This document shows, piece after piece, positions 1 through 64,000 of a DNA stretch of 64,000 bases. The position numbers were made by a program, and so were the translations under genes. Below the pieces are notes generated by a model. It did not search any database and was not told where the DNA came from. It worked only from the letters and a program-made list of their open reading frames with translations. Origin of the DNA: Lentibacillus halodurans (GTDB taxonomy: Bacteria > Bacillota > Bacilli > Bacillales > Amphibacillaceae); the NCBI RefSeq assembly GCF_900112045.1, contig NZ_FOJW01000001.1, positions 440,734-504,733 of the forward strand, given 5' to 3'. The stretch's first letter is position 1. Each line of letters begins with the position of its first letter.

Positions 1-564
1 CGTTGAAACAATGCCATCAATAATGTATAAATTATCACTATTGTATTCACCTTGAATAAGCTGACTTCGGATGGTTTGCTTCAATAAGGTGCTTGATACG
101 AACAACCACCGTTTATTGGCACAGACACTGGCGGCTACAATTGATTCAGTCTTTCCGACCCGCGGCATCCCACGTATTCCAATTAGTTTATGACCCTCTT
201 TTTTATACAGCTCTGCCATAAAATCAACTAAAATTCCCAGTTCATCCCGGACAAACCGGAATGTTTTTCTGTCATCCCGATCACTTTGGATATAACGACC
301 ATGCCTTACTGCCAGTTTATCACGCAGTTTCGGTTTACGCATTTTTGTTATCCTTATAGTATCCATCGTTTGCATGATGGACTTTAATCTTATGATTTGT
401 TCCTCTTCCCTGGTAAGCAATAACATACCCCTTCTCGAAGCCGCTACACCGTTAATCGAAATGATATTAATGGAGAGCATTCCCAATAATGAGGAAATAT
501 CACCTAATAAACCAGGGCGATTATGTTGTATTTCATATTCAAGGTACCATTCTGTTTTCTCCAT
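1..564 (-). CDS. ymfK: YmfK-like DUF3388 protein, 3' end cut by window edge
   Basis: An open frame starts at an ATG at 562-564 and runs without a stop to base 1, giving 188 codons of an incomplete gene. The start has a good ribosome site (AAGGGG, 6 bases upstream). The translation begins MEKTEWYLEYEIQ and has an ACT-like N-terminal part (NRPGLLGDISSLLG), then a P-loop-like stretch (IGIRGMPRVGKTES) near residue 130. This fits the YmfK/DUF3388 family, which lies next to ymfJ in Bacillus. The function is unknown. The ACT-like start and nucleotide-binding-like loop suggest ligand-dependent regulation, but this is inference. It is separated from ymfJ by a terminator and a structured spacer, so it probably has its own promoter. 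Confidence 0.85.
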   Translation of the reverse strand, partial: MEKTEWYLEYEIQHNRPGLLGDISSLLGMLSINIISINGVAASRRGMLLLTREEEQIIRLKSIMQTMDTIRITKMRKPKLRDKLAVRHGRYIQSDRDDRKTFRFVRDELGILVDFMAELYKKEGHKLIGIRGMPRVGKTESIVAASVCANKRWLFVSSTLLKQTIRSQLIQGEYNSDNLYIIDGIVST

Positions 565-853
565 CGTAAACCCCTTTTACATGCATGCTAAATTCAAACT
601 GTTTATCCCGGCTCAACAGGCAGTAAGTTCCCTCGATTCAAATGCAGAAATCATAAAAATATAAGGGAACAACTTCCTGTACAGGGCCCGATAAGTTCTA
701 CTAACATTCAGCGGGGAAAACACCCACTGAATGAAGTTTCACTTTATATTACTATAATAAAGTATTTTAGGTATGAAGAAAAGTAGATATTGCAATAACC
801 AGTAAAAAATAAGGAAGCTGCATTGGAATACAGCTTCCTTATTAATCGTCCAT
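565..853 (-). other. Structured spacer between ymfJ and ymfK
   Basis: This 289-base spacer has no supported gene. It holds the ymfJ terminator (803-840) and a second long hairpin with arms 705-715 (CATTCAGCGGG) and 723-733 (CCCACTGAATG), one mismatch in 11 pairs. Downstream of that on the minus strand are short complementary pieces (GAACTTATC, CCTGTACAGG, GGAAGTTGTTCC). This is more folding potential than a plain promoter region needs. It could be the leader of ymfK or a dispersed repeat; the sequence alone does not decide. Confidence 0.5.
803..840 (-). terminator. Terminator after ymfJ
   Basis: A perfect 10-bp stem (AAGGAAGCTG at 811-820, CAGCTTCCTT at 831-840) has a 10-base loop and is followed on the minus strand by ATTTTTTA. 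It lies 13 bases beyond the ymfJ stop and ends the transcript that comes through ymfF-ymfH-ymfI-ymfJ. Confidence 0.85.
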
Positions 854-1111
854 TTATGCATTTCCCTGATTTTGTACGAGTTTAACCATTGCACTGGCCA
901 ATGCATGTCTTTCATCCTCGGATGCAGCACTCCAAATCTCTTGCAAAACTGCCTCTTCGCTGTTTTTAGCACTTGAATTGTTTGCCAGATAGTCTCCAAC
1001 CTCATAGGCCATACTTGATATGGTTTCCTGCCCCATTCCCTGAGACTGAGCCTGTTCAAGTCTGTCGGCCAAAAATGCCTTCCATGTGTCAAAGTTATCA
1101 AGAACGGACAT
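854..1111 (-). CDS. ymfJ: YmfJ-like DUF3243 small protein
   Basis: This 85-residue acidic, alpha-helical protein has the composition and length of the YmfJ/DUF3243 family (MSVLDNFDTWKAFLADRLEQ at the start, an EVGDYLANNSS core). The start ATG is preceded by GGGAGG at 7 bases. No catalytic motif, signal peptide or membrane segment is visible. The gene follows ymfI in the usual Bacillus order and ends at a terminator, so it is the last gene of the ymfF-ymfH-ymfI-ymfJ unit. Its molecular role is unknown. Confidence 0.9.
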   Translation of the reverse strand: MSVLDNFDTWKAFLADRLEQAQSQGMGQETISSMAYEVGDYLANNSSAKNSEEAVLQEIWSAASEDERHALASAMVKLVQNQGNA

Positions 1112-1188
1112 ATAAATCTGCCTCCCTCAATTTTTTTACATGGTTAGTATTTGATTTATGAGCCCGTTTATGCATAGGATTTTTCTTT

Positions 1189-1911
1189 TCAGGATCTCCA
1201 GCCGCCGCTGACATGAATGATTTCTCCATGAATATAATCAGACTGCTTACTCATCAAGAAACTGACAGTGTGGGCAACATCCTTTGATGTTCCGGCTCGG
1301 TTTGCCGGAATATCATGAATAATCTGTGCTTTTTCTTCAGACAGTAAATGCTGATTCATTTTTGTATCAATAAAACCGGGGCTGACTGCATTCACTGCTA
1401 TACCAGAAGGGGCAGCTTCCTTGGCCAGTGCTTTGACGAAACTGTTTTGTGCTCCTTTAACGGATGAATAAACCACTTCATGTCCGGCACCAACTTCTCC
1501 CCACACGGACGTAATCAAAATAATTCTCCCTTGTTTACGCCTAATCATTGAAGGGAGCAGGTGTTTTGTAATCGTCCAAGGTGCCTTTACATGAAGTGTG
1601 AGCATCAAGTCCATAGCACCTTCGTCCGTATCCTGAAACAATCCGTAATGTGCTTTGCCACCAGCGAAAATAACAGCATCAACTGGAAAAACAAGCTGCC
1701 TTATAAGGTGGTTTATGCCTTCAGTTTCACTTAAATCAGCTTGGATTTCCATTAGGATGGATTCCTTATCCAAACCGGCTCTGTGGGCTGTTATGGCCTG
1801 TTTATTTTGATAATAATGCAAAATCAGCCTATAGCCTTCTCCAGCGAGCTGTTTAGCAATCGCTGTACCGATATCACCGCTTGCACCAATAATCAATACA
1901 TTTCTCCCCAT
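1189..1911 (-). CDS. ymfI: EF-P 5-aminopentanone reductase (SDR family, YmfI)
   Basis: A 240-residue short-chain dehydrogenase/reductase. The NAD(P)-binding glycine motif GASGDIG is at residues 9-15. The catalytic residues are Ser135, Tyr148 and Lys152 (TSVWGEV and VVYSSVKG), and the C-terminal part shows PGFIDT. In Bacillus subtilis, YmfI reduces the 5-aminopentanone group on Lys32 of elongation factor P to 5-aminopentanol, which supports swarming motility. This assignment rests on family membership plus position between ymfH and ymfJ. SDR substrates cannot be read from sequence, so the exact substrate is inferred. The gene starts 9 bases after ymfH, consistent with co-transcription. Confidence 0.85.
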   Translation of the reverse strand: MGRNVLIIGASGDIGTAIAKQLAGEGYRLILHYYQNKQAITAHRAGLDKESILMEIQADLSETEGINHLIRQLVFPVDAVIFAGGKAHYGLFQDTDEGAMDLMLTLHVKAPWTITKHLLPSMIRRKQGRIILITSVWGEVGAGHEVVYSSVKGAQNSFVKALAKEAAPSGIAVNAVSPGFIDTKMNQHLLSEEKAQIIHDIPANRAGTSKDVAHTVSFLMSKQSDYIHGEIIHVSGGWRS

Positions 1912-1920
1912 TAAAATCCC

Positions 1921-3204
1921 CTATTCATTCATGATTTTGCAAACTGCTATACGCTTATCGTCAATCCAGTTTTGTACAAATGTGTTAAAGTCCTCAACCG
2001 TCAAAGACTGAATAACAGGAATAATCGTAAACAAATCAACACCTACTGTATCATAATGAATATATTTGTTTGCGATAAATTCCAATGAATTCATTGCCCG
2101 CAATAACAGCCCGATTTTCTTTTTCTTCATGCGATCGACTTCTTCAGCATTGAATTCAGCCTGGTTAGTCGATTGAAGCAACTCCCGGACTTGATCGGCA
2201 AAACGATCCGGATCACTTGTATTGCCGCCGATAAATGTAAAACCAACATTTTTCTCCAAATTCGTTTCAAAATAAAAACTTGCATCAATTAGCTGCTGAT
2301 CATATAACTGCCGGTAAAACGGTCCACCTTTGGAAAAATAAAAATCAACAACCATACTTTGCAGCAAATCTTTCTTCAAAAAAACATCACCGGTAAGTTC
2401 AGCAGAAGATTCTTTAATACCAACTGTACATTTCGGAATCGATACAGGCATGGTTAATTTACGCTCTCTTTCAGCAACCGAAGTGGGTTCATCAGGATAT
2501 GTCCGTTTAACATCTTCCATGCTGGCAAAATCTTTGGATGCCTGGTTGTGTTTGATCAAATCCGCCATCTGCTGTACGTTAAAGTTGCCGGCAATAAATA
2601 GTGTCATATTTTCCGGGTGGTAAAAGGTATTATAACACGTATACAAGTCATCCTTTGTAATCGTATGAATGGAATCAACCGTACCCGCAATATCAATTTT
2701 TACCGGGTGCTGATGGAACATGGCCTTCAGTGTTCCCATGAACGTTTGCCAGTCCGGCTGATCATTGTACATCTCGATTTCCTGAGCGATAATACCCTTT
2801 TCTTTCTCAACTGATTCCTCTGAAAAATATGGATCCTGAACAAAATCAAGCAATGTCTTGACGTTTTTTTCAATATGATTGGTAGCTGCGAACAAGTATG
2901 CTGTTTTAGTAAAAGAGGTATACGCATTAGCCGATGCCCCTTGTTTGCCAAAGTCAGCAAACACATCGCGATCCGCTTTTTCAAACATTTTATGCTCCAG
3001 AAAATGGGCGACGCCTTCTGGAACCGTGATCCGCTCTCTTCCATTGATGGGCACAAATGTCTGGTCAATCGAACCATAATTCGTGGAGAAAATGCCATAC
3101 GTTTTGGCCATTTCAGGTTTAGGCAGCAGAAAAACAGTCAGGCCATTTGGCAGCTTTTCCTTATAGATAACTTCTTCAATATGGTCATAGGTCAGTTTAT
3201 TCAT
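1921..3204 (-). CDS. ymfH: M16 family zinc metallopeptidase (YmfH)
   Basis: This 427-residue protein belongs to the pitrilysin/insulinase M16 family. It has the inverted zinc motif HFLEH at residues 67-71 (VAHFLEHKMFE) and the downstream M16 feature (ASANAYTSFTKTAYLF), so it is the catalytic member of the YmfF-YmfH pair. No signal peptide is visible and the enzyme is probably cytoplasmic. Its start overlaps the end of ymfF by 8 bases, which suggests translational coupling and a heterodimer in which YmfF supplies the non-catalytic half. Related pairs process peptides, for example AlbE/AlbF; the native substrate here is unknown. Confidence 0.9.
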   Translation of the reverse strand: MNKLTYDHIEEVIYKEKLPNGLTVFLLPKPEMAKTYGIFSTNYGSIDQTFVPINGRERITVPEGVAHFLEHKMFEKADRDVFADFGKQGASANAYTSFTKTAYLFAATNHIEKNVKTLLDFVQDPYFSEESVEKEKGIIAQEIEMYNDQPDWQTFMGTLKAMFHQHPVKIDIAGTVDSIHTITKDDLYTCYNTFYHPENMTLFIAGNFNVQQMADLIKHNQASKDFASMEDVKRTYPDEPTSVAERERKLTMPVSIPKCTVGIKESSAELTGDVFLKKDLLQSMVVDFYFSKGGPFYRQLYDQQLIDASFYFETNLEKNVGFTFIGGNTSDPDRFADQVRELLQSTNQAEFNAEEVDRMKKKKIGLLLRAMNSLEFIANKYIHYDTVGVDLFTIIPVIQSLTVEDFNTFVQNWIDDKRIAVCKIMNE

Positions 3205-4486
3205 CGGTATCGGTCCCCTCGTTGGTCAGTAAATAAATCGTATCCAAATATAATTTATTGGCGACTTGTATCACGTCATCTTTGCTGACGTTTTGAATGC
3301 CCTCAATCAAAGTCTCCGGCGACCGCTCTGTATCGGCCACAACCTGCTGGTACAAGAGTTCAATCATCCCTTTTGAATTGTCCATCGTTTCAAGCAGCTG
3401 ATTGATGATCAATTCTTTCGTATTGGCCATCTCTTCTTCTGTAAAATCACCGTTTTTCATGACATCCATTTGCTGTTCAATGATGTCCCTTGCCTGCTGA
3501 TAATCCTTAGGAGCAATTCCGCTGAAAACAAACAATAATCCTTTATGACTTTCAAATCTTGATGCAGCATAATAAGCAAGACTATTCTTTTCCCGGACAT
3601 TAATAAATAATTTGGAACTTGGGAACCCGCCAAACAACCCATTAAAGACATGCAGGGCAAAATAGTCATCATCCCCGAACGCTATGTTCGTCCGGTAGCC
3701 AAAGTGCAATTTTGCCTGCTGAATGTTCTGCTTTTCAATAATAACTTGCGGATGGTCTTGCTTTTTCATCGATTCCGTTATTACGGCCACTGAGTTTTGC
3801 TCCTCATCACGCATGAATGCAGATTTTATTTTCGTTTCCATTGCGTTAACATCCACATCACCTGATACATAGACGTCCAGCTGGTCTTCACGTAACATCG
3901 ATCGATAATACGCATACAGGCTTTCAGGTGTAATGGCTTCAAGATCTTCTTCATACCCCTGTACATGCAATCTATACCGTTCATCACTGCACATCTCATC
4001 AAGCAGGCGCATATTGGCGAAACGCATTTTGTCGTCGGTAACAGCGTTTATTTTTTGTTTTAGCGTATCTTTTTCCCTGGCTACAACTGACGGGATAAAT
4101 GCATTATTTTCACTGAGTGGATTATAAACAACTTCTTTAAGCAACTCGATCGTTTCATCCATGATGGCAGATTCATCCGAAATAAATTTTTGGTTGGCTG
4201 TTTCAAGACGAACGGTCATCATATGGTAATCACCTTTTTTGGAGCTGTCCATTGTTAAAACAGCTCCGTACAAACTATCCAATTTCATTTGAAGGGCACT
4301 TCGATCCGGAAAAGATTGTGTTCCCTGCTGAAGAACCTGTTGCAGTAATGCACGCTGTGTGATCGTTTCACGTGATAAAGGTGCTTTAAACTTAGCCGTA
4401 ATGGAAATCGTTTTAAACTTTTTGGTTGGTACAGTATGCAAATAAAATCCATTTGCTTCCATTATGTTCTCATTAGTCCCTATCAT
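3197..4486 (-). CDS. ymfF: M16 family peptidase-like protein, inactive half (YmfF)
   Basis: A 429-residue M16-type protein that lacks the HxxEH zinc motif in its N-terminal domain but keeps the M16 C-terminal features (FGGFPSSKLFINVREKNSLAYY). It is therefore the expected non-catalytic partner of YmfH, as in other two-subunit M16 peptidases. The start at 4486 has GGAGGATT upstream. It is the first gene of the ymfF-ymfH-ymfI-ymfJ group and is separated from the nucleoside transporter genes by a terminator, so a promoter must lie in 4487-4640. I could not identify that promoter with confidence. Confidence 0.9.
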   Translation of the reverse strand: MIGTNENIMEANGFYLHTVPTKKFKTISITAKFKAPLSRETITQRALLQQVLQQGTQSFPDRSALQMKLDSLYGAVLTMDSSKKGDYHMMTVRLETANQKFISDESAIMDETIELLKEVVYNPLSENNAFIPSVVAREKDTLKQKINAVTDDKMRFANMRLLDEMCSDERYRLHVQGYEEDLEAITPESLYAYYRSMLREDQLDVYVSGDVDVNAMETKIKSAFMRDEEQNSVAVITESMKKQDHPQVIIEKQNIQQAKLHFGYRTNIAFGDDDYFALHVFNGLFGGFPSSKLFINVREKNSLAYYAASRFESHKGLLFVFSGIAPKDYQQARDIIEQQMDVMKNGDFTEEEMANTKELIINQLLETMDNSKGMIELLYQQVVADTERSPETLIEGIQNVSKDDVIQVANKLYLDTIYLLTNEGTDTDE

Positions 4487-4641
4487 TCAGAAATCCTCCT
4501 TTATGTATAAAGTGAGCCCTCCATTAGTGGCGAATAACTTTTTCCTGCTGATTGCCGGATGAACCTATCGAACAGTTACATGCACGATATATTTTTGTCA
4601 TATACAGTACTTAGTGTGGCTCATATATCCATAATTATAGC

Positions 4642-4677
4642 AAAAACCTGAGTTGCTTATCGTCCAAACAACTCAGG
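4642..4677 (-). terminator. Terminator after nupQ
   Basis: Nine-bp perfect stem (CCTGAGTTG at 4647-4655, CAACTCAGG at 4669-4677), followed on the minus strand by five T residues. It closes the transporter operon and separates it from ymfF. Confidence 0.9.
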
Positions 4678-4694
4678 CTTATAAAATGAAAACA

Positions 4695-5654
4695 CTATCT
4701 TGTCCCTTTAATATAAGGCTCACCATTAGCTCTTGGTGCTTCAGCACGCCCAATAAATCCTGCCAATGCCAGAATCGTTAATACGTATGGAGCAATCAGC
4801 AGGAATACTTGCGGTACATCTTCAAGTACTGGTACACCTCCACTAATGACACTCAAACTTTGGGCAAAACCAAAGAATAATGCAGCTCCCATTGCCCCTA
4901 ACGGATGCCATTTTCCAAAAATGACGGCGGCCAAGGACATAAAACCTTGTCCGACGATCGTTGCGTGGGAGAAGTTTAATGCAATCGTCAAGGCAAATAC
5001 CGATCCGCCCAGACCACCAAGGGCACCAGATAAAATAACAGCAACATAGCGCATTTTATAAACATTTATGCCATTTGTATCGGCTGCCATTGGATGCTCC
5101 CCGACAGAACGGAGACGCAAACCAAACGGTGTTTTATATAGCACGTACCATGCAACAAAAGCCAGCACGATAGCTAAATAAGATGTTAAGTAAATACCCT
5201 GGAAAAAGATCTCGCCAATAATGGGTATATCTCCAAGCAACGAGAAGTCACGGGTAAAGAATTGCTGCGATACCATATCGGTTTGACCTCTGTCATACCA
5301 TTGCTTTGTCAGAAACACACCTAAACCTAAAGCTAAAAAGTTAATAGCCACACCGCTGACGACCTGATCAGCACGAAATGAAACAGCAGCCACTGCATGA
5401 ATGAGTGAAAAAATGGCTGATACAATCGCGGCGGCTATAATTGATACCCATGGTGTCCAGCTTCCAAATACATCAGCAAATGTCAGGTTAAAGACAATGC
5501 CAACAAATGCACCCATGACCATCAGACCTTCCAGCCCGATATTGATGACGCCGGATCGTTCACTGAATACTCCGCCCAATGCTGTAAATATTAAGGGTGC
5601 CGAAAAGAAAAGTGCCGGTGGAATAATCGACTGTAATAGATCAACAAATCCCAT
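4695..5654 (-). CDS. nupQ: Nucleoside ABC transporter permease (NupQ-like)
   Basis: A 319-residue hydrophobic protein with about eight to nine membrane segments. It has the branched-chain-type permease signature (FSERSGVINIGLEGLMVMGA near the N terminus, GALGGLGGSVFAL in the middle). It is the second permease of a BMP-type nucleoside importer, with NupP, NupO and the lipoprotein NupN. Its ATG directly follows the nupP stop (TAA then ATG) and the ribosome site lies inside the end of nupP. The nup name follows the Bacillus subtilis guanosine transporter; specificity for guanosine or other nucleosides is inferred. Confidence 0.85.
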   Translation of the reverse strand: MGFVDLLQSIIPPALFFSAPLIFTALGGVFSERSGVINIGLEGLMVMGAFVGIVFNLTFADVFGSWTPWVSIIAAAIVSAIFSLIHAVAAVSFRADQVVSGVAINFLALGLGVFLTKQWYDRGQTDMVSQQFFTRDFSLLGDIPIIGEIFFQGIYLTSYLAIVLAFVAWYVLYKTPFGLRLRSVGEHPMAADTNGINVYKMRYVAVILSGALGGLGGSVFALTIALNFSHATIVGQGFMSLAAVIFGKWHPLGAMGAALFFGFAQSLSVISGGVPVLEDVPQVFLLIAPYVLTILALAGFIGRAEAPRANGEPYIKGTR

Positions 5655-6701
5655 TTATTTCTCCTCCTTTTTAAAGCGAAGTATGACCCAGCGAATTATA
5701 TAACTTGAGGCAACAAAGAAAATAATCAGTGCGATAATAACATCAACTAGTTCAGTAGGCACACCTGCTTCAGTCGGCATATTTAAAGCTCCTACTTTGA
5801 GTGCTCCAAACAGAAAAGCGGCAAGAACGACACCAATAGCCGTATTGGCGCCCAACAATGCTACAGCTATGCCATCAAAACCAAGATTATTGAATCCTGA
5901 TTGAACGGACATATAGCCAAATGTCCCTAATCCCTCCATGGCACCTGCCAGGCCTGCAAATGCTCCAGCAATGACCATGGATAATATAATATTTCGTTTT
6001 ACGCTCATCCCTGCATATTTCGAAGCGTACTCATTAAAACCAACTGACTTGAGTTCATATCCCAATGACGTCCGTTCAATGATAAACCACATGATAACAG
6101 CTGCAAATAAAGCAATAAAAATGCCATAGTGCATGCGAGAAAAATATGTCATATTCTGAAACCATTCCGAAGCCAGTGAAGCCGTTGCTGCCACGTCAGG
6201 TGTTTTATCTTCATTGTCGGAAAGGACACTGCGGACAACCGCATTAGCAGAATATAAGGCTGTGTAATTCAACATAATTGTGATAATAACTTCGTGTACG
6301 CCACGGCTTGCTTTCAAAAGACCAGGAATGAATCCCCAAAAAGCTCCGGCCAATGCTGCAACGATGATCGCCAGAGGCAAATGAATATACATTGGTGCTT
6401 CAACCGCAGTACCGATCCATACCGCAGCAAGCCAGCCAACAATAACCTGACCTTCCGCGCCGATGTTAAGCAAACCGGATCTGAAGGCAAACGCGACAGC
6501 CAAACCGGTCAGAACATACGGTGTTACTTGCCTGATTGTCTCCCCAAAATAGTAAACATCACCAAGGGCACCATTCCATAACGCTATGTATCCTGTAATC
6601 GGATTATAGCCGAAACCGAGCATGATAAAGGCACCGGCCAGCAAACCAGTTACAACAGATATAAGAGGCACAAGTATATTAAAAAGCCGATTCGTGTTCA
6701 C
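5655..6701 (-). CDS. nupP: Nucleoside ABC transporter permease (NupP-like)
   Basis: A 348-residue integral membrane protein with the conserved RSGLLNIGAEGQVIVGW motif of the permeases that partner BMP-type binding proteins, and a second conserved stretch (AGAFAGLAGAMEGLG). It pairs with NupQ to form the membrane channel. Its start overlaps the end of nupO by 4 bases (ATGA), a usual sign of one operon. It is longer than NupQ by an N-terminal helix and an extracytoplasmic loop of roughly 50 residues. Confidence 0.85.
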   Translation of the reverse strand: MNTNRLFNILVPLISVVTGLLAGAFIMLGFGYNPITGYIALWNGALGDVYYFGETIRQVTPYVLTGLAVAFAFRSGLLNIGAEGQVIVGWLAAVWIGTAVEAPMYIHLPLAIIVAALAGAFWGFIPGLLKASRGVHEVIITIMLNYTALYSANAVVRSVLSDNEDKTPDVAATASLASEWFQNMTYFSRMHYGIFIALFAAVIMWFIIERTSLGYELKSVGFNEYASKYAGMSVKRNIILSMVIAGAFAGLAGAMEGLGTFGYMSVQSGFNNLGFDGIAVALLGANTAIGVVLAAFLFGALKVGALNMPTEAGVPTELVDVIIALIIFFVASSYIIRWVILRFKKEEK

Positions 6702-8227
6702 TGCTGATCACCTGCCTTTTCCTTCGTACTTCCTGCCATTAATAAACCTAATTCATTTTCATCCGTTTCCTCCGGTTTCACTTCGGCGACATTTTTTCCG
6801 TCAAACATGACAGCAATCCTGTCACTCAAATCCAATATTTCATCTAGCTCAAATGAGATTAATAGAACAGCTTTGCCTTTGTCCCGTTCTTCTATTAAAC
6901 GATGGTGGATAAATTCAATAGCGCCAACATCCAATCCTCTTGTCGGCTGGGCTGCTATTAACAGATCCGGAGACCGGTCAATTTCCCTGCCGATAATTGC
7001 CTTTTGCTGGTTTCCGCCCGATAAAGCCCGTGCTTTCGTATAGACACTAGGCGTCCGCACATCATATTCATCAATTAACCCTTCAGCTTTTTGATAGATT
7101 TCCTTATAATTGAGTGTCTTATATTTAGAGTATGGTTTCTGATAGTACGTCTGCAGCACCATATTTTCTCCAATTGTAAAATCCAGGACAAGCCCGTATT
7201 TGTGACGGTCCTGCGGTATATGCCCAACCCCGCTTTCTGTAACTTTTCGCGGCGATAAATTTGTAATATCCTTATGATTAAATTGGATCGTTCCAGATTC
7301 AGACTTTTGCAGGCCGGTAATGGCTTCCACCAGTTCTGATTGTCCATTGCCATCCACACCTGCAACCCCGACAATTTCCCCGGCACGCACTTCCAAATCC
7401 ATGCCTTTGACCATGTCGACTTTTCGTTTATCTCTTACCTTTAAATTTTGGATTTTTAGCACGGTTTCCTTTGGTTCAGCAGGTGTCTTGTCAGTCTTAA
7501 AGCTGACATTCCTGCCGACCATCAGTGATGCAAGCTCGGTTACGTTTGTATCAGCCACGTTTAATGTGTCAATCCCTTTACCTTTCCGGATGACCGTGCA
7601 CCGTTCACTGATCTCCATGATTTCTTTCAATTTATGGGTGATTAAAATAATTGACTTGCCTTCTGCAGTCAGCGAATGCATGATCTCCATCAATTCGGTT
7701 ATTTCCTGTGGTGTCAATACGGCAGTCGGTTCGTCAAAAATTAACACCTCTGCACCACGGTATAGTGTTTTGAGAATTTCGACACGCTGCTGCATGCCTA
7801 CTGATATATCACTGATCTTGGCCTTCGCATCAACACGCAGGCCATACCTGTCAGATAGTTCCTGAACCTTTTTTTCAGCTTCTTTTAAATTGATTTTACC
7901 GAATTTTGTCGGTTCACTGCCCAAAATAATATTTTGTGTGACGGTAAACGGTTCCACTAACATAAAGTGCTGGTGAACCATCCCTATCCCTAAATCATTT
8001 GCAACATTCGGGTCTGTAATTTTCACTGGTTCCTCATTGACACGAATTTCTCCCTTTTCCGGCTGATACAGCCCGAACAGCACATTCATCAATGTTGATT
8101 TTCCGGCGCCGTTCTCACCTAATAAAGCGTGAATTTCGCCTTTTTTTACTTGAAGCGTTATATTATCGTTGGCGACAATACCAGGGAACTCCTTGCGTAT
8201 GTTTAACATTTCGACAACATAATCCAC
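6698..8227 (-). CDS. nupO: Nucleoside ABC transporter ATP-binding protein, two nucleotide-binding domains (NupO-like)
   Basis: A 509-residue protein with two ABC domains in tandem, as in sugar and nucleoside importers. The first domain has Walker A GENGAGKS at residues 37-44, signature ISVGMQQR and Walker B LIFDEPTAVL. The second has a degenerate P-loop region (GVAGVDGNGQSE) and signature LSGGNQQK. This is the normal asymmetric arrangement for the family. It energises uptake by NupP/NupQ. About 170 bases separate it from nupN, and a terminator lies in that gap just after nupN, so nupO may be expressed at a lower level than the binding protein. Confidence 0.9.
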   Translation of the reverse strand: MDYVVEMLNIRKEFPGIVANDNITLQVKKGEIHALLGENGAGKSTLMNVLFGLYQPEKGEIRVNEEPVKITDPNVANDLGIGMVHQHFMLVEPFTVTQNIILGSEPTKFGKINLKEAEKKVQELSDRYGLRVDAKAKISDISVGMQQRVEILKTLYRGAEVLIFDEPTAVLTPQEITELMEIMHSLTAEGKSIILITHKLKEIMEISERCTVIRKGKGIDTLNVADTNVTELASLMVGRNVSFKTDKTPAEPKETVLKIQNLKVRDKRKVDMVKGMDLEVRAGEIVGVAGVDGNGQSELVEAITGLQKSESGTIQFNHKDITNLSPRKVTESGVGHIPQDRHKYGLVLDFTIGENMVLQTYYQKPYSKYKTLNYKEIYQKAEGLIDEYDVRTPSVYTKARALSGGNQQKAIIGREIDRSPDLLIAAQPTRGLDVGAIEFIHHRLIEERDKGKAVLLISFELDEILDLSDRIAVMFDGKNVAEVKPEETDENELGLLMAGSTKEKAGDQQ

Positions 8228-8355
8228 GTTCGATCACTCCTTTGACTCTAGATAGTTGACTCCTGGATTGCTGACTTAAAAAACTCCCAAATGAAAAGGG
8301 GCGGAAAGATAGCTTTTCATTTGAAAATTTTTAAATATTTGAGCGTAAATTCAGA

Positions 8356-8388
8356 AGAAAAAGACTGGCCTTTTACCAGCCTTTTCCT
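8356..8388 (-). terminator. Terminator or attenuator between nupN and nupO
   Basis: Ten-bp stem with one mismatch (AAAAGACTGG at 8359-8368, CCAGCCTTTT at 8376-8385), followed on the minus strand by a T-rich tract (TTTTTCTTC overlapping the stem end). It lies 10 bases after the nupN stop. Because nupOPQ follow on the same strand, partial read-through would give more lipoprotein than membrane components, a common setup for ABC importers. Confidence 0.8.
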
Positions 8389-8395
8389 ATAAGTT

Positions 8396-9514
8396 CTACA
8401 ATGAATCCAGATATTCATCCAGCTCTTCATGTGTTTGTGGTACTTCTACTTCACCGTCAATGATTTTCTGTTTCCACTCATCAACAGCTTGTGCGATGTC
8501 ATCGGTGTAAGCCTCTTCGTGCGTATCCGCCAGTCCAACACCTTCATCTTCAACGCCGAATTCAAGCACTTCACCGCCTGGGAATTCGCCATCCATCGCC
8601 ATGTTGCTTACCTGCTGCACAGAGTTGTCAACACGTTTGACCATGGACGTCAATGTCACATTATGATCGCCGATTTGTCCTTCTTCATACTGGTCACGGT
8701 CAACACCGATGACCCAAACTTCACGGTCCGGATCATTATTTTTGATATCTTTTGCCTGTGCAAATACGCCGTTGCCCGTTGCACCTGATGCGTGATAAAT
8801 GACATCGAAATCGTTGTTAAACATGTTGCTTGCAATCAATTTGCCATCATCAGGAGCATCGAAAGCACCTGCGTACTGTACATCCACTTCAATATCAGGA
8901 TTTACTGTATGAACCCCCGCTACAAATCCCGATTCAAATTTATTAATCAAATCGGAGTTCGTACCACCGACAAATCCGACTTTGTCTGTATTTGTTTTAT
9001 TGGCCGCTGCAACACCTGCCAGGAATGAACCTTCATGGTCGGCAAATGTAATGCTTGCGATGTTATCGCCTTCCACGACAGAGTCCACGATGGCAAAATT
9101 TGTGTCCGAATATTGTCCGGCAACTTCACTAATGGCATCTTCCAATTTATATCCGATTCCGAACACAAGATTGTAATCTTCACGTACAAGACGATTTAAG
9201 TTTGGGGCATAGTCTGAATCATTGTTTGATTGCGCATAATCATACCCTTCACCTTCTTCAAGACCATGCTCTTCTCCCCACGCTTTCAATCCTTCCCATG
9301 CAGATTGGTTAAATGATTTGTCATCAACACCGCCGACATCTGTTACCATTGCTGATGTAAACTCAGGTGTCTCTTCGTCTGATTCATTGCTTTCATTATC
9401 TGAGCCATTGTCAGACCCCGCATCTTCTTCAGAATCACTGCCGCCACAAGCTGCCAGCAACATTCCAATACTTAACAGTAAAGCAAATAACATAAGTAAC
9501 TTGCGATTTTTCAC
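8396..9514 (-). CDS. nupN: BMP-family nucleoside-binding lipoprotein (NupN-like)
   Basis: A 372-residue lipoprotein. The signal peptide ends in a lipobox LAAC with Cys23, followed by an acidic Ser/Asp/Glu/Asn-rich linker of about 25 residues and then the BMP/Med domain (TDVGGVDDKSFNQSAWEG). The domain carries typical BMP ligand-binding stretches (GFVGGTNSDLI, YHASGATGNGVF). It captures nucleosides outside the membrane for NupOPQ. The start codon is GTG, preceded by GAGGGGGT at 8 bases. The strongly acidic linker would suit a salt-tolerant organism; that is inference. The gene lies directly after the GntR gene ymfC, its likely regulator. Confidence 0.88.
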   Translation of the reverse strand: MKNRKLLMLFALLLSIGMLLAACGGSDSEEDAGSDNGSDNESNESDEETPEFTSAMVTDVGGVDDKSFNQSAWEGLKAWGEEHGLEEGEGYDYAQSNNDSDYAPNLNRLVREDYNLVFGIGYKLEDAISEVAGQYSDTNFAIVDSVVEGDNIASITFADHEGSFLAGVAAANKTNTDKVGFVGGTNSDLINKFESGFVAGVHTVNPDIEVDVQYAGAFDAPDDGKLIASNMFNNDFDVIYHASGATGNGVFAQAKDIKNNDPDREVWVIGVDRDQYEEGQIGDHNVTLTSMVKRVDNSVQQVSNMAMDGEFPGGEVLEFGVEDEGVGLADTHEEAYTDDIAQAVDEWKQKIIDGEVEVPQTHEELDEYLDSL

Positions 9515-9544
9515 GATTTAGTACCCCCTCAATTAAAATAAATA

Positions 9545-9573
9545 ATGATAAACAGGATTGACTGAATCAACAA
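9545..9573 (-). promoter_or_regulatory. Sigma-A promoter of nupN with overlapping inverted repeat
   Basis: On the minus strand TTGTTG and TATCAT are 17 bases apart, ending about 30 bases before the nupN GTG. The spacer region carries the inverted repeat TTGATTCAGTCAA, a reasonable position for a repressor operator, possibly for the adjacent GntR protein. Upstream at 9597-9608 is an orphan ribosome-site-like AGGGAGGTGATG that is followed only by a five-codon frame. Confidence 0.5.
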
Positions 9574-9677
9574 CCACTTTTTATAACGCTGCCATCACCT
9601 CCCTAAATTAATTGAAACGTTCACGTTATGACCGGCCGGAAAACCGACCCTGCCATCCTCCGGCATCATGAAACCAC

Positions 9678-10403
9678 TTACATACGCTTTCTTAAAACAT
9701 GAAAGCTGAATATATCAGAACGGAAGAAATTTGCTGAATACAGCACCGGCTCATCCTCATCCGTATAGTGCATTTGTTTCAATAATAATATTGATTGCTC
9801 AGGATCACATTTTAAAACTTCATAGATTCGGTCATGATAACTGACAGGTTCGATGTATGTAACCGCATAAGTTATTCTTTTACCGGAATACTGCTCCATT
9901 AGTTTGAATATGGAATCGGTTTTGTGTACTCGATCCAAAGGTATTAATCCGTCCGGCAGCTTATCAATGCAAAACACAACTGGCTGATCATCTGCTGTCC
10001 GGACACGCTCGATCTTTGCCAGTGTATTGATTTCTATTGGTGCAAATTTTAACCGTTCATCCTCTGTCGGTTCCAGAAACTCAGTGGATAAAAATTGTGA
10101 ACCCGGTATTTTGCCAGACTGTTCGATCATATATGTAACACTGTTCAGCTGTTCAATTCCTGATGAGAAAATGGGTTTGGGATTGACAAAAGTACCCACA
10201 CCATGCCGGCGCGTCACGATATTTTCCTCTTCCAGAATACGTAATGCCTCACGCAATGTCGCACGAGAGACCCCTATGTCCTTTGAAAGCTGAAATTCGG
10301 ATGGCAGCTTCTGATTCGTTTTATATCGACCATTTTCGATATCACGTTTGATTTGATCAATTACTTGCAAGTATAAGTGACGCGAATCTATTTTCAGCGA
10401 CAT
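9678..10403 (-). CDS. ymfC: GntR family regulator with UTRA domain (YmfC)
   Basis: A 241-residue HutC-type GntR regulator. The winged helix is at residues ~10-75 ([20 protein letters not shown] then [21 protein letters not shown]), followed by a UTRA effector-binding domain. The start ATG is preceded by GGAGGAGG. In Bacillus, ymfC lies just downstream of spoIIIE, and it does so here. Its position immediately before nupN makes it the likely regulator of the nucleoside transporter, with a nucleoside or related metabolite as effector; this is inference. The 163-base gap to nupN contains a promoter, so the transporter can be controlled separately. Confidence 0.9.
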
Positions 10404-10577
10404 GGTGCCTCCTCCTTAAGATTCATATTTTTGGTATGTAACACATATAAGAAATCTGACATCTGACGTATGACTATCAAGTTCGACATAAATATAACAT
10501 GTTCTACCAGATAAATAAATAGATATAGTGAAGTTTCTTAAAATTTTTTAAGAAGATAGTCCTAATTATTTGAAAAA

Positions 10578-10780
10578 CTTGGGTCCCCATGCCCTTGTCT
10601 TATCACACATGTAACGGGCAGCAGGATCCCTGCTACAATATTTGAGGCAAAATCAAGAAGATATGAGGAGGATCTGCTGTCCGCCAAACTAAGTTCGTGC
10701 CTTGTGATAACGCTAGCGCTAGCAAGTCCTGTCTGCTGAAACCTCGCTAAATTGCGTTTCATTTCTTCTAACATTATGAA
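10578..10780. repeat. Imperfect palindromic element downstream of spoIIIE
   Basis: Nested inverted repeats are visible: TTATCACA at 10600-10607 pairs with TGTGATAA at 10703-10710, and CAGCAGGATC at 10618-10627 pairs, with one bulge, with GATCTGCTG at 10671-10679. A small hairpin (AGCAGG/CCTGCT) sits in the left arm, and GCTAGCGCTAGC at 10712-10723 is palindromic. The left edge carries GGTCCCCATG. The pattern resembles a small non-autonomous repeat more than a coding region. No second copy is in the window, so repeat status is inferred. Confidence 0.4.
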
Positions 10781-10810
10781 AAAGGACACACCTTTAAACA
10801 AGGTATGTCC
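10779..10810 (-). terminator. Terminator after spoIIIE
   Basis: Eleven-bp stem with one G-T pair (arms 10784-10794 and 10800-10810, loop of five), followed on the minus strand by TTTTT. It starts 16 bases beyond the spoIIIE stop. Confidence 0.92.
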
Positions 10811-10825
10811 GTTTCCATAACATGA

Positions 10826-13108
10826 TTATGAAGTTTTTTCCTCATTTGGCTGCGATACAAGTACAGTTCGCGGTTTACTGCCTTCATACGGACCGACAAT
10901 CCCATGATCTTCCATGGCATCGATTAAACGTGCCGCCCTTGTATATCCAATCCGGAAGCGCCGCTGCAGCATGGAAACACTGGCACTTTGCATTTCGGTT
11001 ATCAGCTGTACTGCTTCATCGTATAATTCATCATCAACTTCTGACGCCACTTCACTTGTTTCTTCCGGGATCATCTCTTCCTGATATGAAGCCTTTTGCT
11101 GGTCAATACAATGATCGACAATTCGCTCCACCTCTTCATCGGACAGAAATGCCCCCTGCACCCTCGTTGGTTTGGAGGAACCAACCGGCATGAACAGCAT
11201 ATCGCCGCGGCCTAATAGTTTTTCAGCACCACCTGCATCCAGAATGGTCCGCGAATCGGTTGCCGAGGAGACACTGAAAGCTATCCTAGATGGGATATTG
11301 GCTTTAATGACACCTGTAATAACATCCACCGATGGACGCTGTGTCGCAAGAATCAAATGGATACCGGCTGCCCTTGCCATTTGGGCAAGTCTCGTAATGG
11401 CATCCTCAACATCATTGGAGGCTACCATCATCAAATCTGCCAGCTCGTCCACTAAAACAACAATATATGGCAAATTTGGCTGTTTTTCTTCCTCTGATGA
11501 CGTCTGATTAAACCTCTGAATGTATTCATTATACCCTTCGATATTACGTGTACCTGTTTCTGAAAATAGTTCATATCTTCTTTCCATTTCGGCTACCACT
11601 TTTTTCAATGCCTTTGATGCTTTTTTGGGATCGGTTACGACCGGCGTCAACAAATGCGGGATGCCATTATACACATTTAACTCTACCTTTTTGGGATCGA
11701 TCATCATCATTTTCACTTCATGTGGTTTAGCACGCATTAAAATCGTCGTAATAATCCCATTTACACAAACACTTTTCCCGCTTCCGGTTGCACCGGCAAT
11801 CAGCATATGCGGCATTTTACTCAGTTCGGAAACAACGGCATCCCCGGAGATATCACGGCCAAGTGCAAATAATAGTTTGGAAGATTGTTTCGATACCGTC
11901 GTATCCAATACTTCCCGCAATGAAACCATCGCTATTTCCTGGTTGGGAACTTCAATACCGACAGCTGATTTGCCCGGGATGGGTGCTTCAATGCGAATGT
12001 CTTTTGCCGCCAGGGCAAGAGCCAAATCATCATGCAGATTGACGATCTTGCTTACCTTGACCCCTGCCTCCGGATATACTTCATATTTGGTAACGGCAGG
12101 CCCGACATGCACCTTCGTGACTCTTGCCTTTACACCAAAACTGTTAAACGTCCGCTCCAGTTTCCGCACGGTTGCTTGTATTTGTGATTTTTCCTGTTGC
12201 TGTGAACTTTGCGTCGGTTCAGCCAGCAGGTTTGGTGATGGCAATACATATTCATGGTTTTCCGCTTCGGTCATTGGGAGCGGCGTTTCCTGATCCGTTT
12301 TTATTTCCGTTTTGTCCGTATGGTCCGTTTCGGATGGGACGCTGGTGTCATGTTCCGATTCATGTGCGTCAAATGAATAAGCCACATCTGTGAAATCCTG
12401 AATAACAGGCTCGTCCTGTTCAGGTTCTTGATTAGGCGGCGGCTGATTAGCAATATCATCATGGTCCGGCTGTCCCTGCTTCACACGTGCTGTCATGATT
12501 CGTTCTTTTATCGATTTCGCCATCTCTGTCACACGTTTAGTCCATTTGGAAAGGAACTCAGCCAACGAAAACTCGGTCATAAAAATAATACCTATTAAAA
12601 TAGAAAAAACAGCGGCAATCTTGGCACCGGCGGAAGAAAATAAAAAATAGCAGAACGTAAACAAGATGGCTCCAAGCATTCCGCCACCCGTCTGCAACGC
12701 CTCACCGCTGCCATCTACAAACGCAAAAAATTGATCCCATGTCGCTCTAAGAATGGATGTCTCTTCAGATGAAACAAGCAATCTTTCATATGTCTGTATG
12801 TGGGTAAGCAGTAATATGCCGGCAAATATAATATAAAAACCTATCAATTTCTTGTTGGAAAAGTAAGGATAACGCCGTTTAATCATTAGAACGACTCCCG
12901 TCACAAGCAGAAACAGTGAAGCGATAAAATACCAGATTCCGAGAAAAAATCGAAAGATGTGTTCAAGACCGCCTGGAATTGCGCCATCACTGATTGCACT
13001 GGCACCACTTCCAAAAATAGCCAGAAAAATAAACAAAAGTCCAAGCAGCTCAAATTTCACCTGTTTATTTAATTGATTTTTCTTTTTTCTTCTTTTTTTC
13101 TTAGCCAA
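10826..13108 (-). CDS. spoIIIE: DNA translocase SpoIIIE/FtsK
   Basis: A 760-residue protein from a TTG start at 13106-13108, chosen because AGGTGAT lies 4-6 bases upstream and the product then begins (M)AKKKRRKKK like known SpoIIIE; an ATG 8 codons further upstream (13132) is possible. Four to five membrane segments lie in residues ~17-180. An acidic, Pro/Glu/Asp-rich linker follows (~205-310), then the alpha/beta ATPase with Walker A GATGSGKS at 439-446 and Walker [13 protein letters not shown], then the C-terminal gamma winged helix that reads SRS sequences. It pumps the chromosome into the forespore through the septum and can clear trapped DNA in vegetative division. The linker is acidic compared with Bacillus subtilis. 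Confidence 0.95.
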
Positions 13109-13207
13109 ATTGATCACCTCACTTACTTTAGGCATGACTACTATTAAAATCGGTGAAATTATCATTTCAATGTTAGCCAGTAATTTATAATTTCTTCATT
13201 TATCAGT

Positions 13208-13235
13208 AAAACCCTGCCGATTTGCAGACAAGGGG
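13208..13235 (-). terminator. Short hairpin upstream of spoIIIE, second member of a shared pair
   Basis: The stretch AAAACCCTGCCGA, TTTGCAGACAAGGGG can form a weak stem followed on the minus strand by TTTTA. The same words occur in the stronger hairpin at 36228-36262 upstream of polC. It lies within the spoIIIE upstream region, after the ylzJ terminator, so it may be a degenerate mobile terminator-like repeat. Function is uncertain. Confidence 0.35.
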
Positions 13236-13280
13236 ATACTAGCAACATCAAAGATCATCCATTATGGATAACGCTGTAAG

Positions 13281-13328
13281 AAAAACTGGGCTTTCACGAT
13301 AAAATATTTCTAGTGAAAGCCTGGTTTT
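13281..13328 (-). terminator. Terminator after tepA-ylzJ
   Basis: A nine-bp core stem (GGCTTTCAC at 13289-13297, GTGAAAGCC at 13313-13321) is extended by outer AAAC/GTTT pairs and followed on the minus strand by GTTTTTCTT. It separates ylzJ from spoIIIE, which therefore needs its own promoter within 13110-13280. No strong promoter is evident there. Confidence 0.85.
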
Positions 13329-13378
13329 CCTGAACATTAGTTCCATTATAGCACAGTTTCCAATATTTAGCGCTGATT

Positions 13379-13585
13379 TTACCGTAAAATGGTACCAGGG
13401 GTGTAGTCAACATTCATGAAATCATGTGGATCGGTAGAAAGTAGTTGCAGCACTTGAAATTGTCCATCCTCCATCTCTTCAACATACATCTGCTTTCCAT
13501 TATAAGAAACACAATGCCGTTTTTGAAAGTCCTGATCTGCAGATGGAAAAATATCTGTTTCCGATAAAGGTGTATACAATATCAT
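13379..13585 (-). CDS. ylzJ: YlzJ-like small protein
   Basis: A 68-residue protein ([20 protein letters not shown] at the start) of the YlzJ-like family, found between tepA and spoIIIE in Bacillus. No signal peptide, membrane segment or metal-binding motif is seen. Its start overlaps the tepA stop by 4 bases, so the two are translationally coupled. The function is unknown; strict linkage with tepA suggests a related role. Confidence 0.85.
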
Positions 13586-14322
13586 TGAATCACCTGATCT
13601 TCCGGTCCCTGATTATCCTTGATCATTTCATTTATTTTGACCATTGCCTGACCAACCCCGCCAATTCCATCAATCAAGCCATAATCAACAGCATCGTTTC
13701 CTACAATGTTCGTTCCGATATCCCTGGTCAGATTGCCTTTTGCAAACATGAGCTCCTTAAATTTTTCTTCCTCAATATTTGAATGACGGACGACAAAATC
13801 AATCACCCGGTCCTGCATTTTATCCATATACTCAAACGTTTGCGGAACACCAATGACGAGACCGTTCAGCCGAATCGGGTGGATTGTCATCGTCGCAGTA
13901 GGAGCTACAAAAGAGTGGTCGGCTGAAACAGCTATTGGAACACCAATGGAATGCCCCCCGCCCAATACAATTGAAACAGTCGGTTTGGAAATGGAAGCAA
14001 TCATCTCGGACAAGGCCAGACCTGCTTCCACATCACCGCCTACTGTATTTAATAAGACAATCAGTCCCTCTATTTTAGGGTTTTGTTCGACCGCGATAAG
14101 CTGTGGCAATAAATGCTCATATTTGGTTGTTTTATTTTGTGCAGGCAATTGTACATGCCCTTCAACTTGTCCAATAATAGACAGCACATGAATATTGGAA
14201 TCAGGTGCTTGTGGAACATTGCTCTGGCCAAGCTGCTGAATTTTTTGAACCAGAGAGGAATTATTGGTTTGGTCGCCCTGCCCCTGATTCTGATCGTCTT
14301 TCTTTGATGGTTCCTTTTCCAT
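13582..14322 (-). CDS. tepA: ClpP-like translocation-enhancing serine peptidase TepA
   Basis: A 246-residue ClpP-fold protease. Ser125 lies in GGGHSIGVP and His148 in [11 protein letters not shown], matching the serine and histidine of the ClpP triad. The N-terminal ~40 residues are Gln/Asn-rich and probably disordered. No signal peptide is seen; the family acts in the cytoplasm. TepA was described in Bacillus subtilis as improving protein secretion and as a spore-related factor. The usual upstream neighbour rnjB is absent: only 119 bases separate tepA from dapA, so tepA has its own promoter or depends on read-through past the dapA terminator. Confidence 0.9.
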
Positions 14323-14408
14323 TTATGGACACTCCTTCTTTTTAAACTTCCATTTTGAACAATCTCTATGGATTAGTATGAACTGAATAAAAATGAACCA
14401 TTCAAGAT

Positions 14409-14443
14409 AAATAAAAATATCGGCATTCCCAGCCGATATTTTT
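14409..14443 (-). terminator. Terminator after dapA
   Basis: A perfect 12-bp stem (AAAAATATCGGC at 14413-14424, GCCGATATTTTT at 14432-14443) has a 7-base loop and its own U-rich 3' arm. It overlaps the dapA stop codon. Confidence 0.93.
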
Positions 14444-15308
14444 AACTTTCAATTAATCTTCTTAAATTTTCGCGCTCAAAATCAGTCAGAGATACTAATG
14501 GAAGCCGAACACTGCCGACGTCAATCCCTTTCATATTCAGTGCAGTTTTGATCGGTACCGGGGAAGGCTGTGCAAATAATCTATTCATGATCGGAAGCAA
14601 TTTGCGGTGTATAGATGCTGCATCCGTCACATCACCCGATTGAAACTTAGTAACCATTTCCTTTAGTTCAAGTCCGGCAATATGGGATACAACCGATACA
14701 GCACCATCAGCGCCGATAGAAAGCATTGGCAGCGTCATGCTGTCCTCACCACTGTATACACTAAAATCATCATCAGTACGTTCAATGATGTCAGCTATCT
14801 GATCAAGATTTCCACTTGCTTCTTTCACTGATACAATATTATTGATTTTACTCAGTTTGATCGTAGTTTCGGAGTTCAGATTCACGACAGAGCGGCCAGG
14901 GACATTGTAGAGCATGACCGGCAGTCCCGTCTCGCTGGCAATCGCCGCAAAGTGCCGGTAAAGTCCCTCCTGATTTGGTTTATTATAATAGGGCACCACA
15001 AGCATGATGCCATCCGCCCCTGACTTTTCAGCTTCATTGGTCAGCTCAATGGAAGCTTGTGTGCTATTGCTTCCTGTACCTGCTATGACCGGCACCCGAT
15101 TATTGACGGTTTTGACAGTGTGACTGATAAGCGCAATTTTTTCATCTTTTGTAAGTACAGGTGATTCACCTGTTGTGCCGCCGACAACTAAGCCTTCACT
15201 TCCATTGTCCAGCAGATATTCTATCAATTCAGTCGTTTTATCAAAATCAATTTGACCATTCGCATCAAACGGTGTTACCATCGCTGTCAAAATATTACCA
15301 AAGTCCAT
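14442..15308 (-). CDS. dapA: 4-hydroxy-tetrahydrodipicolinate synthase
   Basis: A 288-residue protein from the ATG at 15308 (MDFGNILTAMVTPF), preferred over two nearby upstream starts because AAAGG is then 8 bases away and it matches the family start. DapA condenses pyruvate with aspartate semialdehyde. The Schiff-base lysine is Lys162 (VSVKEASGNL), with Tyr134 (MLYNVPGRS) and the GGTTGESP loop at 43-50. In this organism the product feeds both diaminopimelate for the wall and dipicolinate for spores, which explains linkage with dapG, asd and spoVF. It is the last gene before a strong terminator. Confidence 0.95.
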   Translation of the reverse strand: MDFGNILTAMVTPFDANGQIDFDKTTELIEYLLDNGSEGLVVGGTTGESPVLTKDEKIALISHTVKTVNNRVPVIAGTGSNSTQASIELTNEAEKSGADGIMLVVPYYNKPNQEGLYRHFAAIASETGLPVMLYNVPGRSVVNLNSETTIKLSKINNIVSVKEASGNLDQIADIIERTDDDFSVYSGEDSMTLPMLSIGADGAVSVVSHIAGLELKEMVTKFQSGDVTDAASIHRKLLPIMNRLFAQPSPVPIKTALNMKGIDVGSVRLPLVSLTDFERENLRRLIES

Positions 15309-15382
15309 CATAAACACCTTTCTTTAAAAATTGTATGCAGGTGTTATACAAAAGCCGTCGTTACCGTCTTCTGTATAAGCAC

Positions 15383-16615
15383 TCATACAAGATCTTTATC
15401 ATTGACGCTCAGTGCAAAAACATCGTGCAGTGCATTTACAGCTGGTTTTAAATCCTTATCATGAATTAGCACCCAAATGGTTGTGTGACTGTCTGCCGAT
15501 TGCAATATTTGCACACCGGCGTTTGTCAGCGATTGTACAATTTTTGATGCGACTCCCGGGACACCGGTCATCCCTGCACCAACTGCAGAAACCTTGGCAC
15601 AGTTTTCAGTGATTTCCGGATAAAAACCGAGTGTTTTTAGGATGTGTACAGCTTTTTTAGTGTGTGTATCCGGAACCGTATAGATGACCCCTGTCGGTGA
15701 AATATTGATAAAGTCAACGGATATGCCTGCTTCAGCCATTGCTTTAAATACATCGGACTGTATTCGGTGTGTTTCATCTTTCGTCTGTACACTTATTTGT
15801 GTAATAGATGACATATGAGCAATACCGGTAATCAGGCGATCCGGAATATCCGTTCCCATCTCCTGTATTCTGGATGCTGTAATCAATGTTCCTTCGTCCT
15901 CGACATAAGTGGAGCGCACACGCATTGGTATTTCAGCCTGCATCGCTATTTCCACAGCCCTTGGGTGGATCACTTTTGCCCCTTGATAGGCAAGATTGCA
16001 TATTTCCGTATAGGTTACAATATCCAGTGGCCTTGCTGATGAAACCATATTCGGATCAGCAGTCATAATGCCATTTACATCTGTGAAAATTTCGATCCGT
16101 TCGGCATTCAGTGCTGCGCCAATTGCGGCTGCTGTTGTATCGCTGCCGCCCCTGCCAATGGTTGTTATTTCACCGGTGGATGTCTGACCTTGAAAACCGG
16201 CTACAACAACCACATCATGTTCCTTAAATTCTTCCAGGACACGATCGGGCTTTACCTCTTTAATTTTCGCCTGGTTAAAATCATCATTTGTAATGAATCC
16301 TGCCTGTGCCCCTGTTAAAGCGGTGGCACTTATATGGTTTTTTTGCAGCTCATTGGATAATACAACAGATGCGATTGTTTCACCACACGACATTAGTATA
16401 TCCAATTCACGATCGGAATTATAATTTTTCGGGAACTGAACAAGATCAAGCAATGAGTCGGTTGCATAGGGTGCAGGTTTCCGGCCTAATGCAGATACAA
16501 CGACTGCGATTTTGTAATTGTTCATGAGCGCGTTTTTAATATGCTGAATAACATGAGTGCGATTTTCTGCTGTCTGTACGGATGTGCCGCCGAATTTTTG
16601 AACCAATATCTGCAT
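15383..16615 (-). CDS. dapG: Aspartokinase I (diaminopimelate-sensitive type)
   Basis: A 410-residue aspartate kinase. The N-terminal kinase domain begins with the KFGGTSVQ motif and includes TTIGRGGSDTTA; two ACT domains lie in the C-terminal ~150 residues (ISVQTKDETH, KVSAVGAGMTGVPGV). It phosphorylates aspartate at the start of lysine, threonine, methionine and dipicolinate synthesis. DapG of Bacillus is inhibited by diaminopimelate; linkage with asd, dapA and spoVF supports that isozyme. The start is preceded by GAGGTGGA. No lysine riboswitch-like leader is seen, as expected for dapG rather than lysC. Confidence 0.93.
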   Translation of the reverse strand: MQILVQKFGGTSVQTAENRTHVIQHIKNALMNNYKIAVVVSALGRKPAPYATDSLLDLVQFPKNYNSDRELDILMSCGETIASVVLSNELQKNHISATALTGAQAGFITNDDFNQAKIKEVKPDRVLEEFKEHDVVVVAGFQGQTSTGEITTIGRGGSDTTAAAIGAALNAERIEIFTDVNGIMTADPNMVSSARPLDIVTYTEICNLAYQGAKVIHPRAVEIAMQAEIPMRVRSTYVEDEGTLITASRIQEMGTDIPDRLITGIAHMSSITQISVQTKDETHRIQSDVFKAMAEAGISVDFINISPTGVIYTVPDTHTKKAVHILKTLGFYPEITENCAKVSAVGAGMTGVPGVASKIVQSLTNAGVQILQSADSHTTIWVLIHDKDLKPAVNALHDVFALSVNDKDLV

Positions 16616-16630
16616 TCTTCCACCTCTATT

Positions 16631-17677
16631 TTAAAGCCATTTATTCATCACTAAGTGTTCTGCAATCTGAATCGTATTCCATGCAGCGCCCTTGATCAGA
16701 TTATCAGACACAATCCATAAATGGAAGCCTTTCGTATTGTCCAGGTCTTTGCGGACACGACCGACAAAAACTTCCTCTTTGTTGGATGCATTGAGTGGTG
16801 TCGGGTAAGTTTGTGTATTCGGGTCATCCTGAAGAATCACACCATCAGCGCCCCTAAGTGCACTCCATATATCCTCCACTGTTAAACCGCCTTTTTCAAC
16901 ATCAATATAAACACTCTCTGCGTGTGATGTGAAAAACGGCAGTCTGACACAGGTTGCTGCTATGGCCAAATCCTGTGCATGGAGAATTTTTTTCGATTCA
17001 TTGATCATTTTCATTTCTTCAAATGTATAGCCGTTATCTTGAAAGACATCAATTTGCGGCAGTGCGTTAAAGGCGATCGGGTAATGTTTTTCATCCCCTT
17101 TGACAGGCAGCAGCTCTGCTGTCATCTCCTCGTTATTTAAATATTGCCTGGTTTGTTGTTCCAGCTCTTGATTTGCCTGGTTTCCTGCCCCTGATACAGC
17201 CTGATAAGTTGATACGATAACACGGCTAAGTCCAAACGCTTTTTGTATCGGTTTTAAGGCGGCAACCATCTGAATGGTGGAACAATTCGGGTTTGCAATG
17301 ATACCGTTATGTGATTGAAGATCATCCTCATTCACTTCAGGCACAACTAACGGAACGTCCTCATCCATTCTGAAGGCACTTGTATTATCAACGACTACTG
17401 CCCCCCGTTTCACTGCTTCCGGCGCCAATTTTTTGGAAACAGATCCGCCGGCTGAGAACAAGGCGATATCTATGTTACTGAAACTTTCCGGTTTAGCTTC
17501 TTCCACAGTTAATTCTTGTTGATTAAAAACAACTCTTTTCCCTGCTGATCGTTTAGATGACAATAATTTGATTTCATTAATTGGAAAATTCTTGTGTTCG
17601 AGTATTTCGATGATTTTTTCTCCGACTGCTCCAGTAGCACCGACTACTGCAACGTTAACAAGATTATTTTCTGCCAT
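16631..17677 (-). CDS. asd: Aspartate-semialdehyde dehydrogenase
   Basis: A 348-residue enzyme from the ATG at 17677, chosen over one 13 codons upstream because GAGGTG sits 9 bases before it and the product begins MAENNLVNVAVVGATGAVG. It has the NADP-binding GATGAVGE motif at residues 13-20 and the active-site cysteine Cys132 in ANPNCSTIQM. It reduces aspartyl phosphate to the semialdehyde, the branch point to DapA. It lies between spoVFB and dapG and runs in the same transcript. Confidence 0.95.
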   Translation of the reverse strand: MAENNLVNVAVVGATGAVGEKIIEILEHKNFPINEIKLLSSKRSAGKRVVFNQQELTVEEAKPESFSNIDIALFSAGGSVSKKLAPEAVKRGAVVVDNTSAFRMDEDVPLVVPEVNEDDLQSHNGIIANPNCSTIQMVAALKPIQKAFGLSRVIVSTYQAVSGAGNQANQELEQQTRQYLNNEEMTAELLPVKGDEKHYPIAFNALPQIDVFQDNGYTFEEMKMINESKKILHAQDLAIAATCVRLPFFTSHAESVYIDVEKGGLTVEDIWSALRGADGVILQDDPNTQTYPTPLNASNKEEVFVGRVRKDLDNTKGFHLWIVSDNLIKGAAWNTIQIAEHLVMNKWL

Positions 17678-17712
17678 GCTGTAAGACACCTCGCTAAAAA
17701 GATTGTTTTTGT

Positions 17713-18321
17713 TCATTCTATCATATTATCATTTTTATGAGGAATTATCACGGGCTGAAGTTGTTGATCATTTAGTGCTGATTCAATGGTATCAAGCAGT
17801 AAGTCCATATCGGCAACGAGCGAATTGGGCTTTTTATACGGGTTATCCTGACCATACGGAATAAAATAATAGAATTTGGCTCCCATTAACCGCATCAGAT
17901 TGACACCATTTAATCCTAGGGCATCATTTGTTGAAATACCCAATACAACCGGGCTTTGATTCCGAATGGTTGCCTTAACAGCCATTAGCACTGGTGTATC
18001 TGTTAAAGCGTTGGCGAGCTTGCTCATGGAATTCCCAGTTAATGGTGCAACAACCATGCAATCCAGGGGAAGCTGCGGTCCCAGCGGTTCTGCTTCCGGA
18101 ATGGTCTTGATAGCGTGTTTTCCGGTAATCGATTCAATTTTTGCCACATGATCATCCGCCTTACCGAATTTAGTATCCGTATGCTGTACCGTGTAGGATA
18201 CGACTGGTATCACTTCTGCACCGGCTTCCATCAGTTTTTCAAGCTGTGGAAATACCTGATCATATGTGCAGTGTGATCCGGTTACACCAAATCCGATTCG
18301 TTTCCCTTCTAGTCCCATCAT
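17713..18321 (-). CDS. spoVFB: Dipicolinate synthase subunit B
   Basis: A 202-residue flavoprotein-like subunit (also called DpaB) with the motifs GFGVTGSHCTYDQ at the N terminus and PLTGNSMSKLANA in the middle, typical of the flavin-binding decarboxylase-like fold. With SpoVFA it oxidises the DapA product to dipicolinic acid in the mother cell; the spore core then accumulates it with calcium. Its start overlaps the spoVFA stop by 4 bases. Confidence 0.95.
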   Translation of the reverse strand: MMGLEGKRIGFGVTGSHCTYDQVFPQLEKLMEAGAEVIPVVSYTVQHTDTKFGKADDHVAKIESITGKHAIKTIPEAEPLGPQLPLDCMVVAPLTGNSMSKLANALTDTPVLMAVKATIRNQSPVVLGISTNDALGLNGVNLMRLMGAKFYYFIPYGQDNPYKKPNSLVADMDLLLDTIESALNDQQLQPVIIPHKNDNMIE

Positions 18322-19202
18322 ATCTTCTCCTCTCTTTGAAGCAAAAATTGTTTAATCACATCGGCCAGAATCTTCCCGGCCGTTTTCGGAGCGACAATAC
18401 CCGGCAGACTTTTGGCCAAAATCGCTTTGATGCCACGTTGCTTGGCATATTCAAAATCTGTTCCGCCAGGCTTTGAGGCAAGGTCAAAAATAATGCCATG
18501 CGGCGGCAAATGCTGGATAGCATCTTTCGTGACAACCTGGGCTGGTACTGTATTAATTAATAAATCACAGTCACGTGTATGTTCATGCAATTGATCAAAC
18601 GGGATAGCAGTATGCCCTAACTCCGTTATTCTCGCCAGATCCATAATGCTTTTTGCACAAACTGATACTTCAGCCCCTAGTGCTGCAAACTTATTGGCCA
18701 CAGTGTTTCCGACCCGGCCAAACCCGACAACAATCACACGTGATGAATGGATAGTATAATCCGTATGTTCAATGGCCATCATAATCATTCCCTCAGCTGT
18801 GGGAATTGAATTATAAATCGCTACATCATCACGGTTAAGTAATGGAATCAGCTCTACATTTGCTGCCTCACTCGCCGCATCCAGATAACCATTGGAAATG
18901 CCTGTAAAAATAACCGTATTGTCATCCAGTCCCTCAAACCACTCACTTGTCAGTTGAACCGTCTGATCGGAAAAAACGGTTTCCACATATCCCTGCTGGT
19001 CTGTTCCGGTGATAGGTAAAATGACTGCGTCAAGATTTCCCTGATCCAAATCTGCAAAATCGGTTTGGTTTAATCCCGTAAACCCTTGCTCCAGTTTGTC
19101 AAACCCTACTAATGTAATGGTTATTTCAGACAATGCCTGCAGCTGGCGTATTAGCTCCAAATACCGGGCATCCCCGCCAATTACAGCGATTTGTTGCGTC
19201 AT
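18318..19202 (-). CDS. spoVFA: Dipicolinate synthase subunit A
   Basis: A 294-residue subunit (also DpaA) with an N-terminal dipicolinate-synthase domain (IAVIGGDARYLELIRQL) and a second nucleotide-binding domain with VVGFGRVGNTVA near residue 160. It catalyses the NAD(P)-dependent step of dipicolinate synthesis. It is the first gene of the spoVFA-spoVFB-asd-dapG-dapA group. A sigma-K-like promoter lies about 50 bases upstream, which fits late mother-cell expression; asd, dapG and dapA also need vegetative expression, so another promoter within or after spoVFB is expected. Confidence 0.95.
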   Translation of the reverse strand: MTQQIAVIGGDARYLELIRQLQALSEITITLVGFDKLEQGFTGLNQTDFADLDQGNLDAVILPITGTDQQGYVETVFSDQTVQLTSEWFEGLDDNTVIFTGISNGYLDAASEAANVELIPLLNRDDVAIYNSIPTAEGMIMMAIEHTDYTIHSSRVIVVGFGRVGNTVANKFAALGAEVSVCAKSIMDLARITELGHTAIPFDQLHEHTRDCDLLINTVPAQVVTKDAIQHLPPHGIIFDLASKPGGTDFEYAKQRGIKAILAKSLPGIVAPKTAGKILADVIKQFLLQREEKI

Positions 19203-19249
19203 AATTTTACAATCCCTCCGTACTGCTGCTTATAAATGGGTGTTCAAAA

Positions 19250-19276
19250 TAGTTTATGTCTTTCACGTAAGTTAGT
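19250..19276 (-). promoter_or_regulatory. Sigma-K-like promoter of spoVFA
   Basis: On the minus strand AC is followed after 16 bases by CATAAACTA, matching the sigma-K pattern AC-N16-CATAnnnTA. The -10 ends 48 bases before the spoVFA ATG. The spoVF operon of Bacillus subtilis is known to be sigma-K dependent, which supports the call. Confidence 0.7.
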
Positions 19277-19287
19277 GATTATCCATA

Positions 19288-19327
19288 CCAAAAAAGGCTG
19301 GCATCATATCAAAATGACACCAGCCTT
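19288..19327 (-). terminator. Terminator after ymxH
   Basis: Eight-bp stem (AAGGCTGG at 19294-19301, CCAGCCTT at 19320-19327), with an inner extension ATCAT/ATGA, followed on the minus strand by six T residues in all. It separates mlpA-ymxH from spoVFA. Confidence 0.92.
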
Positions 19328-19340
19328 AAGCTGCATCGTA

Positions 19341-19574
19341 TTAATCTGATTCAATCATAATCATGTCCTCACCGATTTTCCGTATGGAACGCCACCTGAT
19401 CTTGGTTTCGGCACCTTCCTTCTTCAAACCGAACCATTTGTAATTGGGGATAATGAACGACTCGATTTGCCCAGTCTTTTCATCGATTTCAAGATCGGTC
19501 TGGCCCAGTACTCCAAGCCGTGCTCCCTGATTAATATCAACAATCTCTTTGGAGCTGATATCCTTATATCGCAT
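19341..19574 (-). CDS. ymxH: YlmC/YmxH family PRC-barrel protein
   Basis: A 77-residue protein from the ATG at 19574, which has GGAGGCGG at 5-7 bases; in-frame upstream codons lack such a site. The sequence (MRYKDISSKEIVDINQGARLG at the start) is a single PRC-barrel-like domain of the YlmC/YmxH sporulation-associated family. No membrane segment is present. It lies between mlpA and spoVFA as in Bacillus. The biochemical role is unknown. Confidence 0.88.
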   Translation of the reverse strand: MRYKDISSKEIVDINQGARLGVLGQTDLEIDEKTGQIESFIIPNYKWFGLKKEGAETKIRWRSIRKIGEDMIMIESD

Positions 19575-19635
19575 AAAACCGCCTCCATGATCATGCATTT
19601 TTGGCATATATATGATCAGCGGCTGAAAACTATAC

Positions 19636-20859
19636 CTATGAAATGGAGTCCGGTGCAATCAGTGCACTCGCTGGTGCATGCCGGAAAGCAGAATCAATCA
19701 CTTGCTGCATCTTTTCATGGTTGACCGCATCAATTTGCTTGATCATATCATCAAGCGAACGGTGCTCATTTAACAGTAATTCATTTCTTCCATTGCGGCT
19801 CATCCTGCTACTGGTGCTTTCCAGACTCAGCATCAGATTGCCCTTCAATTGTTCCTTACTGTTGATCAGTTCTTTATCTGTTAAACCTTTTTGTATTAAA
19901 CCGTCAACCGTTCTATTTATTGTATCTTTTAACTGTGGCAGCTGGTCTTTTCCGGTACCAGCATAAATCGTTAACAAGCCATTATCCAGAAATGATGAAT
20001 GATACGAGAACACGGCATATGCCAGACCCTGTTTCTCTCTGACTTCCTGAAAAAGCCTTGAACTCATACTGCCGCCAAGAACGTTATTCAAAATGATCAG
20101 ACTGTACATATTTTCATCGTCCACGGGCAAGCCTTTATAGCCCAGGCATAAATGCGCCTGTTCCGTATCTTTGCGGCGCTCGATCTGATTGGCTAAAAAT
20201 TCCGGCTGCTGGACTTCTGTATGTTTGAAGTCAGATTGAAATTCGCTGAAATAACTTTCAACCTTTTGGATAAACGTTTCATCCACATTGCCGGCAATTG
20301 ACACAACAACATTATCCGGCGTATAACGCTCATGTATATAATTCCTTAGTGTATCCGCGGTAAATGATTGCAGCTGTTTTTCTGTCCCAAGAATTGGATA
20401 GCCCAATGGGTGGTCTCCGAATGATGCACGTGCCAGAATATCATGGACAATATCATCCGGAGTATCTTCATACATTTTAATTTCCTCTAAAACGACTTTT
20501 TTTTCACGCTCCATCTCTTCTTCATCAAAAGAAGCGTTAAAAAACATATCTGCCAGTATCTCCAGAGCATCTTCTTTGTGTGTATCCATCACTTTGGCAT
20601 AAAAACAGGTATATTCTTTTGACGTAAACGCATTAACCTGTCCGCCGATGGCATCAAACGCTTCGGCTATATCCTGCGGCGATCTGGTACTGGTCCCTTT
20701 AAAAAACATGTGCTCCAAAAAATGCGAAATACCATTTATCTCATCTGTTTCATTCCGTGAACCAGTCTTCACCCATATACCGATTGTTACCGATCGGACA
20801 GCAGGTATATTTTCCAGAACGATTCGCAATCCGTTATTACTTGTATGTTTTTCGATCAA
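19636..20859 (-). CDS. mlpA: M16 family zinc protease MlpA (YmxG)
   Basis: A 407-residue processing-peptidase-like M16 protease. The inverted zinc motif HFLEH is at residues 46-50, with the distal glutamate in the REKKVVLEEIKMY region near 120-130. Bacillus subtilis MlpA has been linked to control of extracellular protease (aprE) expression. No signal peptide is found. Unlike the YmfF/YmfH pair, this protease stands alone and would be a homodimer or monomer. It lies between ylxY and ymxH. Confidence 0.9.
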   Translation of the reverse strand: MIEKHTSNNGLRIVLENIPAVRSVTIGIWVKTGSRNETDEINGISHFLEHMFFKGTSTRSPQDIAEAFDAIGGQVNAFTSKEYTCFYAKVMDTHKEDALEILADMFFNASFDEEEMEREKKVVLEEIKMYEDTPDDIVHDILARASFGDHPLGYPILGTEKQLQSFTADTLRNYIHERYTPDNVVVSIAGNVDETFIQKVESYFSEFQSDFKHTEVQQPEFLANQIERRKDTEQAHLCLGYKGLPVDDENMYSLIILNNVLGGSMSSRLFQEVREKQGLAYAVFSYHSSFLDNGLLTIYAGTGKDQLPQLKDTINRTVDGLIQKGLTDKELINSKEQLKGNLMLSLESTSSRMSRNGRNELLLNEHRSLDDMIKQIDAVNHEKMQQVIDSAFRHAPASALIAPDSIS

Positions 20860-20888
20860 TGTTTTTCCTCCTAAGTCGATCCTGAAGG

Positions 20889-21845
20889 CTATCTTTCCGC
20901 ACTTAATAAAGTGTCGACAGTTCCGATTTTATAACCTTTTTCTTTTATACTTTTAATCAATGAATCCAGCCCTTCAACGATTGAAGAAGTTGGATGCATT
21001 AACAATGTTGCACCAGGATGAATGTTGTTGTTTACTCGATTCATCATAACAGAAACAGATGGATTCTTCCAATCAATCGTGTCGACACTCCAAAGAATGG
21101 TTTCCATATTTTGCTCATCGGCTGTTTCGACTACCTGATCATTATAATCTCCACTGGGCGGGGCAAACCATTTAGGGGTTTCACCTGTTATGGCTTCCAG
21201 GATTTCATTGGTTTGACTAATTTGTTCGATCATATCCTGCCTGGCCAGGCGAGACATGACAGGATGGTTATAGGCATGATTCCCGATTACATGTTCCTGC
21301 TCATGAATCATTTTAACGTAATCCGTGTTTTCCATCGCCCATTTTCCTTCAATAAAAAAAGTTGCTTTTACGTTATGTTCCTTTAAAATATTCAAGATCA
21401 CCGGGATATGTTCTGTTCCCCACGATACGTTGATTAACAATGCAACCATGTCTTTATCCGGGTGGCCGCGGTAAATCGGTGCAGCCGGTAAATCTTCCCT
21501 CGTTATTTCCGGCGGGATCTGTTCATAAACGAGCAGTGTTTCATCGAATACCTCATTCTTTTTCATTTGCTCATAGGATTTGTCCACATTGACTTTCACG
21601 CCGTTACGCCCGGGCATCTTTTTCCAGACTTTATCAATGACAGCATTTTGGGGAGCTTCTTCATAATTCTCGCTTTTCGTCCGGATTTCATCATAAAGCG
21701 AATCCTCCATTTTTGTAACGTCATTAACTGCATCGGAAAATGTGACCGTCTCATTTGATTCAAACGGGTTATACGTATAATCGAACGATACGGCGACAAT
21801 CAAGATAAATACACAAACATGTACAAATAAGCGATAGCGATGCAT
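20889..21845 (-). CDS. ylxY: Polysaccharide deacetylase-like protein YlxY
   Basis: A 318-residue protein with an N-terminal hydrophobic signal-anchor (residues ~6-22) and a C-terminal NodB-like domain. The metal-binding HxxxH is present (GNHAYNHPVMS), as are the downstream APPSGDYN and LLMHPT motifs. The first motif, normally TFDDGP with two aspartates, reads NVSWGTE here, so the catalytic base is missing. This YlxY-type replacement implies altered or no deacetylase activity. The protein is expected at the membrane or outside it. It follows pnpA after a terminator and precedes mlpA. Confidence 0.85.
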   Translation of the reverse strand: MHRYRLFVHVCVFILIVAVSFDYTYNPFESNETVTFSDAVNDVTKMEDSLYDEIRTKSENYEEAPQNAVIDKVWKKMPGRNGVKVNVDKSYEQMKKNEVFDETLLVYEQIPPEITREDLPAAPIYRGHPDKDMVALLINVSWGTEHIPVILNILKEHNVKATFFIEGKWAMENTDYVKMIHEQEHVIGNHAYNHPVMSRLARQDMIEQISQTNEILEAITGETPKWFAPPSGDYNDQVVETADEQNMETILWSVDTIDWKNPSVSVMMNRVNNNIHPGATLLMHPTSSIVEGLDSLIKSIKEKGYKIGTVDTLLSAER

Positions 21846-21916
21846 TCCATATCCCCCCTCATTTATTCATATGAGATGGGTGGACAGGTTATGAACTTTG
21901 ATGCGGAAGCCGGAAA

Positions 21917-21944
21917 TAAAAAAAGAAACTGGTTTTCCAGCTTC
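21917..21944 (-). terminator. Terminator after pnpA
   Basis: Eight-bp stem with one G-T pair (GAAACTGG at 21925-21932, CCAGCTTC at 21937-21944), GAAAA-type loop, followed on the minus strand by TTTTTTT. It lies 14 bases after the pnpA stop. Confidence 0.9.
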
Positions 21945-21957
21945 TTGTTTCGTGTAA

Positions 21958-24072
21958 CTATGAACGTGATTTTTCATTTTTTTCGCGTTCTTCTTTTAAT
22001 ACAGCTTTACGTGAAAGATTAATACGTCCCTGGTTGTCAATTTCTTTTACTTTTACCATAATCTGATCACCTATGGATACAGCATCTTCAACTTTCTTGG
22101 TGCGTTCTTCTGCAAGTTCTGAGATATGAACTAAACCATCTTTCCCTTTAAACAGTTCAACAAACGCTCCGAATTTCTCGATCCGTTTGACTGTTCCTAG
22201 ATAGATCTGACCTGCTTCAACTTCCCGGACAAGATCCTCAATAATTTGTTTTGCATGTTGGTTCATATTTGCATCAGGAGACGAAATGAAGACACTTCCA
22301 TCCTGTTCGATATCAATTTTCACACCGGTCTCATCAATGATTTGGTTAATTTGTTTTCCACTCGGTCCAATCACATCACGAATTTTATCCGGATTGATAT
22401 TCATCGTCAGAATCTTAGGTGCATATTGTGACAACTCTACACGTGGCTCCTTGATCGTTGCCAGCATGGATTCGAGAATCTGCATGCGCCCTTTTTTAGC
22501 CTGTGACAATGCTTCTTCCAGTATTTCTTTGGACAGGCCCTCAATTTTAATATCCATTTGCAGTGCAGTTACACCTTGTTCAGTTCCGGCGACTTTAAAG
22601 TCCATATCACCAAGTGCATCTTCCATGCCCTGTATATCAGTTAAAATGGTGTAGTCATCACCTGATTTAACAAGTCCCATTGCAATACCTGCGACTGGAG
22701 CTTTAATGGGGACACCTGCATCCATCATCGCCAGTGTGCTTCCGCAAATGCTTGCCTGTGATGTTGAACCATTTGATTCCAGCACCTCTGATACGAGCCG
22801 AATGGTATATGGGAATTCTTTTTCCGATGGCACAACCTTTTCAAGGGCGCGCTCACCGAGTGCACCGTGACCAATTTCCCGACGGCCCGGTCCTCTGATT
22901 GGCCCCGTTTCCCCAACACTGTATTGCGGGAAGTTGTAATGATGCATAAACCTTTTAGACTCTTCCAGGTCAAGTCCGTCCAATACTTGTACATCACCAA
23001 GCGCACCTAAAGTACACACACTTAATGCCTGGGTTTGTCCACGCGTAAATAATCCGGATCCGTGTGTTCTCGGTAAAACACCAACTCTTGATGATAATCG
23101 GCGAATTTCGTCAACTTGACGCCCATCAGGACGAATCTTTTCTTTTGTAATCAGACGGCGGACCTCTTCTTTGACCATATCATTCAAAATAGATTTAACG
23201 GAATCGATGACCGTTTCTTCCTCATCTTCATAGGCAGCCAGCACATCATTTTTCACTTGACTGATTGCTTCCTCGCGCGCTTTTTTACCTTCTGTCCGGA
23301 TCGCTTCAAGTAATTTATCCCTTGCTTCTGCCTCCAGTTTGTCAACGAGTTCCGCATCTGCTCTCTCAGCATGGAATGACTGTTTCGTCATACCGACTGC
23401 CTCAATGATGGTTTCCTGAAATTCAATCAGCCTGATAATTTCCTGATGACCGTACATGATCGCTTCAAGCATAACATCTTCAGGTACTTCATCTGCACCG
23501 GCTTCAACCATGTTAATGGCATCTTTAGTACCGGCTACAGTCAAATCAATATCGCTTTTTTCCTCCTGTTCGACGGTCGGATTAATGATAAATTCACCAT
23601 CAACTCGTCCCACATGTACACCCGCGATCGGTTCGGAAAATGGAATATCCGAAACGGAGAGTGCAATTGATGAACCAATCATCGCTGCAATTTCAGTCGA
23701 ACAGTCCTGATCAACGCTCATCACTGTGCTGATCACCTGTACTTCGTTTCTGTACCCATCAGGAAAGAGCGGACGGATGGGACGGTCTATCAATCGGGAT
23801 GTTAATGTTGCTTTCTCACTCGGACGACCTTCCCGCTTAATAAATCCTCCGGGAATTTTACCTACAGCATATAACCGCTCTTCATAATTAACGGTTAATG
23901 GAAAAAATGGCAGGTCTTTTGGTTCGTCTGATGCAGTTGCCACCGACAGCACGGCAGTATCACCATAACGAATCATACATGCGCCGTTTGCCTGTTTCGC
24001 AAGTTCTCCGGTTTCTACGGTAAATGGTTTACCGGCTATTTCCGTGGAGAACACTCTCTTTTCTTCTGTCAT
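21958..24072 (-). CDS. pnpA: Polyribonucleotide nucleotidyltransferase (PNPase)
   Basis: A 704-residue 3'-5' phosphorolytic exoribonuclease. Two RNase PH domains with an all-helical linker are followed by a KH domain ([15 protein letters not shown], residues ~558-615) and an S1 domain (~622-692, [16 protein letters not shown]). It is the main mRNA-decay exonuclease of Bacillus and acts in the RNA degradation complex. The order rpsO-pnpA is conserved from Bacillus to Escherichia. The gene has its own promoter after the rpsO terminator. Confidence 0.97.
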
Positions 24073-24111
24073 TCGTATGAAAACTCCCTTCCAAAAACAC
24101 TTACTGCTTTC

Positions 24112-24140
24112 ATTTTATAGTTAATAAGCGTAAATGTAAA
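24112..24140 (-). promoter_or_regulatory. Sigma-A promoter of pnpA
   Basis: On the minus strand TTTACA and TAAAAT are separated by 17 bases, in the 117-base gap between rpsO and pnpA and after the rpsO terminator. Transcription would begin about 34 bases before the pnpA ATG. Confidence 0.6.
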
Positions 24141-24158
24141 TTTTATGTGTGCAAGAAG

Positions 24159-24183
24159 AAAAAAAGCAGGATTTCTCCTGCTT
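24159..24183 (-). terminator. Terminator after rpsO
   Basis: Perfect 8-bp stem (AAGCAGGA at 24164-24171, TCCTGCTT at 24176-24183) with a GAAA loop on the RNA strand, then TTTTTTTC. It starts 6 bases after the rpsO stop. Confidence 0.93.
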
Positions 24184-24189
24184 TAATCC

Positions 24190-24459
24190 TTACCGGCGGA
24201 TGCCGAGTTTTTTAATTAATTCACGATACCGGGTAACGTCTTTGTTACGTAAGTAGTTCAGCAGGTTACGGCGTTTACCTACCATTTTTAAAAGCCCGCG
24301 GCGTGAATGGTGATCTTTCTTGTGAACGCGTAAATGCTCGTTTAATTTGGTGATCTCCTCGGTCAATACAGCAATTTGTACTTCCGGGGAGCCAGTATCA
24401 TTATCATGAACCTTATATTCGCTGATAATTTCATTTTTACGTTCTTGCGTGATAGCCAT
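24190..24459 (-). CDS. rpsO: 30S ribosomal protein S15
   Basis: An 89-residue protein from the ATG at 24459 ([12 protein letters not shown]), preceded by GGAGGTGAGC; the longer open frame starting at 24504 would begin inside the leader hairpin and is rejected. All S15 landmarks are present: [26 protein letters not shown] and [10 protein letters not shown]15 binds the three-way junction of 16S rRNA. The gene is flanked by its own leader and terminator. Confidence 0.97.
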
Positions 24460-24503
24460 CCGGCTCACCTCCATTATGAATAAATATCCCCAATCCCCCA
24501 GCA

Positions 24504-24532
24504 ATCGCCGGAGTTACGATTTGCCGAGCGAT
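24504..24532 (-). promoter_or_regulatory. Hairpin in the rpsO mRNA leader
   Basis: Between the proposed rpsO promoter and its ribosome site lies an eight-bp hairpin with one bulge (ATCGCCGG at 24504-24511, CCGAGCGAT at 24524-24532 read on the plus strand). S15 represses its own mRNA through leader structures in several bacteria, so this is a candidate S15 leader. The match to a known S15 leader class is not shown. Confidence 0.4.
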
Positions 24533-24546
24533 GGTTTACATACTCA

Positions 24547-24575
24547 AGGGTACAACTTTTTCGTATAAAATGCAA
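24547..24575 (-). promoter_or_regulatory. Possible sigma-A promoter of rpsO
   Basis: On the minus strand TTGCAT and TACCCT are 17 bases apart, in the 131-base gap between ribF and rpsO. The -10 keeps the key T, A and final T but is otherwise weak. Confidence 0.4.
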
Positions 24576-24590
24576 GTGGAAGCGGGAATT

Positions 24591-25529
24591 TTAAAGGTGA
24601 AAATAATCCCTGATACGCCGCTCATCGTCCTCAATTTGTTCAACAAGCTCACCAGCGCTGTCGAATTTTACCTCGCCCCGGATATACCGATGCCATTCAA
24701 GCACAAGTTCTTCCCCATATAAATCATTGTTATAATCAAATATGTTAACTTCAATAACAGGATCTTCCCTGTTATCTGTGAATGTTGGATTGTAACCTAA
24801 GCTCGCCATTCCTTCATATACCTCATTTTTAAAAAGCACTTTAACGGCATAAATGCCTATTTTCGGCAGCAATGCCTCCGAAGAAACGTCTAAATTTGCA
24901 GTCGGGTATCCTATTTCCCTGCCACGTTTATCTCCCTCTTTGACAATTCCGCGCACAATCAGCGGTCTGCCCAATAATTCATGAGCTTTTTCAATATGTC
25001 CGGATTGCAGCAGTTTTCTGATTCTTGTAGAACTTATTTTTTGATGACCGGACTGAACTTGATCAATCACCGTAAAGTCAAAAATACCTCTCGAATGTTC
25101 CTGGATCGTTTGTACATTTCCCTTGCCTTTATACCCGTAGGAAAAGTCAAACCCGGAAACGAGGTGTTTAATGTTTAAATGAATGATAAAATGATCAATG
25201 AATGCTTGCGGCTCAAGGGAAGATAATGTTTTATCAAATGTAATGATATAAAGCCGGTCAACACCGATCTGCTGCATTATTTTCTGTTTCTCCTGCAATG
25301 GTGTAATATATTGAACATGCTGTACATCTTTTTTCAATACGACTGACGGATGCGGGTGAAAGGTAATGACAGCACTTTCCATATTTTCATCATCTGCCTT
25401 GTTGACAGCTGTTTGAATGACCTTTTGATGTCCTTTATGAATACCATCAAAGAATCCGATGGCAGCAATTGTTTCCGGCAATTCCTCCAATAATAATGAA
25501 TGTGGATATGTTAATCTGATTGTCCGCAC
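24591..25529 (-). CDS. ribF: Bifunctional riboflavin kinase / FAD synthetase
   Basis: A 312-residue enzyme (called RibC in Bacillus subtilis). The N-terminal nucleotidylyltransferase domain has the GFFDGIHKGHQ motif near residue 26 and SSTRIRKLL near residue 167; the C-terminal flavokinase domain has GREIGYPTANL. It makes FMN and then FAD. The start is a GTG at 25529 with AGGTGA 6 bases upstream; an out-of-frame ATG overlaps it. It follows truB by 21 bases in the translation-gene operon, the normal Bacillus position. Confidence 0.95.
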   Translation of the reverse strand: MRTIRLTYPHSLLLEELPETIAAIGFFDGIHKGHQKVIQTAVNKADDENMESAVITFHPHPSVVLKKDVQHVQYITPLQEKQKIMQQIGVDRLYIITFDKTLSSLEPQAFIDHFIIHLNIKHLVSGFDFSYGYKGKGNVQTIQEHSRGIFDFTVIDQVQSGHQKISSTRIRKLLQSGHIEKAHELLGRPLIVRGIVKEGDKRGREIGYPTANLDVSSEALLPKIGIYAVKVLFKNEVYEGMASLGYNPTFTDNREDPVIEVNIFDYNNDLYGEELVLEWHRYIRGEVKFDSAGELVEQIEDDERRIRDYFHL

Positions 25530-25550
25530 ATTATGTCACCTGCACTTTTC

Positions 25551-26444
25551 TTATTCATCACTAAATACACGCACCGGTTTTATGACCGTATTATTTTCCG
25601 GATGTGTTTCATAAACAGCAAGGACCCGGTTTTCAAACATAACCAGAAAGGGCTCTGTATCGGGGAGATTATCGTGTTTTGCCAGTTTTTGCCCATGAAG
25701 AACCCGTTTTCTTGTATGTTCATCAACGTAAGTTCGCTCCATGTGTGTCAGACAGCTGCTGATTGACAGCAATAATTGATCCTGTCTGTTTCGTTTCACT
25801 GCTTGTTCGATATCAGTGAAATTTACAGTGTCTTCTTTATGGATGGCACCTGTTTCTGTTCTGTAAAGAGCAGACATATGTGCCGGGTATCCAAGACGGT
25901 TTCCGATATCGACACATAGCGTTCGAATATAAGTTCCCTTCGAACAAACGACTTTAAACCAAAAACGGTCATGATGATCGTGGTCTGCCAATTGCAGCTG
26001 ATAGATGACAACCTGCCGTTTCGGACGTTCTACTTGCTCATTATTCCTAGCATATTCATACAATTTCTTTCCATGAACTTTTATGGCAGAGTACATAGGA
26101 GGAACTTGAGTTATTTGTCCCCGAAACAATTGTAACACGTTTTCGACTGCCTGTTGAGATGGAGGTGTTGTCACTTGCCTGGTTTTGATCACTTTTCCGT
26201 GGCTGTCTTCAGTTTCTGTTGCAATACCGAGCTTAACTTCTGCTATGTATGTTTTTTTTGTATCCGTCAGGAAGGGTGCAATTTTAGTCGCCTGGCCAAT
26301 ACAAATCGGCAAAACCCCTTCTGCTTCCGGATCAAGCGTGCCTGTGTGACCGACCTTTTTAATACGAAACAATTGACGTACTTTCATGACACAGTCGTGT
26401 GAAGTCATTCCTTTTGGTTTCCATAAAGGTAAAATACCATTCAT
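25551..26444 (-). CDS. truB: tRNA pseudouridine(55) synthase
   Basis: A 297-residue enzyme from the ATG at 26444 (MNGILPLWKPKGMTSHD), favoured over one five codons upstream by family alignment and a GGAG site. The catalytic Asp38 lies in HTGTLDPEAEGVLP, and RGQITQVPPMYSA is also typical. It makes pseudouridine 55 in the T-loop of tRNAs. A strong terminator separates it from rbfA, so truB-ribF may rely on read-through. Confidence 0.95.
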   Translation of the reverse strand: MNGILPLWKPKGMTSHDCVMKVRQLFRIKKVGHTGTLDPEAEGVLPICIGQATKIAPFLTDTKKTYIAEVKLGIATETEDSHGKVIKTRQVTTPPSQQAVENVLQLFRGQITQVPPMYSAIKVHGKKLYEYARNNEQVERPKRQVVIYQLQLADHDHHDRFWFKVVCSKGTYIRTLCVDIGNRLGYPAHMSALYRTETGAIHKEDTVNFTDIEQAVKRNRQDQLLLSISSCLTHMERTYVDEHTRKRVLHGQKLAKHDNLPDTEPFLVMFENRVLAVYETHPENNTVIKPVRVFSDE

Positions 26445-26477
26445 CTCACCAGCTCCCATAGTTAAACAGTACGCATG

Positions 26478-26507
26478 GAAAAATCTGACTCATTGGCGAG
26501 TCAGATT
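26478..26507 (-). terminator. Terminator between rbfA and truB
   Basis: Perfect 10-bp stem (AATCTGACTC at 26482-26491, GAGTCAGATT at 26498-26507) with a 6-base loop, followed on the minus strand by TTTTTCC overlapping the stem end. It lies 19 bases after the rbfA stop and splits the usually continuous operon. Confidence 0.9.
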
Positions 26508-26526
26508 AACCAGCTTATTATACTGT

Positions 26527-26868
26527 TCATTTGTTCAAATCACGCAATATTTCTTCAATACGATTGCCGTATTCATAGGCTTCGTCAAATTCAAATGTTA
26601 TTTCAGGTGTTTTTCTTAATCGTATACGTTTACCAATTTCCGAACGGATAAACCCTTTTGCTTTTGCAAGACCGACCAGCGTGTCATGCTTTTCGTCTTC
26701 ATTTCCAAGTACGGAAATAAATACTTTTGCCTGCTGCAGGTCACCGGTAACTTCCACATCTGTAACCGTCACAAATCCAATGCGCGGATCTTTTATTTTT
26801 TGACCGATCAGCTCACCCAGTTCTTTTTTCATTTGTTCTGCTACACGATTTGCACGAATATCACTCAT
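26527..26868 (-). CDS. rbfA: 30S ribosome-binding factor A
   Basis: A 113-residue KH-type protein ([20 protein letters not shown] at the start, [20 protein letters not shown] in the middle). RbfA helps mature the 5' end of 16S rRNA and is needed for efficient 30S assembly and growth in the cold. AGGTGATTC precedes the start. It is the last gene before the terminator at 26478. Confidence 0.95.
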
Positions 26869-26911
26869 TTTGAATCACCTCAATCAATGGGACGGTCTTC
26901 CTGCCTCCAAG

Positions 26912-27190
26912 CTACAGAGACTCAACCTCTGTGATCGTACGTTCTAATTCGGTAAATGTGTCTATGATTTTCAGTGCTGCCTGTATCACCTGTTCGGCAT
27001 GTTTTTGTTCATTGGAAAGCGTAACGATTCCAAGTTTTGTCCGCTGCCACAAATCGTGATAGTCCAATTCTGTGACGGCTACATTTAAATCGTTCCGCAA
27101 TTTTGCCATGATGCGTTTGATGACGGAACGTTTCTGTTTCAGTGAATGACTTTCATACAGCATGCATTCCACTTCAGCATACGTTATCAT
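26912..27190 (-). CDS. ylxP: YlxP-like DUF503 protein
   Basis: A 92-residue protein of the DUF503/YlxP family, with the typical start [20 protein letters not shown] and the core [20 protein letters not shown]. Its ATG overlaps the infB stop by 4 bases. YlxP has been considered a second RbfA-like ribosome assembly factor in Bacillus; its position between infB and rbfA fits that idea, but I see no direct motif proof. Confidence 0.9.
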
Positions 27191-29346
27191 GTACGCTCAA
27201 TTTCCTCCATCACGAATGCTTCAAGTATATCTCCTTCTTTAATATCGTTAAAGTTTTTGATTGTTATACCGCATTCGTAGTTTTGTGCGACTTCTTTCAC
27301 ATCATCTTTATAGCGTTTCAAAGAGTCAATTTCACCTTCAAATTGAACAACACCATCACGGATCAGCCGTACTCCGGAATCACGTGTCAATTTGCCATCA
27401 GTTACGTAGCTGCCGGCAATGGTTCCGATTTTGGATACTTTAAACGTTTCCCGGACTTCTGCCTGCCCGATAACTTTTTCTTCATATTCCGGATCAAGCA
27501 TCCCTTTCATGGCAAATTCTATTTCCTCCATTACTTTGTAAATGACACGATGCAGACGTACATCGACTTTTTCAGATTCAGCAGCTTTTTTCGCATTGGC
27601 ATCAGGCCGAACATTAAATCCGATTACAATAGCATTCGATGCTGATGCCAGAATGATGTCTGATTCTTTAATGGCACCTACTCCGGTATGAATAATCTTA
27701 ATATTAACGCCTTCTACATCAATTTTTTCAAGTGAGGATGCCAGGGCTTCCGCTGAACCTTGAACATCTGCTTTAATGACAACATTAATTTCTTTCATAT
27801 CACCCTGTTTAATTTGTTCAAACAAATCATCCAGACTCACTTTCGATGATTCTGCCCGATTTTCCTGAATATGCTTTTGCTGGCGTGCTTCACCAATCTG
27901 ACGTGCTTTTTTCTCGTCTGAGAACACAAGGAACTGATCACCTGCCTGCGGGACATCGTTTAAACCCGTGATTTCTACAGGTGTAGATGGCTCAGCAGTT
28001 TTAACACGTACTCCCTCATCGTTTACCATGGCACGAACACGGCCAAATGTGTTACCAACAACAACTGAATCACCAACATGCAATGTGCCATTCTGAATTA
28101 ATAGGGTTGCGACAGACCCTCTGCCCTTATCAAGCTGAGCTTCGATAACAGTACCAAATGCATTGGCATTCGGATTTGCCTTCAATTCTTCCATTTCGGA
28201 TACAAGCACCAACATTTCCAGCAGATCATCTATACCGTCCTGCTTGATTGCTGACAGGTTAACGAAAATGGTTTTGCCTCCCCAATCTTCGGGAATCAAT
28301 TCATATTCCGTCAATTCCTGCATCACACGATCGGGGTTAGCTCCTTCCTTATCCATTTTGTTTACTGCTACAATAATCGGGACTTCTGCAGCTTTGGCAT
28401 GGTTGATTGCTTCCACTGTCTGCGGCATGACACCATCATCTGCTGCAACGACTAACACCGCAATATCCGTCACCTGAGCTCCACGAGAACGCATGCTGGT
28501 AAATGCAGCATGGCCAGGTGTATCAAGAAATGTTATTCTTCTTCCGTCATTTTCAACCTGATAGGCACCGATATGCTGGGTAATGCCTCCAGCTTCCCCT
28601 TCTGTCACCTTCGTATGACGGATTGCGTCCAGTAACGTTGTTTTACCATGATCAACGTGTCCCATAATGGTGACAACTGCAGGACGTTCAACTAAATCAG
28701 CCTGGTCATCTTGCTCAAGATACTTGTCAAAATCGGTATCTTCCAAAATGATTTCTTTTTCAACTTCGACACCGAATTCATCACATAATAATTCAACCGT
28801 ATCATCATCAAGATCCTGGTTTTTGTTGGCCATTACGCCCAAAAACATCAATTTTTTGATGATTTCGGATGTATCTTTGTTTAATTTTTCAGCCAAGTCA
28901 TGAACGGTCAATGTTTCACTATATGTGATTTTTCCTGGTATTTCTTTAGCAGGCTTTTGCTGATGTCTCTGTTGCTGCGACTTTGATGCAGAATGGTTAT
29001 GGTTCCTTTTTTTACTGTTTTTTGGCTTTTTATTCTTATTTTGCTGCTGCACCTTACGTTGCTGATCCTGGCCTTTTGGTTTTTTGTTTGAGTTATTTTT
29101 CCTTTGCTGATTTGCGTTTTTTCCTGGTTGATTGGATGTATTTCTGTTGTGCTGATTATTTTCAGGTTTTGTATTTTGATTAGGCTGTTTTGATCCAAAC
29201 TTTTTATCAAGTTCAACAATCGTTTCAATCGAAACCGTTGACATGTGATTCTTGACGTCAATATTCAAGTCTTTCAGATGCTGAATGACTTCTTTACTCG
29301 TCGTATTATTTTGTTTTGCATATTCATATATACGCATTTTGCTCAT
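27187..29346 (-). CDS. infB: Translation initiation factor IF-2
   Basis: A 719-residue GTPase. The N-terminal IF2 helix domain ([17 protein letters not shown]) is followed by a Gln/Asn/Lys-rich low-complexity stretch (residues ~52-131), a second IF2N domain (~140-190), and the GTPase with G1 GHVDHGKT at 229-236, DTPGH and NKMD. Domains II to IV complete the protein. It brings initiator tRNA to the 30S subunit. The low-complexity linker is rich in repeated Asn, Gln and Lys and probably varies between strains. Confidence 0.97.
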
Positions 29347-29366
29347 AAGTCCACCCCCAAGATTAA

Positions 29367-29666
29367 TTATCCCAGCAGCGATTTTATTTTGGCGGCGAAT
29401 CCCGCATCCAAAATAGCGATAGCTACTTTTTGGGACTTTCCAATAGCATTTGATAATGTTTCTCTATCATCAACTATTTCAAATGGTATTTCATAGGTTT
29501 TACATTTGTTTATAATTTTTTTTCGTGTTTGGGGTCCGATATCGTTGGCCAGCAATATAAGTTTTGCTTTTTTCTGCTGAATATCTTTTACAATTGTTTC
29601 TTCCCCAAGCGAACACTTTCTTGCCCGGTAGGCTAAACCAACTATATTTAAATAACTATTGTTCAT
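29367..29666 (-). CDS. ylxQ: L7Ae-family K-turn-binding protein YlxQ
   Basis: A 99-residue protein of the L7Ae/L30e/S12e fold ([23 protein letters not shown] at the start region, [13 protein letters not shown] in the middle). Bacillus YlxQ binds kink-turn RNA. Its start overlaps the end of ylxR by 11 bases. The role is probably RNA-related but the physiological target is unknown. Confidence 0.92.
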
Positions 29667-29937
29667 CAGTATGACCTTCGACGAATCGTTTTAATTCCTC
29701 GTAAACGGATGGGCCAATTTCTGCATCCAGCTGCCGGTTTAATATACCGGTTTTTTCTGCTTTTTCTATCACAGCTATATCGTTGGACAGGTATGCCCCG
29801 CGACCATTCTTCTTACCGGTCGGATCGACAAAAACCTCTCCTTCTTTGTTACGGACAATGCGAATCAGTTCTTTTTTTGGTTTCATTTCATTCGTTACAA
29901 CACATTTACGCTGTGGTATTTTTCTTTTTTTGGCCAT
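29656..29937 (-). CDS. ylxR: YlxR / RnpM RNA-binding protein (DUF448)
   Basis: A 93-residue basic protein with the DUF448 signature (RKCVVTNEMKPKKELIRIVR, then DPTGKKNGRGAYLS). YlxR, recently named RnpM, binds RNase P RNA and modulates its activity. It lies between nusA and ylxQ in the conserved order, with 12 bases after the nusA stop. Confidence 0.93.
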   Translation of the reverse strand: MAKKRKIPQRKCVVTNEMKPKKELIRIVRNKEGEVFVDPTGKKNGRGAYLSNDIAVIEKAEKTGILNRQLDAEIGPSVYEELKRFVEGHTDEQ

Positions 29938-29949
29938 CAGTTTGCCCCC

Positions 29950-31062
29950 TTATTCAAACAGGTCTTCATCAATGTCAGAATAGGAATCCTCATCAGCCTG
30001 ATCATCGTGATCATCCAAAAGCCCTTGTTCACGCGCTTCTGTTTCACTTTTTATATCGATTTTCCACCCTGTTAATTTTGCTGCTAACCGGGCATTTTGT
30101 CCACGTTTGCCAATTGCCAGAGACAATTGATAGTCCGGTACGATGACCGTCGTTGCTTTATCTGCCTCATCAACCAGTACGTCTACTACTTTTGACGGGC
30201 TCAGTGCATTCGACACATAAACAACAGGATCGTCTGACCATTCGACGACATCAATTTTTTCACCCTTCAATTCATCGACAACCACTTGAATCCGCTGCCC
30301 TTTCTGCCCGACGCAGGAACCGACGGCATCGATTTCCGGATCATCAGCATGAACGGATATCTTGGAACGGTCGCCCGCTTCCCTTGCAACCGATTTGATT
30401 TCAACGGTACCATCATATATTTCGGGCACTTCCATTTCAAACAACCGTTTCAGCAATCCCGGGTGTGAACGTGATATATAAATCTGTGGTCCTTTACTCG
30501 TGTTTTCCACTTTATTGACAAATACTTTCAGGCGATCGTGCACATAGTAATCCTCTGTAGGCATCTGTTCCGATTCAGCCAATTTTGCTTCGATTTTACC
30601 AAGATTTACATAAACGAAACGTGAATCTTTCCGTGAAATAATCCCGGTCATGACATCTTCTTCTCGATCGACATATTCACTGAAAATGACGCCGCGCTCT
30701 GCTTCCCTGACTCGCTGCGTAACAACCTGTTTTGCAGCCTGGGCAGCAATTCGGCCGAAATCTTTTGGTGTTACCTCAACTTCAACAACGTCTTCCACCT
30801 CATATTTCGGGTCAATTTCTCTCGCTTCCTGCAATGAGATTTCTTCTTGAGTATTTTCAACTTCCTCTACAATCACTTTCCTTGAAAAAACGCGCATTGA
30901 TGCCGTCTCTTCATCAATATCTACCCGGACATTCGTTGCTGATTTAAAATTCTTTTTATAGGCAGAGATTAGAGCAGCTTCCAATGCCTCCATCAGCACA
31001 TCCTTATCAATTCCTTTTTCTTTTTCCAGGTAATCAATCGCATCGAACAACTGATTGCTCAC
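29950..31062 (-). CDS. nusA: Transcription termination/antitermination factor NusA
   Basis: A 370-residue protein with the N-terminal RNA polymerase-binding domain (residues 1-125), an S1 domain (~135-200) and two KH domains (~200-345, including [19 protein letters not shown] and [18 protein letters not shown]). The C terminus is short and acidic. The start is GTG at 31062, preceded by GGGGG. NusA stimulates pausing and intrinsic termination in Bacillus. Terminator-like hairpins in the leader of its own operon make autoregulation plausible. Confidence 0.96.
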
Positions 31063-31078
31063 TTTTTCGTTTCCCCCT

Positions 31079-31549
31079 TTACAATGATACCGCTAATCGG
31101 GCTTTAGCTATTTTTTGATATGGTATTTTTGCCTGCTTTTCACGGGTTTTTATTTTATACGCAATAACGGCCGTTTCATCTGCAAAATCAAGCAATGTCC
31201 CTTCATACTCTTTTTTACCGTCAATCGGTTCATAAAGTTTTACATAAACATTACTTCCCAAATGGTTTTTAAAATCCTCCTTAGACTTAAGCGGACGTTC
31301 AACACCTGGTGATGAAACTTCCAAGAAATAAGCTCCTTTGATCGGATCTGCCTGGTCCAGTCTTTCGCCTAATTGTTCTGATACGGTGCCACACTCGTCA
31401 ATATCGACACCGCCTTCCTTATCAATAAAAACCCGAAGAAACCAATTCTTGCCTTCTTTTACATATTCAACGTCAACCAGTTCCAATCCTTTTTCCTGCA
31501 GAATCGGTTCTGCTATTTTTTCTGTTATGTTCACAATTTCAGAGCTCAA
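31079..31549 (-). CDS. rimP: Ribosome maturation factor RimP
   Basis: A 156-residue protein from a TTG start at 31549, chosen because GGAGG lies 7 bases upstream; in-frame ATGs further upstream have no such site. RimP acts in maturation of the 30S subunit. The sequence shows the family stretches LELVDVEYVKEG, DECGTVSEQLGERLD and FLEVSSPGVERPL. It is the first gene of the rimP-nusA-ylxR-ylxQ-infB operon. Confidence 0.93.
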   Translation of the reverse strand: MSSEIVNITEKIAEPILQEKGLELVDVEYVKEGKNWFLRVFIDKEGGVDIDECGTVSEQLGERLDQADPIKGAYFLEVSSPGVERPLKSKEDFKNHLGSNVYVKLYEPIDGKKEYEGTLLDFADETAVIAYKIKTREKQAKIPYQKIAKARLAVSL

Positions 31550-31705
31550 AACATATCCTCCTTTATTCAGTTGTCGTTTTAACTTAGTATGAACCATCAT
31601 ACACCATTTCATTTGCACATTTAAATACTGCAATGAGTAATCTCACCGATTTATTCTTCTATGACCTCTGGCATCTCTGAAAAGACTCGGACAGCATTTT
31701 TTCTT

Positions 31706-31738
31706 AATAAAAACCCCTGCCGGACGATTTGGCAAGGG
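31706..31738 (-). terminator. Terminator-like attenuator in the rimP-nusA leader
   Basis: Eight-bp stem with one G-T pair (CCCCTGCC at 31714-31721, GGCAAGGG at 31731-31738), then TTTTTATT on the minus strand. It lies downstream of the promoter at 31823-31851, about 160 bases before rimP, so transcripts of the operon must read through it. It could also stop leftover polC transcription. Confidence 0.7.
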
Positions 31739-31768
31739 AAGCTGCGTGCGGAAAATGGCTGTATGAAT

Positions 31769-31793
31769 AAAGAGTGGGGGGCGCCCACTCTTT
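31769..31793 (-). terminator. Strong hairpin in the rimP-nusA leader
   Basis: Perfect 10-bp GC-rich stem (AAAGAGTGGG at 31769-31778, CCCACTCTTT at 31784-31793) with a 5-base loop. On the minus strand it is followed by ATTCATA, not a run of T, so it may be a weak terminator or a folded leader domain. It lies about 25 bases after the expected transcription start. Confidence 0.7.
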
Positions 31794-31822
31794 AACAGTC
31801 CGGATCTTATCATACCTTTAAA

Positions 31823-31851
31823 ACTATAGCATACGTATAATCAAGTTGCAA
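31823..31851 (-). promoter_or_regulatory. Sigma-A promoter of the rimP-nusA-infB operon
   Basis: On the minus strand TTGCAA and TATAGT are exactly 17 bases apart, with the extended -10 element TGC directly before the -10 hexamer. It lies 45 bases after the polC stop. The leader to the rimP start is about 270 bases and contains the two hairpins described. This is one of the clearest promoters in the window. Confidence 0.85.
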
Positions 31852-31895
31852 GAATATTGACTTGTACATTTTAATTGATCAGCATGATTCTTTCA

Positions 31896-34800
31896 TTAAA
31901 ACAATGATAACTGATTTTGTTCAGCCATTCCTTCCAGACAGCCATGAGTGTCCAGATACTCCAATACCGTTTTTGATATTTTACTGCGCTTGCGAAGATC
32001 CTCTTTAGAAAGAAATTCGCCATCTTCCCGGGCTTTTACAATATTAATAGCGGCATTTGTCCCAAGACCATCGACAGCATCAAATGGCGGGATCAATGTT
32101 TCACCGTCTACGATAAATTCCGATGCCTTTGATTGATATAAATCGACCTTCTGGAACGAGTAGCCCCTTTCACACATTTCAAGTGCCACTTCCAATACAG
32201 TCAGAAGACTCTTTTCCTTTGGCGGAGCATCATTTCCCTTGGCCATAATACCTTCAATACGCTGTCTGATTGCACTGGAACCTTTAACCATTGTATCCAG
32301 TTCAAAATCTCCCGCCCGGACTGAGAAGTAAGCAGCATAAAAGTATATCGGATAGTGCACTTTAAAATAGGCGATTCTTACTGCCATTAACACATAAGCG
32401 GCAGCGTGTGCTTTCGGGAACATATATTTAATCTTTTTACATGATTCAATATACCAGTCCGGTACACCATGCTTTTTCATTTCATCGATCCATTCATCTT
32501 TCAGCCCTCTGCCTTTCCGGACATATTCCATAATGGTAAAGGCCAGTGATGCTTCCAGACCCTTATGCAGCAGATAAACCATAATATCGTCACGGCAGCC
32601 GATAACATCCGGCAATTCGCAAATACCGTCATTAATCAGTTCCTCGGCATTTCCGAGCCATACATCTGTGCCGTGTGACAGGCCTGAAATAATGACAAGT
32701 TCGGCAAATGTATTCGGTTTGGTATCTTCAAGCATTTGACGGACGAACCTGGTTCCAAACTCCGGAACCCCCAGTGTTCCTGTTTTACAGTTTATCTGCT
32801 CAGGTGTTACACCAAGTGATTCTGTTCCGGAAAATATTTTCATCACTTCTTCATCATCGGTCGGAATTGTTTTTGGATCAATCCCGCTTAAATCCTGCAG
32901 CATTCGGATCACGGTTGGATCATCGTGTCCGAGTATATCCAGTTTCAATAAATTATCATGAATGGAATGAAAATCAAAATGAGTTGTCTGCCATTCACTG
33001 TTCCTGTCGTCTGCAGGAAATTGTATCGGTGTGAAATCAAATATTTCCTTATCTTCTGGTACAACGATAATGCCGCCCGGGTGTTGTCCGGTGGTCCGTT
33101 TCACCCCGGTACACCCCTGAACAAGCCGGTCAACTTCTGCATTTTTATAGACAAGCTGCTTATCTGATGCATAGCCTTTCACATAGCCGTATGCCGTTTT
33201 CTCAGCAATCGTTCCAATCGTTCCAGCGCGATAAACATTCTCTTCGCCAAACAGAACCTTTGTATAGTTATGAGCTCTTGGCTGGTATTCCCCGGAGAAA
33301 TTCAAATCGATATCCGGAACTTTATCTCCTTTGAAACCTAGGAACGTTTCAAACGGAATATCCTGTCCATCTTTTGTTAAAGATGTGCCACAGTCCGGAC
33401 AAGCTTTATCCTTCAAATCAAAGCCGCTGCCGATAGATCCATCCGTAATAAACTCATGATAATGGCATGCCATACAAACATAATGTGGCGGCAATGGATT
33501 GACCTCAGTTATTTCCGACATGGTTGCAACAAGTGAAGATCCGACTGAACCCCGTGAACCTACTAAATAACCGTCATCGAGTGACTTCTTAACAAGTTTA
33601 TGCGAAATGAGATAGATAACCGAGAATCCATGCCCAATAATACTGGAGAGCTCTTTTTCAAGACGGTCGGTGACAATTTCCGGAACCGGATCACCATAAA
33701 TATGTTTCGCACGATTATAACAGAGATCACGCATCTCCTGATCGGCTCCTTCAATCGTTGGTGTGAACAGCCCATCCTTGACAGGTGAAATGTCTTCAAT
33801 TTTATCTGCCAATGCATTGGTGTTGCCCACAACGATTTCCTTTGCTTTATTTTCACCCAGGAAATCAAAACTATCAATCATTTCATTGGTCGTCCGGAAT
33901 GGTGTATCAGGCAGTGTTTGCCGGTTTAATGGATTACCAGATTGCGATGCAATTAAAATTTGCCGGTAAATTTTATCATGTTCCTCAATATAATGAGCAT
34001 TTCCCGTAACTATAACGGGCTTGTTCATGCGCGCGCCCATATCTGCCAATTTCGAAATAATATCAAGGATTTGTGCTTCATTCTGAACAAGTTCTTTTTC
34101 AATTAAATGGGCGTAGTTGGAAGGCGGCTGCACTTCAATATAATCATAGAACTCAGCAGCTTTCTCCGCCTCATCAGCTGACTTTTGCATCATCGCCTCA
34201 AATACCTCTCCCTGATCACATGCAGACCCTACCAGAATACCTTTTCGCAGTTTTTGCAGGAGTGATCTCGGGATGCGCGGAACTCTATAAAAATAATTCA
34301 CATGAGCATAAGAGACAAGCTTATAAAGATTTTTCAGACCTTCCTGTGTCTGGGCGAGCAATATGCAATGTGACGGGCGAGAGCGTTTATAGGCATCTCC
34401 TTCTCCCATATGATTGTTTAATTGATTATGATTGGTAATTTCTTTGGCCAGCAAACCTTCCACCAGCTTCCATAATAGATAGCCTGTTGCTTCGGCATCA
34501 TATATGGCACGGTGATGCTGGGTAAGCTCGATATCCAAATGCTTGCACATCGTGTTTAGCCTGTGATTTTTCAATTCTGGATATAAAAACCGTGACAATT
34601 CCAGAGTATCAATGACAGGGTTGTCCGTTTTATCGTATCCGACTTTTTGGAATCCCTGATTTAAAAAACCGATGTCAAAACTTGCATTGTGCGCAACCAG
34701 AATACTTTCTTCCATCCATTCATGAAAATCTTTTAAAACATCATCAACTTCAGGTGCATCTTTAACCATATCATCTGTTATTCCAGTCAAGTCAGTTGTC

Positions 34801-36188
34801 GTTTGTGACAAAGGATGATGCGGATTAGCGAATGATTCAAAGCGATCTATGATTTCCCCATTGTGAATTTTCACTGCTGCAAGCTCGATAATTGTATCAT
34901 AAACCGCTGAAAGCCCTGTCGTTTCAACGTCAAATACGACATAGGTGCCATCTTTCAAGCCGGCATTACTTTCGTTATACGCAATCGGTACACCGTCATC
35001 AACCAAATTGGCCTCTACGCCGTAGACCACTTTAAGGCCGTGCTTTTCAGCAGCCGCATGTGCCTCCGGAAAACCTTGCACACCGCCATGGTCGGTAATT
35101 GCGATCGCTTTATGCCCCCAATTTGCCGCCTGCTCAATGAGTGCTGATGGTGAAACAACCGCATCCAGCTGGCTCATGGTCGTATGTGCATGAAATTCAA
35201 CACGTTTTTCGTCTTCGGGTGCTGTATCCTCGCGAATCTCTACTTTAACTTCATGAATATCATTTGCCATCATGGCAAGCTCATTCGTATACATGTCGGT
35301 CTGAATGCTTCCTCTTGCCTTAACCCACATGCCTTCTTTTAACTGTTCGAATTTTTCAGCATCCTCATCACCTTTTGAAAACATTTTGATTTGCAGTGAA
35401 TCGGTATAATCGGTCGCTTTAACAATTAATAGACTTCTTCCCGAACGCAGCTGTCGTATTTCCGCTGAGAACACATACCCCTGTATGGTTAAGCGCCGCT
35501 CCTCATCCTGAATTTCTTCCATCTGAATCGGTTCATCCTGAATTTTGTAACCAAGCATAACCGGTTTATTTTGTTCATGATTTTGTTTTTCCCTGTCACG
35601 CTTTTCTTTTTCCTGAACTGTTTTTAAAACCAGTTCTTGATCCTCAAGTGCTTTTTGTTCCCTGAATTTCTTTAGCTCTGCCATTTCTGTTTTCACTTCA
35701 ATTTCAAGTGAAAAAGATGGAGCACCAATTTTTTGGCAAAAATCCTGGAATGGTTTCTCCAGCCTTTTTTTAAGTGCATTTCCTTCCGCTTCATTCCTTG
35801 CAGTTAACATAATTTTATTATTGTTAATACGAGGCGTCTGATCGAATACAAGATCTTTATAGGCAGGGGACAAGTTGGATACTGACTGGAGGAAATGCTG
35901 CCAATAGGCTCCAATTGTCTCATTGTCATATTGCTTGCTATCTGTGTATAGGGTCAGTTCAACCTGGGCAAATTGCTGAAACGTTTCCTGTAGTTTGGAC
36001 GTCAGCAATGCATAGGTCTCTGTCGGCAGCAAATGGCTGACACGGATGTGAAAATGCCAGGTTTGAGTTGGCTTATGAACTGCCAGCTTGATTAATTGAC
36101 TATCTTTAAAATAAGTATTGATGTAATCTTGGGGAATTGCCAGGTGTTCCAGCAGCAGATCCATTTTCTCCTGTTTTGAGATACCCAT
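31896..36188 (-). CDS. polC: DNA polymerase III alpha subunit, PolC type
   Basis: A 1430-residue Gram-positive replicative polymerase (Bacillus subtilis PolC has 1437). Order: N-terminal region (1-215), OB domain (~220-315), PHP domain from ~330 ([13 protein letters not shown]), inserted 3'-5' exonuclease (~415-585, with DVETTG at 420-425, HNASFDIGF and [10 protein letters not shown]), second PHP half, palm with [13 protein letters not shown] and a zinc-binding cysteine set ([17 protein letters not shown]), then fingers. Both exonuclease and polymerase acidic residues are kept. The usual upstream neighbour proS is absent. Confidence 0.97.
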
Positions 36189-36365
36189 TTCGTTTTCCTC
36201 CCGATCATTGGAAAAAAATAATGATGGAAAACCCTTGCCGAAAAACTGCAGACAAGGGTTTTGACATGTAAAGCCTGATCAAATCCTTATTGAAAAACAC
36301 GGCATTCGCCTACAGCGGGGCCGAAATCTTCCGGATAAGTCAATCATAATGGATGCTTTATGATG
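36189..36365 (-). other. Spacer between rasP and polC, where proS is usually found
   Basis: These 177 bases contain the hairpin at 36228-36262 and no coding sequence. In Bacillus subtilis, proS occupies this position. No remnant of prolyl-tRNA synthetase is recognisable. A good promoter for polC was not found, although TTGACT occurs at 36337-36342 on the minus strand. Confidence 0.7.
36228..36262 (-). terminator. Hairpin upstream of polC (terminator-like)
   Basis: Perfect 10-bp stem (AAAACCCTTG at 36228-36237, CAAGGGTTTT at 36253-36262) with a 15-base loop. The 3' arm ends in T residues. It is likely to act on the rasP transcript. Its loop shares the words TGCCGA and TGCAGACAAGGG with the sequence at 13208-13235. 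Confidence 0.65.
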
Positions 36366-37634
36366 TTACAAAAATAACCGCTGAATATCGTTCCATGTGA
36401 CAACAATCATTAATAACATCAGCAATGCAAAACCGACAAAGTGGACGATCCCTTCTTTTTGCGGGTCAACCGGTTTGCCCCGGATGGCCTCAATCCCAAC
36501 GAACAATAACCGTCCACCGTCAAGTGCGGGAATTGGCACTAAGTTGACGATTCCCAAATTAACACTTAAGATAGCCGTCCACATCAGAAAGGTCATGAAA
36601 CCGGACTGAACAACCTGGTCTGTATAATCATAAATTCCCACGGGACCCGACAGCGCATCAATCGAGTACTGTCCGGTGATGAGCTTGCCCAAATTGGTCA
36701 GGATTAATGTTGTCGTGTCATACGTCTGTTCAAAACCATACTGAAACGTCCCGCTGAATGACTGTTCAAATGCCCGCTGAACGCCTGCCTGTCCGACCGT
36801 GATGCCTTGACCTTCAACTTTGGCTGGTGTAATGGTTAACGTTTCCGTCCCGTCATCACGCTGCACTGTCATGGTCAGCTCCTCTTCCGGATGATCCTGG
36901 ACGATCTGGGTAAATTCCTCCCAGGTGGAAATGGAATTCCCATCGATTTGCACAACTTCATCGCCTACCTGAAAACCTGCTTCATCAGCAGGACTATCGG
37001 GTTGTACACCAGCGACCTCAGCTTCGTCAACAGGCACCCCCTGAATGAGTCCGACGATAAAGAAAATGACAATCGCGAGCAGAAAATTCATCATCGGACC
37101 CGCAAATAACTGCATGGCCCGTTTACCAACACTTTTTGAAGCAAACTGCCGGTCATACGGGGCAATTTGGGTCTCTTCCTCATCCATAACAAAGAATGCC
37201 TTACGATCAACCTGAAAGTTTAATTTTTCATCCTCTTCATCAGGTTCGTACCCTTCAATCAGCAATTCGTGATCCAAATCAGCACGTTCCACCTCAATGA
37301 CGCGGGCATCCGGATGTTTTGATTTATGGTTTACAATAATTTTGCTCACTTTTTCATCCTGATTGAATTCCAGACCAATATGCTGTCCGGCTTTTAATTC
37401 AATAATTTCCGGGTCTTCACCGGCCACTCGTACATAACCTCCTATTGGAAGAAGACGGATTGTATAAACTGTTTCGTTTTTCGTAAAGGAAAACACCTTT
37501 GGACCAAACCCGATCGCAAATTCACGGGCCAGCATACCAGCCCGTTTTGCAAAAATTAAATGACCAAATTCATGAATGAACACAAGTAGACCAAACATGA
37601 ATATAAAAGCTATAACTGTGGTCAATAGCAACAC
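36366..37634 (-). CDS. rasP: Site-2 metalloprotease RasP (RseP family)
   Basis: A 422-residue intramembrane zinc protease. The HEFGH motif at residues 21-25 lies in the first membrane helix; a PDZ domain follows in the middle (residues ~205-280, GVQPDSPADEAGFQVGDEVV), and the distal LVPIPALDGGRLL supplies the third zinc ligand. RasP cuts anti-sigma factors such as RsiW, and FtsL. It is directly downstream of cdsA, with only 74 bases between them; dxr, usual at this site in Bacillus, is absent. The start is assigned to a GTG; a TTG three codons later is possible. Confidence 0.95.
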   Translation of the reverse strand: MLLLTTVIAFIFMFGLLVFIHEFGHLIFAKRAGMLAREFAIGFGPKVFSFTKNETVYTIRLLPIGGYVRVAGEDPEIIELKAGQHIGLEFNQDEKVSKIIVNHKSKHPDARVIEVERADLDHELLIEGYEPDEEDEKLNFQVDRKAFFVMDEEETQIAPYDRQFASKSVGKRAMQLFAGPMMNFLLAIVIFFIVGLIQGVPVDEAEVAGVQPDSPADEAGFQVGDEVVQIDGNSISTWEEFTQIVQDHPEEELTMTVQRDDGTETLTITPAKVEGQGITVGQAGVQRAFEQSFSGTFQYGFEQTYDTTTLILTNLGKLITGQYSIDALSGPVGIYDYTDQVVQSGFMTFLMWTAILSVNLGIVNLVPIPALDGGRLLFVGIEAIRGKPVDPQKEGIVHFVGFALLMLLMIVVTWNDIQRLFL

Positions 37635-37708
37635 CGTCCTTTAAATAATAGAGGTTATACAAGAAATATTATCTTCTGATCTATTCGTTCCTATTCCAAA
37701 CTGTCTGA

Positions 37709-38503
37709 TTACATAAAGAAATTGATAAAATGCAACAATGGCAAAACGAATAAAAGGCTGTCCAGCCGATCGAGAATTCCGCCATGCCCCGGCAATAAAT
37801 TACCGGAGTCTTTCACACCATAGTGACGCTTAAAAGCCGATTCCACCAAATCCCCTATTTGACCGAAAATCGACACCAATACTGTCACCGCTATTACGAT
37901 AATCATATCATATGGAAACGGATAGGCAATATGAAAAATAATTCCGGCTGCTGTGGCCAGTACAACGCCCCCGATTGCCCCTTCAATCGTTTTATTCGGG
38001 CTTATTTCCGGCCATAATTTACGTTTGCCAAGGGCACGGCCACAGAAATAGGCCCCAGTATCCGTTGCCCAGATCACGACTAAAACATAAAATATATTCG
38101 CTAAAGCAGCGGCATTGCTGCCATCCCGTGTTTCAATCAGGTAAAAAAATCCCATTCCTACATAAATGATCGTCAGCAGTATAAAACCTGCGTCGTCAAA
38201 TGTAAATTTATTCTTCGCCATCACGGTATATGACAACAGAAATAAGACAAATGCCATAATCAGTTCTGATTTTTCGAAGCCTTGAAAAATACCAGCAGAC
38301 TCAGGCACCAATAATAACCATAATAATATAACCGCAATCATAACAGGGATATAATAATGACCTATTTTCCGCATTCGGATTAACTCAAGCAAGGCTATAG
38401 CTGCCAACAAGTAGACGAACACATTAAAAATCATTCCGCCGATTACAACCACAGGTATAAATATAAGAAATGCCATAATTGCTGTTTGGATTCGCTGTTT
38501 CAT
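37709..38503 (-). CDS. cdsA: Phosphatidate cytidylyltransferase
   Basis: A 264-residue polytopic membrane enzyme with about seven to eight hydrophobic segments. The C-terminal CDP-diglyceride synthase signature is present (SIFGQIGDLVESAFKRHYGVKDSG ... GHGGILDRLDSL, given in part). It makes CDP-diacylglycerol, the branch point for phospholipids. It starts 15 bases after uppS ends. Confidence 0.95.
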   Translation of the reverse strand: MKQRIQTAIMAFLIFIPVVVIGGMIFNVFVYLLAAIALLELIRMRKIGHYYIPVMIAVILLWLLLVPESAGIFQGFEKSELIMAFVLFLLSYTVMAKNKFTFDDAGFILLTIIYVGMGFFYLIETRDGSNAAALANIFYVLVVIWATDTGAYFCGRALGKRKLWPEISPNKTIEGAIGGVVLATAAGIIFHIAYPFPYDMIIVIAVTVLVSIFGQIGDLVESAFKRHYGVKDSGNLLPGHGGILDRLDSLLFVLPLLHFINFFM

Positions 38504-38518
38504 ACGTCATTCAACACC

Positions 38519-39283
38519 TTAAATGCCTCCATATCGCCGTTTTCGCTGCTGGTAATCATGGAGAGCGTTCATAAACGTTTCTTCTGTGAAATCGGGCCAT
38601 AATACATCTGTAAACCAAAATTCGGAATAAGCACTCTGCCATAATAAAAAATTGCTTAACCGCTGTTCACCGCTCGTTCGGATTAAGAGATCGGGATCCG
38701 TTAATCCGGTCGTATAAAGATATTGCGAAAATAAGTGCTCATCCAGTTTATCAAGTGACAGTCCGGAACTGTCCATATCTGTTATAACTTGCCTGATTGC
38801 TTGAATGATTTCAAATCTACTACCATAGTTTAAAGCAAAATTTAATAATAATCCATCATTATCTTTTGTCTTTTCTTTAGCATAATTGATTGCTTCTTTC
38901 GTATGATCCGGAAGAACATCGAAGTTACCAATGGTTTCAATTTTTACATTGTTATCGATCAGTTCGGGCAAATAAATATGTAAAAACTCTTTCGGAAGTC
39001 CCAAAATGTAATCAACTTCTGATTTCGGCCTTTGCCAGTTTTCTGTTGAGAAAGCGTAAAGTGTCAGAATTTCAACATGGCAATTTGCTGCTGTTTTAGC
39101 TACTCTTTTTACAACATCCATCCCCTCTTTATGTCCGGCAATGCGAGGAAGACCTCGTTTTTTTGCCCAGCGGCCATTCCCATCCATAATAATGGCCACA
39201 TGCTTCGGGATATTATCCAATTCCCGTTCTTCTTTTGTTACCTTCGTTTTTCTATTTTTAAAAAAGGGAAGTTTCATTGACAT
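38519..39283 (-). CDS. uppS: Undecaprenyl diphosphate synthase
   Basis: A 254-residue cis-prenyltransferase with the signature IIMDGNGRWAKKRGLPR (catalytic Asp34), FSTENW, and the C-terminal DLLIRTSGEQRLSNFLLWQ. It makes the C55 lipid carrier for cell-wall synthesis. GGAGGACA precedes the start. Its substrates come from isoprenoid precursors, which makes the local loss of dxr worth checking. It begins a new transcription unit after two terminators. Confidence 0.95.
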   Translation of the reverse strand: MSMKLPFFKNRKTKVTKEERELDNIPKHVAIIMDGNGRWAKKRGLPRIAGHKEGMDVVKRVAKTAANCHVEILTLYAFSTENWQRPKSEVDYILGLPKEFLHIYLPELIDNNVKIETIGNFDVLPDHTKEAINYAKEKTKDNDGLLLNFALNYGSRFEIIQAIRQVITDMDSSGLSLDKLDEHLFSQYLYTTGLTDPDLLIRTSGEQRLSNFLLWQSAYSEFWFTDVLWPDFTEETFMNALHDYQQRKRRYGGI

Positions 39284-39395
39284 AGTTTGTCCTCCGATAT
39301 CATTGATGAAGCTTATATATCATTTTACATCCTTCATGCTGGTGCAGACGACCAAAACACAATACGATATTATTATCCTATTAGGATGAATTACC

Positions 39396-39404
39396 ATTAT
39401 ATCA
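39396..39404 (-). promoter_or_regulatory. Extended -10 promoter of uppS
   Basis: On the minus strand TGATATAAT is a perfect extended -10 element. No good -35 is seen 17 bases upstream (ATAAAA); a TTGACT is too close (8 bases) to count. The 5' leader would be about 105 bases. Confidence 0.5.
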
Positions 39405-39444
39405 CTGTCAGTCAATCTTTTTATGATAAATTCCTTAAAATATA

Positions 39445-39474
39445 AGAAAAACCAGGCTTAATCATGATAAGCCT
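39445..39474 (-). terminator. Second terminator between frr and uppS
   Basis: Perfect 7-bp stem (AGGCTTA at 39454-39460, TAAGCCT at 39468-39474), then GGTTTTTCTTA on the minus strand. Confidence 0.75.
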
Positions 39475-39534
39475 CTGCTTTTCTTATAGCTTAAAGTAAC
39501 GTTTTCCAATTGAAGAACTTTTCATTGATGGAAA

Positions 39535-39560
39535 CAAAAGCCCTCTTAAACAAGAGGGCT
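39535..39560 (-). terminator. Terminator after frr
   Basis: Perfect 9-bp stem (AGCCCTCTT at 39539-39547, AAGAGGGCT at 39552-39560) with a 4-base loop, followed by TTTTGTTTC on the minus strand. It lies 31 bases after the frr stop. Confidence 0.92.
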
Positions 39561-39591
39561 GCAGCATCTTATGTGACTTAAACCTTCATCC

Positions 39592-40149
39592 TTAAACTTC
39601 CAATATTTCCTTTTCCTTGTCCCTAACGAGCTGATCGATTTTGTCGATATGTTTATCTGTTTCCTTTTGGACATTTTCCTGTTCTTTCTTAAGGTCGTCT
39701 TCCGTCAAATCGCCATTTTTCTCGGCTTTCTTCAGCTGATCGTTCGATTCGCGCCGGATGTTTCTTACCTGGACACGTGCTTCTTCCGCATATTTGCCGA
39801 CAACTTTCACCAATTCCTTGCGGCGTTCTTCCGTTAATGCAGGAATATTAATCCGAATGACATTGCCGTCACTTGACGGAGATAATCCCAAATCAGCCTT
39901 TTGAATGGCTTTTTCAATATTACTCACCGATGATTTGTCAAAAGGCGTAATGACCAAGAGTCTTGCCTCCGGTGCGGAAATTGTCGACAGTTGGTTTAAT
40001 GGTGTAGCTGCACCATAATAATCGACAACGACACTATCCAGAATTGACGGATTCGCACGGCCAGCACGTATTGTCGCCAAGCTTTTGGAAAAAGCCTGAA
40101 CTGCCTGTTCCATTTTACTTCGTGTTTCCTTTATCCTTTGATCGGACAT
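39592..40149 (-). CDS. frr: Ribosome recycling factor
   Basis: A 185-residue protein of the usual length with family stretches [40 protein letters not shown] and the charged C-terminal helix. It splits post-termination ribosomes with EF-G. Its ATG lies 2 bases after the pyrH stop, and the ribosome site AAGGGGG is inside the end of pyrH. Confidence 0.97.
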
Positions 40150-40151
40150 GA

Positions 40152-40874
40152 TCAGTCCCCCTTTATTGTTGTACCAATTGGTTCGCCTTGAACAACTCGT
40201 TTAATATTGCCTTCTTCCGTTATGGAAAATACAATTAACCGGATATCATTATCCATACATAATGAAGATGCAGTAGAATCCATAACGCCCAGACCTTCAT
40301 TCAGCATTTCCATATAGGAAATTTCCGTATATTTTTCCGCTTTCGTGTTTACTTTCGGATCATCGGAATAGACACCATCTACATTATTTTTCGCCATTAA
40401 AATAACTTCTGCCTCAATTTCAGCAGCCCTTAATGCTGCCGTTGTATCTGTTGAAAAATAAGGATTTCCGGTTCCTGCAGCAAAAATGACAACACGTTTT
40501 TTTTCGAGATGGCGTATTGCCTTTCTCCTTATGTAAGGTTCAGCAACCTGACGCATTTCAATCGAAGTCTGTACACGAGTCGGGATACCGTTGTTCTCCA
40601 GACTGTCCTGAAGTGCCAGAGAGTTCATAATCGTTGCCAGCATTCCCATGTAGTCAGCCGTCGCACGATCCATGCCCATTTCACTTCCGACTTTACCGCG
40701 CCAGATATTTCCGCCACCCACTACGACAGCCACTTCCACACCCAATTCGGCAACTTCTTTTATCTGGGATGCGATTGACTGAATTACTTGCGGTTCAATG
40801 CCATAGCCTTGTTTGCCGCTTAATGCTTCGCCACTTAATTTTAACACAATTCTACGGTATCGAGCTGTTGTCAT
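40152..40874 (-). CDS. pyrH: UMP kinase
   Basis: A 240-residue hexameric kinase of the amino acid kinase fold, with [33 protein letters not shown] and [13 protein letters not shown] motifs. It makes UDP and is normally inhibited by UTP and activated by GTP. The ATG at 40874 is used because GGAGGTAA is 3-7 bases upstream; the upstream in-frame ATG would sit on that site. Confidence 0.95.
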
Positions 40875-40994
40875 GTTTACCTCCATCGGAATTTTATGTT
40901 GGTTTAATCTTCAATAAAGGTCTTTTGCTTCATAGTTATCATGTATTAGCGAAATAGGGAACCACCAGCTGCGTTCCCCATTCCGTCCCTGTTG

Positions 40995-41879
40995 CTATTG
41001 ATTGATTTGGTTCATAACCTCTTCAGCAAAGTTTTCTTCGCGTTTTTCCATTCCCTCACCTACTGCATAGCGGATAAAGGTATTGACAGATGCACCTTTG
41101 CCGGCAACATATTTTTTCACTTTCTGATCAGGATCTTTAACAAAGTCTTGTTCCAGCAGGCAGATTTCTTCAAAGAATTTGCCAAGACGACCCTCGACCA
41201 TTTTCTCAACGATATGTTCAGGTTTTCCTTCATTCAGTGCCTGTGTCTTCAGCACTTCACGCTCGCTGCTCACTTCCGCTTCCGGAACTTCATCTCTGGA
41301 AACGTAACGAGGGTTTACTGCAGCAGCATGCATGGCAATATCTTTTGCCAAATCCTCATCTGTAGTGCTTTCGAGCAGTGTCAGTACACCAATCGAACCG
41401 CCCATATGAAGATATGCGCCAAATGCATCATTATCTGTCTTATTCAGCAATGCAAAACGACGAAGTGAAATTTTTTCGCCGATTTTTCCGACTGTTGCGT
41501 TGATATATTTTTCAACTGTTTCGCCATCTCCATGCAGTTGTTGCTGCAGTGCTTCTTCAACTGTTTCAGGCTTTTGTTTGACAATATGTTTACCCAAGTC
41601 CGAGAGCAATTGCTTAAACTGATCGTTTTTCGTGACAAAGTCTGTTTCACAATTCACTTCCAGCAGTACTGCTGAATTCCCGTCTATTTCAATATGGGCT
41701 AAACCTTCAGCAGCAACACGATCTGCCTTTTTCGCAGCTTTCGCCATTCCTTTTTCACGCAGGAACTCGATTGCTTTATCCATATCTCCTTCAGTCTCCT
41801 GGAGAGCTTTTTTACAATCCATCATCCCGGCACCCGTTTGTTCACGTAGTTCTTTAACTAATTTAGCCGTGATCGCCAT
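40995..41879 (-). CDS. tsf: Elongation factor Ts
   Basis: A 294-residue protein with the N-terminal UBA-like region ([20 protein letters not shown]), the core [15 protein letters not shown] and [13 protein letters not shown]. It exchanges GDP on EF-Tu. It lies between rpsB and pyrH, and a terminator in the preceding gap would lower tsf relative to rpsB. About 120 bases separate it from pyrH. Confidence 0.97.
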
Positions 41880-41920
41880 TATGAATCCTCCTTAAATAAT
41901 TGATTCGTTTTTTTCCTTTT

Positions 41921-41958
41921 AAAAAAGGTGATAAAAGGCTCTTATTCCCCTTATCACC
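41921..41958 (-). terminator. Terminator/attenuator between rpsB and tsf
   Basis: Perfect 8-bp stem (GGTGATAA at 41927-41934, TTATCACC at 41951-41958), followed by TTTTTT on the minus strand. No separate tsf promoter is evident in the remaining 40 bases, so tsf probably depends on read-through. Confidence 0.88.
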
Positions 41959-41972
41959 TGTCCTTTTAAAAT

Positions 41973-42737
41973 CTACTCGTTATTTGTTTCAGTTTCCGCG
42001 GCAACCGCTTCTTCTTCAGGTTGTACTTCTTCAGCCTGTACTTCTTCTGTTTCTTCGCCTTGTTTCACTTCCAGAATAGCGTCTGCCATTTTGGATGTTA
42101 ACAGTTTTACAGCGCGGATCGCATCATCATTTGCCGGAATGACATAATCAATTTCATCCGGATCGCAATTTGTATCAACCATAGCGATAATCGGGATATT
42201 CAGTTTATGCGCCTCAGCAATTGCAATCCGCTCCTTGCGTGGATCAATCACAAACAAAGCATCAGGCAGATTGTTCATTTCTTTAATTCCGCCAAGAAAC
42301 TTAACAAGACGGTCTTTTTCCTTTAACAGACCGACAACCTCTTTTTTCGGCAGCACATCAAACGTTCCATCCTCTTCCATACGTTCAATGTCCTTCAGGC
42401 GATTGATACGTTTACGGATCGTCTGGAAGTTTGTCAATGTTCCGCCCAGCCAGCGCTGGTTAACATAAAACATTCCAGAACGGGTTGCTTCATCGCGAAC
42501 AGAATCCTGTGCCTGTTTTTTCGTACCTACAAAAAGAACCGAACCGCCGTTTGCTGCAATATCTTTCACATAATTGTATGCTTCATCAACTTTTTTGACG
42601 GTTTTTTGCAAGTCGATGATATAAATGCCGTTCCGTTCTGTGAAGATATATTTCTTCATCTTCGGATTCCAGCGGCGGGTCTGATGTCCAAAATGCACAC
42701 CAGCTTCCAGTAATTGTTTCATTGAAATGACTGACAT
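41973..42737 (-). CDS. rpsB: 30S ribosomal protein S2
   Basis: A 254-residue protein with S2 landmarks ([65 protein letters not shown]). The C-terminal ~25 residues are a Glu/Val/Ala-rich acidic tail, longer than in most non-halophilic relatives, an observation consistent with salt adaptation. The gene has its own promoter and a leader of about 170 bases. Confidence 0.97.
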
Positions 42738-42826
42738 GAAAAATTCCTCCTAATGGTTTTTTCCTCCGTTTCCGATCATCTTTGTATAAAGACCATCATT
42801 CTGGTTTCCAATCTTTTGAATACCAA

Positions 42827-42908
42827 GAATGCCATTTGGCACCGAATATACAAATCACGAAACGTGTGTATTCATGCTTACATTTGTTGCAAACACAGTT
42901 TTACACCA
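42827..42908 (-). promoter_or_regulatory. rpsB mRNA leader (shape only)
   Basis: The leader of about 170 bases contains TGCCATTTGGCA (a 5-bp hairpin) near 42829 and, closer to the gene, a nine-pair hairpin with one bulge (CATTCT-GGT pairing with ACCAGAATG). Ribosomal protein S2 regulates its own mRNA in other bacteria, so a regulatory leader is possible here; the fold is not assigned to any known class. Confidence 0.35.
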
Positions 42909-42914
42909 AAAATA

Positions 42915-42943
42915 AATATATCATAACAATCATGACCAATCAA
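42915..42943 (-). promoter_or_regulatory. Sigma-A promoter of rpsB
   Basis: On the minus strand TTGATT and TATATT are separated by exactly 17 bases. The -35 overlaps the last codon of swrB. Transcription would start near 42908. Confidence 0.8.
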
Positions 42944-43386
42944 GCATTATGATGAGCTTTCTTTTTCATTTTTATAATCAGTTCGGCTTCAGTTTTGCCG
43001 CAGTTTAACTGACGTGCAATTTCGTCCACTGTGATTCCTTTATCATGAAGCTGCAGTATTTGAGCTTCGAGTGACAATTCGGATTCATCTGCCACATGTG
43101 CCGTTTCGGGAGAATAGCCGTTTTCATTTTTGATATTTGTTTCCAGCTGACTATCCGACGCTTTTTGTGCAGCAGCCGTTTCAGGCGACAGGTCTTTTTG
43201 AGGTATAGCATCTTTCAGCAGACGGTTTTCTTCTTTTATATCTTCCAAATACGCTTCCATCAATTCCGCCATTTCTCCGGTATGATTTTGTTTCAGCGAT
43301 TGTAACTGTTTAAACAGTTGAAAAATGGCCGTTAATGTAATGAGGTGTAGTAACATACTTAAGAATAGCAACATTGAAGTCATCAT
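42940..43386 (-). CDS. swrB: SwrB-like swarming motility protein (YlxL)
   Basis: A 148-residue protein: an N-terminal membrane helix (residues ~4-23, MLLFLSMLLHLITLTAIF), a coiled-coil-like charged middle, and a C-terminal helix-turn-helix-like region (LQLHDKGITVDEIARQLNCG). This matches SwrB in layout and position, last gene of the fla/che group before rpsB. In Bacillus subtilis, SwrB promotes maturation of the flagellar export apparatus and full sigma-D activity. It is somewhat shorter than the Bacillus subtilis form. Here it is separated from sigD by a small gene and repeat elements. Confidence 0.85.
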   Translation of the reverse strand: MMTSMLLFLSMLLHLITLTAIFQLFKQLQSLKQNHTGEMAELMEAYLEDIKEENRLLKDAIPQKDLSPETAAAQKASDSQLETNIKNENGYSPETAHVADESELSLEAQILQLHDKGITVDEIARQLNCGKTEAELIIKMKKKAHHNA

Positions 43387-43392
43387 ATCCCT

Positions 43393-43698
43393 CTATCCAC
43401 TAAAATCAATTTTTTTACCAAGGTAGGGATGCTCTATGTCGAATTCATCCTGTTCTCCATCAGATTCGCCCTTCTGATCATCCAATGAATGTCTATGGTG
43501 ATCCCTGGCATTTTCGTTAACATCTTGAATCTTTTCAAATTCCTGTACACGATTTCTCTTTTGCTCAGCTTCCTTCAACTGACTTTGGGCAAGTGACGCT
43601 TGAAAGTGCTGGTTTTGTTTTGACATTTGATCCTGAAGCTTTCCAGCATCCTGTGTTCTTGGAAGAGCCACTTGCATTTCAATTGATTTCCAGCCCAT
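43393..43698 (-). CDS. Small hydrophilic protein of unknown function upstream of swrB
   Basis: A 101-residue, highly charged, Gln-rich helical protein (MGWKSIEMQVALPRTQDAGK at the start, ending HPYLGKKIDFSG). No cysteines, membrane segment or signal peptide are present. The middle (SQLKEAEQKRNRVQEFEKIQ) has coiled-coil character. It has an AGTGAT-type weak ribosome site, codon use like its neighbours, and lies 6 bases before swrB, so co-expression is likely. I do not recognise a characterised family; its place after sigD suggests a motility link. Confidence 0.65.
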   Translation of the reverse strand: MGWKSIEMQVALPRTQDAGKLQDQMSKQNQHFQASLAQSQLKEAEQKRNRVQEFEKIQDVNENARDHHRHSLDDQKGESDGEQDEFDIEHPYLGKKIDFSG

Positions 43699-43843
43699 GC
43701 AGAATCACTTCTTTCATACGATAAGATTAATGACTCATCGTAATACTTTCGCCAAAACTGTTCTATTTCCTTTTTCTACTGGCTGTTTTCTAAAAGTTTG
43801 TTGCTTTTGCCACAAAATCTATAAAAAGCGACGTAAGTGCTAT

Positions 43844-43973
43844 GTTGATTTCCGTTCCGGCTAGTCGCTTTCCGCGGACAACACTTCAGCCTCTTGGTAG
43901 AAAAGCACTTCCTTCGGGGTCTTCAGCCGTTGCTTTTCCCGCAGGAGTCCGACCGGCCTCCACTCCAATCAAC
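43844..43973 (+). repeat. Dispersed Bacillaceae repeat, copy 1
   Basis: A GC-rich element of 130 bases bounded by inverted ends (GTTGATTTCCG at 43844, CCACTCCAATCAAC ending at 43973). Internal marks are CGCTTTCCGCGG, CAGCCTCTTGG, CTTCGGGGTCTTC, CCCGCAGGAGTCC. I recognise this as a repeat type scattered through intergenic regions of Oceanobacillus/Virgibacillus-like genomes; that recognition is from memory. It encodes nothing. Confidence 0.7.
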
Positions 43974-44027
43974 AATCACAAGAGAGATTTAATGAAGCAA
44001 CAGAAAAGTAATGATTATAAAGCACAG

Positions 44028-44146
44028 CCTCAGTGGAGGAAAAACACGGAGACTCCTGCGGAAAAGCGAAAACGATGAGACATCGCAGTGGGCGGTTTTC
44101 TCACGAGGAGGCTCATCGCAAACCAGTGAAAGCGACGAGCGAAATA
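44028..44146 (-). repeat. Dispersed Bacillaceae repeat, copy 2 (inverted, degenerate)
   Basis: The reverse-complement form of the same repeat type: GGAGACTCCTGCGG at 44049, then GATGAGACATCGCAG, CACGAGGAGGCTCA at 44103 and GAAAGCGACGAGCG at 44128. It is more decayed than copy 1 and lies 54 bases from it in opposite orientation. Confidence 0.65.
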
Positions 44147-44258
44147 TCCATCAAGTAAGCTGCGAGTTGCGAGGAGTGCTGCTTCACTAAAAAGAAATTG
44201 CAACACGACGAACACCCAGTATTTTTCCGGAACGGCAGTCGAACCATCATCTAATGCG

Positions 44259-44280
44259 TCGCAGTTTATATCAACTGCGA
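44259..44280 (-). terminator. Perfect hairpin downstream of sigD
   Basis: Eight-bp perfect stem (TCGCAGTT at 44259-44266, AACTGCGA at 44273-44280), loop of six. It lies 38 bases after the sigD stop and could end the fla/che transcript, but no T tract follows on the minus strand, so it may instead be part of the adjoining repeat. Confidence 0.45.
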
Positions 44281-44318
44281 TGATCAAAATTTACAAAAAG
44301 CGTCTTTTTTCAATCCTC

Positions 44319-45095
44319 TCATAAATTGGCTTGTATTTTTTGAAGTGATTTACGCAGTTTGAATATCGCCTTCCGATGTATTTGTGATATTCTGGATGTT
44401 GTCAGTTCCAGAATATGACCTATTTCCGTCAATGTCAGCTCCTCATGATAGAATAAGCTGACTACCATTTGTTCGTTTTGATTAAGTGACTGCATACTTT
44501 CAATCAGCTCATCTTTTAATTCTGATTGAAGCATATGATCATCCGGCTGTACCGAGGATTGATCCGGTATCGTATAACCAATCCCCTCTTTATGTTCGTT
44601 TTCCTTATTCGGCTTCTCCTCAATCGACAGAATGTTAGCAACCAATGAGTCCCGTGCGAGTTCTTCTACTTCCTCTGCTGACATTTGCAGTTTTTTGGCA
44701 ATTTCTTCTGATGTCGGGTCCCGCTGATAAATTTGTTCCAGTTCCTGTGATGCTTGCTCCACTTTCTTTGCTTTCTCCCGAATGGATCTTGGCAGCCAAT
44801 CTTCTTTTCTCAGCCCATCAATAATTGCACCGCGTATACGAAAGGATGCATATGTATCAAACTTTAATTCGCGGCTATGCTGAAATTTGGTTAACGCATC
44901 AAACAGTCCCATCATGCCAAAACTTTTTAAATCATCCTTGCTCACATTAGAAGGGAGATTAATGGAAACTCTTTCGACATGGTAACTGACAAGATACATA
45001 TAGTTGTCAATTAATTCATTGGCAGCTGACTGATCGTTATCTTCCAGCCATCGTTTCCACAATGACTGCACCAGAGGAGATTCATTTGTACTCAT
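44319..45095 (-). CDS. sigD: RNA polymerase sigma-D factor (FliA type)
   Basis: A 258-residue sigma-28 factor. Region 2 (FGMMGLFDALTKFQHSRELKFDTYA), region 3 (PRSIREKAKKVEQASQELEQ) and region 4 with its helix-turn-helix (LTLTEIGHILELTTSRISQIHRKA) are present (stretches given in part). It directs late flagellar, chemotaxis and autolysin genes. It is the last gene of the main fla/che operon, distant from the promoter as in Bacillus subtilis, where this position makes motility expression bistable. Confidence 0.96.
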   Translation of the reverse strand: MSTNESPLVQSLWKRWLEDNDQSAANELIDNYMYLVSYHVERVSINLPSNVSKDDLKSFGMMGLFDALTKFQHSRELKFDTYASFRIRGAIIDGLRKEDWLPRSIREKAKKVEQASQELEQIYQRDPTSEEIAKKLQMSAEEVEELARDSLVANILSIEEKPNKENEHKEGIGYTIPDQSSVQPDDHMLQSELKDELIESMQSLNQNEQMVVSLFYHEELTLTEIGHILELTTSRISQIHRKAIFKLRKSLQKIQANL

Positions 45096-45148
45096 ACGCT
45101 CAGCTCCTCCCTCTTTAGCTTTCTAAAAAAGTGGATCCGCTATTGTTC

Positions 45149-45646
45149 CTAAATAATTGACTCACCTTTATGGATCGTACGAACCTTCAAGGTACCTGCC
45201 GCCGGATCAAATTCAATTGTTCTGCCGCAGTTTCCTCCTACATCCATCGCCTCAGGTGTTATATGATAGTCGTGCAATTTTTCCCGAACGGCCTGTACAT
45301 TTTTAGGTCCAATCCGGATCAAATCGTGAGCTGATTCAAATTCAAACATTTGTGCACCACCGGCTAATTTAGCCTTTAAAGCATATTTCCGAGCACCGAC
45401 TGAATGCAGCATTTCTATTAATATATCAATTGCTGTATCTGCATATTTATAAACATTTTTATTGGCTTGTTTGGCCAGTCTGGAATTCGGAAGCATGATA
45501 TGTGCCAAACCGGCAACTTGTTTGTCCAAATCGTATAAAATGACACCAACACAAGATCCGAGTCCGGACGTTCTGATTTTATCCGGCGCTTTTACAGTTT
45601 TCACATCAGCAATTCCTACTTTTACAATCGATTGCAGCTTACTCAT
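45149..45646 (-). CDS. cheD: Chemoreceptor glutamine deamidase CheD
   Basis: A 165-residue deamidase from the ATG at 45646, which overlaps the cheC stop by 8 bases; a longer frame upstream would run inside cheC. The active-site cysteine is in SGLGSCVGVILYD and the histidine in GLAHIMLPNS. CheD deamidates receptors and is bound by CheC in the adaptation system. It is kept although cheA is missing from this locus. Confidence 0.95.
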   Translation of the reverse strand: MSKLQSIVKVGIADVKTVKAPDKIRTSGLGSCVGVILYDLDKQVAGLAHIMLPNSRLAKQANKNVYKYADTAIDILIEMLHSVGARKYALKAKLAGGAQMFEFESAHDLIRIGPKNVQAVREKLHDYHITPEAMDVGGNCGRTIEFDPAAGTLKVRTIHKGESII

Positions 45647-46274
45647 TTTCTTCAATTCCCAATGATTTAAATAATTCGGAAAACGATTTCGGGTCAGGCA
45701 GGAATAAAAAATTTCCTTGGATGCGCTGATCAAACCCGCTATAGCTTATTTCGGTATCAATGATCAGCACGTAATCGGTCATTTGTGATACTTCAATTAG
45801 TGCATGGGACAATATGGCACCAGCCATATCAATGTGCATGGCCGGAACAGATGGCTGCATGTGAAGACCAGTGAAATCAGAAAGTGCAGACAAATAAGAG
45901 CTTGTAAGGATATTGCCGGTTTCTTTAATAGCAGAGGCTGCAAAATGATCGGTACCTCTGTTGTCTAATTGAACGTGTGGTTGTTTGGTAACACTTTTTG
46001 CCAATGACTCTGCCTCGTTAACCTTGAGAAAAAAGTATACATTTCCCGGAGCATCTCCAAATATATGAATCATAATACTTGCAACAGGAACGTCCGGACC
46101 GCCTATCCATTCCAAAACTTCATCAAATGGAACAATATGAACAGAGGGCACTTGCATATCAACCTTATGATCCATTAATTTTGACATTGAAGTGGCTGCA
46201 TTGCCTGCACCAATATTCCCTGCTTCCCGCAATACATCCAACTGAATATCCGACAAACGGTTAGGTTCTATCAT
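45639..46274 (-). CDS. cheC: CheY-P phosphatase CheC
   Basis: A 211-residue protein with two pseudo-symmetric phosphatase motifs of the CheC/CheX/FliY type: LREAGNIGAGNAA near residue 16 and IKETGNILTSS near residue 113. It removes phosphate from CheY-P and is activated by CheD. The start overlaps the cheW stop by 14 bases, indicating coupled translation. Confidence 0.95.
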   Translation of the reverse strand: MIEPNRLSDIQLDVLREAGNIGAGNAATSMSKLMDHKVDMQVPSVHIVPFDEVLEWIGGPDVPVASIMIHIFGDAPGNVYFFLKVNEAESLAKSVTKQPHVQLDNRGTDHFAASAIKETGNILTSSYLSALSDFTGLHMQPSVPAMHIDMAGAILSHALIEVSQMTDYVLIIDTEISYSGFDQRIQGNFLFLPDPKSFSELFKSLGIEENE

Positions 46275-46749
46275 GTCCTGAATCCCCCGTCAATTCTAAT
46301 TCCTTTATTTCGTCTGCTGACAGAACACGTTTTAAATGAAGCAAGATTAACAGCCGATCATCGGTTTTCGCAACACCTTCAATATAGTCAGCACTTGCCG
46401 CACCCGCTGTTTCCGGTGCAGGTTCAATCGCACTTTCAGGGATATCCATAACATCGTTTGCCGCATCTGCAATCAGACCAACCTCCATATCACCCCAAAA
46501 TACGATGATGATACGGCTCGAAGGTGTAAAGTCGATTTTTTCCATACCAAAACGGGTTCTTAAATCAATAACTGGTGTCACAACACCTCGTAAGTTAATG
46601 ACACCTTTTATAAAATCAGACGTTTGCGGAACTCTTGTAATGAGCTGTATTCGCTCAATGGATCTCACCTGTTGTACAGAAACAGCATAATCTTCATTAT
46701 TCAGCTGAAAAACAATTACTTTGCGGTTTGCAACTGTTTCATCACTCAT
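46261..46749 (-). CDS. cheW: Chemotaxis coupling protein CheW
   Basis: A 162-residue SH3-like coupling protein from the ATG at 46749 (GGAGGAATC upstream). Family features are FQLNNEDYAVSVQQVRSIE and FIKGVINLRGVVTPVIDLR. CheW joins receptors to CheA. Here it lies only 49 bases after cheB, where Bacillus subtilis has the ~2-kb cheA gene. Confidence 0.95.
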   Translation of the reverse strand: MSDETVANRKVIVFQLNNEDYAVSVQQVRSIERIQLITRVPQTSDFIKGVINLRGVVTPVIDLRTRFGMEKIDFTPSSRIIIVFWGDMEVGLIADAANDVMDIPESAIEPAPETAGAASADYIEGVAKTDDRLLILLHLKRVLSADEIKELELTGDSGHDRT

Positions 46750-46798
46750 TTTGATTCCTCCATTAATCACTTTTATTTGACTAGTGCGTTTATACTGA

Positions 46799-47395
46799 TC
46801 ATGAACGCACCTTCACCAGCCTGTTAATCATACCCCCGATTTGTTGTATAGGCGCACAGTGATTCACTAGATTTGTTCCCATTGCTGCTTTGGGCATGCC
46901 GTACACGACTGAAGTCTGTTCTGACTCCGCAATGACCGTAGCATCCACATTGAATTTTTTTAACAGGCGGATACCTTCAGCCCCATCTGCTCCCATTCCA
47001 GTCAGTACAGCAGCAATTTTATGAACATGCTGCAAATATGCCATTGATTCAAAAAGTACATCAACGGAAGGTCTTTGTCCAAACCTGTGTTTTTCTTTAT
47101 TCAGCTTAATCGTATGTTTTTTCCCTGCAGCGCTTATTTTCATATGGTAATCGCCAGGTGCTATGTAGGCTGTGTTATGTTCAATAATCTCCCCGTGGGC
47201 GGCCTCTTTAACATATATGTGTGCTGTTTGATTCAGGCGTTTGGCGAGCGATTGCGTAAATCCCGCCGGCATATGTTGTACTATTAAAACAGGTGCAGAC
47301 AAATTAGCAGGTAAATCAGCCAGAACGCGCTGCAGTGCTTTTGGGCCGCCGGTTGAAGTACCAATTCCTATAACTGCTTCATATAAAGGTTCCAT
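46799..47395 (-). CDS. cheB: CheB methylesterase domain without receiver domain
   Basis: A 198-residue protein covering only the catalytic methylesterase domain of CheB. The triad is complete: Ser14 (GTSTGGPKAL), His41 (VQHMPAGFT) and Asp137 (GMGADGAE). The N-terminal receiver domain (~120 residues) and linker of normal CheB are absent, and the upstream gene flhG ends 3 bases before the ATG, so there is no room for them. GGGGAGATAATTT precedes the start. Without the receiver, phosphorylation by CheA cannot control it; activity may be constitutive. Confidence 0.9.
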   Translation of the reverse strand: MEPLYEAVIGIGTSTGGPKALQRVLADLPANLSAPVLIVQHMPAGFTQSLAKRLNQTAHIYVKEAAHGEIIEHNTAYIAPGDYHMKISAAGKKHTIKLNKEKHRFGQRPSVDVLFESMAYLQHVHKIAAVLTGMGADGAEGIRLLKKFNVDATVIAESEQTSVVYGMPKAAMGTNLVNHCAPIQQIGGMINRLVKVRS

Positions 47396-47398
47396 AAA

Positions 47399-48262
47399 TT
47401 ATCTCCCCATAAGCTGTTTGATCTTTTGTATAAAGGAAATAGATGCGTTATCATCTGCTTCTGGCTTATCTTCCAGGTAACTGGCGACAATTTTTTTAAT
47501 CCCCTTTGAGACTGCAGCTTTTTCATTTAACAACACAAATGGTATTTGGCGTATAACAGCGGTAGATACGGTTTTATCATCAGGAAGTATCCCCAATTTT
47601 CGGACCTCTTTGTTCAAAAATTGCTGAATCACTCGATGAAACCTTTCAAGAGCTTGCTGACCATTTTTAGCAGAGGCAGTACGATTCATGATGACAGATA
47701 GCGGCAGGTCAGGCTTATGATTTACAATATGTTTGATCATCCCATATGCGTCAGTGATGGCTGTAGGTTCAGGGGTCGTCAGGACAATTCCTTCATCAGA
47801 TGCGGCCACGATTGAAAGCGAATCATGTGTTGCTCCTGCCCCCATGTCAAAAATAATATAATCGTATATGTAGATCAGTTCTTCAAATTGCTGAAAAAAA
47901 TAGTTCTGCATTGTACGATCGAGTGTAAGGAGATCATTCAACCCTGAGCCGCCTGAGACATATGCGAGTCCACGGGGACCGGTTTTGATAATTTCATGAA
48001 CAGATAATTGCTCTGCAAACATATCTGCAATCGTCGTATGTGTGTCTAAACCGAGCAAAACATCAACATTTCCCATCCCGATATCAAGATCGAACAACAG
48101 CACCTTCTTCCCATGCCGCAACAGTTCCAGTGAAAAATTAAGTGCGACGTTTGATTTGCCAACGCCACCTTTCCCGCTCACAACCGAGATGGTTTTAGCT
48201 TCCCGCAAACGCTGTGTCATGCCCAGCTTCCTTCTCAGTTTTGCTGCCTGATCATGAATCAT
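47399..48262 (-). CDS. flhG: MinD-like ATPase FlhG
   Basis: A 287-residue MinD/ParA-type ATPase (YlxH in Bacillus) with the deviant Walker A SGKGGVGKSN near residue 30, switch I DLDIGMGNVDVLLG and IIFDMGAG. The ATG at 48262 is chosen because AGGTGA lies 6 bases upstream; the preceding in-frame GTG overlaps that site. It works with FlhF in placing and assembling flagella. It overlaps flhF by 11 bases. Confidence 0.95.
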   Translation of the reverse strand: MIHDQAAKLRRKLGMTQRLREAKTISVVSGKGGVGKSNVALNFSLELLRHGKKVLLFDLDIGMGNVDVLLGLDTHTTIADMFAEQLSVHEIIKTGPRGLAYVSGGSGLNDLLTLDRTMQNYFFQQFEELIYIYDYIIFDMGAGATHDSLSIVAASDEGIVLTTPEPTAITDAYGMIKHIVNHKPDLPLSVIMNRTASAKNGQQALERFHRVIQQFLNKEVRKLGILPDDKTVSTAVIRQIPFVLLNEKAAVSKGIKKIVASYLEDKPEADDNASISFIQKIKQLMGR

Positions 48263-49361
48263 TCTGTTCACCTGCTATCAATTCACTGATCATTTGCGCA
48301 TTAGGTTTCATAATATCGTCAGGAACATCCTGGCCATTTGTCAGAAAAGCAATGCCTAACTTATGCTTTAATGCGATATTCAAAATGCTTCCATATTGTC
48401 GTGTCTCATCAACCTTCGTGAAAATAACGTTCTGTATTGGTAAATGCTGAAATTGATCATATATTTTCATTATATCACTTGTTTTTGCTGTCAGAGAGAG
48501 AACAAGACAGGTTTCAACATTCCGATTAAAGGTAATGGTTTTTTCCAGGTCCCGTACATATTTTTCATCGCGGAAATTTCTCCCAGCGGTATCGACAAGA
48601 ATTAAATCATAGGATGCAAACTTGTCGACCGCTGCTTTGTAATCTGATGGATTATAAACAACTTCCAGCGGAATATTGAGTATATTCGCGTATGTTTTTA
48701 ATTGTTCGACCGCTGCAATTCGGTATGTATCAGCCGTAATGAGGGCGACTTGCTTACCATCGTTCATCATGCTTGATGCGGCGACTTTAGCAATCGTCGT
48801 TGTTTTCCCTGCACCTGTTGGACCGACAAACTGGATAAGCTTGTTATTTGCGGGCAAACCTTCAAAATTTAATGCGCTTAATCTATTTTCTATTTCGTGC
48901 TTCACATCCTGCAGAATCGTATCCCGGTCGGGCATGACACCATCTGTATTTTCATGGTTGCGGCCAACATCATCCAATAGACTTTTGGCGAGATCTTCAT
49001 CTACCTCCTGATCGAGCAAATCGTGATAGATGATCTGATAATCGACGGGGTAGTCAGCATTGTTTACAGTCTGCACTTCAACCATTTTTCTCAGCTGTTT
49101 AATTTCATTTAACACAGGACTATCTATAACCGGCATTTTATGACTCGGTGTTTGTTTTACTGGCTCCTTCTCTCGCTTAACCGGTTTAGGCTGCGGATCC
49201 AGTGCAGCAACAACTTCAATATTCCTTTTTTTGAAAAGCCCCAGAAAACCACCTTTGAAAACCACTTTTGAATTTAAAATGACAGCTTCCAGGCCAAGTT
49301 CTTTCCGGACATGATTCATCGCTTCTGGCATCGTTGGCGCTACAAACTTTTTTACCTTCAT
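48252..49361 (-). CDS. flhF: Flagellar SRP-type GTPase FlhF
   Basis: A 369-residue SRP-like GTPase: a basic N-terminal domain (MKVKKFVAPTMPEAMNHVRK), an N domain, and the G domain with FVGPTGAGKTTTIAKVA, LVDTAGRNFRD and TKVDETRQYG. It positions the flagellar basal body and its GTPase activity is stimulated by FlhG. The start overlaps the flhA stop by 4 bases. Confidence 0.96.
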   Translation of the reverse strand: MKVKKFVAPTMPEAMNHVRKELGLEAVILNSKVVFKGGFLGLFKKRNIEVVAALDPQPKPVKREKEPVKQTPSHKMPVIDSPVLNEIKQLRKMVEVQTVNNADYPVDYQIIYHDLLDQEVDEDLAKSLLDDVGRNHENTDGVMPDRDTILQDVKHEIENRLSALNFEGLPANNKLIQFVGPTGAGKTTTIAKVAASSMMNDGKQVALITADTYRIAAVEQLKTYANILNIPLEVVYNPSDYKAAVDKFASYDLILVDTAGRNFRDEKYVRDLEKTITFNRNVETCLVLSLTAKTSDIMKIYDQFQHLPIQNVIFTKVDETRQYGSILNIALKHKLGIAFLTNGQDVPDDIMKPNAQMISELIAGEQNDS

Positions 49362-51391
49362 GCTACATTCACCACCCCGACACTTTGTACATTCACACCA
49401 GGTTCCAGATCGTTATACGACAACACGACAACTTGCGGCAGAAAACGTTCCAGGAGCTGTTTCAAATACATCCTGACAGCCGGAGAACATAATACAATTG
49501 CTGTTTCCTCCTGTAATGTCATTTTTTCGACTTCTTCATGAATTGTTTTAATAATTTGTTCCTGTGATTCCGGATCCAACGCTAAATAATTGCCATGTTC
49601 TGTCTGCTGTATGTTTTCCGCAATCATTTTTTCAACTTGCCCTGATACGGTTATCACGTTTAGTGCCATATCGTCACCGGCATACTGTCTGGTAATTTGC
49701 GGTGCTAAGGCCTGGCGGACATATTCAGCAAGTAAGTCGGTATCATTTGTCATTTTCCCGAAGTCTGCCAGCGTCTCGAATATGATCGGTAAATTACGGA
49801 CCGAAACATTTTCCCGCAGCAATTTGGCAAGAACTTTTTGTATATCACCGACTGATAAAGGGTCAGGTGTGACTTCATCAACTAAAATCGGATAGCTTTC
49901 TTTCAAATGATCAATTAGCTGCTTCGTCTCCTGTCGTCCTAACAGTGAATGGGCGTGTCGTTTGATCACTTCTGTAATATGTGTGGACACGACAGACGGT
50001 GGATCAACGACTGTATAACCAGAAAGTTCTGCTTCATCTTTATGTTCTTCACCAATCCATTTAGCCGGCAATCCGAATGCAGGTTCCTTCGTACTAATGC
50101 CCTCTATTTCATCGTCATCCATTTCAGGGGTCATGGCTAAATAATGATTCAGCAATAATTCCCCGGCCGCCACTTCATTACCTTTGATTTTCAGCCGATA
50201 TCCGTTCGGTTCAAGCTGGATATTATCACGAATCCGAACGACAGGAACGACAATACCAAGTTCAATCGCCAGCTGCCTCCTAATCATGACAACCCGATCA
50301 AGCAAATCGCCACCCTGGTCTGCGTCAGCGAGCGGAATGAGTGCATAGCCAAATTCAAATTCGATCGGATCCATGTTTAGTAAATTAACAACATTTTCTG
50401 GTGAATTCATAGAGGATGATTCTGCCTGCTCCTCTTCCTCCATATCAGGTTCCTCTGTTTCATCCGTTTGCTTCAATAATACATAACCGCCCAATGCTAA
50501 AGAGAAAGCGATTATAGCAGTTAGCATAAAATTGATGGGTGTTAATCCAATCAGGAAAATAGTTCCTGCTGCGATAAACAGTAATTTTGGATATTGCAGG
50601 AGCTGTCTGGATACGTCAGTTCCCAAATTACCTGTTGTGGTCGTTTTGGTAACAACGATCCCTGTGGCAGTAGCTATCAGTAAAGCAGGAATCTGACTGA
50701 CAAGCCCGTCACCGACTGTAAGACGCATATATGTATTGACAGCCTCGGTAAAGGTGAAACCCATTTGAACCATACCAATGACCAGACCAAAAATAATATT
50801 AATTAAAACAATGACAATACCTGCTATCGCATCACCTTTCACAAATTTGCTGGCACCATCCATTGCACCATGAAAGTCAGCTTCATTTTCCACCTTTTCG
50901 CGGCGTTCTTTTGCTTGTTGTTCAGAAATGAGACCCGCATTCAAATCCGCATCAATACTCATCTGTTTACCAGGCATCGCATCAAGTGTAAAACGTGCAG
51001 CAACCTCGGATACCCGCTCGGCACCTTTTGTAATAACGAGAAATTGAATAATAACCAGAATCACAAACACAACAAAACCGACTAGCGGATTGTTGCCAAT
51101 GACAAATGAACCAAACGTATCAATCACACCGCCGCCATTAGCTTCCGATAGAATGGATCTGGTGGTGGATACATTCAATCCGAGCCGAAATAAAGTCAGC
51201 AGTAATAAAAGTGAAGGAAATATGGAAAATTGCAATGCTTCCTGTGTGTTCATCGACACCAGTATTACAACAAGCGCCAGCGATATATTACATAAAATAA
51301 GAACACTTAACAGCCATCCCGGCAATGGGACAACAAGCATAATAATAATTAAAATGACGCCTAATAATACTGATAAATCGCGTGCTTTCAT
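49358..51391 (-). CDS. flhA: Flagellar type III export protein FlhA
   Basis: A 677-residue protein: eight membrane helices in residues ~1-310 with the FHIPEP signature (FTLDAMPGKQMSIDADLNAG near 155-175) and a large cytoplasmic domain (~360-677) that forms the nonameric ring docking export substrates. An acidic linker (EEPDMEEEEQAES) joins the two. It lies between flhB and flhF in the usual order. Confidence 0.97.
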   Translation of the reverse strand: MKARDLSVLLGVILIIIMLVVPLPGWLLSVLILCNISLALVVILVSMNTQEALQFSIFPSLLLLLTLFRLGLNVSTTRSILSEANGGGVIDTFGSFVIGNNPLVGFVVFVILVIIQFLVITKGAERVSEVAARFTLDAMPGKQMSIDADLNAGLISEQQAKERREKVENEADFHGAMDGASKFVKGDAIAGIVIVLINIIFGLVIGMVQMGFTFTEAVNTYMRLTVGDGLVSQIPALLIATATGIVVTKTTTTGNLGTDVSRQLLQYPKLLFIAAGTIFLIGLTPINFMLTAIIAFSLALGGYVLLKQTDETEEPDMEEEEQAESSSMNSPENVVNLLNMDPIEFEFGYALIPLADADQGGDLLDRVVMIRRQLAIELGIVVPVVRIRDNIQLEPNGYRLKIKGNEVAAGELLLNHYLAMTPEMDDDEIEGISTKEPAFGLPAKWIGEEHKDEAELSGYTVVDPPSVVSTHITEVIKRHAHSLLGRQETKQLIDHLKESYPILVDEVTPDPLSVGDIQKVLAKLLRENVSVRNLPIIFETLADFGKMTNDTDLLAEYVRQALAPQITRQYAGDDMALNVITVSGQVEKMIAENIQQTEHGNYLALDPESQEQIIKTIHEEVEKMTLQEETAIVLCSPAVRMYLKQLLERFLPQVVVLSYNDLEPGVNVQSVGVVNVA

Positions 51392-51519
51392 GAATGGTGA
51401 CTCCCCTTATTCTATTAAACTTCGGATTGTTACTTTTTGGTCTTTTTTCGTATAGATTGTTGTATTTAATCCGCAGCATGAATACACTGTTCTGATCGTT
51501 GCATAGAAGCAACCTGCTC

Positions 51520-52605
51520 TTAAATTTTTTTCTCCAGCCTGTATACATAAGCCAATATCTCTGCGACTGCCTTATAAAACGCCTCGGGTATTACATCGCC
51601 GATCTCGATAGTGTCGTATAACGCTCGTGCCAGTGATTTGTTTTCCACAGTAACGACATCGTTCGCTTTCGCTGTATCTTTTATTTTCAGAGCGATCTGA
51701 TCAGCCCCTTTTGCAACAATAAATGGTGCCGTTGCTTCGGCTTCATCATACTTGACAGCTATCGCATAATGTGTCGGGTTGGTGATAACAACATCTGCTG
51801 AGGGCACTTCACTCATCATACGCCTTGTAGCCATTTCACGCTGTCTTTCTTTTCTTTTGGATTTGATCAGCGGATCCCCTTCCATATTTTTGTGCTCATC
51901 TTTGATATCTTTTTTGGACATCTTAATGTTCTTTTCAAAGTCATATTTTTGATAAACATAATCAAATACAGAAAGAAATAGTAACGCAATGGCTGCTGCA
52001 ATTCCCATCATAATGGTAACTTCTCCAAAAAAGCCAATCGCGTTCTCAGCATTTTTAAAAGCCAGCATCATCATGTCATCTTTATAGATCCATATGACAA
52101 AAAATGTAATGACCCCAATCAGTACAATTTTCAATAATGACTTCAACAGCTCGACCAGCGCTCTGATAGAAAAAACCTTCTTCGTTCCTTGAATCGGATC
52201 AATTTTTTTCAGGTCGAATTTCAAGGGTTCAGTTGTAAATAAAAAACCGATTTGTGTAAAATTGGCAGCCAGTCCGGCAATAATGGCAGTAATCATAACT
52301 GGAGCCAATATGGTGGCCACCTCAATGAACACTTCCATCATCACTTGATTTACCGAATCGATCGTGACTTCCCAATGAATATATTCCGTAAATGTATGCT
52401 GATACAAGGCAGTCATATGATCTTTCATAAAACTTCCATATACAAATAAAATCATGAAACAAAAAAACAACAGAAACGCTGTATTGACATCCTGACTTTT
52501 GGCGACCTTACCCTTTTCCCGCTCGTCCTGACGTTTTTTCGGAGTCGCTTTTTCGGTTTTCTCTTCAGCGCCGGCAAAAAATTGCAAATCCAGTTTTAAC
52601 CGCAT
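51520..52605 (-). CDS. flhB: Flagellar export switch protein FlhB
   Basis: A 361-residue protein with four membrane helices and a cytoplasmic autocleavage domain. The NPTH cleavage site is at residues 276-279. Cleavage switches export from rod/hook to filament substrates under control of FliK. Its ATG directly follows the fliR stop. A gap of 128 bases to flhA shows nothing notable. Confidence 0.96.
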   Translation of the reverse strand: MRLKLDLQFFAGAEEKTEKATPKKRQDEREKGKVAKSQDVNTAFLLFFCFMILFVYGSFMKDHMTALYQHTFTEYIHWEVTIDSVNQVMMEVFIEVATILAPVMITAIIAGLAANFTQIGFLFTTEPLKFDLKKIDPIQGTKKVFSIRALVELLKSLLKIVLIGVITFFVIWIYKDDMMMLAFKNAENAIGFFGEVTIMMGIAAAIALLFLSVFDYVYQKYDFEKNIKMSKKDIKDEHKNMEGDPLIKSKRKERQREMATRRMMSEVPSADVVITNPTHYAIAVKYDEAEATAPFIVAKGADQIALKIKDTAKANDVVTVENKSLARALYDTIEIGDVIPEAFYKAVAEILAYVYRLEKKI

Positions 52606-53385
52606 TCAAGCACCTCCGAACAAACGCATCAAGTCACGCATCGCTATAAATATCGTTTCGAAAAGATTTTCGACCAGCATCATGTACAGACTAAGAAAAA
52701 TCAAAATGACGACAAAGCTTACGAAAATCTTCAGCGGCAGACCTACCACAAATACATTCAGCTGTGGAACAGTCCTGGCTATAATCCCCAGTGCCACATC
52801 GACAAGGAACAAGCAGCCGACAATCGGAATAGCCATTTGGAAGGCTATTAAAAACATTTCATTAAACATTTGAATAATAAATTCAGCAATCTTACCATCC
52901 TGAAACGGTATAAAAGCTTCCAGCGGGATTAGCTGATAGCTGTTGAAAATGCCATCTATTAATAAATGATGACCATTGACCGATAATAGAAACAACAGGG
53001 CTATAATATAAAAATATTGACCGGTTAACGGGCTTTGGGCACCTGTTTGCGGATCCATGACATTGGCAATTGCAAAACCCATCTGAAAGTCGATAAAACC
53101 GCCTGCAACTTGGACTGCCGAAAGGATAATATAAGCAAGCAAACCAATCAGCAAACCAACCATGGCTTCTTTGATCAGCAAAAATAAGTAAGTATCATCA
53201 ACAGGGACAGCGGAGCCATCCACCGTATAATACATGATAAACGCCAGAAAAAAAGTAAAGCCAATCTTGAATGGTGTCGGGATTGTTGTATATGAAAACA
53301 ATGGCAGTGTAACAAAGAATGCTGCTATCCTGACAAAGACGAGCAAATAAACGGGAATAGCTGAAAGATTAATTAATTCCAGCAT
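52606..53385 (-). CDS. fliR: Flagellar export membrane protein FliR
   Basis: A 259-residue protein with about six membrane helices and the family stretches VGLLIGLLAYIILSAVQVAGG and DFQMGFAIANVMDPQTG. It forms the export gate with FliP and FliQ. It starts 3 bases before the end region of fliQ. Confidence 0.95.
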   Translation of the reverse strand: MLELINLSAIPVYLLVFVRIAAFFVTLPLFSYTTIPTPFKIGFTFFLAFIMYYTVDGSAVPVDDTYLFLLIKEAMVGLLIGLLAYIILSAVQVAGGFIDFQMGFAIANVMDPQTGAQSPLTGQYFYIIALLFLLSVNGHHLLIDGIFNSYQLIPLEAFIPFQDGKIAEFIIQMFNEMFLIAFQMAIPIVGCLFLVDVALGIIARTVPQLNVFVVGLPLKIFVSFVVILIFLSLYMMLVENLFETIFIAMRDLMRLFGGA

Positions 53386-53388
53386 ATG

Positions 53389-53658
53389 TTAACCTGTAAA
53401 CTGATTCAAATTTTGATATAGATTGACCGTGAACTCAACCATTTGTGTCAGCATCCATGGACCCAAAAATACAATCCCGACAAACACAGCTATGATTTTT
53501 GGAATAAAAGCAAGCGTCTGTTCCTGAATTTGTGTCGTTGCCTGAAAAATACTGACTAAAAGCCCAACAGCCAATGCCAGGATAAGTAATGGGCCAGAAA
53601 CAAGCAAAATCACATAGACGCCTCTTTCGGCCAGCGATAAGACATATTCACTGTTCAC
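53389..53658 (-). CDS. fliQ: Flagellar export membrane protein FliQ
   Basis: An 89-residue protein with two membrane helices and the conserved middle LLVSIFQATTQIQEQTLAFIPK. It belongs to the FliPQR export gate complex. Length and position are normal. Confidence 0.95.
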   Translation of the reverse strand: MNSEYVLSLAERGVYVILLVSGPLLILALAVGLLVSIFQATTQIQEQTLAFIPKIIAVFVGIVFLGPWMLTQMVEFTVNLYQNLNQFTG

Positions 53659-53673
53659 AAGACAACACCTGCC

Positions 53674-54339
53674 TTAAAAACCTTGTAAAAGGGATTGGGT
53701 AATCAAATACCAGCCATCCACCAGTACAAATAATAATATTTTAAACGGTAACGAAATCATGACAGGCGGCAGCATCATCATCCCCATTGACATCAGTACA
53801 CTAGCCACAACCATATCAATAATTAAAAATGGAACAAATATCATAAACCCCATTTGAAAGGCGGTTTTCAATTCACTGATTGCAAATGCCGGAACAAGTG
53901 TCGTAAGAGGAATGCCCTCGATTGTTTCCGGCTGCTCCGCTCCGGAATAATCCATAAACAGCTGCAAATCCTGCTGTCTGGTATGAGTTGCCATAAAATC
54001 TTTAATGGGAGCACTTGCCCGGTCATACGCCTCATCCAGCGTTATCTCTTCCGCAAACAGAGGCTGTAAGGCCTCATCATTTATTTCCTGAAACGTCGGA
54101 GCCATAATAAAAAAAGTCAAAAATAGTGCTAAACCAATTAACACCTGATTGGGAGGCATTTGTTGTGTCGCCAGTGATGTCCTTACAAATGATAAGACGA
54201 TAACAATCCGCGTAAAACTCGTCATCAGGATCAAAATCCCCGGTGCCAGAGATAAAACAGTCAATAATAGTAATAGCTGTACTGTTGTCGATACATCTGC
54301 AGGATCGGTACCGGAAAATATATCAATCATCTCATTCAT
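53674..54339 (-). CDS. fliP: Flagellar export membrane protein FliP
   Basis: A 221-residue protein with an N-terminal hydrophobic segment, MTSFTRIVIVLSFVRTSL, and the C-terminal helices including MVVASVLMSMGMMMLPP. It is the main component of the FliPQR gate. The start overlaps the fliO stop by 8 bases. Confidence 0.96.
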   Translation of the reverse strand: MNEMIDIFSGTDPADVSTTVQLLLLLTVLSLAPGILILMTSFTRIVIVLSFVRTSLATQQMPPNQVLIGLALFLTFFIMAPTFQEINDEALQPLFAEEITLDEAYDRASAPIKDFMATHTRQQDLQLFMDYSGAEQPETIEGIPLTTLVPAFAISELKTAFQMGFMIFVPFLIIDMVVASVLMSMGMMMLPPVMISLPFKILLFVLVDGWYLITQSLLQGF

Positions 54340-54979
54340 AATGATCGTCCTTCTGCTTTGACTTAAGGAGCGAATTACGGGTCTGTTTCAATTTTTCCAG
54401 TTCTGATGCAAACTGTTTTTTGAAATCATTCGAATGATCATAATCTGATTTTCCGGTCATTGTTTGCTGCAAAAATGAAGTCAATCCACCCGCAGACTTA
54501 TGTTCTCCGGCGTCATCACGATGTAATAGCGCTCTTTTCGTATCCTCATCTATAATTTCCTTCAGCAGCTCAACATTTTCGCCAACGCCAACCAAAAACA
54601 CCTTTGACCCGATCCGGACCACCTGAACTGATTTATTGGGTCCGACTGAGATCCCGCCAATGTTCTCCAGACCCTTTATTTGCTGAAACCGTCTGCTGCG
54701 TTTATTCAAAAACTTTAACAATGTATAAATTAATCCTAAAACAAGAAGTAATGCCAAAACCATCTTCACTAAATTCATCCATAGTGATCCTGATTCTACA
54801 CTCCCGGTTGTTTCAGACTGTTGATTATCGGCTGTATCGGCTGGCGCTTCATCTGTTTCGGTACAATCCTTATTTTCAATGCAGTTTTTCACATTCATTG
54901 AGGCCTCTGCAGCTCCATTTGGATAAATGACACACCATAATCCGATCAAACCAATAATCGCCATTATTTTCAGTTTCAT
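54332..54979 (-). CDS. fliO: Flagellar biosynthesis protein FliO (FliZ in Bacillus)
   Basis: A 215-residue protein with an N-terminal signal-like segment (~1-27), an acidic Cys-containing extracytoplasmic part (NCIENKDC), a membrane helix at ~70-92 (MVLALLLVLGLIYTLL) and a basic cytoplasmic domain. This matches FliO, the scaffold for FliP. The start at 54979 is an ATG; a GTG three codons earlier is also possible. Confidence 0.9.
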   Translation of the reverse strand: MKLKIMAIIGLIGLWCVIYPNGAAEASMNVKNCIENKDCTETDEAPADTADNQQSETTGSVESGSLWMNLVKMVLALLLVLGLIYTLLKFLNKRSRRFQQIKGLENIGGISVGPNKSVQVVRIGSKVFLVGVGENVELLKEIIDEDTKRALLHRDDAGEHKSAGGLTSFLQQTMTGKSDYDHSNDFKKQFASELEKLKQTRNSLLKSKQKDDHYE

Positions 54980-54994
54980 GTAACTCACTCGTTT

Positions 54995-55357
54995 CTAGCC
55001 TAAAACTTTTCCGATTGCTTCAAGGACCCGATCTGCCTGAAAAGGTTTCACGATAAAATCTTTCGCTCCAGCCTGAATAGCATCAATCACCATTGCCTGT
55101 TGTCCCATCGCGGAGCACATGATGACATTCGCATCTGCATCGATTTCATTAATTTCCTTTAACGCAGCCAACCCGTCCTTTTCCGGCATTGTGATATCAA
55201 GCGTAACAAGGTCCGGCTGTAATTCCTTATATTGATCCACCGCCTGATTGCCATCCTGTGCTTCTCCCACAACATCGAAACCGTTTTTGTCCAGAATATC
55301 TTTTATCATCATCCGCATGAATGCTGCATCGTCCACGATTAAAACACGTTGTGCCAT
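54995..55357 (-). CDS. cheY: Chemotaxis response regulator CheY
   Basis: A 120-residue single receiver domain from the ATG at 55357. The acid pocket is Asp9-Asp10, the phosphorylation site Asp54 (VTLDITMPEKDG), with Ser82 and Lys104 (FIVKPF). CheY-P binds FliM/FliY and, in Bacillus, favours smooth swimming. It needs CheA, which is not in this window. Confidence 0.96.
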   Translation of the reverse strand: MAQRVLIVDDAAFMRMMIKDILDKNGFDVVGEAQDGNQAVDQYKELQPDLVTLDITMPEKDGLAALKEINEIDADANVIMCSAMGQQAMVIDAIQAGAKDFIVKPFQADRVLEAIGKVLG

Positions 55358-55383
55358 ATTATTTAAATCCTCCCTGACCATTA

Positions 55384-56508
55384 TTATTTTAATTTCAATA
55401 GCCGATCTGACTGGCTAATGATATCCGTTACCCGGACACCGAAATTCTCATCAATAACAACTACTTCGCCTTTTGCAATTAATTTTTCATTGACCAGAAT
55501 ATCGACCGGTTCCCCGGCAAGTTTATCCAGTTCAACAACTGCCCCGGCCGATAACTCCAATATGTCTTTTATCGATCTTTGGGTTCTTCCAAGTTCGACT
55601 GATACTTTCAGCGGGATATCCAATAACATATCAAGATTCCGCTTTTCATTATGGTTAAAATCTGCCTGTTCTAAATCAGAGAAAGCTGCCTGCTGTATAG
55701 ACGAGGAATCCGAGTTGAGTTTATCACCCAAATATTGCGGATTTTGATTTTCATCAATACGCTCTGACTGTTGCCGATGACTATAATCGGACGTTTTTTC
55801 CACTTCTGCCGTCACAGCGGCTTCTTGTCTGCTTTCGTCCGAGGATGCCTCCATCAATTGCTCCACTAATTGTCTGGCGAACGAAAGTGGAATGACTTGC
55901 ATAATATTCGAATCGATTAAATGGCCAACTTGTAAATGAAAGGAAACTTTGACCAGATAATCCTCATCGGTAATCACCCCGGTACTTTGCACGTTATCCC
56001 CCTTTTCCACCCTTATAGCTGGTGGAGATATGTCAATACGTTTTTCAAAAACAGTTGACATACTGGTTGCTGCTGTACCCATCATTTGATTCATCACTTC
56101 CTGAATGGCACTTAAATGGATCTCCTGTAATTCCTTATCAGGTGTAGTACCATCTCCTCCGAGCATGATATCTGAAATAACCGCAGCATCATCTGATTTC
56201 ATCAAAAGTACATTTTGTCCATTGAACCCCTCGGAATAATTTACATGGATGCTTACTTGTTCCATTTCATTGTGAAAATCATCTTTCGTTATGACTGATA
56301 CTTCGGGCGTTGTGATCTCAACTTTTTGATTTAACAAAGTGGACAAAGTCGTTGCTGAACTGCCAAACGAAATATTACCGATCTCACCCAGCGTATCCTG
56401 CTCTGTTGTGGACAGTAATTCAGACGTATTATGGGCGTCCTCAGCTTCATCCTCGCCGACTTTTAACAAGGCATCTATTTCGTCCTGGGAAAGCTTGCCA
56501 TCATTCAT
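55384..56508 (-). CDS. fliY: Flagellar switch phosphatase FliY
   Basis: A 374-residue protein from the ATG at 56508, overlapping the fliM stop by 8 bases. An N-terminal CheY-P-binding peptide (LSQDEIDALLK) is followed by a CheC-like domain with two phosphatase motifs (LGEIGNISFGSSAT, IQEVMNQMMGTAAT) and a C-terminal FliN/SpoA domain (~295-374). FliY both builds the switch C-ring and dephosphorylates CheY-P. Confidence 0.96.
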   Translation of the reverse strand: MNDGKLSQDEIDALLKVGEDEAEDAHNTSELLSTTEQDTLGEIGNISFGSSATTLSTLLNQKVEITTPEVSVITKDDFHNEMEQVSIHVNYSEGFNGQNVLLMKSDDAAVISDIMLGGDGTTPDKELQEIHLSAIQEVMNQMMGTAATSMSTVFEKRIDISPPAIRVEKGDNVQSTGVITDEDYLVKVSFHLQVGHLIDSNIMQVIPLSFARQLVEQLMEASSDESRQEAAVTAEVEKTSDYSHRQQSERIDENQNPQYLGDKLNSDSSSIQQAAFSDLEQADFNHNEKRNLDMLLDIPLKVSVELGRTQRSIKDILELSAGAVVELDKLAGEPVDILVNEKLIAKGEVVVIDENFGVRVTDIISQSDRLLKLK

Positions 56509-57496
56509 CTTCGTTCCCCCTTTTGAGTTCCTCCAGCACTTGCACAGCCATTTTATTTTTATATTTACCTGGCTGCACATGAAACTTCGGCAGATCATTG
56601 ATTTGCAATTGTAATGGACGATCAATCGGCTGATTTAATCCGATGACATCATCCTTATGTAAATGCAGCAGCTGATCGATACTAATTGTTGTCTCACCGA
56701 GAAATGTTTTTGCTTCGACCTCGGCACGCTGAAGGCTTTGTGTTATTTTCGCGTAAGATTCCGAATCCTGCTTATTCGTGTTTGACTGCATCCAGTAATG
56801 AACCGACAAATTCGGTATAATCGGTTCTAGCACAATATGCGGAATGCAAATATTGATCATACCGCTTGTTTCTCCAATGGTTGTGTCGAGTGATACGATC
56901 ACGACGGTTTCATTGGGTGATACCATTTGCAGAAATTGCGGATTGACTTCAAACTCTTCCAGAACCGGATCAAATTCGATAATGGATGACCATGCCTCGG
57001 ATAAACTTATTCGTGATTTCTCAAAAAGCTGTGACATGAGCATCGTTTCGATTTCAGTCAAGTTTTCCACTTTATTAATACTGCTGCCTCGTCCGCCCAG
57101 CTGCCGATCAAGCATGGCATAGGCAATATTCGGATTGACTTCCATTAAAATCCTTCCTTCCAGTGGCTGAACACTGAACATATTTAATACCGTCATTGTC
57201 GGAATCGATCTGATAAATTCCTCATAAGGTATTTGGTCGACGGAAGCAACAGAAATATTGACATATGACCGTAATTCTCCTGAGAAATAAGTCGTCAATA
57301 AACGAGCGTAATTTTCATGTATACGTGCAAGGCTTCTGATCTGATCTTTGGAAAACCGTAGAGCCCGCTTAAAATCATATACACGGACTTTCTGCTCTTC
57401 ATTTTCTTGTTTTAACTCTTCTGCATTCATTTCGCCTGATGATATAGCAGACAATAATGCATCAATCTCATTTTGTGAAAGAACTTCTTCCACCAA
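56501..57496 (-). CDS. fliM: Flagellar motor switch protein FliM
   Basis: A 331-residue protein with the N-terminal CheY-binding motif (VLSQNEIDALLSAI), the CheC-like middle domain and a C-terminal SpoA domain (~250-325). It sets motor rotation direction. It follows fliL by 69 bases. Confidence 0.96.
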   Translation of the reverse strand: MVEEVLSQNEIDALLSAISSGEMNAEELKQENEEQKVRVYDFKRALRFSKDQIRSLARIHENYARLLTTYFSGELRSYVNISVASVDQIPYEEFIRSIPTMTVLNMFSVQPLEGRILMEVNPNIAYAMLDRQLGGRGSSINKVENLTEIETMLMSQLFEKSRISLSEAWSSIIEFDPVLEEFEVNPQFLQMVSPNETVVIVSLDTTIGETSGMINICIPHIVLEPIIPNLSVHYWMQSNTNKQDSESYAKITQSLQRAEVEAKTFLGETTISIDQLLHLHKDDVIGLNQPIDRPLQLQINDLPKFHVQPGKYKNKMAVQVLEELKRGNEDE

Positions 57497-57565
57497 TAAA
57501 CTTCACCTCCAAAATGGAGTTTCCTGCTTTTTATACACGTATAAAAAAGCGTGTATGAACCTCTT

Positions 57566-57985
57566 TTACTGTAAAATCTTGCTGGTTGTATAAACATCCG
57601 TAATACTTCCTTCTGTCATCACTTCATTTAATTTTAGCTGCACAGCATCCTCCAGATCAGACAGGCCTGATTTAAATTTTTCTTCATCCATTTCAGCAAG
57701 TTCTTTGATTAGAATATTTTTCAGCTGAAATTCCCTTTTCTGAGCTTCTTCCCTTGCCTTATCACTGTCGGTAACAACCTGGAATTGAATTCGTACGAAG
57801 CTTCCATTCTCCAGGTCAGTTGTAATTTCAGGTGTTTCATACGAATGTTCCAAAACCGTATCAAGGGATTGTGCATTGCCCTCACTTGGTTCATCCGTCA
57901 CATATAATACGATAATCAATGCACCAACCCCGGCAAGTAAAAGCACAACAAGCGAGGTTATCATTGTTTTTGCCAGTTTACCCAT
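57566..57985 (-). CDS. fliL: Flagellar basal body-associated protein FliL
   Basis: A 139-residue single-pass membrane protein: membrane helix at ~8-30 (MITSLVVLLLAGVGALIIVL) and an external domain with the family stretch YETPEITTDLENGSFVRIQF. FliL supports stator function. The ATG at 57985 has AGGTGAT upstream and overlaps swrD by 8 bases. Confidence 0.93.
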   Translation of the reverse strand: MGKLAKTMITSLVVLLLAGVGALIIVLYVTDEPSEGNAQSLDTVLEHSYETPEITTDLENGSFVRIQFQVVTDSDKAREEAQKREFQLKNILIKELAEMDEEKFKSGLSDLEDAVQLKLNEVMTEGSITDVYTTSKILQ

Positions 57986-58196
57986 TGCTATCACCTGCCT
58001 CTTTAAATCGGCTGTTCAATCCGATTTGCTTGTAGTAATTGGTTGCAAGCTGTGAGACATCGGATTCGGAATCTTTGACAACGATCTTCCTGCCATTTGT
58101 TAATGTAATGGTTGTATCCGGATGTGACTGAATCTGCTCGATCATCAAGGCATTTAATGTAAATAAATCTCCATTTAATTTCGTAAGCTGAATCAT
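57978..58196 (-). CDS. swrD: FlbD family protein SwrD (YlzI)
   Basis: A 72-residue protein starting MIQLTKLNGDLFTLNALMIE with the core TLTNGRKIVVKDS, typical of FlbD/YlzI. In Bacillus subtilis, SwrD raises stator power for swarming. It lies between flgE and fliL, whose product acts at the stator, which fits that role. Confidence 0.92.
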   Translation of the reverse strand: MIQLTKLNGDLFTLNALMIEQIQSHPDTTITLTNGRKIVVKDSESDVSQLATNYYKQIGLNSRFKEAGDSNG

Positions 58197-58241
58197 ATGT
58201 TGGCGGGAGCATTCCTGTTTGGAACGCCCCCTACCCCCTTA

Positions 58242-59045
58242 TTACCGTTTTAGATTCACAAGTTCCTGCAGGATTTCATCTGATGTCGTAATGATTCTCG
58301 TATTTGCCTGGAACCCGCGCTGTGCTGTAATCATTTCTGTGAATTCCTCAGCCAGGTCAACGTTGGACATTTCCAGTGCCCCGCTGACGATCGTTGCGGC
58401 TCCATCTGTTTCTGGATCCGTTAAATTGGGAACACCTGAATTATTTGATTCAAGATATAAACTCCCTCCATCTTTTTCAAGACCAGCCGGATTGGAAAAA
58501 ACAGCGATTTGAATTTGCTGATTATCTTCCACGTTATTGTCGCCATCAACATACGTAACCGTTCCATCCTTTTCAATGTTGATGTTTGTAGCATTTTCCG
58601 GAATATTCAGATGGGATTCTTGACCATTTTCATCAACGCCCATCAAATAATAACCATCGGAATTTACAATATCGCCATTCGTATCCAGATAAAAATTCCC
58701 TGCACGTGTATATGCTTGTCCATCCGGCGTCTCGAGAACAAACATCCCGTCCCCTTCAAGCTGAAGATCCAGCGGGTTGTCGGTTGTTTGACTAAATCCC
58801 TGTGTATGAATATCATCTATTGAACCTAATTGGGAACCTAAACCGACCTGTGAGGGGTTAACACCGCCACGGTTTTCCGTTGGCCCCGATGCCCCGGTTG
58901 TCGTCTGACTCAATAGATCCTGAAATGTCACTCTGCCTTTCTTGAATCCTGCTGTATTGACATTCGAAATATTGTTGCCAACAACATCCAATTTTGTTTG
59001 AAATCCTTTCATTCCGGAAATTCCGGCATACATGGAACGTAACAT
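58242..59045 (-). CDS. flgE: Flagellar hook protein FlgE (FlgG-like)
   Basis: A 267-residue hook/rod-family protein. The N-terminal D0 motif (MLRSMYAGISGMKGFQTKLD, NNISNVNTAGFKK) and the matching C-terminal helix (MSNVDLAEEFTEMITAQRGF) pair in the hook lumen. The Bacillus hook protein is short and was once named FlgG; position after flgD and length support FlgE. Confidence 0.93.
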   Translation of the reverse strand: MLRSMYAGISGMKGFQTKLDVVGNNISNVNTAGFKKGRVTFQDLLSQTTTGASGPTENRGGVNPSQVGLGSQLGSIDDIHTQGFSQTTDNPLDLQLEGDGMFVLETPDGQAYTRAGNFYLDTNGDIVNSDGYYLMGVDENGQESHLNIPENATNINIEKDGTVTYVDGDNNVEDNQQIQIAVFSNPAGLEKDGGSLYLESNNSGVPNLTDPETDGAATIVSGALEMSNVDLAEEFTEMITAQRGFQANTRIITTSDEILQELVNLKR

Positions 59046-59131
59046 GTCCTATCTCTCCTTTATTGGTTTTGGCTTAAGATTCTGGCGCTGTATCTATCAG
59101 TCAACAGCCTCGGCCTCCCCATAGGACCAGC

Positions 59132-59509
59132 CTATTCATCTATCAGAATCGTGCCATTTATATTGGTGAAAATTTTACTTACTGCCTCTTTTTTATTCAT
59201 CGCTGTTATAACCGTATTGTTTTTAGCACTCACCAATAGTGCCGCTTCATCTGTCAGAACCAATGAGTCCGTGACACCTTTTTGTTTGGCTTCTCCCATT
59301 TTTGCTGAAATGGTCTGCCATTGTGTTTCATTAATGGTGATATCCCGCTCATTCAGTCGTTGTTCTGCGTGTTTGCTGATTTTGATATCCTGAACTTCCG
59401 TCAACACATCTTTGAAACTTGTTTCTGATTGACTGTGATTTGCAGGCATTTTCACAGTCGACAGCGGCATTGCATGATGCTGCTGTAATTGATGTATGCG
59501 GTGGTCCAT
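59132..59509 (-). CDS. Flagellar operon protein, TIGR02530 family
   Basis: A 125-residue protein from the ATG at 59509, with the family core DIKISKHAEQRLNERDI and VTDSLVLTDEAALLVSAKN. Proteins of this family lie between flgD and flgE in Bacillus and Clostridium flagellar operons. The role is unknown, perhaps in hook assembly. The start overlaps the last part of flgD, separated from its stop by 1 base. Confidence 0.88.
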   Translation of the reverse strand: MDHRIHQLQQHHAMPLSTVKMPANHSQSETSFKDVLTEVQDIKISKHAEQRLNERDITINETQWQTISAKMGEAKQKGVTDSLVLTDEAALLVSAKNNTVITAMNKKEAVSKIFTNINGTILIDE

Positions 59510-59510
59510 G

Positions 59511-60014
59511 CTAATCACTTCCTTCGTCAGGATGGGGACCGTTTATATCATCAGCATCAGTTCCATTATTAGTATCTGCACTTGGATCACTTACTTGCGT
59601 GATTGAATCGGCGTAAATCTTTTCACCATTTTCAAGATCCAGAACAGCCAATCCTTCATGCTGACTTACTGCAGTAACCTTGCTTGTTTCAATATCAAGT
59701 TTTTCACCCGTTTCTTCATCGTAAGGATAGTAGGAAACTTCCTTACCAATCATGTGACTGTATTGAAGAATCGGTGAAACATTCTGCTGTTGTACCAGCT
59801 GATCAATCGAGTTTGCCATATTCATAGTCTGCTCCAGCTGTGAAAAGGATGCCATTTGTGATATGAATTGCTCGTTATCCATTGGACTGGACGGATCCTG
59901 ATTTTGCAGCTGCGTCATTAAAATTTTCAGGAACTCATCCTTGCCAAGATCAGGACTTGGGACGCGTTCTGTCTGCTGATTATTCAAATAAAGGGATGAA
60001 TCAATTGCCGTCAT
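59511..60014 (-). CDS. flgD: Hook-capping protein FlgD
   Basis: A 167-residue protein from the ATG at 60014. The conserved N-terminal FlgD region is clear (GKDEFLKILMTQLQNQDPSSPMDNEQFISQMASFSQLEQ, cited in parts) and a short C-terminal domain follows, ending in an Asp/Asn-rich tail. It caps the growing hook. It follows fliK with a 9-base gap. Confidence 0.94.
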   Translation of the reverse strand: MTAIDSSLYLNNQQTERVPSPDLGKDEFLKILMTQLQNQDPSSPMDNEQFISQMASFSQLEQTMNMANSIDQLVQQQNVSPILQYSHMIGKEVSYYPYDEETGEKLDIETSKVTAVSQHEGLAVLDLENGEKIYADSITQVSDPSADTNNGTDADDINGPHPDEGSD

Positions 60015-60023
60015 CTTTCTCAC

Positions 60024-61376
60024 CTACACCTTCTCATTCATTAAAACCTCTTGTAATTGTTCATCAAAATCCTCTTCATCTTCAGGATGGTCGTCTTGTT
60101 CAAAATGGCCTGACTGTTCCTGGTCACGGTCATCCATTGGCTGTCCATCCTCTTTATGCTGGTTTGTTTGCATTTGCTGTGTTGTGACATCCTGTTTTTC
60201 CACCACTACCTGTTGTGGCGAAAACATGTTTTTAAGATGATGCATGTTTGCTTCCAGCATATCTTTAGCAGCAGCAGACGTAACAATGATTTTCACTGTC
60301 ATTTCACCATTCATCTGCGTCAGCTTGACCATCATATCCCCAAGATTTTCGGGGCGCAGCGATATGTTTAATTGTGAAGTACCATTCTGCAGTGCCATAA
60401 ACTTGCTCGTTTTCATGACCTTTTGAAACTGTTCGATTAATTGATGATCGATAGGCTGTGTGTTGGTCTGATTTAAATGAACAACATATTGCTCCACCTT
60501 TGACATCGGCATTGACGTAACAGTCTGCTGTCTGTTTGCCTTATCCAGTTGCAGCTGGCTTTGCATCGCATGCTGCAGCCATTTAGCGACATCACTGCTT
60601 GTTACTTTGGCATTTGAATTATACTGCTGCTTCATAACGAGCTGATTTCGTTTTTGAAAAGATTGAACAAGTTCCTTCCAGATAGCCTGATTTTTTTCAT
60701 TGTTCCCAGAGATCGATTCCAATAAAGTGCCTGATTGTTTGTTCGTTTTCTTCGCAAGCGCAGTCCATTGTTCCAGTAACTTCAAAAGCTCTGGTGCCGC
60801 TTTTAAGACACTTTTCTGATCCGTTATTTGTGCCAGCACGTTTTCAGCTTTTGCAAGCAACGCTTCAAATTGATTTTGAATAGACTGATCACTCAATATA
60901 GGTGCCGATGTTTGCAAATGGAAAAGAAGAGGCATGTCCTTATTTTCTGTCATATTTCCAACTTCCTCTGTATGACCACCATGTTCTGTCAAAAGCCTGC
61001 TGATGGCAGCTTCCTGTAAAGCTTCACCTGACACTGCTCCGTCCTCCTCTGCAACACTGTCAATCAATCCCCGCAGCACCTGCATAGCTTCTTCCTTTGA
61101 GACTGCATGACCTATCAGTTTCTGAACTTCCTTTGAACCCGATAACAGTTGAATAAGTTCACTCATGTCCTCTGATCCTGATAACATTTGCTTTAATTCA
61201 CGATTATCCTTTGTAATGGACTGGGCGTTGGTTATGTTATCCGTTTCATTACCGGAACCAGTTAACAGACGCTGGAAAACACTTTGCTGACCAGATGTTG
61301 CATCTTTATTGAGTGTTTGCAGTACACCGTCTTTTGACTGTATGAATTGGTTAAACAGCATTCCGACCGCATTCAA
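60024..61376 (-). CDS. fliK: Hook-length control protein FliK
   Basis: A 450-residue protein from a TTG start at 61376, chosen for the GGGGGTG site 5-9 bases upstream. The N-terminal ~330 residues are variable and rich in Gln, Ser and Glu; the C-terminal Flg_hook domain (residues ~340-415) shows LNISLRPENLGDMMVKLTQ. The tail is Asp/Glu/Gln-rich. FliK measures hook length and triggers the FlhB switch. Confidence 0.93.
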   Translation of the reverse strand: MNAVGMLFNQFIQSKDGVLQTLNKDATSGQQSVFQRLLTGSGNETDNITNAQSITKDNRELKQMLSGSEDMSELIQLLSGSKEVQKLIGHAVSKEEAMQVLRGLIDSVAEEDGAVSGEALQEAAISRLLTEHGGHTEEVGNMTENKDMPLLFHLQTSAPILSDQSIQNQFEALLAKAENVLAQITDQKSVLKAAPELLKLLEQWTALAKKTNKQSGTLLESISGNNEKNQAIWKELVQSFQKRNQLVMKQQYNSNAKVTSSDVAKWLQHAMQSQLQLDKANRQQTVTSMPMSKVEQYVVHLNQTNTQPIDHQLIEQFQKVMKTSKFMALQNGTSQLNISLRPENLGDMMVKLTQMNGEMTVKIIVTSAAAKDMLEANMHHLKNMFSPQQVVVEKQDVTTQQMQTNQHKEDGQPMDDRDQEQSGHFEQDDHPEDEEDFDEQLQEVLMNEKV

Positions 61377-61408
61377 TTTTTCACCCCCTTTCAAGTGGTT
61401 CTTCCATA

Positions 61409-62002
61409 TCATTGTGTTTGATTGACAAACATTTGTGTTAACGTTGCTGCATAATCAGGTTCCATCGCTTCAAATATTTCACCGCGCGCATCATCAGGCA
61501 AATCTTCCAACACCGAAACCGCTAAATCCTGTTCCATATTTTGAAGAATTTGGGCAGCTTGTTCATTGTCCATATCCTGGAACGAAGAAGCGATTGCTGC
61601 GATCGATTCATTCCCAGAAGTTTCGTCATCCTCCGCCTCTTCATCAGCAGATGTCTGCTCATTCTCAAGTCTGACGATTTCTCGTTCCATTTCATCAATG
61701 GTTGATTCCAAATCGGCAACCTGCTGATTTAATCCAGCAATTTCCTCATCTTTACTTGTTATCGCTTCTTGCATTCTCTCTTCCGTGCGTTGTTCGCTCT
61801 CATCCTCATCGGGTGTCATAACCGCGGATAAAACAGGCACACTGCTGCCTTTTTCTTTAGCCCATCCGGCCACATCCACACCGGAAACTGTTAATATAAC
61901 AACCACAAGGACTACTGCTGCTGCTGCCGGAATGACAATTGCAAACAGGAACCACAAAACTGGATTCATTTTCTTTTTTTCATTTTTAGGTTTCTCTGTC
62001 AT
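61409..62002 (-). CDS. ylxF: YlxF / MotE-like flagellar protein
   Basis: A 197-residue protein from the ATG at 62002: membrane helix at ~20-43, an external coiled coil (~70-115, rich in Glu and Gln) and a MgtE N-domain-like C terminus (AAQILQNMEQDLAVSVLEDL). This matches YlxF/MotE, found between fliJ and fliK. MotE acts as a chaperone for the stator in other bacteria; its role here is inferred. Confidence 0.88.
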   Translation of the reverse strand: MTEKPKNEKKKMNPVLWFLFAIVIPAAAAVVLVVVILTVSGVDVAGWAKEKGSSVPVLSAVMTPDEDESEQRTEERMQEAITSKDEEIAGLNQQVADLESTIDEMEREIVRLENEQTSADEEAEDDETSGNESIAAIASSFQDMDNEQAAQILQNMEQDLAVSVLEDLPDDARGEIFEAMEPDYAATLTQMFVNQTQ

Positions 62003-62003
62003 A

Positions 62004-62453
62004 TTACTCACCCGTTATTTGGCTTACATACTGCCGAATCGATATTTCATCCATTGATTCTTTTTCATTCTTTTTGATCATTGCTGTAGATGCTTCTTGG
62101 CGGTGTTCAATTATTTTTTCAAACTTTTTCACTTCCACATGTACATCAGACAAACGTTCATGTTTGTTTTCCATCTCATTCCTGGCTTGCTGCACTTCAT
62201 GCTGCAACCTCATAACCTGCTGATTTAAATTCTCAATATAAACAGCCTGTTCCCGGATTTTGTCAATTGGAGTCGACTGCTGCAAATAATCTTCATACAA
62301 GCTTTCTGCTGTCTCTTTTTTCCGGAGCAGTTCGTATAATGCTGTCGCCGTTCTCTCAAAAATATCGATGGACTTTTGATATGCTTTCTGGGCGTGTGTC
62401 TTTTCATTTTCCCAAATATGCAGAACTTTTGAGAGTGCAGCTGTTTCTGTCAT
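62004..62453 (-). CDS. fliJ: Flagellar export chaperone FliJ
   Basis: A 149-residue coiled-coil protein, predicted helical throughout, starting at the ATG at 62453 that overlaps the fliI stop by one base (TGATG). FliJ fits in the centre of the FliI ATPase ring and aids substrate delivery. Its ribosome site GGAGGGG lies in the end of fliI. Confidence 0.92.
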   Translation of the reverse strand: MTETAALSKVLHIWENEKTHAQKAYQKSIDIFERTATALYELLRKKETAESLYEDYLQQSTPIDKIREQAVYIENLNQQVMRLQHEVQQARNEMENKHERLSDVHVEVKKFEKIIEHRQEASTAMIKKNEKESMDEISIRQYVSQITGE

Positions 62454-63766
62454 CAAACCCCTCCATTCAGCAGCTTTTGCATCTGATCAATTGATTCTTC
62501 CAATGCGTGATAGTCGGATATTCCCTGTTTCAAAAATGCGTTGATTTTTGGATGGTATGAAATAGCCCGGTCAATTTCCTGATTGGTTCCCCGTTTATAT
62601 GCACCGATCTGTATCAGCTCGTTATTTTCCTCATATGTTGCCATTAATTCCCTGATCTGCCGTGCTGCATCTATATGTTTTTGACTTACAATTTTACGCA
62701 TGACCCTGCTGATTGATTTGAGAACATTGATGGCAGGGAAATGCCCTTGCTCTGCCAATTTCCGGTCAAGAATAAAATGACCATCCAAAATCCCCCGTAC
62801 ACTGTCAGCAATCGGTTCATTCATGTCATCACCATCAACCAAAACGGTATAAAATGCTGTTATCGTACCAGATCTGCTTGTTCCGGTCCGCTCGAGCAAC
62901 TTGGGAAGTGCTGCAAATACCGATGGTGTATAGCCTTTGGTTGTAGGCGGTTCACCTATCGCCAGGCCAACTTCCCGCTGTGCCATCGCTATTCGTGTTA
63001 TCGAATCCATTAATAAATTCACTTGATATCCCAAATCCCTGAAGTACTCGCTGATAGCTGTGGCGGTATAAGCGCCTTTTATACGCATAAGAGCCGGCTG
63101 ATCTGAAGTGGCAACCACAACAATTGATTTTTTTAAACCTTCCTCACCAAGTTCTTGATCGATAAACTCACGGACTTCCCTGCCCCGTTCCCCAATCAGA
63201 GCAATGACATTTATATCTGCACTGCTGTTGCGGGCAATCATACCAAGCAATGTACTTTTACCGACACCACTGCCGGCAAAAATGCCTATACGCTGTCCTT
63301 TGCCGACTGTCAGCAATGAATCGATGGATTTGACCCCTGTTTGTATTGGTTCCGAAATAGGAGGTCGTGTTAACGGATTGGGCGGTGCCTGCTCCGTTAA
63401 ATAGCTCGACAGCCCTTTAGGAAGTTTAGAATCATCCAGACATTCGCCCACCGAATTCACAACATTCCCGATCAGTCCCCGGCCAATTTTGACCGTCAAC
63501 GCTTTTCCTGTTGACTCCACCAAACACCCAGGCCCAATTTCAGTAACTTGTGCATAAGGCATCAGGATAATCTTTTCATTGCTGAAGCCAACAACTTCTG
63601 CTGTCACATATTTCTTTTTTGCTGTGCTATGTATACGGCAAACCTCGCCAATATTAGCTTCCGGTCCAAGAGATTCAATCATAAGTCCAACTGCACGCAA
63701 TACTTTTCCATATCGTTTTAATGAATCAGCCTGATCAAGTGCATCTTGATATTTTGTCAGATTCAT
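62453..63766 (-). CDS. fliI: Flagellar export ATPase FliI
   Basis: A 437-residue F1-beta-like ATPase with Walker A GSGVGKSTLLGM near residue 165, the Walker B region LLMDSITRIAMAQRE and GEPPTTKGYTPSVFAALP. It energises loading of flagellar export substrates with FliH and FliJ. The start overlaps the fliH stop by 4 bases. Confidence 0.97.
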   Translation of the reverse strand: MNLTKYQDALDQADSLKRYGKVLRAVGLMIESLGPEANIGEVCRIHSTAKKKYVTAEVVGFSNEKIILMPYAQVTEIGPGCLVESTGKALTVKIGRGLIGNVVNSVGECLDDSKLPKGLSSYLTEQAPPNPLTRPPISEPIQTGVKSIDSLLTVGKGQRIGIFAGSGVGKSTLLGMIARNSSADINVIALIGERGREVREFIDQELGEEGLKKSIVVVATSDQPALMRIKGAYTATAISEYFRDLGYQVNLLMDSITRIAMAQREVGLAIGEPPTTKGYTPSVFAALPKLLERTGTSRSGTITAFYTVLVDGDDMNEPIADSVRGILDGHFILDRKLAEQGHFPAINVLKSISRVMRKIVSQKHIDAARQIRELMATYEENNELIQIGAYKRGTNQEIDRAISYHPKINAFLKQGISDYHALEESIDQMQKLLNGGV

Positions 63767-64000
63767 TGGCCACTCTCCATACTGACCTCGTATAAAACTT
63801 CCCGTAACTCCTGCAGCTGTACATCTATGCTCGCATCAATCTGACCAAAAGGATGCTCAATCAGACAGCTTCCTTCCTTTAATTCATCATTTGCATAAAT
63901 GGTAACTTGTACGTTACGGTCATCAAAATGCGTGAGTTCATCCTTTTGCCTGATAACCAAATCATAATTTACCGGATGCAAATAAATGGCGATTTCTGAT
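63763..64000 (-). CDS. fliH: Flagellar assembly protein FliH, 5' part beyond the window
   Basis: The frame is open to the window edge. The visible C-terminal 78 residues read SEIAIYLHPVNYDLVIRQKDE and onward to the tail EVLYEVSMESGQ, matching the C-terminal globular domain of FliH (HPxDY motif, GSCLIEHPFGQIDAS). FliH restrains FliI until export. The N-terminal part and start lie outside this window. Confidence 0.9.
   Translation of the reverse strand, partial: SEIAIYLHPVNYDLVIRQKDELTHFDDRNVQVTIYANDELKEGSCLIEHPFGQIDASIDVQLQELREVLYEVSMESGQ

Follow-up and report, generated by a model that had tools for sequence, protein, structure and literature searches.

In Bacillus subtilis, the flagellar/chemotaxis operon has the order flhF-flhG-cheB-cheA-cheW-cheC-cheD-sigD, and textbooks present the phosphorylation of CheB as the negative feedback in chemotaxis. 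The role of this feedback has been called a long-standing open question, and the catalytic domain of E. coli CheB on its own is described, in the part of that work used here, as retaining activity and precise adaptation while losing the phosphorylation feedback, with a bimodal population and poor migration in soft agar (PMC5809149). A model of B. subtilis, so far as the cited section of it goes, judges CheB phosphorylation implausible as a selective control and proposes CheC, CheD and CheY-P as a further control of methylation (PMC340952). In the Campylobacterota, lack of the receiver in CheB has been published as a marker of the F3 chemosensory class (PMC9321776, in the section cited here). 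Outside the Campylobacterota we recognised no report of such a CheB in the open-licence literature, going by titles and the starts of abstracts, nor, by the same means, any report of a loss of the operon cheA accompanied by a second CheA cluster; the cited part of PMC2829493 likewise holds nothing on a CheB without a receiver. The receiver-less CheB as such is already known from the F3 class; its occurrence on the Bacillus side is without a recognised report, although such a report may exist.

The window, which is the whole stretch of 64,000 nucleotides of Lentibacillus halodurans DNA analysed here, carries on its minus strand the gene order flhF, flhG, cheB, cheW, cheC, cheD, sigD. This locus resembles the operon of the B. 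subtilis type in its gene order on both sides, in encoding CheC and CheD, and in having one CheB; it differs from that operon in the absence of cheA and in a CheB that lacks the receiver. The features are as follows, in window coordinates.

47399-48271, minus strand: flhG, a ParA/MinD-type ATPase by Pfam, its place and order matching the relatives
47396-47398, minus strand: gap of 3 bases from the flhG stop to the cheB ATG (47395), from the junction sequence
46799-47395, minus strand: cheB, esterase domain only, 198 aa, by Pfam, with the catalytic residues Ser14/His41/Asp137
46750-46798, minus strand: gap of 49 bases from the cheB stop to the cheW ATG (46749), the site of cheA in several relatives
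46261-46749, minus strand: cheW, 162 aa, Pfam CheW at 124 bits
45639-46274, minus strand: cheC, by Pfam family match
45149-45643, minus strand: cheD, 164 aa with an inner ATG chosen as the start, by Pfam family match
44319-45095, minus strand: sigD, aligned in relatives
54995-55360, minus strand: cheY of the flagellar operon, Response_reg at 110 bits
55384-56511, minus strand: fliY, with CheC-like and FliN-like domains

The names flhG, sigD, fliY and cheY of the flagellar operon are those that we take to apply to these genes. The coordinates and the two distances around cheB (3 and 49 bases) had been given correctly in a preliminary description of this DNA. Just upstream of the cheB ATG, GGGGAGAT could serve as a ribosome binding site, judged by eye.

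The 198-aa CheB consists almost entirely of the methylesterase domain. Its sole Pfam family is PF01339, matched over profile positions 1-173 of 174 at 202 bits (cut-off 24), and the N-terminal receiver of the two-domain architecture (receiver plus esterase) is absent by Pfam. Residues 14, 41 and 137 are Ser, His and Asp and align with those of relatives; we take them to be the catalytic triad of CheB. The earlier claim of an esterase-only protein with these three residues is thus confirmed by Pfam and by the residue check. With one receiver domain as query, tblastn gave no match to a receiver remnant at 46000-48400 (E<=1), and the same query recovered the receivers of relatives. In the readable assembly, which excludes the N stretches that make up three short contigs and some of a fourth, this is the one CheB in total; a second, full-length CheB is not among its genes. 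The CheB is presumably not phosphorylatable by the usual route. The preliminary description had set an unregulated methylesterase against a cheA that had moved; since the assembly holds no second CheB, the methylesterase may indeed be unregulated, and may be so alongside a CheA encoded elsewhere. Among the named genomes listed, the best match to this CheB is that of Virgibacillus oceani (58%).

The genome comprises 3.67 Mb in 31 contigs, with a completeness of 99.95%. A tblastn search of the window with two CheA proteins gave chance matches only (E 8.8 and 9.8), and the CheA dimerisation family PF02895 has 0 matches in the whole readable assembly, where we counted one CheW-domain match (the operon CheW), one CheR and five MCP signal domains. 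The PF02895 result, taken to mean that the genome has no CheA, was overturned by a full-length query: the CheA of the relative G004 matches with its residues 6-135 at C26:35-424 and C30:35-424 (61% identity, E 2.6e-45). At both places 138 codons are readable, and the open frame runs off the start of the contig. The 138 aa, read from C30, contain a whole Hpt domain (77 bits, Pfam) and FRSAHTLKG, presumably the motif that holds the phosphorylated His of CheA. The best match of the fragment is the CheA of G043 (72%, 191 bits); among the CheAs compared, all second-cluster rows score 152-191 bits with it, and operon rows score at most 152. A second cheA start with its Hpt domain thus stands at two contig starts, and the absence of cheA stated earlier is true of the locus but not of the genome. 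The earlier suggestion that cheA moved elsewhere is mostly right: another part of the genome does encode a CheA, but its gene is a paralogue within a distinct motAB/che/mcp cluster and not the operon gene relocated.

In the relatives G001 and G004, the second cluster has the identical order EAL-motA-motB-cheX-cheA-cheW-cheY-mcp, which is matched by the order EAL-motA-motB-cheX-cheA(5') on C30. This is the likeness to the second che cluster found in the family (G001, G004, G024, G043 and others); unlike there, the block from cheA to mcp is here apparently duplicated, and its middle is unread in the assembly. C26 and C30 are identical over their first 448 bases and then diverge, C30 continuing into cheX and C26 into a YheC/D-type ATP-grasp gene. 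One duplicated cheA start thereby adjoins cheX-motB-motA and the other the ATP-grasp gene (genome G000; loci L245, L246, L053, L054). Two MCP matches at identical coordinates (344-850) of C11 and C25 raised the suspicion of a repeat at contig ends there too. Both of these contigs open with MCP residues 351-681 (79-80% identity to the second-cluster MCP); they are identical over their first 732 bases, show 10 mismatches at positions 733-994 as far as the MCP stop, and diverge beyond it, C11 into a short MCP-like gene and C25 into a TetR gene. For the rest of the MCP of C11 and C25, residues 1-350, no completing match turned up at the end of a contig or anywhere else. The short MCP-like gene beside the cut MCP (C11 1077-1967, L053) is a frame of 297 aa with an MCP signalling domain at 107 bits.

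These four contig ends are read most simply as a cheA-cheW-cheY-mcp block that was apparently duplicated not long ago; alternatively, they may reflect two short, separate repeats or a fault of the assembly. Because the order in congeners is motA-motB-cheX-cheA-cheW-cheY-mcp, about 3.5 kb of the second cluster is missing from the assembly (the corresponding stretch in G001 is 3479 bp), probably because the shared middle of two near-identical copies was lost in assembly. All three second-cluster CheAs of relatives that were scanned (G001, G035, G043) have P1, P2, dimerisation, ATPase and CheW domains, P2 being the domain that binds response regulators. The readable assembly of this genome lacks the remainder of CheA2, the second CheA, along with CheW2 and CheY2, so CheA2 could in reality be truncated. 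A profile search that reports no CheA in a draft of 99.95% completeness can stem from an assembly gap.

We put the probability that the chemotaxis system is complete but rewired, and of the Bacillus type, at roughly 85%. CheR and MCPs are encoded in the genome, as is the 5' part of a second-cluster cheA, which adjoins cheX, motB and motA. CheA2 would be whole in the cell, hidden by the gap of about 3.5 kb that the two near-identical cheA-cheW-cheY-mcp copies would have left in the assembly; it would phosphorylate the CheY of the operon and run the array. The receiver-less CheB would be constitutively active and no longer tuned by CheA, and the remaining adaptation would be carried by CheR, CheC and CheD. 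The likely sequence of events is that the operon cheA was lost first, that the paralogue took over and that the receiver was lost later. With CheC and CheD both retained in the window, the loss of feedback through CheB may be of little consequence. Overall, the chemotaxis system seems to be rearranged and is probably intact.

The alternative that fares best, improbable as we consider it, is that no working CheA exists in the genome, the second cheA being a fragment or pseudogene and the other che genes relics of a dying system. The empty PF02895 search would fit such decay, as would the lack of any CheA, CheB, CheR or MCP match in five of the 12 genomes that represent the genus, the single weak MCP match of a sixth, and the state of G008, where all that remains is a CheA frame shortened to 555 aa. 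The cheA frame of this genome, however, is open to both contig edges with its Hpt domain whole, and CheB, CheW, CheC, CheD, CheY and CheR all have open frames that match their own families. Moreover, what is missing forms a single collinear segment, and contig ends so nearly identical point more to a recent duplication than to decay.

The preferred reading of a complete but rewired system also draws on the relatives. Among 100 genomes searched, this one included, CheA was found in 87, CheB in 82, MCP in 86 and CheR in 86. The order flhG-cheB-cheA-cheW is kept in G001, G009, G010 and G024. Of the 82 CheB genomes, 14 have a flagellar-type cheB without an adjoining cheA, the window genome included; these were counted by eye from match coordinates and confirmed by gene maps in all 13 relatives, and the other 68 CheB genomes are gene-mapped in part. 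The same cheA-less layout, which the preliminary description had proposed to look for in related genomes, is thus found in 13 relatives, one of which, G035, has also lost the receiver. Each of the 13 encodes a CheA elsewhere, of the second-cluster type in G004, G015, G025, G035, G041, G043, G045, G049, G055 and G058 and of another type in G061, G064 and G093; with the fragment of this genome counted, 11 of the 14 genomes with a cheA-less operon have a second-cluster CheA.

In a tree of CheA proteins, all 15 rows of second-cluster CheAs group together (support 100/99; the fragment of this genome is not among them), and on this ground the operon cheA was seemingly lost where a paralogue was available and not simply moved. 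The tree omits G008 (partial frame), L003 and L014 (short motif unmatched), L007 and L010 (genomes already in), L005, and CheAs lacking a fetched locus. The operon CheAs of the distant relatives G066 and G073 fall beside the second-cluster group (95/89, 17 rows), so that the split between operon and second-cluster CheAs is not clean at the level of the order.

Flagellar-type CheBs without a receiver occur in seven of the 82 CheB genomes: the window genome, G035, G037, G066, G073, G091 and G099. A lenient search found no receiver remnant at any of the seven cheB loci. G035 repeats the arrangement of the window, with no operon cheA, a receiver-less CheB and a CheA in the second cluster. In G043, which also lacks the operon cheA, the receiver is full-length and decayed (L216 4164-4508; 25.9 bits against a cut-off of 30.2, compared with 84.2 bits for the receiver of G004) and is altered in the alignment at several conserved positions; its CheB is a possible intermediate toward receiver loss. 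Receiver loss shows no significant link with loss of the neighbouring cheA (2/14 vs 5/68, Fisher p 0.34), also when the decayed receiver of G043 is counted (3/14 vs 5/68, p 0.13).

In a tree of the CheB esterase domain, which covers 25 of the 82 CheB genomes and is weakly resolved with long branches, the window CheB groups with that of G004 (support 95/90). G004 has neither cheA nor cheW in its operon and has a full-length CheB with a receiver, which suggests that the operon cheA was lost first and the receiver later. Since the window keeps cheW, the cheA losses of the two genomes could be separate events. A single clade for all seven receiver-less CheBs, whose membership was fixed from domain content ahead of tree building, was rejected (p-AU 0.00026); therefore the receiver was probably lost more than once.

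These data bear on a further alternative, advanced in the preliminary description, that the operon cheA was lost in one and the same deletion as the 5' half of cheB. Both window junctions are tight and G035 has the same double loss, as such an event would leave them. The missing pieces are nevertheless not contiguous, the esterase half of cheB lying between the receiver and cheA; 11 relatives without operon cheA, namely G004, the nearest in the CheB tree, and ten others, keep a recognisable receiver, and cheA still adjoins the receiver-less cheB in G037, G066, G073, G091 and G099. We consider a single deletion very unlikely, in particular because G004 is without operon cheA and keeps its full-length CheB. 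An assembly error that dropped about 2.5 kb between flhG and cheW, raised earlier for positions 46740-47400, is, judged from the assembly, highly unlikely: the assembly does break, but at the second che cluster, and the window is free of N, the locus lies inside a contig of 510,136 bases (510 kb), G035 has the same gene order and receiver-less CheB, and 12 more relatives lack the operon cheA.

Returning to the rewired system, a broader and quite tentative proposal is that the second-cluster CheA has repeatedly taken over flagellar chemotaxis in this family. Feedback from the kinase to CheB would then be dispensable; CheB would decay, as in G043, or drop its receiver, as in this genome and G035, leaving a constant esterase and a negative feedback by CheC, CheD and CheY-P alone. 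If this were true, these genomes would present in nature what has been engineered in E. coli as the CheBc network. The window CheB is like CheBc in its content, the catalytic domain alone (PMC5809149, in the part used here), and unlike it in being natural and in belonging to a system with CheC and CheD. Bacillus relatives with and without the receiver offer natural pairs for testing the purpose of the feedback when CheC and CheD are present.

The likeness to the F3 class of the Campylobacterota lies in the CheB without a receiver (PMC9321776, in its cited section). Unlike in the F3 class, there is no cheVAW operon here, no CheV is seen in the assembly, and the second cheA adjoins cheX. The operon CheW is the sole CheW-domain match in the readable assembly, and an extra receiver on CheA, another F3 feature, is absent from all three second-cluster CheAs of relatives that were scanned.

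Within the genus, whole-system loss is seen in five of the 12 genomes (G002, G003, G006, G007, G011), which have no match to CheA, CheB, CheR or MCP; G005 has one weak MCP match only. In G008, where CheB, CheR and MCP are unmatched, the shortened second-cluster CheA frame (L061 6189-7853) looks like a leftover. Beyond the 100 genomes, at least 80 loci in named genomes match peptide patterns of the window CheB by which they were chosen, a sample and not a census; among the 80 loci kept, one (L209) has fewer than 80 open codons before the esterase. In this locus, from the more distant Firmicute Parablautia muri, a receiver-less CheB lies directly before cheA, as seen by tblastn.
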